Assembly (NCBI RefSeq): GCF_002019695.1
Contig: NZ_KV917376.1
Coordinates: 4,842,072 to 4,906,071 of the forward strand
Reading direction: 5' to 3'
Length of the DNA stretch: 64,000 nt
DNA from: Evansella clarkii
GTDB lineage: Bacteria; Bacillota; Bacilli; Bacillales; Salisediminibacteriaceae
Numbering within the stretch: position 1 is the stretch's first letter; the number at the start of each line of letters is the position of its first letter. Below are positions 1-64,000 of the stretch, in pieces. The position numbers and the translations under genes are program-made. The notes under the pieces are model-generated. The model was not told the DNA's origin. It worked only from the letters and a program-made list of their open reading frames with translations, and searched no databases.

Positions 1-664
1 CGCCTGCTTCCATCCCAAATGCTGCCTCTTCAAATTCAGGCACCATTAAACCAGATGTGAAGTAGCCAAGATCTCCTCCGTCATCAGCGTTAGAAGCATC
101 CATGGAATACTCACTTGCTAATTCATCAAAATCTTCCCCGTCTTCAAGTTTCTGAAGAACTTCTTCAGCAGTTTCTTCGTCTTCCACAAGAATATGCTGG
201 GCGCTAACTTCAATATTCATCTGGTCATATCTGTCTTTTACTTCTTCATCACTTATTTCAACACCTTCAGCTCTTGCTTCTTCCTGGAGCAAAGTAAGGT
301 GCACAAGCTGGCGGAAGGACTCTTCGTTACCGAGATTCTGCATCTGGAGCCATTCGCTGAACTGGTCTCCTAACTGGTCTTTCAACATTTCGATTTCCTC
401 GTCAATCTCTTCCTCGCTCACTTCATATTTATCTTTTAGAATTTGTAACGTTATCATTTCCTGCAGGATTTGTTCTCCATAACGGTCTTTTAATAGTTCA
501 TAAAAATCTTCCTTGGTAATATCCCCGCCTGAAGTCTCTGCAATTACCTCTGAGTCTGGCGTTCCTTCTGCAGCGGCAGCTTCCTGGTCATTTTCTTCAG
601 GGCTGCAGGCAGCAGTTACCGCTACAACACCTGTCAGGAATAAAGTTAATGCGATCTTTTTCAT
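1..664 (-). CDS. prsA: Foldase PrsA, peptidyl-prolyl isomerase lipoprotein (partial)
   Basis: The first 221 residues are visible; the C-terminus runs off the left edge. The N-terminus has two lysines, a hydrophobic stretch and a Cys at residue 20 (VTAAC), a lipoprotein signal although the -3 position is Thr rather than Leu. Residues about 45-150 match the SurA/PrsA N-terminal region, and a parvulin-type rotamase domain begins near residue 154 (SAQHILV, then GGDLGYF near 196-202). PrsA proteins sit on the outer face of the membrane and help secreted proteins fold. The ATG is preceded by an AGGAG-like site. No partner genes are adjacent. The family call is firm; which of several possible PrsA paralogues this is cannot be told. 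Confidence 0.88.
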
Positions 665-873
665 CTGTTCCAATCTCCTTCTGCTGAATGAAGTAAGTTT
701 GTGGACATACTAGTATAAACCTTGGGCAAAAAAAATAATAATAGCTGTTGCAAACATCAAATAGCCCTTCACGGAAATACACAGCCTGGCCAACTACTTC
801 TTTTTGTAGTTTATTATACCATTATTCCTGACCTTGCATATAACCCGTCTGTACTAAAATAATAGATTCCGGG

Positions 874-909
874 AAAAAATAAGACCTCCTGCCGTCCGGC
901 AGAAGGCCA
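874..909 (-). terminator. Rho-independent terminator of the HesB-like gene
   Basis: On the minus strand a GC-rich hairpin (GACCTCCTGCC with GGCAGAAGGCC, slightly imperfect) starts about 20 bases after the stop codon and is followed by a T-rich tract. It ends the transcript of the HesB-like gene. Confidence 0.75.
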
Positions 910-928
910 AGCTCAGTACTTTTAACTA

Positions 929-1213
929 TCAGCAGCAGTCTGATTCAGTCCCTGTCATCATTAATCCCTTGCCTTCAGGTGTTTCCCTGACCTCCAGAGT
1001 AAGTTCCTTTGTCTGGGAATAGATAGTTTCATCAAACCCTACCTTAATACCGTTAATTTCTTCTATTACATCATCTTCTGTTGCCTCATCCAGAGACAAA
1101 CCTAGCTGCGGGCCTCCTCAGCCCATGCCTGCGAAGAAGACTCGGATATTTCCGGCATTGTGCTCTTCCATTAGTTCTTGTATAAAGCTTTTAGCCTGAT
1201 CTGTTATAACCAT
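929..1213 (-). CDS. HesB/IscA-like protein with in-frame TGA, candidate selenoprotein
   Basis: Reading from ATG 1213-1211 (ribosome site GAGGTGAAACT just upstream) gives 31 residues, then TGA at 1120-1118, then 62 more residues in the same frame to TGA 931-929 followed at once by TAG. With the first TGA read through the product has 94 residues. The context is FFAGMG-[TGA]-GGPQLGLSLDE and the C-terminus is ESDCC. IscA/HesB proteins bind iron or Fe-S clusters through a Cys in this G-x-GGP loop plus a C-terminal Cys pair, so the TGA falls exactly on the conserved Cys. HesB-like selenoproteins with Sec at this place are known in other Firmicutes. Both halves read as intact protein and the gene has its own ribosome site and terminator. 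Alternatives are a recent nonsense mutation or a sequencing error in a Cys codon (TGC/TGT to TGA). No selA, selB, selC or selD lies in the window. Confidence 0.72.
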
Positions 1214-1325
1214 AGTTTCACCTCATTGTTTTAACTGTGTTGCTGCACAATGGATACCCTACCACTTATTTTTGAAAAACACAATTATTCTGCTTTCCTG
1301 GAGCAGAGGTATTCCACCTTCTGCC

Positions 1326-2075
1326 TTACCAGTACGGTGCTCTGTTGTAATAGGAATATAAATCAACTTCCATTTCCCGTGATAAAGGGATTTCCGGCAA
1401 GTATTCCGGTGAGTTTTCCACTTGCTCTTTTGTAACATTCGTCTGTATCTGCGCTTTTATCCAGTCAATGTTTTCCACCCAGTCAGCAGAGATCAGGACT
1501 TTTTTTCCGCCAAAAAATTTCCTTGTATCTATAACAAAATAACGTACTTTATAGGAATCTTCCTCTATAAGCAGGTCTTCTACCTGACCGAAGGAATCGT
1601 CCTGCGCTGCAAATTCGTAACGGATAATATCCTTTGCTTTGTAGATTTCCGGTTCTCCTTTACTATCTTCCTCAGGCTCCGGCATAGCCACTGGCTGCTG
1701 GGCAGCGAGCTCCCTTGCAGTAAAACTGGTCCCCCACACTCCAGGTCCTGTCCAGTATGGGTTCAGGCCATAATGAGTATGGAAATTTGTTTCGTACGTT
1801 CTGTCAATCAATTCTCTCCCTTCTAACCTGGGGGCGTTTTCAGCTTCTTCTTTAGTTATATCTGTTGTTATTACTTCATCGTTAACATTTATACTCTCAA
1901 TGGAAGCAGGAGAAATATACATTTTTTCTCCGGAAAACCAATTTCCTGTTTTGACTGTAAAATATCTGATTGTCAGATCCTTTTCATCAATTAAGGCATC
2001 ATCCACACTACCAAAATCTTCGTCTTTGCCAACTACATCAAATGACTTCAGCCAGCTTTTAAAATGCATCAGCAT
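1326..2075 (-). CDS. Protein with two PRC-barrel domains
   Basis: About 249 residues from the chosen ATG at 2075 (MLMHFKSW), with an AGGAAGTGG ribosome site. An ATG at 2156 in the same frame would add 27 residues unlike the family. Two PRC-barrel units are visible: residues about 1-75 (DEDFGSVDDALIDE, then VRYFTVKTGNWF) and about 135-215 (DDSFGQVEDLLIEE, then VRYFVIDTRKFFGGKKVLIS). PRC barrels are small beta-barrels found in photosynthetic reaction-centre subunit H, RimM and many stress proteins. The C-terminus is Tyr-rich. No enzyme motif is seen and its role is unknown. Another two-unit PRC protein (YrrD) is at 20707-21207. Confidence 0.8.
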   Translation of the reverse strand: MLMHFKSWLKSFDVVGKDEDFGSVDDALIDEKDLTIRYFTVKTGNWFSGEKMYISPASIESINVNDEVITTDITKEEAENAPRLEGRELIDRTYETNFHTHYGLNPYWTGPGVWGTSFTARELAAQQPVAMPEPEEDSKGEPEIYKAKDIIRYEFAAQDDSFGQVEDLLIEEDSYKVRYFVIDTRKFFGGKKVLISADWVENIDWIKAQIQTNVTKEQVENSPEYLPEIPLSREMEVDLYSYYNRAPYW

Positions 2076-2246
2076 GGGATCACCACTTCCTTTCCCGGAA
2101 AGGATTTTATATATTATTTTCCCTGTACGGATATTTGTAAAACAGTGGATCTGCATTACAAAAAATTATTTCGGTTTTCGAATATTTTTGGTAAAATAAT
2201 ATGAAGGTTCAGAATTTACTTTTTTATATAAGAGAGGGGTAATTAA

Positions 2247-4235
2247 ATGGCTGAAAAACGAGCTCTGCAAATGGAGGATCTGCGCCAGATTAATGTTTTG
2301 AATGAACCGCATCTCTCAGCTGACGGAGAAAAAGCAGTATTCGTGCGGCAGTACATAACGGAAAAAGATGAATACACTTCCCATTTATTTGTACAGTCAG
2401 TAAATGAAGCTGAATCAGTCCAGTGGACTTTCGGTAAAGGAAGAGTTTCCTCGCCTAAATTTTCACCTGACGGGAAATTCGTTGTTTTTGTAACTTCAAG
2501 AGGTGAAAAAGTTAAGCCTCAGCTTTATCTTCTTTCCACAGCAGGTGGCGAAGCAAAGCAAATTACAGAGCTGGAAAACGGCGCTTCCCAGCCTGTCTGG
2601 TCACCTGACGGCAGGAAAATACTGTTCACTACTTCTTTTAAAGAAAACGAATTACCAGGAGAGGAAAAAGCCAGTACTGAAGAAAAGGATAAGAAGTCTC
2701 AGCCTCTCGTTGTTGAAAGACTGAAATATAAATCAGATGCAGCCGGCTTCCTTGATGGAAAGCGAAAACAGCTGGCTCTGTATACACTGGCAGACGATTC
2801 TGTAACCTTCCTTACAGATGGGGACTTTGACTGTGAACCATCCGGCTGGTCGCCAGACAGTTCAAAGATAGTATATGCCTCCAATAAACAGGGAGATACA
2901 GCTATTATCGCCGACTTGTACGTTATGGATGTCAAGTCGAAGGAATCCACTTTGCTTACGGACAGCAATGGGATGTTTTTTAACGGAAGCTTCTCACCTG
3001 ACGGCACTAAGGTAGCATGCTTCGGGCATGAGAGAGAGTTCTCAGGTGCTACCCAGCTAAAACTCTGGATAATAGATCCTGAAAAGAAAGAACGTAAATG
3101 TATTACGCCTGACTGGGATGTCCATCTGACTGACGCTGCAATTGGCGACATACGTTCAGGCCATCCCAACCCGGGGCCAGTCTGGTCAAAAGACGGAGAA
3201 AGAATTTACCTGACAGCAAGCACGCAAGGTAATACAAATTTTTACTCAGTTACCCTCGATGGGAAAATAGATGAACTGTATACTGGCAGCCACCATGTAT
3301 ATGGCTATACTGTTAACCCGGAAAAAGAGCTGGCAGTGCTTGGGGTCAGCAATTCTGTAAACCCAGGGGAACTCTATTTGTTTAACCTGAATACAGGGAA
3401 AGCTGAACAGCTCACAAATATGAATCAGTCGTTTCTTAATGAAGTCCATATCCAGGAGCCGGAAGAAATCCGCTGTAAAGCAGAGGACGGCTGGGAGGTC
3501 CATGGATGGGTGCTGAAACCGGCTGGATACGAAGAGGGCAAGAATTATCCTGCCATTCTGGAGATCCATGGAGGCCCGCATGCTATGTATGCAAATACCT
3601 TTTTCCATGAACTGCAGCTTCTTGCTGCTGAAGGCTACATGGTTCTTTATTCCAACCCAAGGGGAAGCCATGGCTACGGCCAGAAATATGTAGATGCTTG
3701 CAGGGGAGATTATGGTGGTAAGGATTATACCGATCTGATGAGCTTCCTTGATGCATGTATTGAGAAATACGATGCAATTGATACAGAACGGCTTGGAGTT
3801 ACAGGGGGCAGCTACGGCGGATTCATGACAAACTGGATTGTTTCCCATAACAACCGTTTTAAAGCAGCGGCTACACTCCGTTCCATCTCAAACTGGATCA
3901 GTTTTTACGGAGTGAGTGATATTGGCTACTTCTTTACAGAATGGGAAGTCGGTACAGATGTGCTTAATGACCCGGAAAAACTGTGGCATCATTCGCCTTT
4001 GAAGTACGTTAACAATATTGAAACTCCGCTTCTCATTCTTCACGGAGAACTTGACTACCGCTGCCCTGTTGAGCAGGCGGAGCAGCTATTTGTCGCTTTA
4101 AAGCATCAGGACAAGGAAACAAGGTTTGTAAGATTCCCTGAATCAAATCATGAGCTCTCCAGAAGCGGCCCTCCCCATCTTCGTTTTGCCCGGCTGGAAG
4201 AACTCACTGGATGGTTTAATAAATATTTAAAATAA
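2247..4235 (+). CDS. yuxL: S9 family prolyl oligopeptidase / acylaminoacyl-peptidase (YuxL-like)
   Basis: 662 residues, about the length of B. subtilis YuxL. The first about 400 residues form a WD40-like beta-propeller (repeated FSPDG-type motifs such as KFSPDGKFVVF and SPDGTKV). The C-terminal alpha/beta-hydrolase domain has the nucleophile in GGSYGGF (Ser522), Asp603 in HGELDYRCP and His635 in NHELS, so the catalytic triad is complete. No signal peptide is seen, so it is probably a cytosolic peptidase for short or N-blocked peptides. It is a single-gene unit with an AGAGAGGGG ribosome site and its own terminator. Confidence 0.9.
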   Translation: MAEKRALQMEDLRQINVLNEPHLSADGEKAVFVRQYITEKDEYTSHLFVQSVNEAESVQWTFGKGRVSSPKFSPDGKFVVFVTSRGEKVKPQLYLLSTAGGEAKQITELENGASQPVWSPDGRKILFTTSFKENELPGEEKASTEEKDKKSQPLVVERLKYKSDAAGFLDGKRKQLALYTLADDSVTFLTDGDFDCEPSGWSPDSSKIVYASNKQGDTAIIADLYVMDVKSKESTLLTDSNGMFFNGSFSPDGTKVACFGHEREFSGATQLKLWIIDPEKKERKCITPDWDVHLTDAAIGDIRSGHPNPGPVWSKDGERIYLTASTQGNTNFYSVTLDGKIDELYTGSHHVYGYTVNPEKELAVLGVSNSVNPGELYLFNLNTGKAEQLTNMNQSFLNEVHIQEPEEIRCKAEDGWEVHGWVLKPAGYEEGKNYPAILEIHGGPHAMYANTFFHELQLLAAEGYMVLYSNPRGSHGYGQKYVDACRGDYGGKDYTDLMSFLDACIEKYDAIDTERLGVTGGSYGGFMTNWIVSHNNRFKAAATLRSISNWISFYGVSDIGYFFTEWEVGTDVLNDPEKLWHHSPLKYVNNIETPLLILHGELDYRCPVEQAEQLFVALKHQDKETRFVRFPESNHELSRSGPPHLRFARLEELTGWFNKYLK

Positions 4236-4249
4236 AAATTCATTTAATT

Positions 4250-4278
4250 AAATACCGCCTTTCACAGGCGGTATTTTT
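4250..4278 (+). terminator. Rho-independent terminator after the S9 peptidase
   Basis: Perfect hairpin AAATACCGCC / GGCGGTATTT with loop TTTCACA, followed by T5, 15 bases after the stop codon. Confidence 0.9.
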
Positions 4279-4356
4279 ATTATGCAAGTGACGGCTTTAT
4301 GAATGGAAGTACGCTTGTTTCATTACATGGTAATATTTACCAAAAATAATGATTTT

Positions 4357-4382
4357 GTTTTAAAAATATTTTTTTCGGGAAA
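4357..4382 (+). promoter_or_regulatory. Possible sigma-B-type promoter of the small membrane protein
   Basis: GTTTTA (4357-4362), a 14-base spacer, then GGGAAA (4377-4382). The sigma-B consensus is GTTTAA, 12-14 bases, GGGTAT. The match is good in the -35 and the first half of the -10 and sits 56 bases before the start codon at 4438. It has not been tested. Confidence 0.4.
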
Positions 4383-4437
4383 TTAGCGAACAAGCGTAAC
4401 TAAATGCTTAACAAATAACCAATTGGAGGAATTAATC

Positions 4438-4581
4438 ATGCTTTGGACAATCATCGGAATTTTAATTGTACTATGGTTACTTGGCTTTATTTTTGAAGTT
4501 GCAGGAGGATTAGTGCACATTCTTCTCGTAATAGCGCTGATAGTATTTATCTTCAATATGATTACCGGCAGGAAAGCCTGA
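4438..4581 (+). CDS. 47-residue membrane protein, lmo0937 family
   Basis: ATG 4438 with an excellent TTGGAGGAATTAATC ribosome site; 47 codons to TGA at 4579-4581. The protein starts MLWTIIGILIVLWLLGF and has two hydrophobic helices (about residues 3-18 and 24-41) joined by EVAGG, ending ITGRKA. This matches the small lmo0937-type membrane protein family of Firmicutes, whose function is unknown. It is flanked by its own candidate promoter and a strong terminator, so it is a single-gene unit. A sigma-B-like promoter suggests a stress role, which is inference. Confidence 0.85.
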   Translation: MLWTIIGILIVLWLLGFIFEVAGGLVHILLVIALIVFIFNMITGRKA

Positions 4582-4597
4582 CTAAGATAAGCTGAAC

Positions 4598-4639
4598 AAA
4601 AGGGATCCTTCAGGACTAGTCCTGAGGGTCCCTTTTTTC
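4598..4639 (+). terminator. Strong terminator after the small membrane protein
   Basis: Long stem: AAAGGGATCC-TTCAGGA pairs with TCCTGA-GGGTCCCTTT, four-base loop, then a T6 run. Confidence 0.92.
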
Positions 4640-4720
4640 TTTAGTACTCTCCTGTCGCAGTACCGGACCGATTTTTGGTATGATTAGTTATATAACTGCT
4701 TTTAAAGGGGGAGAAAATAG

Positions 4721-5350
4721 TTGGATGAAAAACAATCGCTATGGCTGGAGCACTTCCGGAACAGAAAAGCAAACGTGATGGACCATGAACTTTATAATGA
4801 ATTTGCAATTCTCGTGCCCCTTGTGGAGAAACGGGAGGAACTTCATTTTGTCTTTGAGGTGAGAGCACAAAATATCCGCCAGCCAGGGGAAATCTGTTTT
4901 CCTGGTGGTAAAATAGATAATACAGACAGCTCTCCGGCACATGCTGCCTTAAGGGAACTGGAAGAAGAATTAGGAGTACCTCCTTCAAAGGTACGGCTCG
5001 CAGGTGACCTGGATTATATGATCACCCCGTTTCGTTTTATGCTCTATCCATTTCTTGGCCTGATAGACTCTGATACAGTCTTTAAGAAAAATGATGATGA
5101 AGTGAAGGAAATTCTATTCGTCCCATTATCAAAACTTCTTGAGATGAAACCAAAAGAACATAAAATCTTTCTGAATGTAGAGCCTGATGAGGAATTCCCT
5201 TTCCACCTTATCCCAAACGGAGAAAATTATAATTGGCGAACTGCGTTTGTAAATGAGCAATTTTATGAGTATGAAGGCAATGTGATCTGGGGGCTTACGG
5301 CAAGAATTCTCACCCACGTACTGCAGGAAATTAAGGGGGTCAAGAAGTGA
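4721..5350 (+). CDS. Nudix hydrolase, CoA pyrophosphatase (NudL) type
   Basis: 209 residues starting at TTG 4721, supported by AAAGGGGGAG just upstream; no nearer ATG fits. The NudL/UPF0035 signature preceding the Nudix box is present (QPGEICFPGGK), followed by the box itself: GGK at about 67-69 and RELEEELGV at about 85-93. Members split CoA into 3',5'-ADP and phosphopantetheine and are metal dependent. The gene lies alone between two repeat- or terminator-containing gaps. Substrate is inferred from the family motif. Confidence 0.85.
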   Translation: MDEKQSLWLEHFRNRKANVMDHELYNEFAILVPLVEKREELHFVFEVRAQNIRQPGEICFPGGKIDNTDSSPAHAALRELEEELGVPPSKVRLAGDLDYMITPFRFMLYPFLGLIDSDTVFKKNDDEVKEILFVPLSKLLEMKPKEHKIFLNVEPDEEFPFHLIPNGENYNWRTAFVNEQFYEYEGNVIWGLTARILTHVLQEIKGVKK

Positions 5351-5398
5351 TTAAATACGCAACCCACTTCCCCTTCCTGTTCCTGCAGGGATGTAAAA

Positions 5399-5478
5399 GA
5401 ACCAAAGCGCAAGCGCTTTGGTCACGAGCGACACTCTTTACCTGCGACGAGTAAGCGCTGGAGCTGGACGACTTATCC
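5399..5478 (+). repeat. Dispersed repeat, family D copy 1
   Basis: Begins with an inverted pair (CCAAAGCGC / GCGCTTTGG) and continues through CACGAGCGACACTCTTTA, CGACGAGTAA and CGC(T)GGAGC. The same series of words recurs at 35195-35262. It lies between the Nudix gene and yrhC. No coding sense is seen. Confidence 0.65.
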
Positions 5479-5513
5479 ACAGAATTAAACTTTTATAATT
5501 TCCATTTCCTAAA

Positions 5514-5543
5514 CAATAAAAAAGCACATCGCAACCGATGCAC
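5514..5543 (-). terminator. Terminator of yrhC
   Basis: On the minus strand GTGCATCG pairs with CGATGTGC (two G-T pairs) around loop GTTG, followed by TTTTTTATTG. It sits 50 bases after the yrhC stop. Confidence 0.75.
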
Positions 5544-5593
5544 TTCCTGTCCCTGCTATATATTAAAGAATAAGCGTTTCATGTTCACCTGAC

Positions 5594-5830
5594 TTATTCT
5601 TCTTCATTAATTTCGTGTTGTGTGTTCATTGCCTGACGATGGAAAAAGTAAGCAGCAATTAACAATACAATTATTATACCTGCCAGAAGACCTTGCTGTT
5701 CTCCAGCTGAGAACTCTGTTGGCAGTGCTAAGCCGACAGTAAGAAATCCTGAGATTGCCAGTAAGATAAATGCAAATCTTTTAAAATCGGTTACTTTATT
5801 TTTCATATCATGCAGCTTCTTTTCAGTCAT
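5594..5830 (-). CDS. yrhC: YrhC family small membrane protein
   Basis: 78 residues from ATG 5830, which has a GAGAGGTGG ribosome site; upstream in-frame codons to 5863 are not needed. A basic N-terminal helix (KNKVTDFKRF) precedes two transmembrane segments at about residues 20-38 and 44-62, and the tail is acidic. In B. subtilis yrhC ends the yrrT-mtnN-mccA-mccB-yrhC methionine-to-cysteine operon. Here mccA, mccB and yrrT are absent and a thioredoxin-like gene separates yrhC from mtnN. Function is unknown. Confidence 0.8.
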   Translation of the reverse strand: MTEKKLHDMKNKVTDFKRFAFILLAISGFLTVGLALPTEFSAGEQQGLLAGIIIVLLIAAYFFHRQAMNTQHEINEEE

Positions 5831-5960
5831 GTTAACCCACCTCTCTATTAAGCAGATGAACAATGAAACTATGAACAGTATAACATGACCAGGAAGCTTA
5901 AAATGCCGGTAATAGTTTCCACTTTCCCCTATAGCCCAGGCTTACAGACAGAACTGCCCC

Positions 5961-6518
5961 TTAAATAGTTTTTAATTTTTCTATTATGCTTCTGGAAACA
6001 TATTTCCAAATCTGTTCATCTTCCAGGAAGGTTTTCGTAAGGTGGTTAAACATACTCTTTTGTTTTTCCTGAAAATCTTCAGCTCCCTTGTCTGGCAGTT
6101 CAGATTTGAATGAGTCAACCAGATCCTGCACCTCTCCAGCTCTGGGACCCCAAATAACCTTTTCCTCGCCCACATGATTTATAAAAATAAAGATAGGGAT
6201 CGACCGGGATGTTCCGTTTGTTAAATATTGATCCATCAGCTCCAGGTTGGAATCCCGCAAAATAAAGCGGACATCCATCTTTGTTTGTTCTGCAATTCTT
6301 AATAAGACAGGAATGTTTAGCATGGCATCCCCACACCAGTCTTCGGTTAAAACAAGTACCTTTATTCCGGAAATATTCAGCGTCGAAAGTTGCCTTTTAT
6401 CAGTTTCACTCAATTGAAAACGGTTATAAATCAATTCCATATTCTCATGATTTACGTTCATTTCAGTTTTATATTGTTCAACTGTCAATCCTTTTTCAAA
6501 CCACGCAAGTAAATCCAT
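5961..6518 (-). CDS. Thioredoxin-like family protein with a single active-site Cys
   Basis: 185 residues. A helical N-terminus (about 1-50) leads into a thioredoxin fold with LVLTEDWCGDAMLNIPVL near residues 55-72 and the cis-Pro strand SRSIPIFIF near 103-111. Only one Cys sits in the active-site motif (WCGDA), so it is not a classical CXXC oxidoreductase; this WCGDA form is usual in this Bacillus subfamily. Probably cytosolic, function unknown. It lies between mtnN and yrhC with its own ribosome site (AAGGGGGG) and is likely transcribed separately from mtnN, which has a terminator. Confidence 0.8.
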   Translation of the reverse strand: MDLLAWFEKGLTVEQYKTEMNVNHENMELIYNRFQLSETDKRQLSTLNISGIKVLVLTEDWCGDAMLNIPVLLRIAEQTKMDVRFILRDSNLELMDQYLTNGTSRSIPIFIFINHVGEEKVIWGPRAGEVQDLVDSFKSELPDKGAEDFQEKQKSMFNHLTKTFLEDEQIWKYVSRSIIEKLKTI

Positions 6519-6606
6519 GCAATACTCCCCCCTTTTCCTTTTCCTGTTCCTAATTTTTTGTAAATATACTGAAAGCCATAGCCCATAATTGAAATATGTT
6601 CTGTAA

Positions 6607-6633
6607 AAGAGGCCACCTGTATGATGGCCTCTT
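6607..6633 (-). terminator. Terminator of mtnN
   Basis: Perfect 9-base stem AAGAGGCCA / TGGCCTCTT, 9 bases after the mtnN stop. The T tract on the minus strand is short. Confidence 0.65.
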
Positions 6634-6642
6634 AGTTTCCTT

Positions 6643-7341
6643 TTACTTATTTCTCAGCTCTCCAAGCATTAATAACACCATATTAGCTGAATTAACAGAG
6701 GCTGTTTCAAGGAACTCCTCATAAGACACCCTTGCATCCTGGCCCGCCACATCTGAAAGCGACCGTATAATCACGAACGGACACTGAAATTGATGGCAAA
6801 CCTGTGCAATAGCGCCAGCTTCCATTTCCGAACAATACGGGTCAGCAAATCTGCTGCGGATTTCTTCCACCCGTACTTGATCGCTCATAAAGGAATCTCC
6901 TGAAATAACAAGCCCTTTTACAGAGTTAACGCCTGTTCTTTCCGCACAGCTTTCCGCAACGGATACAAGCTTGCTGTCAGGCTTGTAGTATGCAGGCATT
7001 TGAGGAACCTGGCCAAATTCGTAGCCGAATACAGTAGCGTCCACATCATTATACCTGACTTCTGTAGAAACAACGATGTCGCCTACAGACAGTTCCTTAT
7101 GAAAACCTCCCGCTGATCCTGTATTTATTATGTAATCCGGCTGAAACAGCTGATTCATTAGTGTAGTGCTTATTGCTGCGTTTACTTTGCCGATGCCTGA
7201 TTTTGAGAGAACTACATCAACGCCTTCCAGCTTTCCGGAAATTAATTCACAGCCGGCAATCTCTGTTTTGTCTTCTATATCCATTTTAGATCTGAGAAGT
7301 TCAACCTCTTCTTCCATCGCTCCAATTATACCGATTTTCAT
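6643..7341 (-). CDS. mtnN: 5'-methylthioadenosine / S-adenosylhomocysteine nucleosidase
   Basis: 232 residues, the usual length. It cleaves MTA and SAH to adenine and the thioribose or homocysteine moiety, feeding methionine salvage. The family start [16 protein letters not shown] carries the catalytic Glu (near 12); the substrate-binding [11 protein letters not shown] (Glu near 172) and SLSDVAG (catalytic Asp near 195) are present. B. subtilis has this gene in a cysteine-synthesis operon; here it stands alone with its own terminator, so homocysteine-to-cysteine genes must be elsewhere or missing. Confidence 0.95.
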
Positions 7342-7571
7342 GGGAATACCTTCTTTCTGTTAAGCATTATTAACTCTTTTTACATAATAACGAATCAGGT
7401 ATCCAATAACAAGGCATAACCGTTTTACATGCACACCCCAGTATTCTTGCTGAACAAGTTAAAGGTAAAAATGCGCCATAGCCTGACTTCCGGGAAAAAG
7501 ATTCAGTATTTGTCATTCGCGAGTACATCAGCTATCCTATAGATGAGAAAAACAGTGAGGTGGAAATGATT

Positions 7572-7784
7572 ATGTTTATCCAGACGAATCCTTTGAAAGA
7601 TAAAGTTGAATTTTTTGAAGCAGGGAGTATAGAAGCATTAGAAAAACAAATTACTGAAAAGATTGAAGATAATCAGGCGATTATGCTCGGCGTGCACCAT
7701 GTTCAGCATAATACAGCGTTCGATCCGAAAACAGGCCAGCGTTTATATACAGCAGTAGTGCATTTTAAGGCAGAAAAAAAATAA
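7572..7784 (+). CDS. yrzA: DUF2536 family small protein (YrzA-like)
   Basis: About 70 residues. ATG 7572 is chosen because GAGGTGG ends eight bases before it; the GTG at 7560 and ATG at 7566 in the same frame are too close to that site. The protein is soluble, with VEFFEAGSIEALEKQI, HHVQHNTAFD and a C-terminal AVVHFKAEKK typical of DUF2536. It faces the yrrS gene and shares a terminator with it. The position between yrrS and mtnN matches B. subtilis yrzA. Function is unknown. Confidence 0.8.
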   Translation: MFIQTNPLKDKVEFFEAGSIEALEKQITEKIEDNQAIMLGVHHVQHNTAFDPKTGQRLYTAVVHFKAEKK

Positions 7785-7790
7785 AATTAT

Positions 7791-7824
7791 AAAGGCAGCG
7801 GGAATGGTGCTCCCGCTACCTTTT
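7791..7824. terminator. Bidirectional terminator between yrzA and yrrS
   Basis: AAAGG-AGCGGGA hairpin with TCCCGCT-ACCTTTT; T-rich on both strands, between the two convergent stop codons. Confidence 0.85.
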
Positions 7825-7828
7825 ACTA

Positions 7829-8539
7829 TTAATTATATGGATTGCTGTTTAATCGTTCTACTGATACAGGCATCCATCCTTCGTTAGTTACCCATTCGAT
7901 GCGCACCTGATATGGTGTATTGCTGTTTTCCGGAGTACTTAATGTTCCAACAGCAGATTTTTGATCCCCGCCGTTTTCAATACGCCATAAAGTCATTTCA
8001 TCTTCGCTCAGACCTGTTGCATACGTTAAAGCCTGTACCATTTCATTCCAGTTCGTACTGCCCCGCTCAAAAGAAATTGTGAAAGGCTCACTTTGTACGG
8101 TACCTATCGGCTCCCAGTTACCCTCAGTTTCAGGGCGTTCGTCGTTGTTATCGTTATTTTCTTCATTGTTCTCATTGTTATCGTCATTGTTGTTATTTTC
8201 TTCATTATTCTCGTTATTATTTTCCGAATTACCCTCATTATTATTATTTAGGTTGTTCTCCTCATTATCAGCCGTATTTATGTTAAAAACGCTGTTACTC
8301 TCCTCTGTGTTTTCATCTTCAGCATCAGCCTCCGGGATGTTCAGCGGGCCGTTATCCTGCTCTTCATTTTGATTAGTATCATTTTGAGTTACAGGCTCAG
8401 AACCCCCTCCAAATATCATTGAGCCCCCGACAAACAAAATTGCGAGAACCGCTACTCCAATAAGACCGTTCAACCATATATTCATCCGGCGCTTTTTTCT
8501 CAATTCACTGCGCCGTGTATAAGATCCATACTGACTCAT
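7829..8539 (-). CDS. yrrS: DUF1510 membrane-anchored protein YrrS
   Basis: 236 residues. A short basic cytoplasmic N-terminus (RRSELRKKRR) precedes one transmembrane helix at about 25-45. Residues about 50-145 form an extreme Asn/Glu/Asp-rich linker (runs such as NNNNEGNSENNNENNEENN). The C-terminal domain (about 148-236) carries the DUF1510 features GTVQSEPFTISF, WNEMVQALTYATG and RIEWVTNEGWMPVSV. It is predicted extracytoplasmic. In B. subtilis yrrS follows pbpI in one unit; pbpI is absent here. Function is unknown, possibly in the cell wall. Confidence 0.85.
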   Translation of the reverse strand: MSQYGSYTRRSELRKKRRMNIWLNGLIGVAVLAILFVGGSMIFGGGSEPVTQNDTNQNEEQDNGPLNIPEADAEDENTEESNSVFNINTADNEENNLNNNNEGNSENNNENNEENNNNDDNNENNEENNDNNDERPETEGNWEPIGTVQSEPFTISFERGSTNWNEMVQALTYATGLSEDEMTLWRIENGGDQKSAVGTLSTPENSNTPYQVRIEWVTNEGWMPVSVERLNSNPYN

Positions 8540-8675
8540 ATAAAAAAACTCCTCCTTTTTCCTTTCACTAAAACTATTATAAGGGATGTCGTCAAAAAAT
8601 TCGATAGTAATTACGAATGTATGTCCGTAACAAAAAGTTTAGTACGTTAGACCCTTCTGCTTCTGAGGAGCGCAA

Positions 8676-8717
8676 TATAAAAATCCCGCTGCAAACTGGA
8701 ATAGCTTGCAGCGGGAT
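8676..8717 (-). terminator. Terminator of greA
   Basis: Perfect 12-base stem ATCCCGCTGCAA / TTGCAGCGGGAT followed on the minus strand by TTTTTATATT, 18 bases after the greA stop. Confidence 0.93.
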
Positions 8718-8735
8718 CAATAGTAAAAAATATAT

Positions 8736-9209
8736 TCAGCTTACTTTTGTTATTTCTACTCTGATATCTCCGCCAGGTGTGCTTACAGATACCTGGTCGC
8801 CAATTGTTTTGCCCATAAGGCTTTGGGCCATTGGCGAATCGTTGGATATTTTCCCCTCAATTGGATCGGCTTCTGCACGTCCGACAATTGTATATTCTTC
8901 CTCTTCTCCATCCGGCAGTTCCTTAAAAGTAACTGTTTTGCCAAGTGAGACGATAGAAGAGTTATCTCCATCATCTTCAATAATGTGGGCATTGCGGATC
9001 ATTTTTTCCAGCTGATTAATTCTTCCTTCTACAAAAGCCTGTTCTTCTTTCGCTGAATCATACTCAGAGTTCTCTGAAAGGTCGCCGAAACTGCGGGCCA
9101 CTTTTATACGCTCAACAACTTCCTTACGGCGCTCCGTTTTTAAATACTCCAGTTCTTTCTCCAGCTTTTCCTTACCTTCTGTGGTCATATAATGTTTTTC
9201 TTCTGTCAT
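8736..9209 (-). CDS. greA: Transcription elongation factor GreA
   Basis: 157 residues from ATG 9209, with GGAGGAGTG eight to ten bases before; a GTG at 9218 in frame lies inside that ribosome site. The N-terminal coiled coil ([20 protein letters not shown] to about residue 75, with tip acidic residues in [13 protein letters not shown]) and the C-terminal FKBP-like domain ([18 protein letters not shown]) are complete. GreA enters the RNA polymerase secondary channel and stimulates cleavage of backtracked transcripts. It has its own terminator. Confidence 0.95.
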
Positions 9210-9452
9210 CTCTTTCACTCCTCCAAACTAAATCAAGGTTCCTCTTAGCGAACGCTTACATTAGTCTATTTTACAAGCATTCGTTTGAAATTAAAGCTAT
9301 CAGGAAACGGCTTTGTTTAACCATATGAAGCCTGAACAAAAAATTGATTAATAATTTATTTATAAAGGCCCTTTACAGTATAAATTTTGAGTAGTATTTC
9401 CACCTAAAAGAATTAATACTCATGAGCCCCGGTCTCTCTTAAATAAATGGGA

Positions 9453-9501
9453 AGCGCCCAGTTATTCTGCCACCCATTTGGAGGCAGCCCACTGGAGCGC
9501 T
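9453..9501. repeat. Nested inverted repeat in the udk-greA gap
   Basis: In the 360-base gap 9210-9569, arms AGCGCCCAGT (9453-9462) and ACTGGAGCGCT (9491-9501) pair with one bulged base, and inside them CTGCC (9467-9471) pairs with GGCAG (9483-9487). It may be a terminator for udk (about 70 bases after its stop) but the T tract is poor on both strands. The rest of the gap shows no gene; the greA promoter must lie in it. Confidence 0.55.
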
Positions 9502-9569
9502 GTTTTACAAGCATACATAAAGTATTCTTTACCGTTTCTAACAACTTTTTCCTTGTTTATCTAATGCTA

Positions 9570-10205
9570 TTACAAAATCGATTTTTCTTCAAGAATGGTT
9601 TTAATTTTTGTAACCATTAAATCTATCGCAACCTGGTTATGGCCTCCCTCAGGGACGATTATATCTGCATAACGCTTCGTAGGTTCGATGAATTGAAGAT
9701 GCATGGGACGCACAACGGAAGTATACTGGTCAATAACAGAATCAATCGTTCGCCCCCGCTCCTTAATATCACGCATAAGTCTGCGAATAATACGCACATC
9801 TGAATCTGTATCAACAAATAACTTAATATCCATCATATCTCTCAGCCGTTCATCTTCAAGAATTAATATTCCTTCAAGTATGATAACATCCCGCGGTTCA
9901 ATGATAGTTACATCATCTGACCTTGTATGTTTTGCATAATCATATACCGGCTGTTCTATAGTTTCACGGTTAATAAGTTTTTTAAGCTGATCCAGCAGCA
10001 AATCGTTATCAAATGCCAGAGGATGGTCGTAATTCGTTTTCAGTCGCTCTTCCATTGGAAGATGAGTCTGATCCTTATAATAAGCGTCCTGAGCGATCAT
10101 CAGTATTTGCTGTTGTTCAAATTTATTGTATATCTCTCTTGCTACAGTTGTCTTGCCAGAGCCTGAACCACCTGCAACACCGATTATAACAGGCTTTTTC
10201 TCCAT
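9570..10205 (-). CDS. udk: Uridine kinase
   Basis: 211 residues, full length. Phosphorylates uridine and cytidine with ATP or GTP for pyrimidine salvage. The P-loop [14 protein letters not shown] is at residues 9-22, the substrate region has [12 protein letters not shown] and NYDHPLAFD, and [17 protein letters not shown] forms the lid. Its ATG shares one base with the trhP2 stop (TAATG), so translation is coupled to the tRNA hydroxylation operon upstream. Confidence 0.96.
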
Positions 10206-11473
10206 TAAAATGCTCCCTTTCTCATCATGTTATTACGGTACACAGGCTTTTCTGCCTTAAATTTCACGATCTGAAGCGGATGACGGGCCGCATCAAGCTC
10301 CCTGCCTTTTTCATCCCATAGCTTGTCTACCTTCTGTGTAAAGTTATCTATTTCCGGGCCGAAAAACTCCACTTCATCTCCCGGGCGGAAGAAGTTACGC
10401 TGCTGAAGAGTTACTATTTCAGTTTCAGGATCGTAATCAAGCACGAGGCCGGCGAAATCATAGGCTGGTTTCTCTCCATGAATGCCAAACATCTGCTCTT
10501 TATACCCTGGTGTATTTTCAAAGAACGCAGGGGCTGCAGGCCGGTTTGCACATTTTGCAAGCTCTTCCAGCCACTCCCGTTTAATTTTAAAGTTATCAGG
10601 GTCTGCACAGTACGCATCGATCACTTTCCGGTAAACACTGACTACTGTTGCTACATAGTGGATAGATTTCATTCTGCCTTCGATTTTCAGGCTGTCTATT
10701 CCAGCCTCTACAAGTTTAGGTATTGACTCAATTAAATTAAGGTCCTTTGGAGACATTGCAAACGGTGAATCTGTTTCAGCAAATAATGCCTCGCTGCTGG
10801 TCATGTCCTCTCCGTCTTCATAAAGGAAATAATCCCAGCGGCAGGACTGGCAGCATCCGCCTCTGTTTGAGTCTCTGGCAGTCATATGATTACTAAGTAC
10901 ACAACGGCCTGAATAAGCAATACACATCGCCCCGTGGATAAATGTCTCAATCTCAATATCCACATTCTTTTTCATTTCAAGCATTTCCTGGAGTCCAACT
11001 TCCCGTGCCAGCACTACTCTTTCAAGTCCTTCTTCTTTCCAGAACTTAACAGCCTGCCAGTTAGTCAGGGACTGCTGCGTGGACAAATGTATTTCCAGTT
11101 TTGGTGCCGCCCGTTTACAAGCTTCAATTATTAGAGGATCAGCGACAATTATTCCTGCAACACCTGCTTCCTCAATCCCTTTCAAATACTCTTCCAGGCC
11201 TTCCATGTTTTCGTTATGGGCGAAAATATTTGTAGTTACATATATTCTTGCTCCATATTTTTTCGCGAACTGTACACCTTCTGCCATTTCTTCCATTGAG
11301 AAATTCCCTGCATTGGAGCGCAGGCCAAATTCCCGCCCTCCTATAAAGACCGCATCAGCGCCGTAATGAACGGCAATTTTTAACTTTTCAAGGTTTCCTG
11401 CTGGAGCCAGAAGTTCTGGTTTTTTTGTTATTACACGTTTTCCTTCAGCTGATTTAACTGCTGTTTTCTCCAT
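10205..11473 (-). CDS. trhP2: U32 family tRNA uridine hydroxylation protein TrhP2 (YrrO)
   Basis: 422 residues. U32 'peptidase' family; in B. subtilis YrrO and YrrN are needed for prephenate-dependent formation of 5-hydroxyuridine at tRNA position 34. The TIM-barrel start is [18 protein letters not shown] (about 18-35). Cysteines 184, 191, 207, 208 and 211 ([12 protein letters not shown] then GGCCQSCRW) form the expected Fe-S site. A C-terminal beta domain carries GDEVEFFGP. Upstream are trhP1 and trmR; udk overlaps downstream by one base. The old annotation 'protease' is not supported by function studies. Confidence 0.9.
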
Positions 11474-11503
11474 CGCGGCCGCTCCTTTCTTATAACTTTG
11501 CAG

Positions 11504-11635
11504 TTGATTTAGCTTCAGGACGCTCGCTTGCCTCGGGCATTGCCTCAGCTTCCTCGGAAGTTAAAAGAGCACTTCCTGCGGGATCTTCGCCTAATGCTAT
11601 TCCCGAAGGCGTCTCGCACCTTACGCTACAATCAA
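11504..11635. repeat. Structured dispersed repeat, family C copy 1
   Basis: Fills the gap between trhP1 and trhP2. Starts GATTTAGCTTCAGGACGCTC and ends CTTACGCTACAATCAA; inside are GC-rich arms such as GCTTCCTCGGAAG and TTCCTGCGGGA with TCCCGAAGG. The first about 25 bases recur at 25448 before mnmA. It interrupts what is otherwise a tight operon. Similar end motifs bound family A (14702, 28304, 50965). Confidence 0.65.
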
Positions 11636-11663
11636 GTTAACTCTTTTTAAAAAGCAGAGCCTT

Positions 11664-12593
11664 CTAATAAACGGTTTCTTTAAAGAAGAATCCTGTATCT
11701 ACGTCTCTGTTAGGAGGCTGAATTTTTTTTATTTCATCAAGGAAATATTCCCGCTTCTCGTCATACTGATCAGGGTCTTCAAAATATAGATCAATAGCCT
11801 GGCGATAAAGCTTAGTGGCTTTAACGAGATAGTCACCATCTTTTAAAATCCCGTCAATTTTCAGGGAATCGATTTTCCCTTCAAGGAGTTCTTCCAATTC
11901 ATCAATAATACATATATCTTTTGGACTCATTATGTGTGTTCCATTTTTATCTTCCCATACAGGGTACTTTGCCTCCCGTTCAGGATCGTGCAAGTACAGG
12001 CTTCTGTCCTTACTGCGTCCTTCCACCTTAAGGTCCTTCCCCTGGAATTCCATATAATTACCCAGCAAGGTTCGCCTGGACTGGAACATGCAAGTCATTC
12101 CCTGTACCTGAACTTCTATTTCCACTTCGGCATTCTCTTTAATCTCAAGAATAGCGTCCATATTCAGTTCCCTGGCAAGTACAGCACGTTTCGCGCCTTT
12201 CCTGCCCCAATAATTTGCCGTATACCAGTTTGTAGCCGTAGTTTCTGTGTTCCAGTGCAGTTTCATATCCGGAGCTGTTTCCCGCACTGTCATTAATACA
12301 CCAGGGTCGCCAAAAACTACTGCATCAACATTTGCTTCGCTGAGGAACTTTATATAATCAGGAAGTCCATTAAGCATGTCATTATGAAACAGCGCGTTTA
12401 CCGCCACATAGACCTTTACTCCGTGCTTATGTGCGATACGGACGGTTTCTTTAACATCCTCCCGGTTAAACTCTCCTGCAAGTCTCAGCCCATATGCTTC
12501 TTCACCTATAAGCAGTGCAGTCGCACCAGCTTTAATTAACTCTTCCCCATTAACTGGAGAAACAGGAGTAACTAATAATTCAGGTTTTTTCAT
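11664..12593 (-). CDS. trhP1: U32 family tRNA uridine hydroxylation protein TrhP1 (YrrN)
   Basis: 309 residues, shorter than TrhP2 because the C-terminal extension is missing. It has the same barrel (KPELLVTPVSPVNGEELI, GVKVYVAVNALFHND). The region that carries the Fe-S cysteines in TrhP2 reads MTCMFQSRRTLLGNYM with only one Cys, so TrhP1 probably has no cluster and may serve as the partner subunit. Its ATG overlaps the trmR stop by four bases (ATGA), so the two are translationally coupled. A repeat at 11504-11635 separates it from trhP2. Confidence 0.9.
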   Translation of the reverse strand: MKKPELLVTPVSPVNGEELIKAGATALLIGEEAYGLRLAGEFNREDVKETVRIAHKHGVKVYVAVNALFHNDMLNGLPDYIKFLSEANVDAVVFGDPGVLMTVRETAPDMKLHWNTETTATNWYTANYWGRKGAKRAVLARELNMDAILEIKENAEVEIEVQVQGMTCMFQSRRTLLGNYMEFQGKDLKVEGRSKDRSLYLHDPEREAKYPVWEDKNGTHIMSPKDICIIDELEELLEGKIDSLKIDGILKDGDYLVKATKLYRQAIDLYFEDPDQYDEKREYFLDEIKKIQPPNRDVDTGFFFKETVY

Positions 12594-13258
12594 TCTTGTT
12601 CACCGCCATTCAGCACTTTTTTTCTGCTGACCATTACCCCGTCACCGACAGGATAGATCATTGAAGAAAAAGAGGAATCTTTCATAAGTCTTTCATTAAA
12701 CTTCCTCAATTTGTTTACCATACTTTCCACTCGTTTAGAAGTTAATTCAGTTTCACCTGAAACCATCCCCTTAAACAGAACGTTATCTGAAATAATAAGG
12801 CCTCCAGGTAATACAAGAGGAGCATAAAGATCAAAGAATCTTTCATACTGGCCTTTAGCTGCATCGATAAATAAGACGTCGAACGGGCCATTGTCGGCTG
12901 CTTCTTTTTTGAGATCAAGTGCATCCCCTTCAAGAAGGAAAATTCTCTTGGAAAGGCCAGCCTTATTTATATTGTCCCTGGCTGCCTCCGCCCTCTCTTC
13001 ATCCCGTTCCATAGTGTATATCTCAGCATGAGGAACAGCTTCAGCCATTCGGATAGCAGAGTATCCTATCGCCGCACCTACTTCGAGTATTCTGGCCGGC
13101 TGGTGGATCTCAAGAATTTGAAGGAGCAGTTTTATTCCGGTCTGTTCCATAATAGGAACCCCATGTTCCTCTGCATATTTCTCCATCTCCTCCAGAAGCG
13201 GTGTTCTTTGGGGAAGGAGACCATTGATATATTCTTCTGTTATGTTTTGTTTTTTCAT
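12590..13258 (-). CDS. trmR: tRNA 5-hydroxyuridine methyltransferase TrmR (YrrM)
   Basis: 222 residues from ATG 13258, preceded by GGGAGGCGC; the open frame extends 52 codons further up but that part is not protein-like. AdoMet-dependent O-methyltransferase fold (methyltransf_3): motif I RILEVGAAIGYSAIRMA at about 59-75, DVLFIDAAKGQYERFF near 130 and DNVLFKGMV near 160. In B. subtilis this enzyme turns ho5U34 into mo5U34 on tRNA. It is the first gene of trmR-trhP1-trhP2-udk, so product and substrate enzymes are co-transcribed. Confidence 0.9.
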   Translation of the reverse strand: MKKQNITEEYINGLLPQRTPLLEEMEKYAEEHGVPIMEQTGIKLLLQILEIHQPARILEVGAAIGYSAIRMAEAVPHAEIYTMERDEERAEAARDNINKAGLSKRIFLLEGDALDLKKEAADNGPFDVLFIDAAKGQYERFFDLYAPLVLPGGLIISDNVLFKGMVSGETELTSKRVESMVNKLRKFNERLMKDSSFSSMIYPVGDGVMVSRKKVLNGGEQE

Positions 13259-13425
13259 AAAAAAAGCGCCTCCCTGGCTGCTCTTTTTCAGGCTTGTCTC
13301 TGTTTTAGAGAGAACACAGAGCCTGCTAAATTTTGTTTGGTGTTTTGACCGATATATTTTATCACAAAGAGAAAGAGAATGCGAACTTTCACATCCTCTT
13401 TCCTTATTTATCATTTTTACCAGCT

Positions 13426-14541
13426 TTAGTCAGGGCGATGCTCTCGTAACACTTCCTGGTGTTCTTCGTATGTTTCTGTAAAGAACACTTCTCCTTCCGG
13501 AGAATGGTAGAAGTATAAATAACCATGGTTCTCTGGAGCGAGTGCTGCTCTTATAGACTGTTCCCCTGGATTATTTATTGGTCCAGGCGGTAAGCCAGTA
13601 TTTCTGTATGTGTTATATGGTGAATCAATCTCCAGATGTTCATTGAGCGTTCTCGAAAAATGTTCTCCATGAGCATATGCGATTGTTGGATCCATTTGCA
13701 GAGGCATATTAGCAATGATCCTGTTACTGATAACACCTGAGACTCTTTCACGTTCTTCATCGTTTCTGGCTTCTCCCTCAATAATAGAAGCGATGGTCAG
13801 TACCTCGTGATAGGATAGTTCCTGAGAGCCTACCTCGTAATGGTCTAAAACTGCCGCCGTGCGGTCAAGCATGGTCTCTACCAATTGTTCAGGTGTAATT
13901 TCTTCATCAACGAAGTCATATCTTGCCGGGAACAGATAACCTTCCAGAGGATATCTTATATCCTCATCCAGTATAACTTCCTCAAGCATTGTATAACGTT
14001 CGATTAAATCCTCAATATATTCTTCATCCTGGAGCAGATCTGCCAGTTCTTCTGCTTCAATATTCGTCTCATTTGAAACAATACCGACAATTTGTTCAAG
14101 CCATCTGCCTTCCGGAATGGTAAATGTCAGCTCATAATCCTGGTAAACTGTTCCCTCTTTTAGTTCAGTAATAATTTCATCCATATCCATGGAACGGCTC
14201 AGTTCATAATCTCCCGCCTGAAACCCTTCCTCATTTCTGTACCTGACATACACACGAAATAAAGTAGAACTGTTTATAAGATCATGTTCTGCAAGTATCT
14301 CACCTATCCCTGTGGTAGAAGAGCCTATCGGGATATTCACTTCGATCATTTCATCATCTGTTTCATCAACTGGCTCAAGAGCTCCCATCACATACTGATA
14401 AGCTCCGAAAACTGCCCCGCCTATTATAAGAATGAGAACTATGAAACAAACTAAAACAATTTTTCTTACGATGCTGGCTTCTTTCTGTCTCTCTACCAGT
14501 TTTGAAACATGTATATCTTTTGGATCCTTTTTATCTGACAC
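13426..14541 (-). CDS. mltG: Endolytic murein transglycosylase MltG (YrrL)
   Basis: 371 residues, GTG start at 14541 with GGGGGATAATAA upstream. A cytoplasmic tail with KLVERQKEASIVRK, one membrane helix at about 27-49, a LysM-like region and the YceG domain follow. The catalytic Glu is in LTIASIIEGEA (about 253-263); EGYLFPARYDF and MDPTIAYAHG are family marks. MltG cuts nascent glycan strands and sets their length. It is followed by trmR after about 170 bases. Confidence 0.93.
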   Translation of the reverse strand: MSDKKDPKDIHVSKLVERQKEASIVRKIVLVCFIVLILIIGGAVFGAYQYVMGALEPVDETDDEMIEVNIPIGSSTTGIGEILAEHDLINSSTLFRVYVRYRNEEGFQAGDYELSRSMDMDEIITELKEGTVYQDYELTFTIPEGRWLEQIVGIVSNETNIEAEELADLLQDEEYIEDLIERYTMLEEVILDEDIRYPLEGYLFPARYDFVDEEITPEQLVETMLDRTAAVLDHYEVGSQELSYHEVLTIASIIEGEARNDEERERVSGVISNRIIANMPLQMDPTIAYAHGEHFSRTLNEHLEIDSPYNTYRNTGLPPGPINNPGEQSIRAALAPENHGYLYFYHSPEGEVFFTETYEEHQEVLREHRPD

Positions 14542-14639
14542 TTATTATCCCCCTTTCGCACTAATCCATTATACTATGATGTTAAAAATTTTTCGATGTT
14601 TTCTGTCGAATGAAGCCTGTTGCTTTCTTTTATGTGTAT

Positions 14640-14975
14640 GAATTTCAAAATTCAAGATTTTAATCTTTAATACGAACACTATCTTAAAATGTTACTTTAT
14701 TGTTCGATTTACGCTTCAGACGGACGCGTTCTGCGGGCACGGCTTCAACTAATTTTTGACGGATGAACGCCGTCAAAAATGGATTTTCAGCTCGCGCTGT
14801 TCCCGCAAAAACGAGCATCTTCTTCCCCGCAAATGCGTCGAGTTGTCTCGACGGATATTCTACGGAGTTAAGCTGTCAGAGGAAGAGACAGTCACAGCCG
14901 TCTTACGCTGCAATCGAAATGTAATGTTTTCTTTTTTTATTCAGAGCCTATATATAAAATTCATTCATGTATGAA
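14640..14975 (-). repeat. Structured dispersed repeat, family A copy 1
   Basis: The gap 14542-15185 (640 bases) is largely this repeat. The core 14702-14919 runs from GTTCGATTTACGCTTCAGACGG to GCCGTCTTACGCTGCAATCG; these two ends are imperfect inverted repeats. Inside are perfect hairpins (TTTTTGACGG / CCGTCAAAAA at 14754-14787; GTCGAG-TTGT-CTCGAC near 14846). Similarity to the copies at 28.3 and 51.0 kb goes about 60 bases beyond the core on each side. The strand is given relative to copy 3. A 72-codon frame inside resembles one in copy 3 but is judged a by-product of the repeat. Confidence 0.75.
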
Positions 14976-15136
14976 ACAAACTACATTATTCTCTTTATTC
15001 GCTGAATTTCTTACTTTATACAAGTGCTTTCTTAAAGTCAAATGATATTCTATAAGCGAGCTTTTCCCTCTCTGCTCCTCAGTATACGTTTAGACAGAGA
15101 AAGGTATCCTCGACAGGCTTGCTGATTAAATTCCAA

Positions 15137-15171
15137 AAAAAGACTGCAGATTCGCTTCTGCAGTCTTTTTC
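15137..15171. terminator. Terminator of yrzB
   Basis: Perfect stem AGACTGCAG / CTGCAGTCT (15141-15149 with 15158-15166), with A/T runs on both sides; active in either direction. It is 20 bases after the yrzB stop. Confidence 0.9.
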
Positions 15172-15185
15172 AGTATTATTTTAAC

Positions 15186-15497
15186 TTAGTGACTCTCTTC
15201 TTCTTCCTCTGAAAAGGTGTTAAGAAGTTCTTCAACCATATCCCACTCTTCATCTGTTTCAATAGGGAAGAGGGACAGGTCTTCACCTTCAGGTTCTTCA
15301 TATCTGAAAGCTGTCACTTCCACTTCTCCCTCTTCGTCATCTCCTGACCCTTCTGGTACTAAAACCATATATGAACTGCCAGTTGAGTCAACATCGAAAG
15401 TAAAAAGAATTTCGAATAAATGTTCATCACCATTTTCATCCGGGACGATAATACGGTCTTCATCACCTTGAGGTAGGTTCATTTTATAATCGGACAT
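15186..15497 (-). CDS. yrzB: DUF1292 family protein YrzB
   Basis: 103 residues, very acidic (DEEGEVEVTAF, FSEEEEESH tail). DUF1292 marks are DRIIVPDENGDEHLFEILFTFD near 14-35 and SYMVLVP near 43-49. Small cytosolic protein of unknown function, always found with ruvX and ireB in Firmicutes. It is the last gene of the ireB-ruvX-yrzB unit, with its own ribosome site (AAAGGAGGCAG) and a terminator. Confidence 0.9.
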   Translation of the reverse strand: MSDYKMNLPQGDEDRIIVPDENGDEHLFEILFTFDVDSTGSSYMVLVPEGSGDDEEGEVEVTAFRYEEPEGEDLSLFPIETDEEWDMVEELLNTFSEEEEESH

Positions 15498-15530
15498 TTG
15501 TGCTGCCTCCTTTCAATTTACAAACAAGCT

Positions 15531-15947
15531 TTACTGATGCCGGTCGAGATATCCCTGAAGAATCATTACTGCAGCCATTTTATCAATAACTTTTTTCCTT
15601 TTCTTCCGGCTCACATCTGCAGCTATTAACATTTTTTCCGCTGAGACAGTTGTTAAACGTTCATCCCATAATTCTGTTTTTAATTTTGTTCTGTCCTTAA
15701 TCTTTTCCGCGAATTCCTGGCACATTTCCCCGCTTGGGCCAATCGTTCCATTCATGTTTTTAGGCAGTCCTACTACAATAGTTTCCACATCATGCTCTCT
15801 AATTATTTCATCCAGCCTCAGAAAATCTTTTTCCTCATTTCCTTCAGCGCGCTTGATTGTTTCCAGACCTTGAGCAGTCCAGCCCATTGCATCACTTACA
15901 GCCACCCCGATCGTACGGGTGCCTACATCCAGTCCCAGGACCTTCAT
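15531..15947 (-). CDS. ruvX: Putative pre-16S rRNA nuclease / Holliday junction resolvase RuvX (YqgF family)
   Basis: 138 residues. RNase H-like fold: [18 protein letters not shown] at the N-terminus, [13 protein letters not shown] near 58-70 and [15 protein letters not shown] near 92-106 with the catalytic Asp and Glu. YqgF proteins act in 16S rRNA 5' maturation in E. coli and have been proposed as junction resolvases; which applies here is unknown. The start overlaps the ireB stop by four bases. Confidence 0.92.
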
Positions 15948-16219
15948 TTTTTCCTCTCGGCATCATGGCTGGACAAATAGGACCTCACAAGTTCCTCAAT
16001 AATTTCGTCCCGCTCTATTTTCCGGATGAGTGTCCTTGCATCATTATATCGTGGGATATAAGCCGGGTCTCCCGATAATAAATAACCAACGATCTGGTTA
16101 ATAGGGTTGTACCCTTTTTCTTCCAGAGAAGAGTACACCGTAAGCAGTACATCTCTTACGTCTTCATCCATTGATTCATCATTAAAGTTAAATTTCATTG
16201 TATTGTCCATTGAACTCAT
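15944..16219 (-). CDS. ireB: IreB family regulatory phosphoprotein (YrzL, DUF965)
   Basis: 91 residues, well conserved: TMKFNFNDE near 7-15, [27 protein letters not shown] and [24 protein letters not shown]. In Enterococcus the protein is a target of the PASTA kinase IreK and affects cephalosporin resistance; the N-terminal threonine region that is phosphorylated is retained (Thr near 8). It lies between alaS and ruvX, the usual Firmicutes order. Confidence 0.92.
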
Positions 16220-16321
16220 TCTTTACACCTCTCTCCATTTTGAAGGAAATGGCAGGAAAGTCAGCAGAAATTAACACGTCCATCTGCCCTTGTCCTTTTA
16301 TTGTACACGAATTACTGTTAA

Positions 16322-18958
16322 TTAGTAATCGCTTTTTACTAATTCAGGAATAATTTTCAAAGCTTCCTGTAACTTATCAGGGTCTTTTCCTCCAGCCTGT
16401 GCCATATCAGGACGGCCTCCTCCACCGCCTCCGCAGCGGGTGGCGACTTCCTTCACCAGTTTTCCGGCATGATGGCCCTCTTCTATAAGATCTTTGGAAA
16501 CACTCGCCACAATATTTACTTTCCCGTTATTCACTGCTGCAAGGACCAGGATACCAGAATCCACTTTAGCTTTCAGTGAATCCGCCAGCTGACGCAGTCT
16601 GTTCATATCCGGTACATTTACTTGTTTGGCAAGCACTGGTACGCCGCCTGATTCCGTCATGTCGTCTAAAATACTGCCTGCTTCAAGCTGGCTCATTTTA
16701 GCTGCGAGAGATTCATTCTGTCTTTCTGATTCCTTCAGTTGTTTCTGCAGCTGTTCAATGCGGTACGGGACATCATTTAATTTTGCTTTCAGCAGGCCTG
16801 CAGCTTCCTTGAGCACATCAACCTGTCCGTTCATATATTCATATGCAAATTTTCCAGTTACAGCTTCTATACGGCGTACACCTGCTCCAATACCTGCTTC
16901 AGAAACAATTTTAAATAAGCCTATTTCTGCTGTGTTGCTTACATGGCAGCCGCCGCACAGTTCGAGGCTGTAGTCGCCTACTTGAACGACCCGGACTGTA
17001 TCTCCGTATTTTTCCCCGAAGAGTGCCATGGCACCCATTTCCTTCGCTTCACTCAGGCTGGTAAACATCGTGTTAACGAGGATACCGCCCCATACTTTTT
17101 CATTGACGATCTGTTCAATCTTCTCCATTTCGTCTGATTCGACCTGTCCAAAGTGGGAGAAATCGAATCTCAGCCGGTCTTCAGCTACCCGGGAACCTGC
17201 CTGATTTACATGCTCTCCAAGAACATCCTTTAATGCCTGGTGAAGCAGATGGGTTGCCGTATGGTTTTTAATAACCCCTTTACGATTCTGCTCATTTACT
17301 TTTGCAGTAATTTCCATTCCAGTCTCCACATTGCCTTTGATTACTTTGACTGTATGAAGATTCTGCCCGTTTGGAGCCTTTTGTACATCTGTTACTTCCA
17401 GTACAGCAGTGCTGTTTTCAAATATACCATGGTCTGCAATCTGCCCGCCGCTCTCTGCGTAAAACGGTGTTACATCAGTGATTATCTGTACAGTCTCTCC
17501 TTCTGCTGCGGAATCAGCAATTTCTTTCTCTTTTACGATTACTTTAACTACTGCCGGGCTCTCAAGAACATCATAACCGGTAAAAGCACTTTCTGTTTTT
17601 ATCCCGCCGAGAACTTCATCCTGCGTCTGCATAGATCCTGTATCCTGTCGTGCAGTTCTTGCCCGTTCTCTTTGCTTTTTCATTTCTGCTTCAAAGCCTT
17701 CCCGGTCAATCGTAAATCCTTCTTCCTCCACATACTCTTCCGTAAGGTCCACCGGGAATCCATACGTATCGTAAAGACGGAATACATCCTCCCCTGGAAT
17801 AACAGATTCTTTGCTTTCTTTCGCAAGCTCCAGTATACGGTTCAGAATGGAGAGTCCTTCATTCAGTGTTTCATGAAATCTCTCTTCCTCATTTTTAATT
17901 ACTTTCTGGAGGAATTCCTGTTTTTCCTTTACTTCCGGATAAAAGTCCTCCATGACCTCTCCTACTACAGGTACAAGTTCATACATAAACGGGCGTTCTA
18001 TATTAATTTGCTTTGCGAAACGAACCGCCCTGCGAAGAAGTCGTCTTAATACATAGCCTCTTCCTTCATTGGAAGGCAAAGCACCATCAGATACAGCAAA
18101 AGAAACAGTACGAATATGGTCAGCAATTACTTTGAAAGCAGTATCTTTTGCTTTAGTTTCTCCATATTTTTCTCCTGATATTTCTTCTGTCTTTCCAATA
18201 ATAGGAAGGAACAGGTCTGTGTCAAAGTTAGTCCTTGCATCCTGGATAACAGAAACCATTCTCTCAAGGCCCATACCTGTATCAATATTCTTCTTAGGAA
18301 GGGGAGTGTAGCTGCCGTCAGCATTATGGTTAAACTGGGAAAAAACTAAGTTCCACACTTCAAGATAACGTTCATTTTCTCCACCTGGGAAAAGTTCCGG
18401 ATCTTCCGGGTCATTACCATACTCTTCTCCACGGTCATAGAAAATCTCCGTATTCGGTCCGCATGGGCCTTCTCCGATATCCCAGAAGTTTTCCTTCAGA
18501 CGGATAATTCTCTCTTCAGGGAGGCCTATTTCCTTATTCCAGATATCAAATGCCTCATCATCATCCGGATAAATAGTTACGGAGAGCTTATCCGGGTCAA
18601 AGGCAATCCATTTTTCGCTCGTAAGAAACTCCCATGCCCAGAGGATTGCTTCCTTTTTGAAATAGTCTCCAATGGAAAAATTGCCAAGCATCTCGAAAAA
18701 AGTATGGTGCCTTGCAGTTTTCCCCACATTTTCAATATCATTAGTTCGAATTGACTTTTGAGCATTAGCAATACGCGGGTTTTCAGGAATTACTCTTCCA
18801 TCAAAATATTTCTTTAAAGTTGCAACCCCGCTGTTAATCCATAATAATGACGGATCTTCATGCGGTACAAGAGGGGCACTCGGTTCAATATTGTGGCCTT
18901 TCTCTTTGAAAAAATCCAAAAACATTTGCCTTACTTCAGCAGAACTATGCCGTTTCAT
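16322..18958 (-). CDS. alaS: Alanyl-tRNA synthetase
   Basis: 878 residues from ATG 18958, with AAGGAGGAAAT upstream; the frame extends 16 codons further but without a ribosome site. Class II catalytic domain ([34 protein letters not shown]), the editing domain with [11 protein letters not shown] and CGGCHVSNT (zinc site), and the C-terminal DHHA1 domain ending in [17 protein letters not shown]. All are complete. It is controlled by the T-box leader just upstream. Confidence 0.97.
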
Positions 18959-18991
18959 GGGTATTTCCTCCTTGTTATTTAGTTTTTTGTA

Positions 18992-19240
18992 CAAAAAAAC
19001 TCCCATCCCTGAACAGGGACGAGAGTATTAGTCACGCGGTACCACCCTGGTTACAAACATAAAGGAAAACTGTCCTTAATGGTTTGCCACCTCGACACGA
19101 ATAACGGCCGTGTACCGGCAGGTTTTGCCTGCTCTCAGGAGTAGCTGATTGTTAACCTTCATCCGGAATTTCTTTCAGCCTTGGAAATTCCTCTCTGGTG
19201 ATGGACTTTAACAATTCTGTTCCTTCATCAATTTCATTAT
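18992..19240 (-). promoter_or_regulatory. T-box leader of alaS
   Basis: The T-box core (AACCAGGGTGGTACCGCG on the minus strand, 19035-19052) is followed by a terminator hairpin (CGTCCCTG-TTCAGGGATGGGAG then T7, 18992-19022). Upstream TTGTTAA and TTAACAA can form a stem-I helix, and a GCT codon at 19143-19145 lies in the place that fits the specifier for alanine. Uncharged tRNA-Ala would favour read-through. The rest of the gap to 19361 shows no gene. Confidence 0.92.
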
Positions 19241-19361
19241 TATCGTTAAATATATATGCATTATAAAAATAACAACTTCTTTTGTCAACATATGTTCAAA
19301 AATCCACTGCTGCCCAGCAGTTGTATTTACATCATTGAACGAGGCCCAGGAAGGGGGAAAA

Positions 19362-20435
19362 TTAATAAATTCCTCTCCTTTTTCTCATCGTTCCCCGAAC
19401 ATGAAGCAAAATTACTTTTATTACAGTAAGTAACGGAACAGATAATATCAGTCCGGCGATCCCAGCAAGTTCTCCTCCTGCCACCAGTGCAAAAATAATC
19501 AGGACCGGGTGCATATGAAGCGTTTTTCCAACAATCACAGGAGCTAGCAGATTGCTTTCCACTATCTGAACGGCAACCGTTACAGCGAGTGCCAGCGCGA
19601 CAAGCTGAACAGATTCAGTCAGAGCAATGAACAGAACAGGGACGGTCCCGATAATCGGGCCAAAATACGGAATAATATTCGTAAAACCTATGAAAACTGC
19701 AAGAAGTACTGCGTAAGGCATATTGATTAGTAAAAATCCGATATAGGCAAGTATCCCTACTACCGCACAGACGATCAGCTGTCCACGAATATAATTACCG
19801 AGGGAGTGATCAATCTCCTTAATCATCTGCGCACCTTCGTGCCTGTATTTATCAGGTGTAAGGTACCAGCTGATTTTTTTTAAAAGCTTTATATCCTTTA
19901 ACAAATAAAAAACAAGAAAAGGGATGACAATCAGCAGCAGCAGCCAGTCAAACACTTGTTTTAATAACCCGCCTATGTGTTCCAGGGATTCTGCTATCCA
20001 TATTTCTACGTTTTCCACCCATGAATTTGCCCTTTCCTGAAAGGCGGAGGGAAGCGTCTCTGTCTGTTCGTGAATTGTATTAACAAAACTCCTGTATGTC
20101 TCTGACATAAAAGGCAGCTGATCAAGCAATTCCTGGCCTTCCTTCAGTATATAAGGGGTCCCTCTTAGGAGTATCCATATAAAACCAGCCAGAAACAGAC
20201 TGTAAATAATCAAAATGCTTAAAGCCCTGGGTATTCTCTGATTCTCTAAAAATTCTACAACAGGGTGCAGCAAATAAGTAATCAGCCCTGCGATTAAAAA
20301 GGGCAGAAGAATCCTGCCAGCAATTATTAACAGGGGCTGCAGCAGAGTGAAAATATGGATAAACAGCAGAACTGCCAGCCCTGCTAACAGGAGGGTTGCA
20401 AGCTTTAAAGCAAGCTGCTTAAATTGTGTCTCCAA
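19362..20435 (-). CDS. yrrI: AI-2E family transporter (YrrI)
   Basis: 357 residues with about seven or eight hydrophobic segments: a pair near 12-55, one near 68-90, one near 160-185, then several from 215 to 345. Family marks include the C-terminal SNLLAPVIVGKTLHMHPVLIIFALVAGG region and FGPIIGTVPV. AI-2E family proteins are membrane exporters with varied or unknown substrates; some are Na+/H+ antiporters in salt- and alkali-tolerant bacteria. It sits next to alaS as in B. subtilis. Confidence 0.88.
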   Translation of the reverse strand: METQFKQLALKLATLLLAGLAVLLFIHIFTLLQPLLIIAGRILLPFLIAGLITYLLHPVVEFLENQRIPRALSILIIYSLFLAGFIWILLRGTPYILKEGQELLDQLPFMSETYRSFVNTIHEQTETLPSAFQERANSWVENVEIWIAESLEHIGGLLKQVFDWLLLLIVIPFLVFYLLKDIKLLKKISWYLTPDKYRHEGAQMIKEIDHSLGNYIRGQLIVCAVVGILAYIGFLLINMPYAVLLAVFIGFTNIIPYFGPIIGTVPVLFIALTESVQLVALALAVTVAVQIVESNLLAPVIVGKTLHMHPVLIIFALVAGGELAGIAGLILSVPLLTVIKVILLHVRGTMRKRRGIY

Positions 20436-20462
20436 TATTATCCTCCCCTAATTAAGCATAAA

Positions 20463-20489
20463 TAAGCCGGCCTTATATAAGACCGGCTT
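20463..20489 (-). terminator. Hairpin between yrzR and yrrI
   Basis: AAGCCGG and CCGGCTT pair around ACCTTATATAAGG in the 64-base gap; T tract is weak (ATTTATGC). It may be a partial terminator that lowers yrrI expression. Confidence 0.5.
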
Positions 20490-20499
20490 CATTGTTCGG

Positions 20500-20691
20500 C
20501 TACTCAGCTTTAATCTGACGCTCTTCTTCACCAAACAAATCGTCAAGAGAGCTTAATGAACCGTCAGCTTCCACCTGATGAAGGCAGAAGCGCCCGTCCG
20601 TTATCGACAGCTCGATAAAGCACGTCCAGCAGTAGTACTGGTTTGTTCCAATTTTTCCAATATCTTTTCCTTTACAGTTAGGGCAGCGCAT
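20500..20691 (-). CDS. Small zinc-ribbon protein (YrzR-like)
   Basis: 63 residues. Two CXXC pairs (MRCPNCKGKDIG and YYCWTCFIELS) form a zinc ribbon in the first 30 residues; the rest is acidic with SLDDLFGEEERQ. It has its own ATG directly after yrrD (15-base gap). The position equals B. subtilis yrzR. Function is unknown. Confidence 0.78.
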   Translation of the reverse strand: MRCPNCKGKDIGKIGTNQYYCWTCFIELSITDGRFCLHQVEADGSLSSLDDLFGEEERQIKAE

Positions 20692-20706
20692 ATGGGCCTC
20701 CAGAGT

Positions 20707-21207
20707 TTATAAATCGGTCCGGACAATGAAGGTTCTGCCTTTAATTTCAACTGGAATCTTAGGCTTAATCACCTTAATCCCTTTTTGTAAATCTGCAAAT
20801 AAACCTTCCGTCAGCTCGTACCCTACAATCTTGCCCGTTTCCGGCAGATAATATACATCCTCTATAAGCCCGATTACTGAACCGGCCTCATTTAACAGCA
20901 AAGTTCCAAAAATGCGCTTTTTACCATCGGAAAATCTGCTGCATTCTTTCGGCGCCCTTTCCAGACATGCCTCTGACTCTGCAGATACAGTACCTCCAGG
21001 TTCATGCACTGCCCTGTTTAAGGATAGAAACCTTCTTTTTGACCACCAGCGCTTCGTATGCACCCAGTAACCGGCAATTTTAGCTTCTTTAAATGAAAAA
21101 ACAATATCTGCAATATATCCTGCCTGATTTTCATTATTGGCAAAAAAAACCGGTGCTCCCCTGACTTTTTCGTATGTCCGCAAAGGAATCTCCTCCTTAC
21201 CGAACAT
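20707..21207 (-). CDS. yrrD: PRC-barrel domain protein YrrD
   Basis: 166 residues; two PRC-barrel-like units: about 1-60 (PLRTYEKVRGAPVFF, IADIVFSFKEAKIAGYWV) and about 95-160 (GTLLLNEAGSVIGLIEDVYYLPETGKIVGYEL). It begins two bases after the recD2 stop, so recD2-yrrD are coupled. B. subtilis has the same pair. No catalytic residues; function unknown. Confidence 0.85.
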   Translation of the reverse strand: MFGKEEIPLRTYEKVRGAPVFFANNENQAGYIADIVFSFKEAKIAGYWVHTKRWWSKRRFLSLNRAVHEPGGTVSAESEACLERAPKECSRFSDGKKRIFGTLLLNEAGSVIGLIEDVYYLPETGKIVGYELTEGLFADLQKGIKVIKPKIPVEIKGRTFIVRTDL

Positions 21208-21209
21208 TT

Positions 21210-23522
21210 TTAGTCTGGGAATACACCGTTAGTTTCATGCTGGTATATCTCTTCCATAGAGTCATTAGTGAGTTTTTCTTTCAAAGTCGTATGCCTTTCA
21301 AGGTCTTTGTCATTTTTCACCGCGTAATCAAGAGCACTCCAGTCTCCGCAAAGGAGAAGGAAATCCTTTGCCCGGGTAATTCCTGTATAGATAAGTTTCT
21401 TTCTGAGCATCCGGTGATAGCCTTTTACAACTGGCATTATTACGATCGGAAACTCGCTTCCCTGGGATTTGTGTATGGAACAGCAGTATGCATGGGTGAT
21501 CTGGGATAAGTCGGGCTTCGTGTAGGAAACTTCGATACCATCAAAGGATATAATGATCTTGAGTTCCCGATCCGTATTTTCTTTTTCTGTAAATATTGCT
21601 ACTATTTCGCCTCTGTCCCCGTTAAAAACATTTTCTTCCGGATTATTGACAAGCTGGAGCACCATATCTCCCACCCGGTAGACAGAACTGCCAAAAGTCA
21701 CTTCCCTGCGCTGGTCAGAAGGAGGGTTAAAGAGAGACTGGAGGATCTCGTTCAGCTTCTCCACACCCGCAACCCCTCTGTACATAGGAGCAAGCACTTG
21801 TATATCTCTGGCAGTATATCCTTTCTTTCTCGCTTTATCACAAATCTGCCGGATAACTTCAGGTACCTGGGGCTGGCCGCATGGAAAGAAACGAAGATCC
21901 TTGCTGGCTCCATCTATAGCCTCTGGCAGGCTCCCATCCTTTATGTCATGAGAGAATTCAATGATTTTGGATCCTTCAGACTGTCTGTAAATATCTGTGA
22001 GCTGTACAGATGGGATCCTGTCTGAAGTGAGCAGATCAGAGAGAACCTGGCCAGGACCTACAGAAGGCAGCTGGTCTTCGTCTCCTACCATAATTACCTG
22101 CATATTGTCAGGTATGGCTTTAAAAAGCTGATTTGCCAGCCACGTATCCACCATGGACATTTCATCCAGAATAATAAGCTCCCCTTCCAGCTGTTCATGT
22201 TCGTCATGATCGAAATCATCCTCGGTTCCTTTAAAACCCAGAAGCCGGTGAATAGTTGAGGCAGGCAGCCCTGTTGACTCGCTCATCCGTTTGGCGGCTC
22301 TTCCTGTAGGAGCAGCCATTAGTACCGGGAATGTTGATTTTTTATCATAATCTTCCGGGTCTACGGATATTCCTTTAAGCTGGCCAAATACCTCTACAAG
22401 ACCTTTTATAACAGTAGTTTTTCCAGTTCCAGGACCTCCGGTAAGAATCATGACAGGAGAATGAAGCGCCTGTTTCACCGCTTCCTGCTGGGAAGGCGCG
22501 TAGCTGATCCCCAGAGATTCTTCCACCTTTCCCAGTGCCTTTAAAAATTCAGCATCTGGGAATACATCCAGCTCTTTTTTCTGTTCAATAAGCCGGTTAA
22601 TATTAGTAACGATACCCTGCTCTGCGAAATATAGAGACGGTAAATACACTCTTTTGTCTTCCACTATAATTTTCTCTTCCTCGCCGAGGGCGATGACCTG
22701 ATCAGCAATCTCAAGAGGAGTAATGATTTCTCCCCCTTCGCGTTCAAGAAGCTCTTTTGCCTCTTCAATCATGTCTTCCGTTCTTACATAAACATGGCCT
22801 TCGTTCATTGAACTCTCGTTAACAGTATATAGAATTGCCGCTTTAATTCTGTCAGGATGGTTGCCAGTCAGGCCTTGCTTTCTCCCGATTAAATCGGCTC
22901 TGCCAAAACCAATACCCTCCACGTCCTCAATCATCTTGTAGGGATTGTTTTCTATTACGTCGAGTGCTTCAATTTTATATGTCTGGTAAACCTTCATAGC
23001 AAGCTGGAGTCCAAATCCGAACTCGTAAAGCCGTACAAGTACCTGCTCAATACCCTGGTCTTCTAGCAGCGTATCATAAATATCCTCTGCTTTTTCAGGC
23101 TTAAGACCCGGGATCTTTTCAAGCACACCTTTATCCTGAATAATCAGGGATACGGCCTGCTTTCCGAGAGTACCGACAATTTTCTCCGCCGTTTTTCGCC
23201 CTATTCCGGGAAAACGGTCACTGGAAAGATACAGAATAATCCCCTGTTCTGTTTCTGGCATCACTTTCTTGAACTGTTCGACTTTATACTGTCGCCCAAA
23301 CCTGGGATGATCTGTAAAATGGCCATGAAAAAGATAAGCAACATCCCGCTCAGGAGCCGGCATTACTCCTACAATGGTCGCCTCTTTATTTTCCACAGGC
23401 TGGGAAGAATCGGAGACTTTTATTTTAGCCACAGTGTAGAGAGATTCTTCATTATGGTATATGAGATGTGCCAGCTCGCCTTTTATAAAGTTTTTCTCTT
23501 CTTGAGGGGACGTTTCAGCCAT
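21210..23522 (-). CDS. recD2: ATP-dependent RecD2-type DNA helicase (YrrC)
   Basis: 770 residues. The N-terminal extension that separates RecD2 from RecD has helix-hairpin-helix units (FPGIGRKTAEKIV near 104-116; KIPGLKPEKAEDI near 136-148; VEGIGFGRADLIG near 201-213). The SF1B helicase core has Walker A GGPGTGKTT at about 362-370, LIILDEMSMVD, and a C-terminal AYCCSIHKSQGSEFP and YTGITRAKDFL. It unwinds DNA 5'-3' and acts in repair and replication restart where no RecBC partner exists. Located between yrrB and yrrD as in B. subtilis. Confidence 0.96.
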   Translation of the reverse strand: MAETSPQEEKNFIKGELAHLIYHNEESLYTVAKIKVSDSSQPVENKEATIVGVMPAPERDVAYLFHGHFTDHPRFGRQYKVEQFKKVMPETEQGIILYLSSDRFPGIGRKTAEKIVGTLGKQAVSLIIQDKGVLEKIPGLKPEKAEDIYDTLLEDQGIEQVLVRLYEFGFGLQLAMKVYQTYKIEALDVIENNPYKMIEDVEGIGFGRADLIGRKQGLTGNHPDRIKAAILYTVNESSMNEGHVYVRTEDMIEEAKELLEREGGEIITPLEIADQVIALGEEEKIIVEDKRVYLPSLYFAEQGIVTNINRLIEQKKELDVFPDAEFLKALGKVEESLGISYAPSQQEAVKQALHSPVMILTGGPGTGKTTVIKGLVEVFGQLKGISVDPEDYDKKSTFPVLMAAPTGRAAKRMSESTGLPASTIHRLLGFKGTEDDFDHDEHEQLEGELIILDEMSMVDTWLANQLFKAIPDNMQVIMVGDEDQLPSVGPGQVLSDLLTSDRIPSVQLTDIYRQSEGSKIIEFSHDIKDGSLPEAIDGASKDLRFFPCGQPQVPEVIRQICDKARKKGYTARDIQVLAPMYRGVAGVEKLNEILQSLFNPPSDQRREVTFGSSVYRVGDMVLQLVNNPEENVFNGDRGEIVAIFTEKENTDRELKIIISFDGIEVSYTKPDLSQITHAYCCSIHKSQGSEFPIVIMPVVKGYHRMLRKKLIYTGITRAKDFLLLCGDWSALDYAVKNDKDLERHTTLKEKLTNDSMEEIYQHETNGVFPD

Positions 23523-23540
23523 ACAAAAACCTTCTTTCTT

Positions 23541-24212
23541 TTACTCGCCTTGTTCAAGCAGCTGTTCAACCTGTTTTTTTCCGTTGGCACTGAGCAAGTG
23601 ATCGGGCTGAATCTCAAGTGCCTTGTCAAACATACGAAGTGCTTTTTCAAGCTCTTCTTTATACGTGTAGGCTACACCTAAGTTGAAATAGCTGTCTGCA
23701 TGATTCTCATCCAGTTCAATCACTTCGTTAAGTACCGGAATGGCTTCATCGATCTGTTCCAGCTGGGCAAGAGTAAGCCCGTACTGAAATTTCGCCTCTG
23801 TATCTTCAGGGTTCAGTTCTGCCGCCCGCTGAAGACCGGGAAGGGCTCTTCCAAGATCACCATGCTGATAGAAACTCATACCGAGCATGTAATAAACATC
23901 ACCTTCATTCAGACCTCTGTTCAGAGCTTCCTGGTACGCATCAACTGCTTCAACGTATTTCTCATTATTATACAGCAGATTGCCCTTTCCGTAATAGGCT
24001 GTGGCAAGATCTTTATCCAGTTCAATTGCTTTATTGTAAAAAATCAGTGCTTTCTCATTTTCCCCTACTGCTGTCAGCAGGTTGCCGAAATTAGTGTATG
24101 CTACCGCATCTTTTGGGTTTTCTTCGATTGCTTCATTTAATAACTTTGCTGCCTGTTCAATATTTCCATCTCTCATTTCTTTCACTGCAAGTTCATTTTT
24201 ATCTGTACTCAT
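23541..24212 (-). CDS. yrrB: Tetratricopeptide repeat protein YrrB
   Basis: 223 residues made of six or seven TPR units of 34 residues (for example AVAYTNFGNLLTAVGENEKAL, DADTAYYGKGNLLYN-like and ADSYFNLGVAYTYKEELEKAL). No signal peptide; a cytosolic protein-binding scaffold. The gene lies between mnmA and recD2, and the conserved neighbourhood suggests a link with tRNA thiolation or repair, but the partner is unknown. Confidence 0.9.
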   Translation of the reverse strand: MSTDKNELAVKEMRDGNIEQAAKLLNEAIEENPKDAVAYTNFGNLLTAVGENEKALIFYNKAIELDKDLATAYYGKGNLLYNNEKYVEAVDAYQEALNRGLNEGDVYYMLGMSFYQHGDLGRALPGLQRAAELNPEDTEAKFQYGLTLAQLEQIDEAIPVLNEVIELDENHADSYFNLGVAYTYKEELEKALRMFDKALEIQPDHLLSANGKKQVEQLLEQGE

Positions 24213-24257
24213 TTTTTAGCTCCTTTTTGTTCTCATCTGTATTTCTGGTCCGGACGC

Positions 24258-25409
<1,152 letters not shown>

Positions 25410-25447
25410 TTACTGTCTGTTATTCTGAGTTGATGCTGTTTTTACAT

Positions 25448-25600
25448 TATTGTCGATTTACACTTCAGGACGCTCGCTTGCACCACAGGCATAAGCGCAA
25501 CATCTGCTTAATCTTCACTCCGTTCGATTTCGCAGTGTTCTCTTTACCTCGGGCAATGCTTCAAAGAGCGTTAGTCACCCGCTTTCATCAACCTTCACAA
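25448..25600. repeat. Structured dispersed repeat, family C copy 2
   Basis: Starts CGATTTACACTTCAGGACGC, the same words as at 11504, but the interior differs (ATAAGCGCAACATCTGC, TTTACCTCGGGCAATGC). The end motif is not clear, so this may be a degraded or rearranged copy. It lies between yrvO and mnmA. Confidence 0.5.
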
Positions 25601-25627
25601 AACATCAACATGAGTCTATGATTCGCT

Positions 25628-26767
25628 TTATTTCATGAGTCTTTTTACAACCTGGGCTGTTTTTAACGCTGCTGTTTTGACATCTTCTTCAGAAAGGCCG
25701 TAGCCAAAGCTGAATCTGATCGCTGAATGGCTTCTCGATTCGTCCTCACACATGGCAGTGAGCACATGTGAAGGGTCGATGCTTCCTGCTGTACAGGCTG
25801 AACCGCTTGAAACTGCCACACCTTCCAGGTCGAGATTCATGAGCAATGATTCTACATTTATGCCTGGAAAACTAAGGTTCAGAATATGAGGCAGATAGTT
25901 TTCAGTGTCCCCGTTTATCTCATAGGGAATCTCCTCCTGAGTGAGGGTTTCGAGTATTATCTTACGGTAGCCTTCATAAATTCTGCGTCTGTCCTGCCGT
26001 TCACCTAAAGCAATCTCAACTGCTTTTTTAAACCCTGCGGCGGCAGCAACGTTTTCCGTTCCCGCTCTTCTTTTCCTTTCCTGCTCTCCACCGTAAAGCA
26101 ATGGATTAAAAATGAGGCCGGATTTTGCGTACAAAAAGCCAATCCCTTTTGGCCCGTTTACTTTGTGGGCGGAACAGGCAAGGAAGTCAGCCTGAATCTC
26201 ATTCACATCTATTTCCTCAATGCCAAAGGCCTGAACAGCATCTGTGTGAAAAACAGCTTTATGCTCCGAGAGCACCCTGCCTATTTCTTTCACCGGCTGA
26301 ATAGTCCCTACTTCATTATTTCCAAACATACAGGATACAAGTATCGTGTCTTCCCGCAGCTCTCTTTCAATGGCCTCAGGACTGACCGACCCATTTTCAT
26401 CAACATCTGTATACGTAACTTCAAACCCTTGTTTTTCCAGGTATTCAAAAGCATGGAGGACTCCATGATGTTCTACCTTTGTGGTTATCAGGTGTCTCCC
26501 TCTGTCTTTATGAGCCATGGAATAACCTATAATAGCCAGGTTGTCCGCCTCTGTACCGCCGCTTGTAAAGATGATTTCTTCAAACGATGCTCCTATTGAC
26601 TTTGCTATATATTCACGTGCTTCGTCAAGCCCCCGCCTTGCTTCTCTTCCAAAATGATGGATGCTTGACGGGTTGCCAAATTTAGTTTCGTAATACGGCT
26701 TCATTGCTTCAAAAACTTCCGGGTGAACAGGAGATGTTGCCGCATGATCAAGATAAATATGTTTCAT
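25628..26767 (-). CDS. yrvO: Cysteine desulfurase YrvO (IscS/NifS family)
   Basis: 379 residues from ATG 26767, with GAGGTGG six bases upstream; a GTG three codons earlier is part of that site. PLP enzyme: MKHIYLDHAATSPVHP, TSGGTEADNLAI, ACSAHKVNGPKGIG (PLP lysine near 205) and the sulfur-carrying Cys325 in SSGSACTAGS. In B. subtilis YrvO hands sulfur straight to MnmA. cymR lies just upstream, so desulfurase and cysteine regulator are linked. Confidence 0.95.
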   Translation of the reverse strand: MKHIYLDHAATSPVHPEVFEAMKPYYETKFGNPSSIHHFGREARRGLDEAREYIAKSIGASFEEIIFTSGGTEADNLAIIGYSMAHKDRGRHLITTKVEHHGVLHAFEYLEKQGFEVTYTDVDENGSVSPEAIERELREDTILVSCMFGNNEVGTIQPVKEIGRVLSEHKAVFHTDAVQAFGIEEIDVNEIQADFLACSAHKVNGPKGIGFLYAKSGLIFNPLLYGGEQERKRRAGTENVAAAAGFKKAVEIALGERQDRRRIYEGYRKIILETLTQEEIPYEINGDTENYLPHILNLSFPGINVESLLMNLDLEGVAVSSGSACTAGSIDPSHVLTAMCEDESRSHSAIRFSFGYGLSEEDVKTAALKTAQVVKRLMK

Positions 26768-26889
26768 TTTTTCCACCTCTGTAATTAGCTTTAATAAGAA
26801 TACATGTTTTTCACCAAAAAGAAAAGCGAGGTGTTTTGATGAAATCCCTTCACCATCCCCCGCTCACTTTAACAGGCCGTTCTGCCCTG

Positions 26890-27309
26890 TCAAATATAAA
26901 ACATATAGTATTCCTGATCCCCTTCTCCCTCGTAATCTGCAAGGTCAGCCAGTGTGGTGCTGTCAAGTACATTTTTTACAGCATCTCTGATTTTTATCCA
27001 TAAATCCCGCTTCGCAGGTTCTTCATCATCCATCACTTCCACCGGGCTTATAGGGCCTTCAAGGACCCGGATTATATCGCCTGCGGTTATTTCCTCAGGT
27101 GCCTTTGTTAGCATATATCCCCCGTATGCACCGCGGACGCTTTTAACCAGGGTCGCATTTCTCAGCGGAGCGATAAGCTGTTCAAGATAATGTTCAGATA
27201 AATTATTTTCCTTGGCAATGGATTTTAACGAGACAGGGCCTTCCCCGTATTTTTTCGCCAGTGCCATCATTATTGTTAAACCGTATCTGCCTTTAGTTGA
27301 TATTTTCAA
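26890..27309 (-). CDS. cymR: Rrf2 family cysteine metabolism repressor CymR
   Basis: 139 residues. Winged helix-turn-helix in residues 1-60 (MKISTKGRYGLTIMMALAKK, NNLSEHYLEQLIAPLRNA). It lacks the three clustered Cys of IscR-type Fe-S regulators, which fits CymR, the repressor of cysteine genes that works with CysK. The start overlaps the upstream membrane-protein gene by 17 bases. Confidence 0.92.
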   Translation of the reverse strand: MKISTKGRYGLTIMMALAKKYGEGPVSLKSIAKENNLSEHYLEQLIAPLRNATLVKSVRGAYGGYMLTKAPEEITAGDIIRVLEGPISPVEVMDDEEPAKRDLWIKIRDAVKNVLDSTTLADLADYEGEGDQEYYMFYI

Positions 27310-27952
27310 TTTTAATCCCTCTTTCCATACGCCGGTCTACCCAGGTTCTGCACCATGTCAGTGAAACACCTGTCACATGCCCGATTGTGAGACTGAATAA
27401 AATCGTACCGATAAACACAGGCCCTCCTAACAGCCATCCGAAGAAGAGCACAATAACTTCCATTGTAACCCTAACCTGAGCTACTGTAAAACGGGTCCTT
27501 TCAGCTACTGCGAGCATAAGGCTGTCCCTGGGGCCTGCTCCGCACTGCGGAGAAATATACACACCTATTCCGAAACCCATAACAAGAATTCCAGCTGTAA
27601 GCATTAAAGCCTGAACAAGCAGAACGTCAGGCTGTGGAAGAACAAACAGGAAAAAGTCAACGAACAATCCTACAAGGAGCATATTAAGATAAGCTCCGAG
27701 TTTTGGTTTCTCTTTCGTCAAAATCGTAGCAGCAACTAACAGAAGGAAACCCATAATGATCGTCCAGGTGCCTACCGTTAATCCCAGCTGTTCAGTCAGG
27801 CCTATATGAAGCACATCCCATGGAGCGCTTCCCAGGCCTGCCAGAATTGTTAATGAAATGCCTAAGCTCATAATTATCAATCCAATGATAAATATCCCCC
27901 ACCGGAACAATAATCTAAAGTCGGTCTGTTTCTCTGTCTGTAAACCTCTCAA
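27293..27952 (-). CDS. YczE/YyaS/YitT family membrane protein
   Basis: 219 residues with about five or six membrane helices (14-38, 50-70, 75-100, 105-130, 155-180) and family motifs LAGLGSAPWDVLHIGL and QCGAGPRDSLML. The C-terminus is basic. Function unknown; homologues such as YczE are needed for lipopeptide production in some Bacillus. Its end overlaps cymR by 17 bases, so the two are probably co-expressed, which is not the B. subtilis arrangement. Confidence 0.82.
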   Translation of the reverse strand: MRGLQTEKQTDFRLLFRWGIFIIGLIIMSLGISLTILAGLGSAPWDVLHIGLTEQLGLTVGTWTIIMGFLLLVAATILTKEKPKLGAYLNMLLVGLFVDFFLFVLPQPDVLLVQALMLTAGILVMGFGIGVYISPQCGAGPRDSLMLAVAERTRFTVAQVRVTMEVIVLFFGWLLGGPVFIGTILFSLTIGHVTGVSLTWCRTWVDRRMERGIKIENIN

Positions 27953-28080
27953 ACTCGTCTCCCTCTTCTCTGTTCCCTGAATTTTCCGTTTACCTTATAT
28001 ACCTTACCAATTATAGCATAGAAATGGAATGATCGTTATCATGGTGATAAGATACATACATGTACACATTTAGAATTATT

Positions 28081-28200
28081 ATGCTCGTTCCTGCGGGAAA
28101 AGCGCGAGCTGAAAATAGACGGCGTATAGCCGTAAAAAATTAGTTGAAGCCGTGCCCGCAGAAAGCATCCGTCTGAAGCGTAAATCGAACAACAAAACAA
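28081..28200 (+). repeat. Family A repeat, truncated copy 2a
   Basis: Carries only the right half of family A, from CTCGTTCCTGCGGG to the end motif GTCTGAAGCGTAAATCGAAC; the CAATCG/GCAGCG end is missing. It sits in the 620-base gap 27953-28573 directly before copy 2b in the same orientation. Confidence 0.7.
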
Positions 28201-28254
28201 CTTTTTTAATATAATGGCCCATTAACGTTGTAAATCCAGGTTTATGAAATGTAT

Positions 28255-28503
28255 TCATTTGAATGAATTAAATCTATAAGCTTTAAAAAAGCCAAACATG
28301 ACTTTTCGATTGCAGCGTAAGACGGCGACTCTGGCGGGAAAAGCGCGAGCTGAAAATCCATTTTTGACGGCGTATAGCCGGCAAAAATTAGTTGAAGCCG
28401 TGCCCGCAGAACGCGTCCGTCTGTAGCGTAAATCGAACAACAAAGCAACATTTTAAAATAACGTTCATATAAAAATTGAAAATCTTGAATTATGAAATTG
28501 ATT
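28255..28503 (+). repeat. Family A repeat, internally deleted copy 2b
   Basis: Both ends are present (TTTTCGATTGCAGCGTAAGACGG at 28304 and CGTCTGTAGCGTAAATCG near 28432) but about 80 bases of the middle are missing compared with copies 1 and 3, so the core is about 136 rather than 218 bases. Flanking similarity continues to TTGAATTATGAAATTG at 28489-28503. The gap has no other gene; the rarA promoter must lie at its right end. Confidence 0.75.
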
Positions 28504-28573
28504 CAAACATTGAGTTAACTCGAGGTTTATCAAAGCCAGAGTAAATTAGCACACAGACAGGAGAGTTTATGCA

Positions 28574-29908
28574 ATGGATTTATTCGACCACTCCGAAAAA
28601 GATACGCCGAAAGGGCCACTTGCTGCGCGAATGCGGCCCAGAACAATAGATGAAGTTATTGGGCAAAAAGAAATTGTGGGACAGGGAACCCTTCTGAGAA
28701 GAGCTATTGAAGCTGACCGGTTAACACCGATGATTTTTTACGGGCCTCCCGGCACAGGAAAAACCACTCTCGCTAAGGTAATCGCGAATACCACTTCAGC
28801 CCGTTTTGAACAGCTTAATGCTGTAACAGCAGGTATCAAAGATGTAAGGGAAATAGTTCAGCGCGCTAAAGAACGCCTGAAATATGATAAAGAAAAAACA
28901 GTACTTTTTATCGACGAGATCCATCGCTTTAATAAAGGACAGCAGGACGCACTCCTTCCATCCGTGGAAGACGGGACGGTTATTCTCATCGGGGCAACAA
29001 CTGAAAACCCTATGTTTGAAGTGAATCCAGCCCTTCTTTCCCGCTCCAGACTGTTCAGGCTCCAGTCACTAACAGACGATGAAATAAAAGAAGTGCTCCT
29101 GAAAGCGGTAAAAGATAAGGAAAGAGGCTTCGGGGAATACGATATTGACATTGAAGACAGAGCATTAAGCCATCTTGTTAACGTTTCAAACGGGGATGCC
29201 CGCACTGCCCTTAATGCTCTGGAACTGGCGATCCTGACAACGGATCCAAACGATGAAGGTAAGATAGTTATTGATACGGAAACCGCTGAGGCCTCCATTC
29301 AGCAAAGAATAGTAAAATACGATAAAACAGGCGACCAGCATTATGATACTGTGTCTGCTTTTATTAAAAGTATCCGCGGGTCCGATCCGGATGCAGTCCT
29401 CTACTGGCTGGCAAAAATGATTTATGCAGGTGAAGATCCTCGTTTTATTGCCCGGAGACTGTATGTACATGCAGCTGAAGATATAGGAATGGCAGACCCG
29501 AACGCGCTTTTAATCGCTCAGTCTGCTGCGTATGCTGTTGAATTCATCGGTATGCCTGAAGCCCGCATCCCCCTTGCCGAGGCTGCAATTTACCTGGCTA
29601 CAGCACCGAAAAGCAACGCTGTAATAAGCGGAATAGACGCCGCACTTAGCACTGTGGAAAAAGAAAGAACAGGAGAAGTCCCTCTCCATTTACGGGATGC
29701 TCATTATAAAGGAGCTTCAAAGCTTGGTCACGGTGAAGGGTACAAATACCCTCATAATTTTGAACATAATTATGTTCCTCAGCAGTATTTGCCGGACCAT
29801 CTCGCTTCAAAACAGTTTTATACCCCATCAGCAAACGGGTATGAAAAAACGGTTCAGAAAAGGCTTGATTATTATAAAATGCGCCAGCAGCGGGAAAGAG
29901 ATAAATAG
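28574..29908 (+). CDS. rarA: Replication-associated recombination protein A (RarA/MgsA, YrvN)
   Basis: 444 residues. AAA+ clamp-loader-like ATPase: AARMRPRTIDEVIGQ, Walker A FYGPPGTGKTTLAK near 53-66, Walker B FIDEIHRFNKGQQDALLP near 112-129, then the C-terminal tetramerisation region (FIARRLYVHAAEDIGMADP, LRDAHYKGASKLGHGEGY). Acts at stalled forks. Ribosome site GGAGAG before ATG 28574. It is the first plus-strand gene after a long minus-strand run. Confidence 0.95.
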   Translation: MDLFDHSEKDTPKGPLAARMRPRTIDEVIGQKEIVGQGTLLRRAIEADRLTPMIFYGPPGTGKTTLAKVIANTTSARFEQLNAVTAGIKDVREIVQRAKERLKYDKEKTVLFIDEIHRFNKGQQDALLPSVEDGTVILIGATTENPMFEVNPALLSRSRLFRLQSLTDDEIKEVLLKAVKDKERGFGEYDIDIEDRALSHLVNVSNGDARTALNALELAILTTDPNDEGKIVIDTETAEASIQQRIVKYDKTGDQHYDTVSAFIKSIRGSDPDAVLYWLAKMIYAGEDPRFIARRLYVHAAEDIGMADPNALLIAQSAAYAVEFIGMPEARIPLAEAAIYLATAPKSNAVISGIDAALSTVEKERTGEVPLHLRDAHYKGASKLGHGEGYKYPHNFEHNYVPQQYLPDHLASKQFYTPSANGYEKTVQKRLDYYKMRQQRERDK

Positions 29909-30028
29909 ACAGTTTCTCAGCAAAACTCTGAAGTTTCCAGTAGAATGGTATATTTTTTAAACATAATGTCCATCTTATTAGTAAATTCATTTTTAGCAAA
30001 GTCTATGAATAAGAAAGGATTGGACATT

Positions 30029-30724
30029 ATGAAAGTCAGACAGGACGCATGGTCAGAAGAAGATGATCTATTATTGGCAGAAACAGTGCTTCGACATATT
30101 CGTGAGGGCAGTACTCAATTAAAAGCATTTGACGAGGTGGGGGATGCTCTGAACCGCACTTCAGCAGCATGCGGCTTCCGATGGAATGCAGTCGTAAGAG
30201 ATAAGTATGACGATGCAATCAAACTAGCAAAAAAGCATCGTAAAGACAGAAAGCGCCAGCTGGCATATCAGTCAAAGCCAGTTGCTGCATATTCAGTTCC
30301 GCAACAGCCGGAGTCTCAGTTGTTCAAACCCGCTGAAGTTATGGAGAGCGTACCTGTAACTCCACCTGCTCCTTCTGTAACAACTCCTGCTGCTGTGACT
30401 GAAGAAAATGAGATTACCTTAAAAGATGTAATCAAATTTCTTCAGAAAATGAGCGGCAACGGTTATCAGGAAAGCTTGCTTAAGCAGGAGAATGAAGCTC
30501 TGAAACTAAAAAATAATGAACTAACTGAAAAAGTTAAAAATCTTGAAGCCCACTTAAACAAACTTCAGGAAGAGCATCAAATTATCGAAGAAGACTATCA
30601 ATCCATTATACAGATTATGAATCGTGCGAGAAGGATGGCCCTTCTTGAGGAAGAAACGGAAGAGCATCATTCTCCTAAATTCAGAATGGATAAAAACGGC
30701 AACCTTGAAAAGATCGCGAAATAA
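30029..30724 (+). CDS. RsfA-family prespore transcription factor
   Basis: 231 residues from ATG 30029 (AAAGGA ten bases upstream); the open frame to 29945 has no ribosome site. N-terminal SANT/Myb-like domain, about 5-60 (DAWSEEDDLLLAETVLRHI, NRTSAACGFRWNAVVR), Pro/Val-rich linker about 80-125, then a long coiled coil about 145-205 (KQENEALKLKNNELTEKVKN). RsfA and its relatives regulate sigma-F genes in the forespore. Whether this is RsfA or the YlbO-type paralogue is unclear. Confidence 0.85.
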   Translation: MKVRQDAWSEEDDLLLAETVLRHIREGSTQLKAFDEVGDALNRTSAACGFRWNAVVRDKYDDAIKLAKKHRKDRKRQLAYQSKPVAAYSVPQQPESQLFKPAEVMESVPVTPPAPSVTTPAAVTEENEITLKDVIKFLQKMSGNGYQESLLKQENEALKLKNNELTEKVKNLEAHLNKLQEEHQIIEEDYQSIIQIMNRARRMALLEEETEEHHSPKFRMDKNGNLEKIAK

Positions 30725-30725
30725 G

Positions 30726-30769
30726 AAAGAGGCTTTCCACTTCCGCAGCCGGAAGCAGAAAGCCTTTTC
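30726..30769. terminator. Terminator between rsfA-family gene and 6S RNA
   Basis: AAAGAGGCTTTC pairs with GAAAGCCTTTT, with TTCC/GGAA inside; T-rich on both strands, so it can end both the plus-strand regulator gene and the minus-strand RNA. Confidence 0.85.
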
Positions 30770-30780
30770 TGCTGCATTAA

Positions 30781-30993
30781 ATTTAAGGATCCCATATGTG
30801 CCGTTTCAGGTTTCCTGGCTTTGAACCTGGACCTGAGTACGTGGGTGCCATGCCCGCCGATTCAAGCTTCCTCACATTATGTTAATAAAAGGCCTGCTCT
30901 CCCTGCCGGAACGCTGTGCTCCCAATGTAAAAGTGTTGGCTCAAAACGTTGGATGAATATCGTACACTACAGGACCCTTAAAATTAAGTAACG
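30781..30993 (-). ncRNA. Candidate 6S RNA (bsrA/ssrS type)
   Basis: About 210 bases without coding sense. The ends pair (TTTAAGG with CCTTAAA, then TCC with GGA), so the RNA closes into one long rod as in 6S RNA. On the minus strand the 5' half has TTTTGAGCCAACACTTTTAC, close in layout to the GAGCC-bubble of E. coli 6S, and the 3' half has GGTTCAAAG. In B. subtilis the bsrA 6S gene also lies by aspS. A near-consensus -10 (CATAAT) occurs a few bases before the proposed start. 6S RNA binds sigma-A RNA polymerase. A covariance search would settle it. Confidence 0.72.
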
Positions 30994-31213
30994 ATTATGG
31001 AGTGTAGTTTTATCTTCTTAAGAATTACTAAAGCGGGGTTCTAATTCTTTGTTTGACGGTATTATTCCCGGTGTAGTTAATTATAAACACCTTTTTTTAA
31101 AAATATACTGAAAATTTTTAAAGTATTAGGATGAGGAATTATGAAAGCAGCATTATTGCTCTATTTTAATAGGCAGTTATAGATTTTTATATAGTGTGGG
31201 GAAGAGTTAAAGA

Positions 31214-31253
31214 GCAGGACAAATTTTCAGATTCTCCTTGAAATTTGTCCTGC
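31214..31253. repeat. Perfect 13-base inverted repeat, possible terminator
   Basis: GCAGGACAAATTT (31214-31226) and AAATTTGTCCTGC (31241-31253) around a 14-base loop, followed on the plus strand by ATATTTT. No gene ends near it on either strand. The rest of 30994-31312 is AT-rich with no gene visible. Confidence 0.6.
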
Positions 31254-31312
31254 ATATTTTAAAATTTAAATTACGGTTAATCAAATAAGCTTTGCATATC
31301 CGGAAGCCGTTC

Positions 31313-31350
31313 AAAAAACAGGTCTCTCTTTATAAAGAGACCTGTTTTTT
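31313..31350 (-). terminator. Terminator of the hisS-aspS operon
   Basis: Perfect 10-base stem ACAGGTCTCT / AGAGACCTGT with T6 on both strands, about 50 bases after the aspS stop. Confidence 0.93.
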
Positions 31351-31398
31351 CATCCTACTTATTCCGTACGTGTTTTACGTACAGGAACATATGAATTA

Positions 31399-33183
31399 CT
31401 ATTCTTTATCTTTACTTTTTTCCCTGATAGACAGCGACAGTTCTTCCAGCTGTGCGTCACTGACTTCTGCAGGGGCATTCGTCAGCAGGCAGCTGGCGCT
31501 TGCTGTCTTAGGAAATGCTATTGTTTCCCGCAGGTTGCTTCTGCCTGCAAGGATCATTACTAAACGGTCGAGCCCGAGTGCAATACCACCATGTGGCGGC
31601 GTTCCGTATTCAAATGCATCAAGAAGGAATCCAAACTGCTCCTTTGCCTCTTCCTCTGAAAAACCTAATGCTTTAAACATCTGTTCCTGAAGTTCCCGCT
31701 CGTAAATTCTCTGGGATCCTCCACCAAGTTCATAGCCATTTAATACAAGGTCATATGCCTCAGCCCTGACTTCTTCTGGTGCGTCAAGAAGCTTAGCCTG
31801 ATCTTCCTTCACAGGACGTGTGAACGGGTGGTGTTCCGCATGATAACGTCCTTCTTCTTCATCATAAGAAAGCAGTGGGAATTCAGTAACCCAAAGGAAG
31901 TTAAACTGTTGAGGATCAACAAGATCCAGTTCCTTCGCGAATTTAATTCGCAGGGCGCCAAGAGCATCCCATGCTACTTTCTTTTTATCCGCAACAAAGA
32001 ACAGGACATCTCCTGCTTCTGCTTCAAATGCCTCACAAAGTGCGGCCGCTTCTGTTTCATCGAAGAATTTGGCAATAGGGCCTTTCAGGCTGTTGTTTTC
32101 TTCCACCTTCAGCCATGCGAGTCCTTTTGCCCCGTATATTTCAACAAAGGAACCTAGATTATCCAGATCTTTTCTGGAGTATTGATCTGCTACTCCTTTG
32201 ACACAAATCCCTTTTACTACTCCCCCATTTTTCACTGTGTTCGAAAAGACTTTAAATCCACTGTCTTCAACAGCGCTGGAGATGTCAACAAGCTCCATTC
32301 CATACCTTGTGTCAGGTTTATCTGAGCCAAAGCGATTCATTGCATCTTCATATGTTAGCCGCTGGAAAGGAGCCTTTACTTCAATGCCTTTCAGCTCCTT
32401 CACCAGCTTAACCATCATCGTTTCCATCATTTCCAGCAGATTTTCTTTTCCGAGGAAAGAAGCCTCAATATCCACCTGGGTGAATTCAGGCTGGCGGTCA
32501 GCCCGAAGATCCTCATCCCGGAAACAGCGAGTAATTTGAAAATACCTTTCAAAACCTGACACCATCAGAAGCTGTTTAAAAAGCTGCGGCGACTGCGGAA
32601 GTGCATAAAACTCCCCTGGATGGACTCTGGAAGGGACGAGATAATCACGTGCTCCTTCTGGTGTACTTTTTGTCAGCATTGGTGTTTCCATTTCCATAAA
32701 CTCTTCGTTATCTAAGAAGTCACGTATAAATTTGGTAGTACGGCTGCGGAGCTTCATCGTTTCGTACATTTTTGGACGGCGCAGGTCCAGGTAACGGTAT
32801 TTCAGCCTGACATCCTCGGAAACTTCCACGTTGTCTTCAATGTTAAACGGCAATCCTTTTGCTGCGTTTAATATAGACACTTCTTCTACCAGTACTTCCA
32901 CTCTGCCAGTTGGTATTTTTTCATTTACGTTTGACTCATCTCTCTTAACTACTGAGCCAAAGACTTCGATTACATATTCGTTTCTGATTTTTTCAGCGGC
33001 TTCATGGGCCTGGTGGTTGTTCTCTCCATTAAATACAATTTGTACGTATCCTGAACGGTCTCTGAGATCAATGAATATAAGTTCCCCCAGGTCCCGGCGT
33101 TTCTTTACCCAGCCTTGCAGGCGAACCTTCTCTCCTGTCAGCTGCTCTGTTACTTCTCCGCATATATGTGTTCTCTCGCTCAC
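31399..33183 (-). CDS. aspS: Aspartyl-tRNA synthetase
   Basis: 594 residues, bacterial type. N-terminal OB fold ([20 protein letters not shown]), class II core with motif 2 [16 protein letters not shown], the inserted GAD domain (about 290-420), and motif 3 [13 protein letters not shown]. Second gene of hisS-aspS, 76 bases after hisS, as in B. subtilis. Regulated through the T-box upstream of hisS. Whether it also charges tRNA-Asn cannot be told from motifs here. Confidence 0.97.
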
Positions 33184-33259
33184 TTTTTTATCCCCTTTCT
33201 GTATCCGTTAATTGCGTGTAGTTGTAATTTAGATAAATTAGACCATTTATCCGTGGCTT

Positions 33260-34531
33260 TTAAGACTGTCTTGAATATAAGTACCCTGATAATTCATCGA
33301 GTGAGACAAGCTCCTGATCTCCAGTTTCCAGTTCTTTTACCATGATGCTGTTATTAGCTAATTCTTCTTCACCAAGAATTAAGGCATAAGCGGCATTTTG
33401 TCTGTCGGCTGCCTTAATCTGAGCTTTCATTTTCTTGTTCATGTAATCACCGTCAACAGTAAGACCTTTTGCTCTCATTTCATGAAGAAGCTTAGGCGCG
33501 CGTTTCTTCGCCTCATCTCCCATAACTACTAAGTAGGCATCTAGTCCCTGATTCAGCGGGAGCTCCACTCCCTGTGTTTCAAGAGCCATGAGCAGACGTT
33601 CAATACTAAGGGCAAATCCAATGCCTGGTGCAGAAGGGCCGCCGATCTCCTCCACGAGCCCATTATAACGGCCGCCGCCGCACAAGGTGGTAATTGCTCC
33701 GAAACCTTCTCCATCTACCATAATTTCAAATGCTGTGTTGTTGTAGTAGTCCAGACCACGCACAAGAGTCGCATCAACTTCATATGCAATTCCCATATCG
33801 CTCAGATAACTCTGCACCTTATTAAAATACTCTTTAGATGAATCATTCAGGTAATCCAGAATAGAAGGAGCACTCTTCATTAATTCATGATCTCTGTCTT
33901 TTTTGCAGTCAAGAATGCGCAGCGGATTTTTCTCAAGCCGGTCCTGACAATCGCCGCAGAACTCGGAAATTCTTGGTTTAAAGTGATTGATAAGGGCATT
34001 CCGGTGCTGATTGCGGCTCTCCTTATCACCTAGGCTGTTTATAACCAGCTTCAGATTCTTCAGTCCAAGTTCTTTATATAAATCCATTGCAAGTCCGATT
34101 ACTTCACTGTCAATCGCGGGATCATCACTTCCCATTGCTTCGACGCCAAATTGTACAAACTGCCTCATTCTTCCTGACTGCGGCCGCTCGTAGCGGAACA
34201 TTGGCCCGATATAATACAGCTTGACAGGCTGGTCAGCCCAGCCGTGCATTTTGTTCTCCACGTAAGACCGTACTGCTGAAGCGGTACCTTCTGGGCGGAG
34301 CGTAAGGCTTCGTCCCCCTCTGTCTTCGAACGTGTACATTTCTTTTTGGACGATATCTGTGGTGTCTCCTACTCCTCTTGTAAACAGCTCAGTTTGTTCA
34401 AAAATAGGAGTTCGTAATTCCTTGTAATTGTATCTCCGGCACAAATCATGTGCTTTTTGTTCGATATACTGCCATTTAGGGGAATTCTCAGGAAGAATGT
34501 CCTGTGTTCCTCTCGGGATTTTAAAATTCAT
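33260..34531 (-). CDS. hisS: Histidyl-tRNA synthetase
   Basis: 423 residues. Class [16 protein letters not shown], motif 1 [17 protein letters not shown], motif 2 [14 protein letters not shown], His-specific [15 protein letters not shown] and [14 protein letters not shown], and a C-terminal anticodon-binding domain. Ribosome site GGAGGTAAAAG. First gene of the operon, under T-box control. Confidence 0.97.
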
Positions 34532-34625
34532 GGCTCTTTTACCTCCTCTTTTATTTTCAATAATTAATTTTATTTAATATGTAAATTACAAAAAGCCTGG
34601 TCAAAGCAGGTGGGCTCGGAAAAAC

Positions 34626-34910
34626 AAAAAAACTCCCATCCCTGAACAAGTCAGGGACGAGAGTTTATTCCCGTGGTACCACCCTAGTTGAAATACAGTT
34701 TCTCACAAATGTATTTCCTCTTAATCAGTTAACGCCTGATTTACGATTTCTCCTAATCGACTTTTCTTTCAGAGAGATACCTAAGGAGTGTTCATTCGTG
34801 CAGGACCATGCAGAAATGCTTCCAGCCGCGGCATTTCCTCTCTGAGCATGGGGAACCTTCACTACTGTGCTCCCTCACCGGTTTTGAATCGTTCAATTTT
34901 TTATAATCAT
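34626..34910 (-). promoter_or_regulatory. T-box leader of hisS-aspS
   Basis: T-box core AGGGTGGTACCACG (minus strand, 34672-34688) and a terminator (CGTCCCTGACTTG-TTCAGGGATGGGAG then T7, 34625-34660). Stem I shows CAGAGAGGAAATGC with GCATTT around the loop GGCTGGAA. A CAC codon at 34788-34790 fits the His specifier; the local word GAACAC also contains AAC in another register. The Asp codon GAC, known to overlap the His specifier in some hisS-aspS leaders, is not there. Confidence 0.92.
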
Positions 34911-34957
34911 ACGAGGAGAATTATTAACTGTCAAGCATAAAAGTTAACAGTAATAAT

Positions 34958-35134
34958 TTACCCCCTCTCAATTCGCTGTTTAATTGCTTTCATTTCCCTT
35001 GATGAGACTCCAAATTCTGAAGCCTGTTCAATATACCCTGCTCCCTCATCGGGTCCGGTAAAATGCCTGCCATCGACCCCGAAAACACGGGAGGAGTTGC
35101 TCGTGAACCGCTGTTGCTGCCGTCCTGACCTCAT
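34958..35134 (-). CDS. 58-residue conserved small protein upstream of hisS
   Basis: ATG 35134 follows GGAGGTACAAGTTTC, a near-perfect ribosome site; 58 codons to TAA 34960-34958. The protein is basic and polar: MRSGRQQQRF at the start, then GVDGRHFTGPDEGAGYIEQ, and a C-terminal helix SSREMKAIKQRIERG. No membrane helix or signal peptide. B. subtilis has a small gene (yrzK) in this spot between dtd/yrvJ and hisS, which this may match. Function is unknown. The hisS T-box leader begins about 50 bases downstream. Confidence 0.75.
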   Translation of the reverse strand: MRSGRQQQRFTSNSSRVFGVDGRHFTGPDEGAGYIEQASEFGVSSREMKAIKQRIERG

Positions 35135-35194
35135 GAAACTTGTACCTCCGCTTTTTTATACAGTTTTACCGAAAAAGCAGGAAATTACTCATAA

Positions 35195-35262
35195 GAAAAG
35201 CGCAAGCGCCTTGATCACGAGCGACACTCTTTATCTGCCACGAGTAACCGCAGGAGCACTCT
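35195..35262 (+). repeat. Dispersed repeat, family D copy 2
   Basis: AAGCGCAAGCGCC, TTGATCACGAGCGACACTC, CCACGAGTAACCGCAGGAGC: the same string of words as at 5399-5478. It fills the gap between the small gene and dtd, where B. subtilis carries the yrvJ amidase gene, and ends at the dtd stop. Confidence 0.65.
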
Positions 35263-35703
35263 TTACCTGCTTTCCACTATTAGCGTCACAGGCCCGTGAT
35301 TTGTAAAAGAAACATCCATCATCTCGCCAAATCTTCCAGTCTCCACATGGATCCCATTTTCCCTGAGCTTTTCATTAAAAAAATCATAAAGTTTCTCTGC
35401 ATGGTCAGGTTTCGCAGCAGCCATAAAATTCGGCCTCCTGCCTTTTCGGCAGTCACCATACAAGGTGAACTGGGAAATGGATAAAATCTGGCCCTCTGTA
35501 TCTTTTACAGAGAGGTTTAGCTTTTCATTTTCATCTTCAAATATACGCAGATTGACGATTTTATCTGCAAGATACTGTGCATCTTCTTCTGTATCGTCAT
35601 GAGTAACACCGACCAGCAGCATTAATCCGGATTCTATCTTACCTGCTGTTTCTCCATTTACTTCTACTTTAGCCTGTAGTGAACGCTGTACAATAACCTT
35701 CAT
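35263..35703 (-). CDS. dtd: D-aminoacyl-tRNA deacylase
   Basis: 146 residues. Removes D-amino acids (and glycine from tRNA-Ala) from mischarged tRNA. Active-site motifs [15 protein letters not shown] near 78-92 and the cross-subunit Gly-cis-Pro NHGPVT near 136-141 are present. It lies just after relA as in most Bacilli, about 100 bases downstream. Confidence 0.96.
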
Positions 35704-35806
35704 ATCAATCCCTCAATCCCAACAGTTTCTTCCATTTCCTCATTTAGTATCTAAGGAGCGGCATTCGCCGGCCGGACTTTTTAAAAAGCATCCCGCACAC
35801 TTAAAG

Positions 35807-37987
35807 TTAATGCATAATTCTTCTTACTGAATAAATATCGGAAATTTGTTTAATCCGCTCAACAACTTTCTGCAGATGAGCAACGTTCTGAATTGATATA
35901 GTCATATTAATTGTAGCCATTTTATTTTTGTCAGACCGGCCTGAGACGGCATTAATATTTGTCTTTGTTTCCGCTACTGCCTGAAGAACTTCATTTAACA
36001 AACCACGGCGGTCGTAGCCTGAGATTTCGATATCCACATTGTAATTCTTGGACTGCTCCTTAGTCCCTTCCCACTCTACCGGAAGAAGGCGGGTATTCGC
36101 TTCTTCTGTATTAATGTTAGGGCAGTCACTCCGGTGGATGGATACTCCCCGTCCTTTCGTGATATAACCGACGATATCATCACCTGGAACAGGTGTGCAG
36201 CAGCGTGAAATACGGATTAGTAAATTGTCTATCCCCTTCACTCTCACACCAGTGCTTGCTTTTTTAGTTGGTTCGTATTTTTTTAACTCTTCTACCGCTT
36301 CCGTTAGTGTCTGGTTTTCGTTCAGCTCATCCTGTTTTTTACGGATGTTGTCAGTCAGCCGCGTAACAATCTGAGAAGCAGTTATCCCACCATAACCTAC
36401 AGCTGCATACATATCCTCTTCTGCTGTAAAATTAAATTTATTGGCGACCCTGTTAATATTTTCAGCAGTTAATGCTTCTTTTTGTGAATAACCTTTTTTC
36501 TCCAGCTCTTTCTCGACCATTTCCCGGCCTTTATCCACATTTTCTTCCCGGCGTTCTTTTTTGAACCATTGTCTGATCTTATTTTTTGCATGTGAACTCT
36601 GAGTTACTTTCAGCCAGTCCTGACTCGGTCCATAGGAATGTTTTGAAGTAAGAACCTCCACAATGTCCCCAGTCTGCAGTTTGTAGTCAAGAGGAACCAT
36701 TTTGCCGTTAACTTTCGCTCCTATACAGCGGTTGCCTACTTCTGTATGAATTCTGTATGCAAAATCGAGAGGCACCGAACCTTTAGGCAGTTCAATGACA
36801 TCTCCCTTAGGAGTAAAGACAAATACCATATCACTGAACAGATCGATTTTCAGAGATTCCATAAATTCCTGTGCATCACTTGTATCATTCTGCCATTCAA
36901 GAATTTCACGGAACCAGGACATCTTTGTCTCCAGCGTTTCTTTTGTATCCAGTGTTTTGCCTTCTTTATACGCCCAGTGTGCTGCAACCCCAAATTCGGC
37001 AATCTTGTGCATCTCCTCGGAGCGAATCTGGACTTCCAGAGGATCTCCTTTAGGCCCGATCACTGTCGTGTGAAGAGATTGATACATATTTGCCTTTGGC
37101 ATGGCGATGTAATCTTTAAACCTTCCGGGCATTGGCTTCCAGTGCGTATGGATAATGCCAAGTACTGCGTAACAGTCTTTAATGCTGCTGACAATGATGC
37201 GTACAGCAAGAAGATCATAAATTTCATTAAATTGTTTGTTCTGCAGTGCCATTTTTCTGTAGATGCTGTAGATGTGTTTTGCCCGTCCGTGAATTTCAGC
37301 TTTTACATCCAGCTTCTCAAGTCGTTCTTTAATTTTGTTCTGCAGTTCTTCAATGTATTGCTCACGTTCCGCACGTTTTTTCTTCATAAGATTAACGATT
37401 CTGTAATACTGCTGTGGATTTAAATATCTTAAGGCAGTATCTTCAAGTTCCCACTTGATCTTTGAAATACCGAGTCTGTGCGCGAGGGGCGCGAAGATTT
37501 CCAGTGTTTCATTGGCGATTCTCCGCTGTTTCTCAGGAGGCAGATGTTTTAACGTCCGCATATTATGAAGTCTGTCCGCAAGCTTAATTAAGATAACACG
37601 AATATCCTTTGCCATTGCCACGAACATTTTTCTGTGGTTTTCCGCCTGTTGTTCTTCTTTAGATTTATATTTAATTTTCCCAAGCTTTGTAACACCATCA
37701 ACGAGCATGGCTACTTCTTTACCGAATTTAGCTTCAAGGACATCCAGTGAAATATCTGTATCCTCCACTACATCATGAAGAAAAGCCGCTGCGATAGTAT
37801 TCGGGTCCATACCAAGCTCAGTTAATATTCCTGCAACTTGAACCGGATGCCAAATATAAGGCTCACCTGACTTACGAGTTTGTTCACTGTGGGCAGACTC
37901 CGCCAATTTATACGCTTCCTTTAAAAAAGCGACATCTTTATCAGATAAATATTCACTTGCCTTTTCTAGCACCTGTTCATAAGTCAT
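35807..37987 (-). CDS. relA: Bifunctional (p)ppGpp synthetase/hydrolase Rel
   Basis: 726 residues from ATG 37987 (TTAGGTGATTTC upstream); 17 extra in-frame codons are not needed. HD hydrolase domain ([36 protein letters not shown]), synthetase domain (YHSIYRKM-like [26 protein letters not shown]), TGS ([31 protein letters not shown]), zinc-finger-like [14 protein letters not shown] and C-terminal ACT. Both catalytic sites look intact. dtd follows; apt is upstream, giving the usual apt-relA-dtd order. Confidence 0.96.
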
Positions 37988-38190
37988 GAAATCACCTAAC
38001 ATCCAGTATATATTTCTTTTATTATTAATATATTTCAACTTAAAAGTAAAGTTTGAAAATATTGTCGAAAGTTCTATAAAAAAAGCGTCTCTTCCGCAGA
38101 AAAGACTTTATACAAGCATAACATATTATGATGAAAAATAGGATGAAAATAGTATAGTACAGAAAAAATAACAGTGCAATTACATTGACT

Positions 38191-38222
38191 GAAGGAGGCG
38201 CCTGTGAGGGCACCTCCTTCCA
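38191..38222. terminator. Hairpin downstream of apt
   Basis: GAAGGAGGCGCC with GGCACCTCCTTC; T-rich only on the plus side (GTTTTATT). It sits about 30 bases past the apt stop and may reduce read-through into relA. Confidence 0.5.
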
Positions 38223-38255
38223 GTTTTATTATCGGCAAGACTGTTTTGCCGGATT

Positions 38256-38768
38256 TTAATAAGTCATAAGAGAGTATACATCGTAGTTTTCCAGCTTATC
38301 GCGGCCATCCAGATAGCTGAGTTCGATCATAAATGCAATACCTGCTACGATGCCGCCAAGGTCTTCAACCATTTTAATTGTTGCTTCAATCGTTCCGCCA
38401 GTCGCAAGAAGGTCATCGGCAATAAGCACCTTCTGTCCAGGCTTAATAGCGTCCTTGTGCATGCTTAGTGAATCTTTACCGTATTCAAGGCCGTAATCTA
38501 CCTGAATGACTTCTCTTGGAAGCTTTCCTGCTTTACGGACAGGAGCAAAACCTACCTCAAGTGCGTATGCAATAGGACAGCCTACAACAAACCCGCGTGC
38601 TTCCGGCCCCACAACGATATCAATATCTTTTTCACGGGCAAAATCGGCCATTTCATCAATTGCCTTTTTATAAACTGCTCCATTATCCATAAGAGTAGTA
38701 ATATCTTTAAATTTTATACCTTCTTTTGGCCAGTCCGGCACTACTGTTATATACTCTTTAAAATCCAT
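38256..38768 (-). CDS. apt: Adenine phosphoribosyltransferase
   Basis: 170 residues from ATG 38768 with TAGGAGGAAATTG; the frame above it (16 codons) is not APRT-like. Salvages adenine to AMP with PRPP. PRPP-binding loop [18 protein letters not shown] near 118-135, [17 protein letters not shown] near 50-66. Between recJ and relA as in B. subtilis. Confidence 0.96.
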
Positions 38769-38871
38769 ACTCAATTTCCTCCTAGTTTCTGCATCGTTCG
38801 TTGAGAGCTGCAGCAAATATACTGATTCGTTTAGTGGTTATTGTTTGTCAGCTTTCCGGACTAAAATGTCC

Positions 38872-41223
38872 TTACTCCGCTGATACAGGAAATGTAGTTT
38901 CCTCCAGAAGATCTTCGAAGAGCTGTTTCAAATCAGCATTGGATGAATAAAACAGCTTATCTTCTATGTCGCTCTGCTCAAGCTGACGCCTGTATGAAGC
39001 TGATTCTGTCAGATCCTTCTTTTCAGGGCTATCTTTGAGCTCAACAACTCCATTGTTTATTGTAACAAATCCCAGTTCAAAAAACACCTTACATATAAAA
39101 TGAACTGCCGTTACGGGCCAGCCTTTATGAGCGGAAAGGCTTTCAGCATTATCCTTCAGGTTAAAGGATTTTCGTTTCATTAAAAATGCGTAAAACCACT
39201 TAAAATGATCTCTTGTTGGAAGCATTTCAAAAAAATGATCTTTATCATGTATGAATGCTGCGTAAATCCTCCCTGGTTTACCATGTTTCTGAAAGAATTC
39301 TCTCAGATCTTCCATACTCCCGGGTAAATCAAACAGTAAAACATTCTTATTCGTAAGATCTGTCACTGTATCTTCCGGACCTTCCGTCATCTGAAGCACT
39401 TTCCAGTTATCAGGAAGTTTTTTAACCATTTCTCCTGATTCTTTATTCCATACAGTGACGATCACAGTTTCAGGAGTAAGATGTTCCATTTGCTGCCAGG
39501 GATCCTTCAGCCCTCTTAAATCAAAGAGCTGCCATTCATCCACCTTCATATCTTCAATAATCACCTGTGGTTTTACATGGCCATTCCATTCATTAATCGA
39601 TAACTTCCCTACGACAGAGGCTTTAGCATGAGGCGAAATTTCATCGTAAAGCTCGCCCATACGAAACCCTATCCCGTCTACCATATTAGTACTCTCTTTA
39701 AAAGTTACTTTAAGGTGATCCTTTTTTGAGCCGATTTTTTTCAGAACGGATAAATTCACACCGTCCAGAAGTATTTTAGGAGACGGGTTCCCGACTCCAA
39801 ATGGGGCCATCATTTGGAGGTCTTTTATTGCTTCTACTGTTACTTCTGATAATTTAACCGGAAGATCGACTGATAATGATCTTATCCAGTCTTCAGGCTT
39901 AACTGTCGCCTCAGCTATTTCATTCATTTTTTTCTGCAGCGGCTGTATATGCTCTGTTTTCATCGTTAACCCGGCGGCCATCGGGTGCCCGCCGAAGTGA
40001 GGGAGCCATTCACGGCACTGGGACAGGGACTTGAACATATCAAATCCATCAATGCTCCTTGCAGAGCCTTTTGCGAGCCCTGTTTCACTGTCTATGCTCA
40101 GAACAATTGACGGCCGGTAATACTTTTCAGTCAGTCTGCTTGCAACAATTCCAATAACGCCTGCGTTCCAGCCTTCGTTACCAACTATGATGACAGAAGA
40201 CAGTCCCTGTTCCTCCACTTGCCGCTCTGCTTCTTCAGCGATATCAGCAACAACCTTCTGACGTTCTTTATTTAAATCGTCTATCATTACAGCCAGTTCA
40301 TCTGCTTCCAGCATATCTTCGCTGATCAGCAGCTGTACTGCCGGATCGGCAGAATCCATTCTCCCAGCAGCGTTCAGCCGGGGACCGATACCAAAGCCGA
40401 CAGATTCCTCCGTTAATTCCTGTGGATTAATTCCGCAATGATCCATAAGTGCTTTCAAACCGGGGCGCTGTACCATTGACAGTCTCCGGATTCCTGCGGA
40501 TGCAAAGAATCTGTTCTCATCTGTTAAAGGCACTAAATCTGCGATAGTTCCAATGGCTATCAGATCCAGATATTTTTCCGGAAGTTCTCCAAGCAGAGCG
40601 TGAGCCGTTTTTCCTGCAACTCCCACACCAGCAAGGTTAGGGTTCGGATAGAAGCAGTCCTCCTGCTTAGGGTTGATAACCGCATAGGCATCAGGTATCT
40701 CTGGAGGAGGTTCATGGTGGTCTGTAATAATCAGGTCTATTCCCAGTTCTCTTGCAACTTGTGCTTCATATACTGCTGAGATACCAGTGTCCACCGTTAT
40801 AATAATAGAAACTCCCTCTTCTTTCGCCTGCCTGAATGCACCTTCATTCGGACCGTACCCTTCTGTAAACCGGTTCGGAACATAATACCCTACCTGAGCT
40901 CCAAGTTCTCTGAGCGTTAAAAACATAAGAGAGGTACTCGTTACTCCATCCGCGTCATAATCACCAAAAATAAGTATCTTTTCTTCATTTCTTATGCCTT
41001 CTTTAATTCTCTCTATTGCTTTTTCCATATCTTTTAACAAATACGGGCTGTGAATACATGATTCGTCTATATTTAAAAAAGTTTTAGCCGTTTCCGTTTC
41101 TGTAAAACCTCTCTGTACTAAAAAACGGGAGGCTATTTTTGAAAGCCCCAGCTGTTCAGAAAAATAGTTAACTTTTAATTCATCAGTCTCTGAAACTTTC
41201 CACCGTGCCTTTGATGTTAGCAT
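38872..41223 (-). CDS. recJ: Single-stranded-DNA-specific exonuclease RecJ
   Basis: 783 residues from ATG 41223, with GGGGTGG upstream. DHH phosphoesterase: GDYDADGVTSTSLM near 75-88, DTGISAVYEA, TDHHEPP near 155-161, then DHHA1 (SVIIVGNEGWNAGVIGIVASR, GSARSIDGFD, GGHPMAAGLTM), OB fold and the extra Bacillus-type C-terminal domain. 5'-3' degradation of ssDNA in recombination and mismatch or base repair. Confidence 0.96.
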   Translation of the reverse strand: MLTSKARWKVSETDELKVNYFSEQLGLSKIASRFLVQRGFTETETAKTFLNIDESCIHSPYLLKDMEKAIERIKEGIRNEEKILIFGDYDADGVTSTSLMFLTLRELGAQVGYYVPNRFTEGYGPNEGAFRQAKEEGVSIIITVDTGISAVYEAQVARELGIDLIITDHHEPPPEIPDAYAVINPKQEDCFYPNPNLAGVGVAGKTAHALLGELPEKYLDLIAIGTIADLVPLTDENRFFASAGIRRLSMVQRPGLKALMDHCGINPQELTEESVGFGIGPRLNAAGRMDSADPAVQLLISEDMLEADELAVMIDDLNKERQKVVADIAEEAERQVEEQGLSSVIIVGNEGWNAGVIGIVASRLTEKYYRPSIVLSIDSETGLAKGSARSIDGFDMFKSLSQCREWLPHFGGHPMAAGLTMKTEHIQPLQKKMNEIAEATVKPEDWIRSLSVDLPVKLSEVTVEAIKDLQMMAPFGVGNPSPKILLDGVNLSVLKKIGSKKDHLKVTFKESTNMVDGIGFRMGELYDEISPHAKASVVGKLSINEWNGHVKPQVIIEDMKVDEWQLFDLRGLKDPWQQMEHLTPETVIVTVWNKESGEMVKKLPDNWKVLQMTEGPEDTVTDLTNKNVLLFDLPGSMEDLREFFQKHGKPGRIYAAFIHDKDHFFEMLPTRDHFKWFYAFLMKRKSFNLKDNAESLSAHKGWPVTAVHFICKVFFELGFVTINNGVVELKDSPEKKDLTESASYRRQLEQSDIEDKLFYSSNADLKQLFEDLLEETTFPVSAE

Positions 41224-41297
41224 ATAAAAAACCACCCCTGACCAAATTATTATACATAAGGTCAACAAAGGTGGCAATGATTCATATACTATTTCGT

Positions 41298-41645
41298 CTA
41301 CTTTGATTTCATTCTTTTTCTGGCGACCCTTCCCCCTGGAAGCTCTTCTTCTTCTTCTTTGCCTGAAGCAACCTCGTTTTCTTGTTCACTCCAGCTTTCA
41401 TCATGCGACTGAAGACGATTTTTCAGGCGTTTTATCTCCTGTTTCTGTTTATGCAGCTTATACATAGCTGCGCTTCCGGTAATTAAACCGCCCATAAGAA
41501 CAGAACTGATAATTACTAATACAAGCGGCCATTCGGCCCGGCCGAATAAATAATTCACTTCTACAGGATCAACGTTTATAACAGCGAAGATAGCTATAAT
41601 TAAAACAATAATAATGCCTGTAATAATAGCCCACTGACGCTTCAT
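41298..41645 (-). CDS. LapA-domain (DUF1049) membrane protein
   Basis: 115 residues. Two membrane helices (about 5-25 and 40-64) and a cytosolic coiled coil (MYKLHKQKQEIKRLKNRLQSH) ending in a basic GRVARKRMKSK tail. LapA/LapM-like; in E. coli LapA helps lipopolysaccharide control, but no such role applies to a Gram-positive. B. subtilis YrvD is the positional equivalent. Six bases separate it from the CDF gene upstream, so they form one unit. Confidence 0.8.
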   Translation of the reverse strand: MKRQWAIITGIIIVLIIAIFAVINVDPVEVNYLFGRAEWPLVLVIISSVLMGGLITGSAAMYKLHKQKQEIKRLKNRLQSHDESWSEQENEVASGKEEEEELPGGRVARKRMKSK

Positions 41646-41651
41646 TATCCA

Positions 41652-42560
41652 TCACCCCTCCTCAGAATAAGGATTTATATGAATTCTCACATCCTGAACA
41701 TAATCATCCTCCATAAGTGTCTTTTTCACTTGTTTCCCGATTGTATGCCCTTCTTCTACAGATATATGTGGATCTACTGCAATTTTAATATCCACGATGA
41801 CATAGTGTCCGTGTTCCCTGGCCAGGAGCTCGTTAACTGCCATAACTCCAGGTACTCCTCTGGCCATTTTCTCCATCTCAACAGTATCTTCTTCGTGTAG
41901 TACGTGGTCGAGAGTATTATGAATCGCTTCACTGCCAAGTTTCCAGGCCATTTTTATAATTAATACAGCAACAAATAACCCGGCAAGAGGATCAGCGTAT
42001 ACGAGCCATGGAATGTCTGCCATTCCCCCAAAAATGGAGGCTCCGATTCCAATAAGAGCAGCGACTGAAGAAAAGACATCTGAACGGTGATGCCATGCAT
42101 CTGTAATCAACGCATCACTTCGGTATTTTTTACCCAGATGAATTTTATAGCGAAACATCAATTCTTTAACTATAATTGAAAAAATAACTGCATATATTGC
42201 CGCTGTACCAGGAACTGCAATGGGTTCAAAGAATGATTTTCCTGCATTAATTGCTATTTCCAGACCAACGATGAATAATAATACCGCCACGATAATCGCA
42301 GTAACAGTTTCCGCTTTTCCGTGGCCGTAAGGGTGATCTTCATCTGGAGGCATCTTCGCCGCCCTGATGCCGATTAGTACAGCCACTGACCCGACTACAT
42401 CCGAGGCGGAGTGGACAGCGTCTGCCACAAGAGCCCGGCTGTCTGCGATAACACCGACTATAGCTTTAATTGCCGCAAGCAGAATATTTCCGATTATCCC
42501 AACCCAGGCACCAAACCGGACTTTCTTATACCGTTCATCATGTCTGTTTTCTTCAAGCAT
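41652..42560 (-). CDS. Cation diffusion facilitator family transporter
   Basis: 302 residues from ATG 42560 (GAGGTG six bases before; the ATG at 42581 would put this site inside the gene). Six membrane helices in residues about 15-205 with metal-site motifs SRALVADAVHSASDVVGS, HPYGHGKAE and SDALITDAWHHRSDV (Asp/His pairs), then a cytosolic domain (GHYVIVDIKIAVDPHISVEEGH). Exports a divalent ion (Zn, Mn, Fe or Co) for protons; the metal is not predictable here. Confidence 0.92.
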   Translation of the reverse strand: MLEENRHDERYKKVRFGAWVGIIGNILLAAIKAIVGVIADSRALVADAVHSASDVVGSVAVLIGIRAAKMPPDEDHPYGHGKAETVTAIIVAVLLFIVGLEIAINAGKSFFEPIAVPGTAAIYAVIFSIIVKELMFRYKIHLGKKYRSDALITDAWHHRSDVFSSVAALIGIGASIFGGMADIPWLVYADPLAGLFVAVLIIKMAWKLGSEAIHNTLDHVLHEEDTVEMEKMARGVPGVMAVNELLAREHGHYVIVDIKIAVDPHISVEEGHTIGKQVKKTLMEDDYVQDVRIHINPYSEEG

Positions 42561-42674
42561 TTTATACACCTCGTTGAACATTTCCGCTTATTTTAACTAC
42601 TATAACATTATTTGCTATTTCCCTCCTGTTAATTAACTTTCTTTTAAATTAATGACATTTCGAAGTACAGCACC

Positions 42675-42713
42675 AAAAAAGGGTGTCTCAAAAGTTAAAC
42701 TTTGAGGCACCCC
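42675..42713 (-). terminator. Terminator of secD-secF
   Basis: On the minus strand GGGTGCCTCAAAG pairs with CTTTTGAGACACCC, then T6, about 12 bases past the secF stop. Confidence 0.92.
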
Positions 42714-42724
42714 CTTAATTAAAA

Positions 42725-43663
42725 TTATGCTTCTGTCGGTTCTGCTGTTCGCTGTTTCTTTTTCCGCTGAAGCTGTTTCCATTTCAGCACCATCCATAGC
42801 TGAGCAGCTATAAACAGAGAGGAATAAGTTCCAGCTACAAGCCCCACTACGAGAGCGAAAGAGAATGTACGAATTGCTTCCCCGCCGAAGATAAATAAAG
42901 CAGCTGCAGCGAATACAACAGTGAGCACCGTATTAATAGATCTTGCAAGAGTCTGCACCAGGCTTTTATTAACCACTCTTGCCAGGTCATCAAACGTTTT
43001 GATCCGTTTTTCATAACTCATATTTTCTCTGATCCTGTCAAAGGTTACAATCGTATCGTTTATAGAATAACCTATTATTGTAAGCACAGCCGCAATGAAC
43101 GGAATATTCACTTCCATTTGCACAATAGCAAAAACGGTTAATATAAACAAAGCATCATGGAACAAGGCGATAATTGCCGATATGCCATACAGAAACTCGA
43201 ATCTTATTGTCACGTAAATTATAATTCCCACCGCAGCAATAAGAACAGATATAATAGCATTTCGCGCCAGTTCTTCCCCAACAATCGGAGTAACGGTACT
43301 CACGTTTGGAGTATTCCCGTACAGCTCTTCAAAGTGGGCCTGGACTTCCAGCGTTTCCTGCTGGCCTAAAGCTCCGATAAATGCAGCTCTCGCAATATCA
43401 TTTGCTCCTCCGGCCAAAGTAATATCATCAGGCTCGAGCCCGAGCTCCTGAAACTCTCCGGCAATTTCCTCGGCAGTTACAGTCTCGTCCGCAAGAACTT
43501 CAACCGTTGTACCGCTCCGGAAATCAATTCCCAGATTCAGGCCGAGCGTCACCAGGAGAATCACCCCGGTCATAAGCAAAATTCCGGAAAATATGAAAAA
43601 CTTCTTTCTGTGTTTTACAAAATCAATTTTTGTATTTTCATGTTCAAAGTTCACTGATTTCAC
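42725..43663 (-). CDS. secF: Protein translocase subunit SecF
   Basis: 312 residues. N-terminal membrane helix about 20-43, the periplasmic-type P1-like region about 45-135, then five helices with TLGLNLGIDFRSGTTVEV, EFLYGISAIIALFHDALF and the SecF signature IGYSINDTIVTFDRIREN. SecDF uses the proton or sodium gradient to pull secreted proteins out. It is a separate gene; in B. subtilis secD and secF are fused. The start overlaps the secD end by 20 bases. Confidence 0.94.
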   Translation of the reverse strand: MKSVNFEHENTKIDFVKHRKKFFIFSGILLMTGVILLVTLGLNLGIDFRSGTTVEVLADETVTAEEIAGEFQELGLEPDDITLAGGANDIARAAFIGALGQQETLEVQAHFEELYGNTPNVSTVTPIVGEELARNAIISVLIAAVGIIIYVTIRFEFLYGISAIIALFHDALFILTVFAIVQMEVNIPFIAAVLTIIGYSINDTIVTFDRIRENMSYEKRIKTFDDLARVVNKSLVQTLARSINTVLTVVFAAAALFIFGGEAIRTFSFALVVGLVAGTYSSLFIAAQLWMVLKWKQLQRKKKQRTAEPTEA

Positions 43664-44954
43664 GCTCCTTTACACCGAACATACGCGGTTTCTGATTGAG
43701 CACCCGGCTGTTTACCCATAGTCCGAGAAGTAATCTTGAGCCGAATACGGCAGTCAGGAAACTGGTAAGTATACTAACGATGAGCATGACAGCAAAACCT
43801 TGAACAGCACTTGTACCAAAATAGAACAGTACGGCAGCGGCCAGAATGGTTGTTATATTAGCATCCAGAATGGTGGATAAGGAACGGCGGCTTCCTGCAC
43901 GGAAAGCACTCATAGTAGACTTGCCGGATCTCAGCTCATCCTTTATCCGCTCGAAAGTAATAATATTAGCGTCAACTGCCATCCCCACTCCAAGGATTAA
44001 CGCCGCTATACCTGGAAGCGTAAGAACAGCATTCATCCAGTTGAATACAACAAGCACCAGGTAAATATAGATACTTAAAGTAACAAGAGCGACAAGCCCC
44101 ATAAACCTGTAGTAAAAAATCATATAAGCAAAGATCAGGCCTATTCCGATAAAGCCTGCATAGATTGCCTGGTCCATCGCTCTCTCACCGAGCGAAGCAC
44201 CTACTGCGTTAGCAGAAAGCTCCTCAAGTTCAACAGGCAGTGCTCCTGCATTTAAAACTCCTGCAAGCTGCTGAGCAGATTCCACAGTGAAATTACCTTC
44301 AATCATAATGTCTGTTGTACGAAGAACACTTCTGACCGTAGGAGCAGAAACTATTTTTGAATCTTCTTTCTGGATTTCTTCGTAAAAGGTATCTTCTTCA
44401 TCGTAGTCAAGCCAGATAGCCATACGGTTATCCGGATTCTGCATTATCTCCTGGCTGACATCACCCATAAGGTTTGCATCTTCAAGAGTAACTGTAACAA
44501 TCGGCTGGTTCGTGTCAGGATGGAAGCTTTGTCTCGCCCCGCCTTCCACAAGGTCCGACCCGTCAAGCATTAAGTTATCGTCTACATCCCGGAACGATAA
44601 TCGCGCTTCAGTTGCAAGCAGTTCCCGGGCGGCCTGCTGGTCTGTAACACCCGCAAGCTGGACACGCACCCGGTCGTCCCCCTCAATAGTAACGTTCGGC
44701 TCCGATACACCAAGGACGTTAATCCGGGCGTTCAGGGCCGCAACTGTATCAGTAAGCAATTCACGGTCCATCTGCTGCCCTTCATCAATAGGGTGCACTT
44801 CATAAAGGACCTCGAATCCTCCCTGCAAATCAAGACCTAAGCTAATTTCTTCGGCATGGTCAAGGACATTTGAAGCTATTAACGCAGCAAACGCAGCCAC
44901 AATTACAAAAAATGCGGCAATATGCCCTTTTTTGACCCCTCTCTTTTTCTTCAT
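43644..44954 (-). CDS. secD: Protein translocase subunit SecD
   Basis: 436 residues. One helix at about 10-28, GLDLQGGFEVLYEV near 39-52, P1 domain (TVAALNARINVLGVSEPNV, DDRVRVQLAGV) to about 250, then five helices with AGFIGIGLIFAYMIFYYR, ALILGVGMAVDANIITFERIKDELR and SRLLLGLWV. The large P1 head is shorter than in E. coli SecD. Ribosome site GGAGGAGCATTC. The Asp in GVGMAVDAN is the ion-coupling residue of the family. Confidence 0.94.
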   Translation of the reverse strand: MKKKRGVKKGHIAAFFVIVAAFAALIASNVLDHAEEISLGLDLQGGFEVLYEVHPIDEGQQMDRELLTDTVAALNARINVLGVSEPNVTIEGDDRVRVQLAGVTDQQAARELLATEARLSFRDVDDNLMLDGSDLVEGGARQSFHPDTNQPIVTVTLEDANLMGDVSQEIMQNPDNRMAIWLDYDEEDTFYEEIQKEDSKIVSAPTVRSVLRTTDIMIEGNFTVESAQQLAGVLNAGALPVELEELSANAVGASLGERAMDQAIYAGFIGIGLIFAYMIFYYRFMGLVALVTLSIYIYLVLVVFNWMNAVLTLPGIAALILGVGMAVDANIITFERIKDELRSGKSTMSAFRAGSRRSLSTILDANITTILAAAVLFYFGTSAVQGFAVMLIVSILTSFLTAVFGSRLLLGLWVNSRVLNQKPRMFGVKEREISEL

Positions 44955-45238
44955 GAACGAATGCTCCTCCTTAAATGCTGCTTTCCTGGAGATAATGATC
45001 TCCCGGCACGGTGATTCTGGATGTTAAAAAAAGTCATTATCAGAAGCTGTCCTGCAAAGCCTTCCTGCAGAACGGCTAAAGTTCCCTTTGTATACTGAAT
45101 AACCATTACTATATCAATAAAATCAATAGTCTTATTATAGCGATTCAAAAAAAAACGTGCAATGCTTCATGTTCTTTATGAACCGTTATCCCCAGTTTCC
45201 GAATCACTTTTCTTTATGGATTTACCATATAATTCCTG

Positions 45239-45547
45239 TTAGCTGTTTTTATGATTACTAAGGCGTTCATCAACCGGCTCGTCCTCTTTAAACCAATCCG
45301 GCCCCTTATATGCAGCAACAGTCAGCCAGTTCATATAATCATGTGCTCTCAGCCTGAATACTTCAGCTACAATCCAGTGTGGCCTCACCTCTTCGGGAAC
45401 TTCAATTCTCGGAAGTTTCGCAGTGAAGCATTCCCAGACATCTTCCGGAGAGACATTCTCATAACCCAGCATCTGTAATTCTTCCGCTTTACTATTTAAA
45501 ACCGGCTCAATTTCTTCTTTCCATACCTGTATTTTTTCTTTTTCCAT
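45239..45547 (-). CDS. comN: Post-transcriptional regulator ComN (YrzD family)
   Basis: 102 residues from ATG 45547, preceded by GGGGAGGCATT. Family marks: VLNSKAEELQMLGYENVSPEDVWECF and PRIEVPEEVRPHWIVAEVFRLRAHDYMNWLTVAAYK. In B. subtilis ComN acts on comE mRNA to promote competence. It lies upstream of secD, as in B. subtilis. The 280 bases between it and secD show no gene. Repeat B copy 1 ends in its leader. Confidence 0.88.
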   Translation of the reverse strand: MEKEKIQVWKEEIEPVLNSKAEELQMLGYENVSPEDVWECFTAKLPRIEVPEEVRPHWIVAEVFRLRAHDYMNWLTVAAYKGPDWFKEDEPVDERLSNHKNS

Positions 45548-45562
45548 TTTAATGCCTCCCCA

Positions 45563-45722
45563 GATAAAGTGAACCTTCAATCAGTGGGATTTTGTTCATC
45601 CCCCACTGTTTGTCAGCTGAACCAATCGGGATGTTAGCGTCCGTTATCTCCCGCCTAACACATCTTCGCTTCATCTCATGTTTTGAGGCGGGAGGTTTAC
45701 GGACGGTTACATCGGGATAAAA
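45563..45722 (-). repeat. Structured dispersed repeat, family B copy 1
   Basis: Inverse copy of 50785-50941. Arms CGTCCGT and ACGGACG, and CTCCCGCCT and AGGCGGGAG, fold it into a long hairpin; a second hairpin is made by AATCAGTGGG and CCCACTG. It fills the gap between the DUF368 gene and comN, reaching to the comN ribosome site, so it is probably transcribed in the comN leader. Confidence 0.75.
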
Positions 45723-45727
45723 ACTAA

Positions 45728-46534
45728 TTAATTTTTACCGCCCAGGAGCAGCGCTGTAGCTGCGCCTCCAATAAAAGTAATAATGCTTGGAAACAGAGTA
45801 CCCATACTTGAAATTCCAGGGTAAACCACGACAGTTGACCCTGCCACAAGACCAATTATTACGGAATATACCATTACAGGATATTTACGGAGCAGGAATT
45901 TAATCAATTTACTGCTGACTATAAACCCTATAGCAACCCCTGCCCCGATAGTAATTATGACAGGGAAATTCAGAGTAGCCAATGCATTTATTGCAGTCCG
46001 GTATACACCGAGAAGCAGAAGAACAAAAGAACCGCTGATCCCGGGAAGAAGCATGGACATGCTTGCCAGCCACCCTGAAAAAAACAGTCCGGCTGCTGCG
46101 GAAAATGATGTTAACTCAATAAGAGCCGAGGATTCCTCCGCAGGAATGAACCCCATACTGCCTACGAGCAGTGCAGCGGCTATCAGGGCGGTATAATGTT
46201 TTACAGTAAATGTTTCTTTTAAACGGGCGTTCCGGACGAGTAATGGAATTATCCCTATAATAAGCCCCAAAAAGAAAAATTGTGTTGGTTCAAAATGGTA
46301 TGTAAGCAGCCATTCTATCAGGTTACTCAGTGAAAAAATTGCAAGTACCATTCCAACTCCCAAAGGAATAAGGAAAAGCAGATGCCTTTTCCAGTCTTTA
46401 CTGAATATCCCGCTTACAGCTTCTATAAACTGATCGTATATCCCAAGCAAAACCGCTATGGTCCCCCCGCTGACACCTGGTATGAGATCGCTGGTCCCCA
46501 TCATTGCTCCGCGGTATAAATTTCTCCATTCCAC
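45728..46534 (-). CDS. DUF368 membrane protein, probable undecaprenyl-phosphate translocase (PopT type)
   Basis: 268 residues with about eight membrane helices. The family signature DLIPGVSGGTIAVLLGIYDQFIEAVS is at the N-terminus and is echoed by LLPGISGSFVLLLLGVY near 165-181, showing an internal repeat. DUF368 proteins were recently found to return the lipid carrier C55-P across the membrane; one in Vibrio matters at high pH. The ATG at 46534 faces spoVB across 170 bases, so two lipid-carrier transporters are divergently transcribed. Function here is inferred from family. Confidence 0.85.
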   Translation of the reverse strand: MEWRNLYRGAMMGTSDLIPGVSGGTIAVLLGIYDQFIEAVSGIFSKDWKRHLLFLIPLGVGMVLAIFSLSNLIEWLLTYHFEPTQFFFLGLIIGIIPLLVRNARLKETFTVKHYTALIAAALLVGSMGFIPAEESSALIELTSFSAAAGLFFSGWLASMSMLLPGISGSFVLLLLGVYRTAINALATLNFPVIITIGAGVAIGFIVSSKLIKFLLRKYPVMVYSVIIGLVAGSTVVVYPGISSMGTLFPSIITFIGGAATALLLGGKN

Positions 46535-46704
46535 TTAAACATTCTCCTTCTCTGTACAAAAATTATGCAGTTGCAGTTCAGCGTTATATTAAAAACGTAA
46601 TATATAAAGGTTATATTTTCAAACTTGTCATGCTTGACCCCCTTTTCAGCATATACATTCTTAATGAAAAAATCCATGATTTTTTACAGAAAGCAGGGGG
46701 GTTT

Positions 46705-48258
46705 ATGACGAAGCAGTCTTTCCTGAAAGGAGCATTTATTTTAATAATGGCCGGGCTTATTACCCGGATTCTTGGGTTTGCCAATAAAATTGTTGTGGCA
46801 AGAATAATGGGGGCTGAAGGGGTCGGACTGTATATGATGGCAGTGCCCACCCTGTTACTGATAATCACTCTGACACAGCTTGGACTGCCAGTGGCAATTT
46901 CCAAGCTTGTAGCTGAAGCGGATGCAGATAATGACCGGACAAAAATAAAGCGGATTCTCGTAGTATCATTGTCAGTCACTGCAGTTCTGAGTATTATCTT
47001 TACATTGCTGATGATAGTCGGTGCACCGTTAATTTCGCAGCATCTTCTTACAGACCCAAGGGCTTTCTATCCTTTGGTAGCCATTTCTCCGATAGTGCCA
47101 ATCGTAGCGTTGTCCTCTGTTCTAAGAGGGTATTTCCAGGGTCTTCAGAATATGAAACCCACAGCTTATTCGCAGATTATCGAACAGCTTGTAAGAATTA
47201 CGCTCGTAGCCACATTTACCACTGCTTTTTTACCGTATGGCATCGAGTATGCTGCCGCCGGTGCTATGCTTTCCGCTGTGCTTGGGGAACTCGCTTCATT
47301 ACTTTACATGATATATACGTTTAAAAGGAAAAAGAAGTTCCGGGTCAGGCGCCGTTTTTTCACTTACGCAAAAGATGGGAAGGATACTCTTAATGATTTA
47401 CTGGCAATCGCCCTGCCAACGACCGGAAGCAGGCTGATTGGTTCTGTTTCTTTCTTCTTTGAACCCATTGTTGTAGCCCAGTCACTGGCTCTTGCCGGAG
47501 TAGCTACAGTTGTTGCCACATCACAGTACGGGGAACTGGCTGGTTATGTCATACCAATGCTTTTGCTGCCTACTTTTATTACCTACTCTCTTTCAGTCTC
47601 CCTGGTTCCTGCCATCAGTGAAGCCGCCCACCAGAATAACTACAAAATGATTCACCACCGGCTTGAACAGGCATTGAGGCTTGCTTTTGTCTCGGGAGGC
47701 TGCTCTGTAGTCATACTTTATGTTTTTGCAGAACCTATTATGGAACTCGTGTATAATGCACCCACAGTAGCAGCTTACTTGAAAATTATGGCGCCTTTCA
47801 GCCTTATGCTGTACCTTCAGGGTCCACTCCAGGCTGCCCTCCAGGCCCTGAGCCTTGCCAAAGCTGCTATGATAAACAGTTTTATCGGGGCCTTCGTAAA
47901 AATAGCAGCTATTTTTGTCCTTGCATCAAGACCGGAGCTTGGTATTATGGGAGCTGCACTGGCTATCGTTATCGGTTTTCTTCTGGTAACACTGCTTCAT
48001 TTCGCCACTCTTGTCAAAACAATCAGCTTTACATTAAATATCAGAGATATATTTAAAGTGATAACAGCAATAGTTATCACCGGTACTCTCGCTCACTGGC
48101 TCTGGGACCATTCATTCACGCAGACCGATCTTTTGCCAAGAACGTTAGTGCTTATAATACTATCCGGCTTCTTTTACCTTCTGATCATTTCTGGCATGGG
48201 GCTGATTAAGAAAGAAGAAGCTTCCCGCATCCCCCTTCTGCGGAATTTTATCAGGTGA
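46705..48258 (+). CDS. spoVB: SpoVB, MOP/MATE-type lipid II flippase of sporulation
   Basis: 517 residues from ATG 46705 (AGGGGGGTTT before it), matching the 518 of B. subtilis; 67 extra in-frame codons upstream are ignored. About 14 membrane helices; N-terminal FLKGAFILIMAGLITRILGFANKIVVARIMG motif and inner QYGELAGYVIPMLLLPTFI. SpoVB is needed for spore cortex synthesis and is thought to flip cortex precursors. It is the third plus-strand gene of the region, next to yrbG as in B. subtilis. Confidence 0.92.
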   Translation: MTKQSFLKGAFILIMAGLITRILGFANKIVVARIMGAEGVGLYMMAVPTLLLIITLTQLGLPVAISKLVAEADADNDRTKIKRILVVSLSVTAVLSIIFTLLMIVGAPLISQHLLTDPRAFYPLVAISPIVPIVALSSVLRGYFQGLQNMKPTAYSQIIEQLVRITLVATFTTAFLPYGIEYAAAGAMLSAVLGELASLLYMIYTFKRKKKFRVRRRFFTYAKDGKDTLNDLLAIALPTTGSRLIGSVSFFFEPIVVAQSLALAGVATVVATSQYGELAGYVIPMLLLPTFITYSLSVSLVPAISEAAHQNNYKMIHHRLEQALRLAFVSGGCSVVILYVFAEPIMELVYNAPTVAAYLKIMAPFSLMLYLQGPLQAALQALSLAKAAMINSFIGAFVKIAAIFVLASRPELGIMGAALAIVIGFLLVTLLHFATLVKTISFTLNIRDIFKVITAIVITGTLAHWLWDHSFTQTDLLPRTLVLIILSGFFYLLIISGMGLIKKEEASRIPLLRNFIR

Positions 48259-48289
48259 GGATGCAGCCTGCATGTTTAAGTTAATAGCA

Positions 48290-48318
48290 TAAAAAAACTC
48301 GCCGATTGGCGAGCCTTA
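48290..48318 (-). terminator. Hairpin after spoVB
   Basis: CTCGCC-GATT-GGCGAG preceded by A7 on the plus strand. It reads as a terminator on the minus strand, opposite to spoVB. The 100 bases after it (GGCGAAGTCAGAGGCGTAG and on) may belong to a dispersed repeat but only one copy is in the window. Confidence 0.5.
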
Positions 48319-48415
48319 AGGCGAAGTCAGAGGCGTAGTTGCACTTATACTTCGGCCATAAAATTTTCACTGCGTCGAATTAACTTCTTCGCTAAAAATT
48401 TTATACTTTCCCAAA

Positions 48416-48462
48416 CTGCAAAAAGGGACATGGAGCTCCGAATGGAAACCATGTCCTTTTTC
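48416..48462. terminator. Terminator between spoVB and yrbG
   Basis: AAAGGGACATGG pairs with CCATGTCCTTTT, with T/A runs at both ends; serves yrbG (minus) and could stop spoVB transcripts. Confidence 0.85.
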
Positions 48463-49124
48463 TATTCATCGATCAGATCAATAAATAACTGATTATTCTT
48501 ATCCAGAGAGCAGTATGAAATTTTCTTCACATCCCTGTAGCCAAGCTTTCTGAGTTCCTGCCTCAGCCACAGCTGATTTCTGCCTATCTCCTTTAAATGG
48601 TCATTTTGCACTCTCCCATCGAGTATTAACGGGAGAGGCAGGTAAGATACTGCACTTTGGTTATGCTCCTTCCCTTCCTCTTTTTTGATAATTGAAAGAT
48701 CCCCGGACGGCTCAAGAATAGCAAATTCAACGTCAGACATATACCTGATATCCTTCTGCCGGAGCTGGAGCAGTAAGTCATCAAAATTATAGCGCTGCTT
48801 TCTCATTTCTTTTTCATCGATTTTTCCATTGCGGATTATCACAGAAGGTGAGCCATCAATAAGCTTCCTGAGTTTACGGCTTTTCAATGATATATAGGCG
48901 AGGCTGATCTGAATAATCATTAATATGAGCATAGGAGTGATCTGTCTTGCCAAAGGAACACTGACATTTTCAATAGACAGCACTGCCAGCTCTGCAAGCA
49001 TAATGGAAATTACAAAGTCTACTACAGAAAGCTCTCCTATTTCCCTCTTTCCCATGAACCGAAAAACAAGGAGGATCACAATATAAATAACGATGGTCCT
49101 CGAAATGATTGTACCGTATTCCAA
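48462..49124 (-). CDS. yrbG: DUF421 membrane protein YrbG
   Basis: 220 residues if started at TTG 49124, which has AAAAGGGGCG upstream and gives the family start EYGTIISRTIVIYIV; an ATG at 49166 would add 14 residues. Three membrane helices (about 5-75) with FMGKREIGELSVVDFVISIMLAELAV, then two soluble YetF-like units (DGSPSVIIRNGKIDEKEMRK, LLLQLRQKDIRYMSDVEFAILEPSGDLSI). Family is tied to spore and membrane functions but the activity is unknown. B. subtilis has it next to spoVB. Confidence 0.87.
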   Translation of the reverse strand: MEYGTIISRTIVIYIVILLVFRFMGKREIGELSVVDFVISIMLAELAVLSIENVSVPLARQITPMLILMIIQISLAYISLKSRKLRKLIDGSPSVIIRNGKIDEKEMRKQRYNFDDLLLQLRQKDIRYMSDVEFAILEPSGDLSIIKKEEGKEHNQSAVSYLPLPLILDGRVQNDHLKEIGRNQLWLRQELRKLGYRDVKKISYCSLDKNNQLFIDLIDE

Positions 49125-49311
49125 AGTGAACGCCCCTTTTCCATATTCTCCTCTTATCTTTAACAACTGCCCTATTATAAATGAACAGAAAGGGGTGGTA
49201 ATTATGGGAAGTCCACAAGAATAGTGCTAGTACCTTGTCTTTTACCTGCCATCAGGAAGAATGAACTGATGCAATACCCGAGTAAAAAGTTCGCTGAACC
49301 TTTTACAGACG

Positions 49312-49343
49312 AAAAAACCTGGTTTACTGAAAATAAACCAGGT
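49312..49343 (-). terminator. Terminator overlapping the permease stop codon
   Basis: Perfect 10-base stem TAAACCAGGT-type: ACCTGGTTTA (49318-49327) and TAAACCAGGT (49334-49343), T6 after it on the minus strand. The TAA at 49326-49324 is the stop codon of the permease, so the left arm is coding. Confidence 0.88.
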
Positions 49344-50613
49344 AGCGGAAGTATATATACAAACTGGACAGTACGAAGGAAATAATCGCTGTAGGAGCCC
49401 CTACTTTCAGAAAGTCCATGTAGGTGAATGGCTGCTTCGCTTTTACGGCCAGCCCGGCTACTATTAAGTTGGAGCTCGCACCTATTAATGTTCCGTTTCC
49501 TCCCAGACAGGCTCCAAGGGCAAGGGCCCACCAGAGGGGATCCAGATTGTTCATACCGTATTCCTGGAATTCTAGAATAACAGGAATCATGGCTGCTACA
49601 AAAGGTATATTATCCACAAAACCAGAAAGGATGCCGGAAGCCCATAAAATCAGCATCGCAGTTTTCGGCAGGTCCCCTTCCGTATAATAAATGATCGATT
49701 TTGCCACTTCATCAATAATTCCGGTCTCCTTTAATCCCCCGACTAACATAAACAATCCCACAAAGAAAAACAAAGTGACCCATTCGATGGTCTGAAATAT
49801 TTCTTCTGTCTGTTTATCTTCATGAGTCAGGAGCATTAACAGCAGCGCTCCCCCCATTGCAATACTTGTTATATCAACGTTTAACAGCGGCTGAATGATG
49901 AAGCCGGCCGTTGTGAGCACTAACACTGTGACAGATTTGAACAGGAGCGGACGATCCCTTAAATAACTTCTCGGGCTGACTGCCATGAGCATTTCCTGGT
50001 TTTTGCGTGCCACGACTAACTGGTTTCGGTATAAAAAAGTAATTCCAGCCATTATAACAATATAAATGACGATGACGATGGGTCCCAGGTTTACGAGAAA
50101 GGCATTAAAAGTCAAGTGGTCTACTGCCTGCCCGATCATCAGGTTAGGAGGATCTCCAATTAAAGTGGCAGTCCCCCCTATGTTCGAGGCAATTATTGCA
50201 GCCATTAAATAAGGTATTGCAGTTATATTAAGCATTTTAGTCAGAGTAAGCACGATAGGTACTATAAGGAGCACAGTTGTCACATTATTCAGGAATGCCG
50301 AACCGATTGCCGTCAACGTGGAAATCACAATCAGCAAGGGGACAGGCCTTCCGTGGATAAACTTTGCAAGTGACACCGCAAGGAATTCAAAAAAGCCGCT
50401 CTGGCTTGTAATTGAAACGAGTATCATCATGGATAATAGAAGGACGATTGTATGCCAGTCGATATGTTCTAAAAAAGCGGAATTCAGGTCAATGACTCCT
50501 GCAAAAAGCATAAATACTCCGCCCAGACAGGCAATCAGCGCTCTGTTAATCTTCTCGCTGATAATAAACACATAACTTATTATAAAAATCACTAAAGCCA
50601 AAACCCAATCCAT
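49324..50613 (-). CDS. ArsB/NhaD family permease
   Basis: 429 residues from ATG 50613 (GGGGGAGGGACTGG). About eleven membrane helices; ion transporter superfamily marks FEFLAVSLAKFIHGRPVPLL, NNVTTVLLIVPIVL, NIGGTATLIGDPPNLMIG near 170-187 and in the second half GNGTLIGASSNLIVAGLA, showing the paired-repeat layout. Members carry Na+/H+, arsenite or organic anions; substrate cannot be told. There are no ars genes nearby. It is not part of the B. subtilis order here, so it is an inserted gene between yrbG and yrzE. Confidence 0.87.
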   Translation of the reverse strand: MDWVLALVIFIISYVFIISEKINRALIACLGGVFMLFAGVIDLNSAFLEHIDWHTIVLLLSMMILVSITSQSGFFEFLAVSLAKFIHGRPVPLLIVISTLTAIGSAFLNNVTTVLLIVPIVLTLTKMLNITAIPYLMAAIIASNIGGTATLIGDPPNLMIGQAVDHLTFNAFLVNLGPIVIVIYIVIMAGITFLYRNQLVVARKNQEMLMAVSPRSYLRDRPLLFKSVTVLVLTTAGFIIQPLLNVDITSIAMGGALLLMLLTHEDKQTEEIFQTIEWVTLFFFVGLFMLVGGLKETGIIDEVAKSIIYYTEGDLPKTAMLILWASGILSGFVDNIPFVAAMIPVILEFQEYGMNNLDPLWWALALGACLGGNGTLIGASSNLIVAGLAVKAKQPFTYMDFLKVGAPTAIISFVLSSLYIYFRYLVYFQ

Positions 50614-50784
50614 GAACCAGTCCCTCCCCCGGTCGTTCGATACATTGTATGACTGAAAAAGGACAAACATGTATCTTTGTTAAGAGAAGCGGCGGGTACG
50701 GATAGCTGCTGATTATTAGGTGTATGAACCTTAATATCATAAGTGAACTGCCGGTAGCGGAGATCAATTTTAAGTTGAATAAAG

Positions 50785-50941
50785 TTATCCCGATGTAACC
50801 GTCCGTAAAACTCCCGCCTCAAAACATGAGTGGTGGTGAAGATGTTCAGGCGGGAGATAACGGACGCTAACATCCCGATTGGTTCAACTAACAATCAGTG
50901 GGGGATGAATCCCCCCTACTGATTGAAGGTTCCCTTTATAT
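50785..50941 (+). repeat. Structured dispersed repeat, family B copy 2
   Basis: Opposite orientation to 45563-45722. Arms CGTCCGT-aaa-CTCCCGCCT and AGGCGGGAG-ata-ACGGACG give 16 pairs; AATCAGTGGGGGAT with ATCCCCC and ACTGATT gives a second hairpin; ATCCCGAT occurs twice as a direct repeat. It abuts family A copy 3, and together they take most of the 725-base gap between the permease and yrzE. Confidence 0.75.
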
Positions 50942-51246
50942 AAATAAAAAAGTCGAACAGTACTTTTCGAGTGTAGTGTAAGACGGCGATTGTCCCTTCC
51001 TCTGCGAGCTTAGCTCCGTAGAATATCCGTCGAGACAACTCGATATGTTTGCGGTGAAAAAGATGCTCGTTCCTGCGGGAAAAGCATGAGAAGCTGAAAA
51101 TCCATTTTTTACGGCGTTCAGCCGTCAAAAATTAGTTGAAGCCGTGCCCGCAGAAAGCGTCCGTCTGAAACGTAAATCGAACAACAAAGTAACATTTTAA
51201 ATTAATGTTCGTATTAAAAATGAAAATCTTGAATTATGAAATTGTT
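50942..51246 (+). repeat. Structured dispersed repeat, family A copy 3
   Basis: Core 50965-51182 of about 218 bases, full length as copy 1 and in the opposite orientation to it. Ends TTTTCGAGTGTAGTGTAAGACGG and CGTCTGAAACGTAAATCGAAC. Hairpins TTTTTTACGGC / GCCGTCAAAAA and TCGAG-ACAA-CTCGA are kept. Tail similarity runs to TTGAATTATGAAATTG at about 51230-51246, just before the yrzE promoter region. Confidence 0.78.
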
Positions 51247-51338
51247 TCAGTTTTAACCCCCTCCAAAAAAGCCCGTCTATTTTTTGTCTGTCCGAATATA
51301 AATTTTATAAAAGAATTTTTACAGGAGGGGAATAATCC

Positions 51339-51716
51339 ATGCACCAGCGGATGCTAAGCAGTGCTTTATACGGTATACTTGCGATTTTGATATTAGTAGT
51401 AGCAGCCAGTTTCATCAGTTCACTTTTATTAAGATTTACATCAATGCAGGAAGGGAGTTTCACCTGGGTCTTATTAGGTTTTTCTTTTATTGCGGTATTT
51501 ACGGGAGGATTTATTTCCGGAGGCCGTTCCGGAGAAAAAGGCTGGCTGACCGGAGCAGTAACCGCACTGCTTTTTACAGTGATAATATTCCTTGTTCAGT
51601 TTTTAGGCTACAACCAGGGTTTTGATACGGAACAGCTGCTTATCCATTGTGGTTATTTGTTTGCTGCTATTTTAGGCGGAATGCTGGGGGTAAACGTCAG
51701 AGGGGGCGCATACTAA
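51339..51716 (+). CDS. yrzE: TIGR04086 family membrane protein YrzE
   Basis: 125 residues with four membrane helices (about 10-33, 42-62, 68-90, 100-122) and GFISGGRSGEKGWLTGAVTAL between the second and third. Ribosome site AGGAGGGG before ATG. Function unknown; in B. subtilis it also neighbours yajC and yrbG. Confidence 0.87.
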   Translation: MHQRMLSSALYGILAILILVVAASFISSLLLRFTSMQEGSFTWVLLGFSFIAVFTGGFISGGRSGEKGWLTGAVTALLFTVIIFLVQFLGYNQGFDTEQLLIHCGYLFAAILGGMLGVNVRGGAY

Positions 51717-51753
51717 AACGAGATTGTGGACGATGGGAACCATTACCGGATGC

Positions 51754-51793
51754 AAAAAACCGACTTCCTTTTATATGGAAATCGGTTTTTTTA
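51754..51793. terminator. Terminator between yrzE and yajC
   Basis: AAAACCGACTTCC and GGAAATCGGTTTT with T7 on the plus strand; ends yrzE and, on the other strand, touches the yajC stop codon. Confidence 0.88.
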
Positions 51794-52060
51794 TTAGTTC
51801 TGGTTTACTACTTCACGGATTGCCTGACGATCAAAAGTCAGTTTATTTCCGCCGTCCACTGTAACGATAATTCGATTCTCATCGATTGCATCAATCGTAC
51901 CGTGCAAACCGCCAATAGTAATAATTTTATCTCCCTTTTGAAGTGCCGCATGCATCTCCTGAATTTTCTTCTGTCGTCTTTGCTGCGGACGAATTAACAG
52001 GAAGTAAAAGATTGCGAACATTAAAAGTAACGGTAATAACGCGCCAAAAATACCTTCCAC
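51794..52060 (-). CDS. yajC: Preprotein translocase subunit YajC
   Basis: 88 residues from GTG 52060, placed six bases after AAAGGGGTG; the frame above it is not YajC-like. One membrane helix (about 5-25), then LIRPQQRRQKKIQEMHAALQKGDKIITIGGLHGTI, the family signature. Associates with SecDF. It follows tgt by about 215 bases. Confidence 0.92.
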   Translation of the reverse strand: MEGIFGALLPLLLMFAIFYFLLIRPQQRRQKKIQEMHAALQKGDKIITIGGLHGTIDAIDENRIIVTVDGGNKLTFDRQAIREVVNQN

Positions 52061-52275
52061 CAACTTCACCCCTTTCAGTGATAAACACCGCTGCTTTTGC
52101 TTTATAGGGTAATCCGGCAGATTGCCGGGCAAAAGCTCACTCATTCATCATATTTCCTGAGAGTAATCCAATATTTATTAATATATTGTCCTAAGCAGTT
52201 GTCTCTCCTGTTCTATTTTAGACAAATTATGGAGAGAAAATCAATAAAAATAGTGTGTTAAATATAAATTTCCCT

Positions 52276-54458
<2,183 letters not shown>

Positions 54459-54512
54459 TGTCATTCAACCTCTTTCCAGGCAGCCATAAAATGAACCGGC
54501 TTTTCCCCCGTC

Positions 54513-54731
54513 TCATCTGAACCTGCCTAATAGCAATAAAATTAATGATAAAACAACACTGATAATAATTGAAGTCATAAGAGGAAAATAAACAGTAGTA
54601 TTTCCCCTCTTAATTAATATATCCCCGGGAAGTTTCCCTAAATTAATATATTTTCCTCCAACCTGCCAGAGCAATCCGGCTATAATAAGGACCACACCGG
54701 CAATTACAAGCAGTTTTGGCAGCTGGCTCAT
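54513..54731 (-). CDS. yrzS: DUF2905 small membrane protein YrzS
   Basis: 72 residues: a helix at about 6-25, [25 protein letters not shown], then a second helix about 50-70. Two-helix membrane protein of unknown function. Its start overlaps the ruvB stop by four bases and queA follows, as in B. subtilis. Confidence 0.9.
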
Positions 54732-55729
54732 GAACCAGGCACCTCCAGTTTCAAATGATGATAAGCCTGATGGGTGGCTACACGCCCCCTCGGCGTCCGC
54801 TGCAGAAAACCGATTTGCAGTAAATATGGTTCATACACATCTTCAATTGTATGAGCTTCCTCACCAATAGTAGCGGCCATCGTATCAAGGCCAACTGGTC
54901 CTCCGCGGAATTTTTCAATTATATTTTTTAACAGTTTATGATCTATCTCGTCAAGTCCAAGCTTGTCGACCTGCAGAAGTTCCAGTGCTTTCTGAGTTCC
55001 TTCAAGGTTAATTGCCCCATCACCGAGAACCTGGGCAAAGTCCCTTACTCTGCGAAGAAGCCGGTTGGCGATTCTCGGAGTCCCTCTGGACCTACCTGCA
55101 ATCTCCTTAGCCGCTTTATGGGCGATCTCCACTTCCATCACATCCGCAGTCCGCTCCACTATTTCTGTAAGTTCTTCATGTGTATAGTATTCCAAACGGC
55201 TCACCACCCCAAACCTGTCTCTTAGGGGGGCAGAAAGCATACCGGCCCTCGTCGTCGCTCCAACGAGGGTGAAAGGAGGCAGGTCAAGACGCACGGACCT
55301 TGCTGAAGGGCCTTTTCCTATAACAATATCAAGGCAAAAATCCTCCATTGCCGGGTACAGCACTTCTTCCACAGACCGGTTTAAACGATGAATCTCATCG
55401 ATAAACAGCACGTCACCTGGTTCAAGCCCTGTAAGTATTGCCGCAAGATCACCAGGCCGTTCAATGGCCGGGCCGGCAGTAGTTCTTAAATTAACCCCCA
55501 TCTCATTTGCGATGATCATTGAGAGAGTGGTTTTCCCAAGGCCAGGGGGACCATATAACAGCACATGATCCAGTGTTTCTTCCCGCATTTTAGCCGCCTC
55601 AATAAAAACAGTTAAATTTTCTTTGACTGTTTCCTGGCCGATATACTGAGAGAGGGTTTGCGGCCTGAGGCTTCGCTCTTCCCATTCTTCATGGCCCTGG
55701 GATTCGCCGCCTACTAATCGGTCCTCCAT
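54728..55729 (-). CDS. ruvB: Holliday junction branch migration ATPase RuvB
   Basis: 333 residues. AAA+ motor: [11 protein letters not shown], Walker [15 protein letters not shown] near 57-70, Walker [16 protein letters not shown] near 109-123, sensor [15 protein letters not shown], winged helix with [16 protein letters not shown]. 27 bases after ruvA. Confidence 0.97.
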
Positions 55730-55756
55730 GATGATTCCTCCATTTTCGTTTTATTA

Positions 55757-56365
55757 CTATCTCCTGAGCATAAGCTGCAGAGCTTTTTTAATGTATGCAT
55801 CAATAGTCATGTCTTCCTTTTTCAGCTCAGGCATAACTTTATTAATTTCCTTATCGGCATAGCCCAGAGCTTTAAGTGCTTCCACCGCTTCGTCCAGATT
55901 AACACTTTCCCTGGAAAAAGAAAGTGTATCATTCTCTTCTTCTGTCTGGAAGAGAGGAGCAATAAATTCAGGCAGTTTTCCTTTCAAATCGAGGATAATC
56001 TGCCTGGCTGTTTTTTTCCCTACCCCAGGAAACCTCACGAGAAATTTTTCATCTTCCTCTTCAATCGCCTGTACTACAGTTGCCGGTTTACCTGAGGCAA
56101 GAATCGCCAGAGCTCCCTTAGGCCCGATGCCGGAAACCTGCAGAAGTTTTTCAAACAGGCGTCTTTCTTCCCGGCTTAAAAACCCGAACAGCTTTATAGC
56201 ATCCTCTCTCACATGCTGGTATGTATATACTGTAATAGTCTCGTCCATCCATTCCTGGAATTGGTATGGATTGCCGCAATAAACTAAATACCCTGTATTA
56301 TTTACGTCAATAACAATAAATTCTGTCTCAATATATGTTACTTTACCCCTTAAAAATTCAATCAA
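55757..56365 (-). CDS. ruvA: Holliday junction DNA-binding protein RuvA
   Basis: 202 residues from TTG 56365 with GGAGGAG upstream (the family start is [12 protein letters not shown]). OB fold to about 63, two helix-hairpin-helix units ([29 protein letters not shown]), and the RuvB-binding C-terminal domain ([16 protein letters not shown]). RuvC is not in the window. Confidence 0.96.
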
Positions 56366-56731
56366 AGTAAACTCTCCTCCGCTTTTCACTCTTTAAATGA
56401 GAACACACATTTCTATTTTAACACATAACAGCTTCGCCAGGCCGTAATTGTCTTTCTGTCAATCTTTTTTCAAGAGGGACACAGGGGAAAAGCGGAGGAG
56501 GGAGGATCCACAACAATCGGTGAAACGGTTCCTCGTTCCGCTATATGTTTAAAAAGGGGACTTCTGGGAAAGGAAGGCAGATCCGCAAGCAATTAAGCAT
56601 TTCCGAATAAAACGTCCAGGTACAGCAAGACAATTTAACAAACAAAACGCCTGGAAAATATAATCCAGGCGTTTTGTCTGCTGCTTACAGCGTTTCCACT
56701 TTCTCAACGAGACCGGAACTATAAGGCAGCT
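56366..56731. other. Intergenic gap between bofC and ruvA
   Basis: A 366-base gap. It holds the bofC terminator at 56643-56676 and must carry the ruvA promoter. No open frame with a ribosome site, RNA gene or known repeat is seen. Confidence 0.5.
56643..56676 (-). terminator. Terminator of bofC
   Basis: Perfect 13-base stem CAAAACGCCTGGA / TCCAGGCGTTTTG, T-rich arm at the 3' side on either strand. Confidence 0.88.
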
Positions 56732-57289
56732 CTATAGCTCTCTAATCGCATATTCTTCATACTTTTTCAGTACTTCCAGGTAATCATCTTTTGAAGATAC
56801 TGGTATACCATCTCTCAGACTTTCATAATGGTGGCTTTTAAGCCTGCTTGTATTCACCTGGAAAAATGACTGAATTACTTCGTTAGCATCGGGCTTCCCA
56901 TTATAAATACTTAAAGTTCCATCTTCTGAAAGCCCGAAATACCCGTTAATTTTCAAAAGCGGTGAAATATCGTTCAGGGCCATCCGAAAGACTATCTGAT
57001 CCTCGTTCTGGTCAATAAGCTGCCAGTCTTCATACAAAGCCCAGAAGTCTTCAACCGACCAGATCGTTTCTTCTACCCTTTCCTCGCTGATCTCCCCATC
57101 TAAATATTCTCTTTGCAGAATTACTTCTATAGTTTTCGCATTATAATCCGCTGCCTCAAGTTTTTCAGCCATTGTTACTCCCGGGAAAGCGGAGTATAAA
57201 ATAACAATGGAGAAAACCATAAACAGATAGCTTGAAATAAGAAATACTGAACAGTTTCCGGTTTTCGCTGCCCGTTTGAACAGAAGCAT
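56732..57289 (-). CDS. bofC: Forespore intermembrane regulator BofC
   Basis: 185 residues. A signal/anchor helix at about 14-34, then the two-part BofC fold: TIEVILQREYLDGEISEE and C-terminal SPLLKINGYFGLSEDGTLSIYNGKP. BofC is secreted from the forespore and delays SpoIVB-triggered pro-sigma-K processing. It lies before ruvA as in B. subtilis. The ATG sits close to GGGGGCGTC, a modest ribosome site. Confidence 0.9.
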   Translation of the reverse strand: MLLFKRAAKTGNCSVFLISSYLFMVFSIVILYSAFPGVTMAEKLEAADYNAKTIEVILQREYLDGEISEERVEETIWSVEDFWALYEDWQLIDQNEDQIVFRMALNDISPLLKINGYFGLSEDGTLSIYNGKPDANEVIQSFFQVNTSRLKSHHYESLRDGIPVSSKDDYLEVLKKYEEYAIREL

Positions 57290-57464
57290 AATATGACGCC
57301 CCCTTTAAATGACGGAATTTTACTGGTTTTCGGTTCCTTTGTTATTAGGTTTGACCAAAAAAATAGAATTTATCCAATAAAGACCATCTGGTTCATTTAA
57401 ACAAAAAATCTTTTTCAGGAAAGCATCCATAATATTAGCAGGAAAAATGAGCCAATGAAAAGAA

Positions 57465-57500
57465 CGAAAAAATGACCAGGCGATAACTGCCTGGTCATTT
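57465..57500 (-). terminator. Terminator of the coxA-like gene
   Basis: Stem AATGACCAGGC / GCCTGGTCATT (57471-57481 with 57489-57499) with T6 on the minus strand, seven bases after the stop. Confidence 0.9.
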
Positions 57501-57506
57501 CTAATG

Positions 57507-58502
57507 CTATCTGCTTCTTTCAAAAGGTCTTTGGACGGCTCTTCCAAGGTCCTGCAGCATATCCTCGAACGTAGCTCCAATTTCTTCAAATGGTTCACCT
57601 GCACGGAGCCTGTCATTCATGCCACGAACGTCTCTGACCTGATCCTCGTCAGTTACTACATGGACATCAAGGTCGTCCGAAATATCTTTAACTTTAGACC
57701 GGATTCGATCATCCAGCTGACTTCCGTCCCTTCCGTCTGCATCTACTCCGACGATTACATCATCGCCATTTACAATGACACTGCAGTCATCAACGGCATC
57801 CATTCTGCTGACAGTATTTTCGATTCTGCGGGCCAGACGGCCATCTTCGCCATTATAATATCCGCCGTCCTGCTGCCCATGTACATTCCCACCACGGGGA
57901 ATCGTACGCCCATTGCCCTGCATACGATTTTGCCCGCGCAGTCCCGAAAGCTCGTCTCCCTGGCCAGTACCTCTGTTCATCAGGCCACGATGCTGCCTTC
58001 CTGTAGATTGGCCTCTTGTTGTGTCTCTGTCAAAACGGCCATTCAGAATACCATCTTCATCCACCATTCCTGGACGGTCATCACCAGTAATGCCTCGGCC
58101 AAATCCTTGATTGTTATTTTGCCCGATCATCCCACGGTTTTCTGACCCAAAGCCTCGGTTATTGCCGGCAAAACCTGTACCATCATTACGGTTGGCTGCG
58201 TTCTTTCCAAAGAGTCCACCCATTCCGGTGCCCTGGCCAGCTCCACCGCCCTGCATTGTTCCATAACCTCTTCCCTGGCCGGTCCCCTGGCCGACGCCCC
58301 TTTCTGTTGTATAACCATGCTGGAGAGTACCAGACCTTGTTTCTCTCTGATTAACCCCTAATCCGGTCTGATTTCCATAACCTCTTCCCTGGTTATATCC
58401 AGACTGCGTATCATTCATACCGGCGTCGTTTACATCACCACAACCAGCCAGTCCTGTTAATAACATACTTGCTGCAGTTAAACTAAGTGCAATTTTTTTC
58501 AT
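57507..58502 (-). CDS. YhcN/YlaJ-family spore lipoprotein, CoxA-like
   Basis: 331 residues. Lipoprotein signal MKKIALSLTAASMLLTGLAGC (Cys21). Residues about 25-205 are a low-complexity Gly/Asn/Arg/Gln-rich stretch with repeated GxGxGQGRGYG-type words. The YhcN/YlaJ domain is at about 215-325 (ARRIENTVSRMDAVDDCSVIV, VDADGRDGSQLDD). B. subtilis CoxA, next to safA, has the same domain but about 200 residues, so the linker is much expanded here. Probably a spore cortex or inner coat protein. Confidence 0.85.
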   Translation of the reverse strand: MKKIALSLTAASMLLTGLAGCGDVNDAGMNDTQSGYNQGRGYGNQTGLGVNQRETRSGTLQHGYTTERGVGQGTGQGRGYGTMQGGGAGQGTGMGGLFGKNAANRNDGTGFAGNNRGFGSENRGMIGQNNNQGFGRGITGDDRPGMVDEDGILNGRFDRDTTRGQSTGRQHRGLMNRGTGQGDELSGLRGQNRMQGNGRTIPRGGNVHGQQDGGYYNGEDGRLARRIENTVSRMDAVDDCSVIVNGDDVIVGVDADGRDGSQLDDRIRSKVKDISDDLDVHVVTDEDQVRDVRGMNDRLRAGEPFEEIGATFEDMLQDLGRAVQRPFERSR

Positions 58503-58646
58503 TCATTAACCTCCTTTCCCCCATAGGTTGCCTAGGAGAAAGGAGTTTGATTCTGTCAGTTATATGCAATTTACTGGTTCACTTTTCCTATCCTGTCACT
58601 TAAAGAACGGAAGACGAATGGCTGCTGCCATCCGCCCTGAGTCAGA

Positions 58647-59807
58647 TTAAATATCTTCATCCCCGTCTTCATCGTCTCTCCAGCTGAAAGGCTGAACCAT
58701 TTGTCCAGGCTGGAATGTTGTTGGATACATACCTGGCGTCTGAAACGGCGGCATTTGCTGACCATAGGCCTGCATCGGGTACTGGCCTTGCCCCTGTGGC
58801 TGCATAGGATACTGGCCAGGCATGGGCTGCATTGGGTACTGGCCGGGCATCTGCTGCATTTGCGGTTGGAAAGGCATCATAGGCTGGCCTTGCTGATGGA
58901 AAGACATCGGCATCTGATGCTGCGGGGTAAGGTCACCAAAAGCCTGCCCCATCTGATGGGAAGGCGGGAACTCGCCACCTGTCATTTGTCCGTCCGTCAT
59001 ATCAAAATCGTCATCGTCATTCATTTGCATGCCTTGCATATGTGGCTGCATACCTGCTCCAGGAGGATACATGGAATGCCCTTGCTGACCAGGCATCATT
59101 CCAGTTGGGTATCCTTGGTGCACAGGTGCCTGCCCTCCTGTAAATCCGTGCTGTGCTGGCATATGGCCATGCCCCATTGCTGATGGCCAGTTGTAAGGCA
59201 CAACAGGCGGACAAGGACTGCAGCCGCTCATCATCACCGGTGTAACAGGATAACAGTCTGCCATATGAGGCATCGGTTTTGCAGGGGGCTGTTTAACCAG
59301 CGGTTTCACTGGCACTTTTGCCGGCATCTTCTTTACTGGTGCTTTTACAGGTGCTGGTTTTTTAGGAGCTGGCATCACCGGCGGCTTTTCTTGTAGTTTT
59401 GATGGTTCTTTTACTGCAGGCATCTTAGGAGGTGCTGTAACCTTTGTTGTTTGTGTTTTTTGTTTATAAAAATTAAAGTTCATATTCTGCATATGATAGG
59501 AAGGCTGAGGCACTGGCGGAGGTGAAGGCATAGCCACCGGCGCTTCTTTTTCCTCTGGCAGTGAAGGAGGCGGGGCCTTGGGTTTTACAGGCGCTTCCTT
59601 GATTGGCATCTCCTTAGGCTGTTCTTTTATAACAGCCTCCTTTTTTGCCTGGACCCCTCCAGTTGGAATTTTTATTTTCATACCTGGCATAATTAAGTCA
59701 GGATTGCTAAGATGGCTGTTCGCTGCTTTTAAGTCTTCAAAATTAACGCCGTACTTCTGCGAAAGCTTCCACAACGTATCTCCTTTTTGTACAATATGAA
59801 TTCTCAC
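58647..59807 (-). CDS. safA: Spore coat morphogenetic protein SafA
   Basis: 386 residues, GTG start at 59807. N-terminal LysM domain (HIVQKGDTLWKLSQKYGVNFEDLK, residues 3-26 and on to about 50) binds the cortex. A Pro/Lys-rich centre (PVKAPVKKMPAKVPVK) follows, then a Gln/Met/Pro-rich tail with GQYPMQ repeated four times near 325-355. SafA directs inner coat assembly. It precedes the coxA-like gene. Upstream CATAGGATA at about 59839-59847 (minus strand) fits a sigma-K -10 and may be a late promoter. Confidence 0.9.
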   Translation of the reverse strand: MRIHIVQKGDTLWKLSQKYGVNFEDLKAANSHLSNPDLIMPGMKIKIPTGGVQAKKEAVIKEQPKEMPIKEAPVKPKAPPPSLPEEKEAPVAMPSPPPVPQPSYHMQNMNFNFYKQKTQTTKVTAPPKMPAVKEPSKLQEKPPVMPAPKKPAPVKAPVKKMPAKVPVKPLVKQPPAKPMPHMADCYPVTPVMMSGCSPCPPVVPYNWPSAMGHGHMPAQHGFTGGQAPVHQGYPTGMMPGQQGHSMYPPGAGMQPHMQGMQMNDDDDFDMTDGQMTGGEFPPSHQMGQAFGDLTPQHQMPMSFHQQGQPMMPFQPQMQQMPGQYPMQPMPGQYPMQPQGQGQYPMQAYGQQMPPFQTPGMYPTTFQPGQMVQPFSWRDDEDGDEDI

Positions 59808-60117
59808 TCTCTCGGATCCCTCCCATACAATGTCACTATATCCTATGCTTAGGTGGGCGAATCGTCACTCTTTTCCAGACAAAATAATCATTTTACGGAC
59901 AGATTTGCCTGAGCAGCGCAAACAATGATTAATTATCAATAAAATGTATGCCTCGTAAAATCATTGTAGTACAAAGAAAAAAGAGGAAAATTTCGAAATT
60001 AGAAGTTATCGGCGGAACTTGAAAAAAAACACAAAAATAATTTAACCTAATTCAAAAGATTATATATAATGGCCGCATGAATTAAACATGCGGCCAGCTG
60101 GCTTTTAGTAATATTGG
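59808..60117. other. Intergenic gap between pheA and safA
   Basis: 310 bases with the safA promoter region at the left, an AT-rich centre and the pheA hairpin at 60070-60096. No open frame with a ribosome site is seen. Confidence 0.5.
60070..60096 (-). terminator. Hairpin after pheA
   Basis: TGGCCGCATG / CATGCGGCCA perfect 10-base stem, 20 bases past the pheA stop; only an AT-alternating tract follows. Confidence 0.65.
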
Positions 60118-61014
60118 TTATTTAACAGCTTTTTTTTTGTCTACCGCAGATGCCCAGTTAAGACAAGGATAACTTCCGAGTATTTCCACTCCGCACCCCA
60201 GCGCTTTAATTTCCTCGAAAACACCTGGAAGCAGTACCTGATCCATTTGCATATCCGCATCTATAATAAAGAAATAATTCCCTAATCCTGTTTTCATCGG
60301 CCTGGATTCAATTTTGCTTAAATTAATTTTTCTCCAGGCGAAGGCAGAAAGCACCTGATGGAGTGCACCTGAATAATCAGAGGGTAACGTAACCATCATC
60401 GTAGTTTTATACCCTGAAACAGGATAGTCATTTTCAATATTTATTTCGTTTCCTTTAAAAGCACGATCGTATAAAACTACAAAACGGGTTGAATTGTTAT
60501 TATAATCGTTTATTTCATTTACTGCTGGCTCAAGCCCATATTCTTCTGCTGCAGTAAAATTGGCAACAGCTGCTATGTTTTTCCCTTGCTGCGCACTTAC
60601 ATACTGGGCTGCTTCTGCTGTTGAATTAGTATAAATAATTTCTGCTCCTGGCAGACGCTCCCGAAGAAAATTACGGCATTGAGCAATTGCGTGAGGATGA
60701 GAGTATACTTCTGATATACTTTCCAGGCTGGACATGTTTTCCGGTCTCACCAGCAAATTCTGCTGGATAGGTTCGATGATTTCAGCGCCTATTTCCAGTC
60801 TTTGATGGTGAATCAGATAGTCAAGAGTTATGTTGACTGAGCCCTCAATTGCGTTTTCAAGCGGAACTACCGTATAATCAACCTTCTTCTCTTTGACCGC
60901 ATCAATGCTGTCCGGTATATTACTGAACGGAATACGCTCGCTGCCAAAAAACATTTCTTTTGCGGCTGCTTCTGTGAAAGACCCCTTCGGGCCAAGAAAT
61001 CCTACTTTTTTCAT
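60118..61014 (-). CDS. pheA: Prephenate dehydratase
   Basis: 298 residues from ATG 61014, eight bases after GTAGGTGG; a GTG four codons earlier is inside that site. Turns prephenate into phenylpyruvate. Catalytic domain KVGFLGPKGSFTEAA, VVPLENAIEGSVN and NSTRFVVL; C-terminal ACT domain with ALHQVLSAFAWRKINLSKIESRPMKTGLGNYFFIID for phenylalanine feedback. Follows pheB by 17 bases. Confidence 0.95.
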   Translation of the reverse strand: MKKVGFLGPKGSFTEAAAKEMFFGSERIPFSNIPDSIDAVKEKKVDYTVVPLENAIEGSVNITLDYLIHHQRLEIGAEIIEPIQQNLLVRPENMSSLESISEVYSHPHAIAQCRNFLRERLPGAEIIYTNSTAEAAQYVSAQQGKNIAAVANFTAAEEYGLEPAVNEINDYNNNSTRFVVLYDRAFKGNEINIENDYPVSGYKTTMMVTLPSDYSGALHQVLSAFAWRKINLSKIESRPMKTGLGNYFFIIDADMQMDQVLLPGVFEEIKALGCGVEILGSYPCLNWASAVDKKKAVK

Positions 61015-61031
61015 TTTACATTCCACCTACT

Positions 61032-61481
61032 TTATGTCCCTGAACCGATGATCTCTACTTTAACTACTGAATCAAGCTGTTCAATTTTATTAAGCAGCCC
61101 AGTAATCTCAGAGTTCATGGCAGCAGTTTCTATTGAGATTGTTATTGCAGCCCTTCCCTGTAACGGGATAGTCTGGTTAATTGTTAAAACATTAGCGCCG
61201 GTCTGCGCTATAAGTGAAAGAAGTTTAGACAGCGTTCCAGAGCGGTCTTCCAGCTGGATCCCAAGAGTAATGATTTTTTCTTTTACCATTGTGTGAAAGG
61301 GGAAAATTCCATCTTTATATTTATAAAAAGCACTTCTGCTTAAATCCACTTTCTTAACAGCTTCATTTATTTTATCGATTTCTCCGTTTTCCAGCATTCT
61401 CTTTGCTTCTGCTGTTTTCAGCATAGCTTCCGGCAGCATATCCTCCCGGACGAGATAAAACTGGTCCATCCTTTTGCGCAT
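61032..61481 (-). CDS. pheB: ACT domain protein PheB
   Basis: 149 residues. N-terminal helical part ([41 protein letters not shown]), then an ACT domain ([32 protein letters not shown], split here around residues 70-140). Said to be a chorismate mutase in older notes, but it has no such domain; probably a regulator of aromatic synthesis. obg-pheB-pheA order as in B. subtilis. Confidence 0.9.
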
Positions 61482-61578
61482 CCTTCACACCACCTGAATT
61501 TTCATACTGTTTCTTCATTATAATGAGCTCCTGCTGTATTGACAACACTTAGCAGGATTGTGAAGGGGCAGCTGGTGC

Positions 61579-61614
61579 AAAAAAGAAAAGGCGGTTCCAT
61601 AAACCGGAACCACC
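61579..61614 (-). terminator. Terminator of obg
   Basis: GGTGGTTCC with GGAACCGCC around GGTTTAT, then TTTTCTTTTTT on the minus strand; ten bases after the obg stop. Confidence 0.9.
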
Positions 61615-61623
61615 TCATACTGG

Positions 61624-62907
61624 TTATTCAACAAATTCGAATTCGTAACTGAGGATACGGACTGTATCCCCGTCTGTCGCTCCTTTTTCCCTTAAAGCAT
61701 CATCTATCCCCATATGCCTCATTTTACGGGAAAATCTCTTTACAGCATCTTCCCTGTCAAAGTTAGTCATCTTAAACATCGTTTCTATCTCATGTCCCTC
61801 AATTACATAAGCACCGTCATCATCACGGGAAATTGTAAATGGAGCTTCCCGCTTAGTAAATTTATATACAACACGCTGTTCCATTTCTTCTTCCTCATAT
61901 AATGGGAATTCAGGTGTTGTTTCCACCTTATCCATTACTGCCCGTAACAGAGGGTCCAGCCCTTTTTTTGTTACAGCCGAGATAGGAAAAATTTCAGCTT
62001 CTTCCCCAACCTGTTCCCGGAAACGCGCCAGATTATCTTCTGATTCAGGCAGGTCCATCTTATTGGCAACAATTATTTGCGGTCTTTCTGTTAAACGGAG
62101 ATTATACTCTCTGAGCTCTTCATTGATCGTCAGATAATCTTCGTATGGGTCACGCCCTTCCAGACCGCTCATATCTATGACATGGACAATAACTCGTGTC
62201 CGTTCAATATGTCGGAGGAACTGATGCCCCAGCCCTGTACCTGAATGAGCACCTTCAATAAGCCCAGGAAGATCGGCAAGTACAAAACTCCTGTTATCAT
62301 CCGTTTCCACTACGCCGAGATTTGGAGTAAGTGTTGTAAAATGATATTCGGCAATCTTTGGTTTTGCTGCAGAAACAACGGAAAGTAATGTTGACTTACC
62401 TACACTTGGAAATCCTACAAGACCGGCATCAGCCAGTACCTTTAATTCGAGAACAATTTCCCGTTCCTGCCCTGGTTGTCCGTTTTCGGCAATTTCAGGT
62501 GCCGGATTTGCAGGAGTGGCAAAACGGGAATTTCCCCGTCCTCCCCTTCCACCGTGAGCAATGACAGCTTTTTGCCCCGCTTCTGTAAGGTCTGCTATAA
62601 TTTTTCCGGTTGCCTCATCGATTACAGATGTCCCGGGAGGAACCCGTACTGTCATATCCTCCCTGCTTTTTCCGTGCTGGTTTTTCGGACGTCCGTTTTC
62701 TCCACGTTCGGCTTTAAAATGCCTCTGGTATCGAAAATCCATTAATGTCCTTAATCCTTCATCAACTACAAAAACTACATCGGCGCCTTTTCCGCCGTCT
62801 CCTCCGGCAGGTCCGCCGTTAGGAACATATTTTTCGCGCCGGTAAGCAACCATTCCATTGCCTCCATCTCCGGCCTTTACATACACTTTTACTTTATCCA
62901 CAAACAT
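61624..62907 (-). CDS. obg: GTPase Obg
   Basis: 427 residues. Glycine-rich Obg fold ([33 protein letters not shown]) about 1-157, G domain with P-loop [10 protein letters not shown] near 164-173, [13 protein letters not shown], and the C-terminal OCT domain typical of Bacillus Obg ([19 protein letters not shown]). Acts in ribosome maturation, the stress response and entry into sporulation. Directly after spo0B (33-base gap). Confidence 0.97.
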
Positions 62908-62940
62908 AATTTCTCACCTCATATTTCACTGAACCAGCTT

Positions 62941-63477
62941 TTAAACGTCTGCGTCCAGCACTATAAAACAGCTCTTATTATCCCATTCCATTTTCTCAAT
63001 AAAATATTCGTTTTTTTTCCTGAAATCCAGGAACTTTCTCTGTGCGGAAGAATCCAGAAGCAGTTCTCCCTGAAAATCCAGTTCTAATTTGAAGCCTTCA
63101 ATATCTTTAAAGATAATTAGCAGATGATTATCATCACCATAGTTTGCGTAACTGTCAAACAGACTGAACAGTCCCGAAAGTATTTCATTAATATTATGCT
63201 CAAATTCAGACCAGTCTTTCTCTCCTGTTACAGTTTCCACCGCAAGAAAATAAGGATGACTTTCCCAGTTGAATGTTACCAGCTTTGATGCGAGTTTAGG
63301 GATGTTCATATTTGTCAGATGACTTTCATTTCTGGACTGCTGGATTACTTCGTCAATTATAGTCGCCGCTCTGTCTATTCTTCCCATATCAATATTCCCT
63401 TTAATCAGCTGTAATCTGTTCAGCCAATCATGGCGGTAGTTTTTTAATATCTCGAGTATTTCCCGTTCCCTTGCCAT
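62941..63477 (-). CDS. spo0B: Sporulation phosphotransferase Spo0B
   Basis: 178 residues. The phospho-accepting His16 is in YRHDWLNRLQLIKGNI, in the first helix of a two-helix dimerisation domain (about 1-60); a degenerate ATPase-like domain follows without nucleotide motifs. Carries phosphate from Spo0F to Spo0A. Shorter at the N-terminus than B. subtilis Spo0B (192 residues). Upstream is a histidine kinase gene, not ribosomal rpmA as in B. subtilis. Confidence 0.92.
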   Translation of the reverse strand: MAREREILEILKNYRHDWLNRLQLIKGNIDMGRIDRAATIIDEVIQQSRNESHLTNMNIPKLASKLVTFNWESHPYFLAVETVTGEKDWSEFEHNINEILSGLFSLFDSYANYGDDNHLLIIFKDIEGFKLELDFQGELLLDSSAQRKFLDFRKKNEYFIEKMEWDNKSCFIVLDADV

Positions 63478-63542
63478 ATTAACACTCCTAAATCGTCATC
63501 TGCGGTGCAGTTTCCATCTTAACACAGGATCAGTAAATTTTT

Positions 63543-64000
63543 TCATATTTTATTCTGATTAATGGATGAAAGGCTGCTGTTAAAAGTTATTTTAAAGCTT
63601 GTCCAGTTGTCAATTGAATAAACAGAGATATAACCATTATGTTTACTGACAATTTGCTTTGTTATCGCAAGCCCCAGCCCTTTCCCCAGTTCTTTCGTTC
63701 CTACAAAGGGGTCAAAGAGACTGCCTTTCAGCATCTGGGGGATGGGCGGTCCATTATTGGCTATTAAGAGGATGACTTCGTCGTCTTCCATCACATCAAG
63801 TGAAATTTTAATTTTCCTGTCCTCAGGTTTATTTATCAGCGCATCCACCGCATTCTGGACAAGTTTATAAAGAGCCAGTTTTAACTGGTCTTCTATTCCC
63901 GGGAGGTTCACATCCTTTTCATAAAAAGCTTCCATTTCAATCATATGTTCCTGAAAAACCGGATGAAAGGCATGGATAGTAATTTCAATTAATTTTTTTA
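63543..64000 (-). CDS. Sensor histidine kinase, C-terminal part
   Basis: At least 151 residues; the frame is open to the right edge, so only the end of the gene is in view. Visible are the end of the DHp helix (AFHPVFQEHMIEMEAFY), the N box LVQNAVDALI, the G1 box ANNGPPIP, the F and G2 boxes FDPFVGTKELGKGLGLAITKQIV, and a final FKITF strand. It is a complete HATPase domain. The gene lies 65 bases before spo0B on the same strand and so may supply phosphate to the sporulation phosphorelay, which is inference from position. Confidence 0.88.
   Translation of the reverse strand, partial: KKLIEITIHAFHPVFQEHMIEMEAFYEKDVNLPGIEDQLKLALYKLVQNAVDALINKPEDRKIKISLDVMEDDEVILLIANNGPPIPQMLKGSLFDPFVGTKELGKGLGLAITKQIVSKHNGYISVYSIDNWTSFKITFNSSLSSINQNKI

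Follow-up and report, generated by a model that had tools for sequence, protein, structure and literature searches.

A hesB-like gene of Evansella clarkii with an in-frame TGA: a very probable selenoprotein gene with a covarying bSECIS-like hairpin

Is the single TGA inside a short hesB-like gene of Evansella clarkii a sense codon for selenocysteine (Sec), or does it mark a lesion? The gene, here called hesB, lies near one end of the 64,000-nt stretch of genomic DNA that was analysed (the window). A sequence-only reading had placed it at 1213-929, intact on both sides of TGA 1120-1118 between GMG and GGP, and had credited it with a good start site, two C-terminal Cys and a terminator. All of these were recovered at their positions, and the features of the locus are the following.

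1213-929, minus strand: predicted HesB/IscA-like selenoprotein gene, 94 codons with Sec as codon 32, plus the stop TGA 929-931
1120-1118, minus strand: TGA codon 32, predicted to be read as selenocysteine
1224-1219, minus strand: Shine-Dalgarno-like GAGGTG, read from the sequence, 5 nt before the ATG
1099-1081, minus strand: bSECIS-like hairpin, stem 1099-1093 with 1087-1081, loop UGGAU 1092-1088
937-932, minus strand: C-terminal Cys93-Cys94, conserved in the family genes
908-883, minus strand: intrinsic terminator-like hairpin with a T run, from terminator search and folding energy

From the ATG at 1213-1211 onwards, TGA 1120-1118 is the sole in-frame interruption, and the terminal stop TGA 931-929 is followed by TAG. 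With U at codon 32 the product has 94 residues (MVITDQ...FFAGMGUGGPQLG...TESDCC), so that GMG before and GGP after the codon give the motif G-U-G-G-P. GAGGTG or GGGGTG also stands upstream of hesB in the relatives whose sequence was displayed. The terminator search returned one hairpin (0.6 expected in shuffles), the stem of which has a folding energy of -20.2 kcal/mol (z -3.3), and no sigma-70-like promoter was found between window positions 600 and 1500, where 2.0 were expected. Cys93 was present in 25/25 and Cys94 in 23/25 family genes (codon and Cys conservation were counted with L035 and L009 left out), and the two residues are probably the partners of Sec32. The terminal TGA (CC-TGA-TAG) was also weighed as a second Sec codon, and this was rejected: since the final codon of 27 relatives is TAA in 18 (that of L035 being premature), TGA in eight and TAG in one, it was taken as an ordinary stop. 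Upstream of hesB, window positions 1326-2156 encode a PRC-barrel protein with two matched stretches; the profile of the photosynthetic reaction centre H-subunit matches it too, with a score far under the cut-off.

In bacteria, a TGA inside a reading frame is frequently a lesion, and on this general ground hesB might be decaying through a nonsense mutation. Relatives were compared at codon 32. Of 35 family genomes, 27 have a TGA in their best hesB match (49-99% identical), in all 27 at the equivalent of codon 32, and the frame was open from the TGA to the C-terminal Cys in 26 of them, which argues against decay. The remaining gene, L035, is broken further downstream and is the one case that speaks for it; its genome (G017, 76% complete) is the sole TGA genome of the family without selB above the cut-off and has no selA match. 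In total, selB exceeded the cut-off in 29/35 family genomes, including 26 of the 27 with TGA; three others (G011, G015, G016) have selB and lack hesB. Among the rows compared, L084 (31% identical) was set aside as a distant IscA-like gene; further second matches with TGA are L049 in G028 and two weak ones, G034:C7 and G021:C12. The E. clarkii genome itself contains a second homologue, 31% identical, and more distant homologues have Cys at the position of codon 32. Two genomes of the window's genus (G014, G019) have, besides the stand-alone gene, a second TGA hesB beside arsA (L046, L047).

The search for sel genes that the sequence-only reading had proposed found the Sec machinery in hesB's own genome (G000, 5.48 Mb): selB (363.6 bits) and selA (544 bits), both above the cut-off, tRNA-Sec (Rfam RF01852, 62.2 bits) and selD, all inside 6.2 kb at about 1.7 Mb from the window. 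The selD gene has an in-frame TGA of its own (KAG*GCKIGPEDL), as have two formate dehydrogenase-like genes of the same genome (ARI*HSSTV), so that several selenoproteins are apparently produced in this cell. Short repeats, which translate as FSKSGIQLS and SLVAILA units, lie beside selB and overlap selA in the sel cluster (L039:5809-6305 and 9447-9977), and fragments of an IS21 istB and of a tyrosine recombinase adjoin the cluster.

In a sample of 397 genomes of the order, 159 had a match with an E value of 1e-15 or lower; 133 of these could be classed, as having a TGA form or uninterrupted forms only, among the matches listed (E to about 4e-18). Among the matches listed, selB accompanied the TGA form in 88/89 genomes and occurred in 3/44 genomes with only uninterrupted forms, all three of which also have selA. 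The association of TGA form and selB over the 133 genomes was strong, even though these are not independent of each other (Fisher p 1.5e-29). The TGA genome without selB (1e-70), G405, has no selA match either. Its TGA hesB (L114, G405:C15:465000-473500) is situated in an ars operon and keeps 5/7 pairs of the hairpin described below; a recent arrival, a decaying gene or a missing contig are possible explanations. Because selB was above the cut-off in 179/397 genomes, Sec use is common in this Bacillales sample, and the earlier remark that few Bacillaceae are known to use Sec needs amending.

Sec insertion would call for a bSECIS element in the mRNA, and a weak hairpin had been drawn just after the TGA (CAG with CUG, AGG with UCU, loop UUUG). 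This candidate was dropped: only 73.1% of its cells were paired in the family and its covariation score was reached by 82/500 shuffles, that is, the pairing is not conserved. The supported hairpin lies elsewhere. A hairpin with a stem of 7 bp inside the coding sequence at 1099-1081, nucleotides 19-37 after the TGA (+22 to +40 from the T of the TGA), was paired in 97.3% of cells over 26 distinct family rows (82.9% in shuffles), with 25 cells in which both partners had changed (8.1 in shuffles) and a covariation score of 0.446 (0.200 in shuffles); each of these three values was reached by 0/500 shuffles. Two further measures were weaker: compensatory changes were found in 4/7 pairs, a number that 10/500 shuffles reached, and there were seven further pair types, which 186/500 reached. 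A frequent swap was GGCUC/GAGCC to GGCGC/GCGCC. When the partner was shifted by 1-3 columns, pairing fell to 32-58%. Codon 41 was CTG in 25/25 genes and codon 42 GAT in 24/24 Asp codons, the 25th row having Glu; Glu codon 51, outside the hairpin, was likewise frozen (GAA in 24/24), which leaves little weight to a frozen codon by itself.

Section 5 of PMC13188914 gives limits for bSECIS elements, namely an apical loop of 3-9 nt with G among its first two positions, a stem of 4-16 bp, 16-37 nt from UGA to the apical loop and a minimum free energy of -7.5 kcal/mol or lower. By these limits, as that section words them, the hairpin at 1099-1081 qualifies with its 5-nt loop, 7-bp stem, G in the first two positions of UGGAU, spacing of 25 nt and -8.1 kcal/mol (25-nt stretch 1102-1078, z -2.45). 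The longer 49-nt stretch from the UGA folded no better than shuffles (z 0.92, 168/200 shuffles as good). At the level of the order, 74 TGA rows, not all independent, kept 7/7 pairs in 55 cases, 6/7 in 17 and 5/7 in two. The compensatory changes that preserve this pairing are a second argument against decay, and together with the constant codon and the open frame they make the nonsense-mutation explanation almost negligible.

In 16 Cys rows the hairpin was kept as 6/7 pairs in L037, 5/7 in L038, 4/7 in one row and 1-3 in the rest. Twelve of these rows came from a motif-pattern search and four were added (L080-L083, 2/7 pairs each). The pattern had passed over the genuine genes of L080-L083, which all have Cys, and those of L105 and L121, and had given one false row, a methyltransferase-like match in L083; in L105, TGA and hairpin are present. 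On the tree L037 and L038 group with Sec forms (support 97/95), and they come from genomes without selB above the cut-off, which suggests a change from Sec to Cys with a remnant hairpin. In the tree of 83 short proteins 18/80 inner branches are open, and hence we put no figure on the Sec/Cys switches.

A different account of the same codon is that UGA is recoded to a residue other than Sec, Trp or Cys, or undergoes random read-through. Cys would suit the protein, given the Cys of distant homologues at position 32. Against this stand the presence of selA, selB, selD and tRNA-Sec, the tracking of the TGA form by selB, the covarying hairpin within bSECIS limits and the use of TGA as terminal stop in 8/27 relatives, and we regard such recoding as very improbable. 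Decoding of UGA codon 32 as Sec, as the sequence-only reading had proposed, is instead supported by the sel machinery, the conserved TGA, the covarying hairpin, the other TGA genes and the co-occurrence with selB; on sequence grounds it appears close to certain (probability about 0.96). Of the outcomes that the sequence-only reading had named as refuting, a genome lacking selB/selC did not occur, and decay was seen in one of the 27 relatives only (L035). In the proposed mechanism, hesB would encode a 94-residue selenoprotein of the HesB/IscA fold, and SelB with tRNA-Sec would recognise the bSECIS hairpin within the coding sequence and decode the UGA as selenocysteine. Sec32 and the C-terminal Cys pair would then probably form a selenol/thiol site that would bind a metal or metalloid, or carry out redox chemistry on it.

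To which protein class does the product belong? Pfam gave no match for the hesB product at an E limit of 0.001; under a looser limit PF01521 matched, below its own cut-off. Of the NCBIfam profiles, scored with Cys substituted for Sec, TIGR01911 (HesB_rel_seleno) reached 55.9 bits (E 5e-15; cut-off 66.35) and NF038090 (IscA_HesB_Se) 50.7 bits (E 1.8e-13; cut-off 85). As the TIGR01911 score is under the cut-off, the name "HesB-like selenoprotein" is used here for the predicted product without formal membership in TIGR01911. An AlphaFold model in which Cys took the place of Sec32 had a pLDDT of 86.9, and a PDB search with it returned E. coli IscA (1r94) as top match (TM 0.78), which places the product in the HesB/IscA fold; the top eight structure matches were 17-27% identical. 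The UxGP motif given for HesB-like selenoproteins in the part of PMC13188914 that describes them is present as U-G-G-P, with an in-frame UGA at U. With TIGR01911 proteins the window protein shares size, HesB homology and predicted Sec at the first conserved Cys; it differs in scoring under the curated cut-off and in belonging to a Bacillales branch. HesB-like selenoproteins are, as the sequence-only reading had noted, a known class (TIGR01911, UxGP), to which the window gene adds a new member. The relevant part of PMC5029168 records them for 86 organisms in 2016, and Table 2 of PMC1794560 has three selenoproteins for Bacillales in 2006. A literature search on selenocysteine in Evansella found nothing, and one on selenoproteins or selenocysteine in Bacillaceae found nothing but a study of tick flora, judged by its title.

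For the function, the neighbourhoods of relatives offer a lead. In 18/27 family loci a ZnuA/MntC-type lipoprotein gene (PF01297, E 1.6e-82) precedes the Sec hesB in the same orientation, with its end about 74-134 nt upstream of it, e.g. L042:6975-7994; in L024 the lipoprotein match is split in two, and the part closer to hesB ends at 84 nt. No obvious permease or ATPase gene was seen near the lipoprotein-hesB pair in the ORF listing of four contexts. In the E. clarkii genome hesB adjoins neither an ars operon nor a lipoprotein gene, the lipoprotein homologue lying elsewhere, and its own conserved neighbours (the PRC-barrel gene upstream, a foldase-like gene downstream) gave no functional lead. 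A TGA in the E. clarkii lipoprotein homologue was rejected as a Sec codon, being at the edge of the match and before the signal peptide.

The second recurrent neighbourhood is arsenic resistance. Among 83 different proteins with flanking DNA, an ars gene was nearby in 13/71 Sec rows and 12/12 Cys rows, and, where 6 kb or more of sequence was available, in 9/43 and 5/5, respectively, in a set of loci that is not a random sample and in which many flanks are 1.5 kb. The Cys loci missed by the pattern (L080-L083) also have ars genes nearby. On the plasmids pBO1 of Cytobacillus oceanisediminis and p1 of C. firmus, a TGA hesB with hairpin ends an arsenic operon, in the order arsR-arsB-arsC-arsD-arsA-trxB, a dual-specificity phosphatase gene, then hesB, under which no feature is annotated:

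L093:20001-20270 (pBO1): plasmid Sec-type hesB, TGA and hairpin
L094:15001-15276 (p1): plasmid Sec-type hesB, TGA and hairpin

On a Priestia plasmid a Cys hesB, annotated as adhesin, follows arsC-arsD-arsA and the phosphatase gene. Five Cytobacillus plasmids have no feature under the hesB match in the PLSDB gene table, which is incomplete and so no proof of omission in the original records; the two that were checked read TGA with the hairpin intact. A Sec hesB is thus easily overlooked.

A HesB-like gene in an arsenic operon has been described for Bacillus sp. CDB3 in the relevant parts of PMC4562236 and PMC5481582, the main texts of which contain no 'seleno-' words. According to the passage on ars1 in PMC4562236, the HesB-like Orf7 belongs to an arsRYCDAT operon and has a gene for a dual-specificity phosphatase as its neighbour; the same two genes stand together on the Cytobacillus and Priestia plasmids, in the opposite order. 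Compared with Orf7 as described there, the window hesB is a stand-alone, predicted Sec form outside ars operons. Among the papers listed on HesB with arsenic and selenocysteine and on selenoproteins with ars operons, no title or opening of an abstract described a Sec HesB in an ars operon.

The IscA fold and these neighbours of relatives, arsenic operons and the Mn/Zn-type lipoprotein gene, are the ground for supposing that the site formed by Sec32 and the Cys pair acts on a metal or metalloid, for which we see roughly even odds. Also compatible with Sec, the protein could be a usual A-type Fe-S carrier in Sec form, serving as IscA/ErpA do, with no role in metalloid or metal uptake. IscA and SufA are the nearest folds, and TIGR00049 matches at E 3e-7. 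IscA/SufA/ErpA carriers thus share the fold with the window protein; they differ from it in that it has predicted Sec for the first Cys and a C-terminal CC. A-type carriers of the IscA/ErpA kind have a C-terminal C-x-C ligand pair, and the hesB product ends in SDCC. Moreover, the carrier profiles score far below the cut-off (30.7 vs 58.8 bits), the second homologue in the genome may fill the IscA/ErpA role, and many relatives are part of ars operons or follow the gene of a metal-binding lipoprotein. A plain carrier role is in our view rather unlikely.

Taking the metal or metalloid role further, we tentatively propose that Bacillales may possess a widespread HesB-like selenoprotein system for metals or metalloids, the stand-alone form being seen with Sec only and often placed behind a Mn/Zn-type lipoprotein gene, and the ars-operon form being Sec or Cys and carried by plasmids into hosts that perhaps decode Sec. 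The biochemical role in this scheme is an inference. For the biology of the family, the locus provides a putative bSECIS element backed by covariation in an uncharacterised selenoprotein class, and the natural Sec and Cys versions with their distinct neighbourhoods would make the function of HesB-like selenoproteins testable in bacilli.
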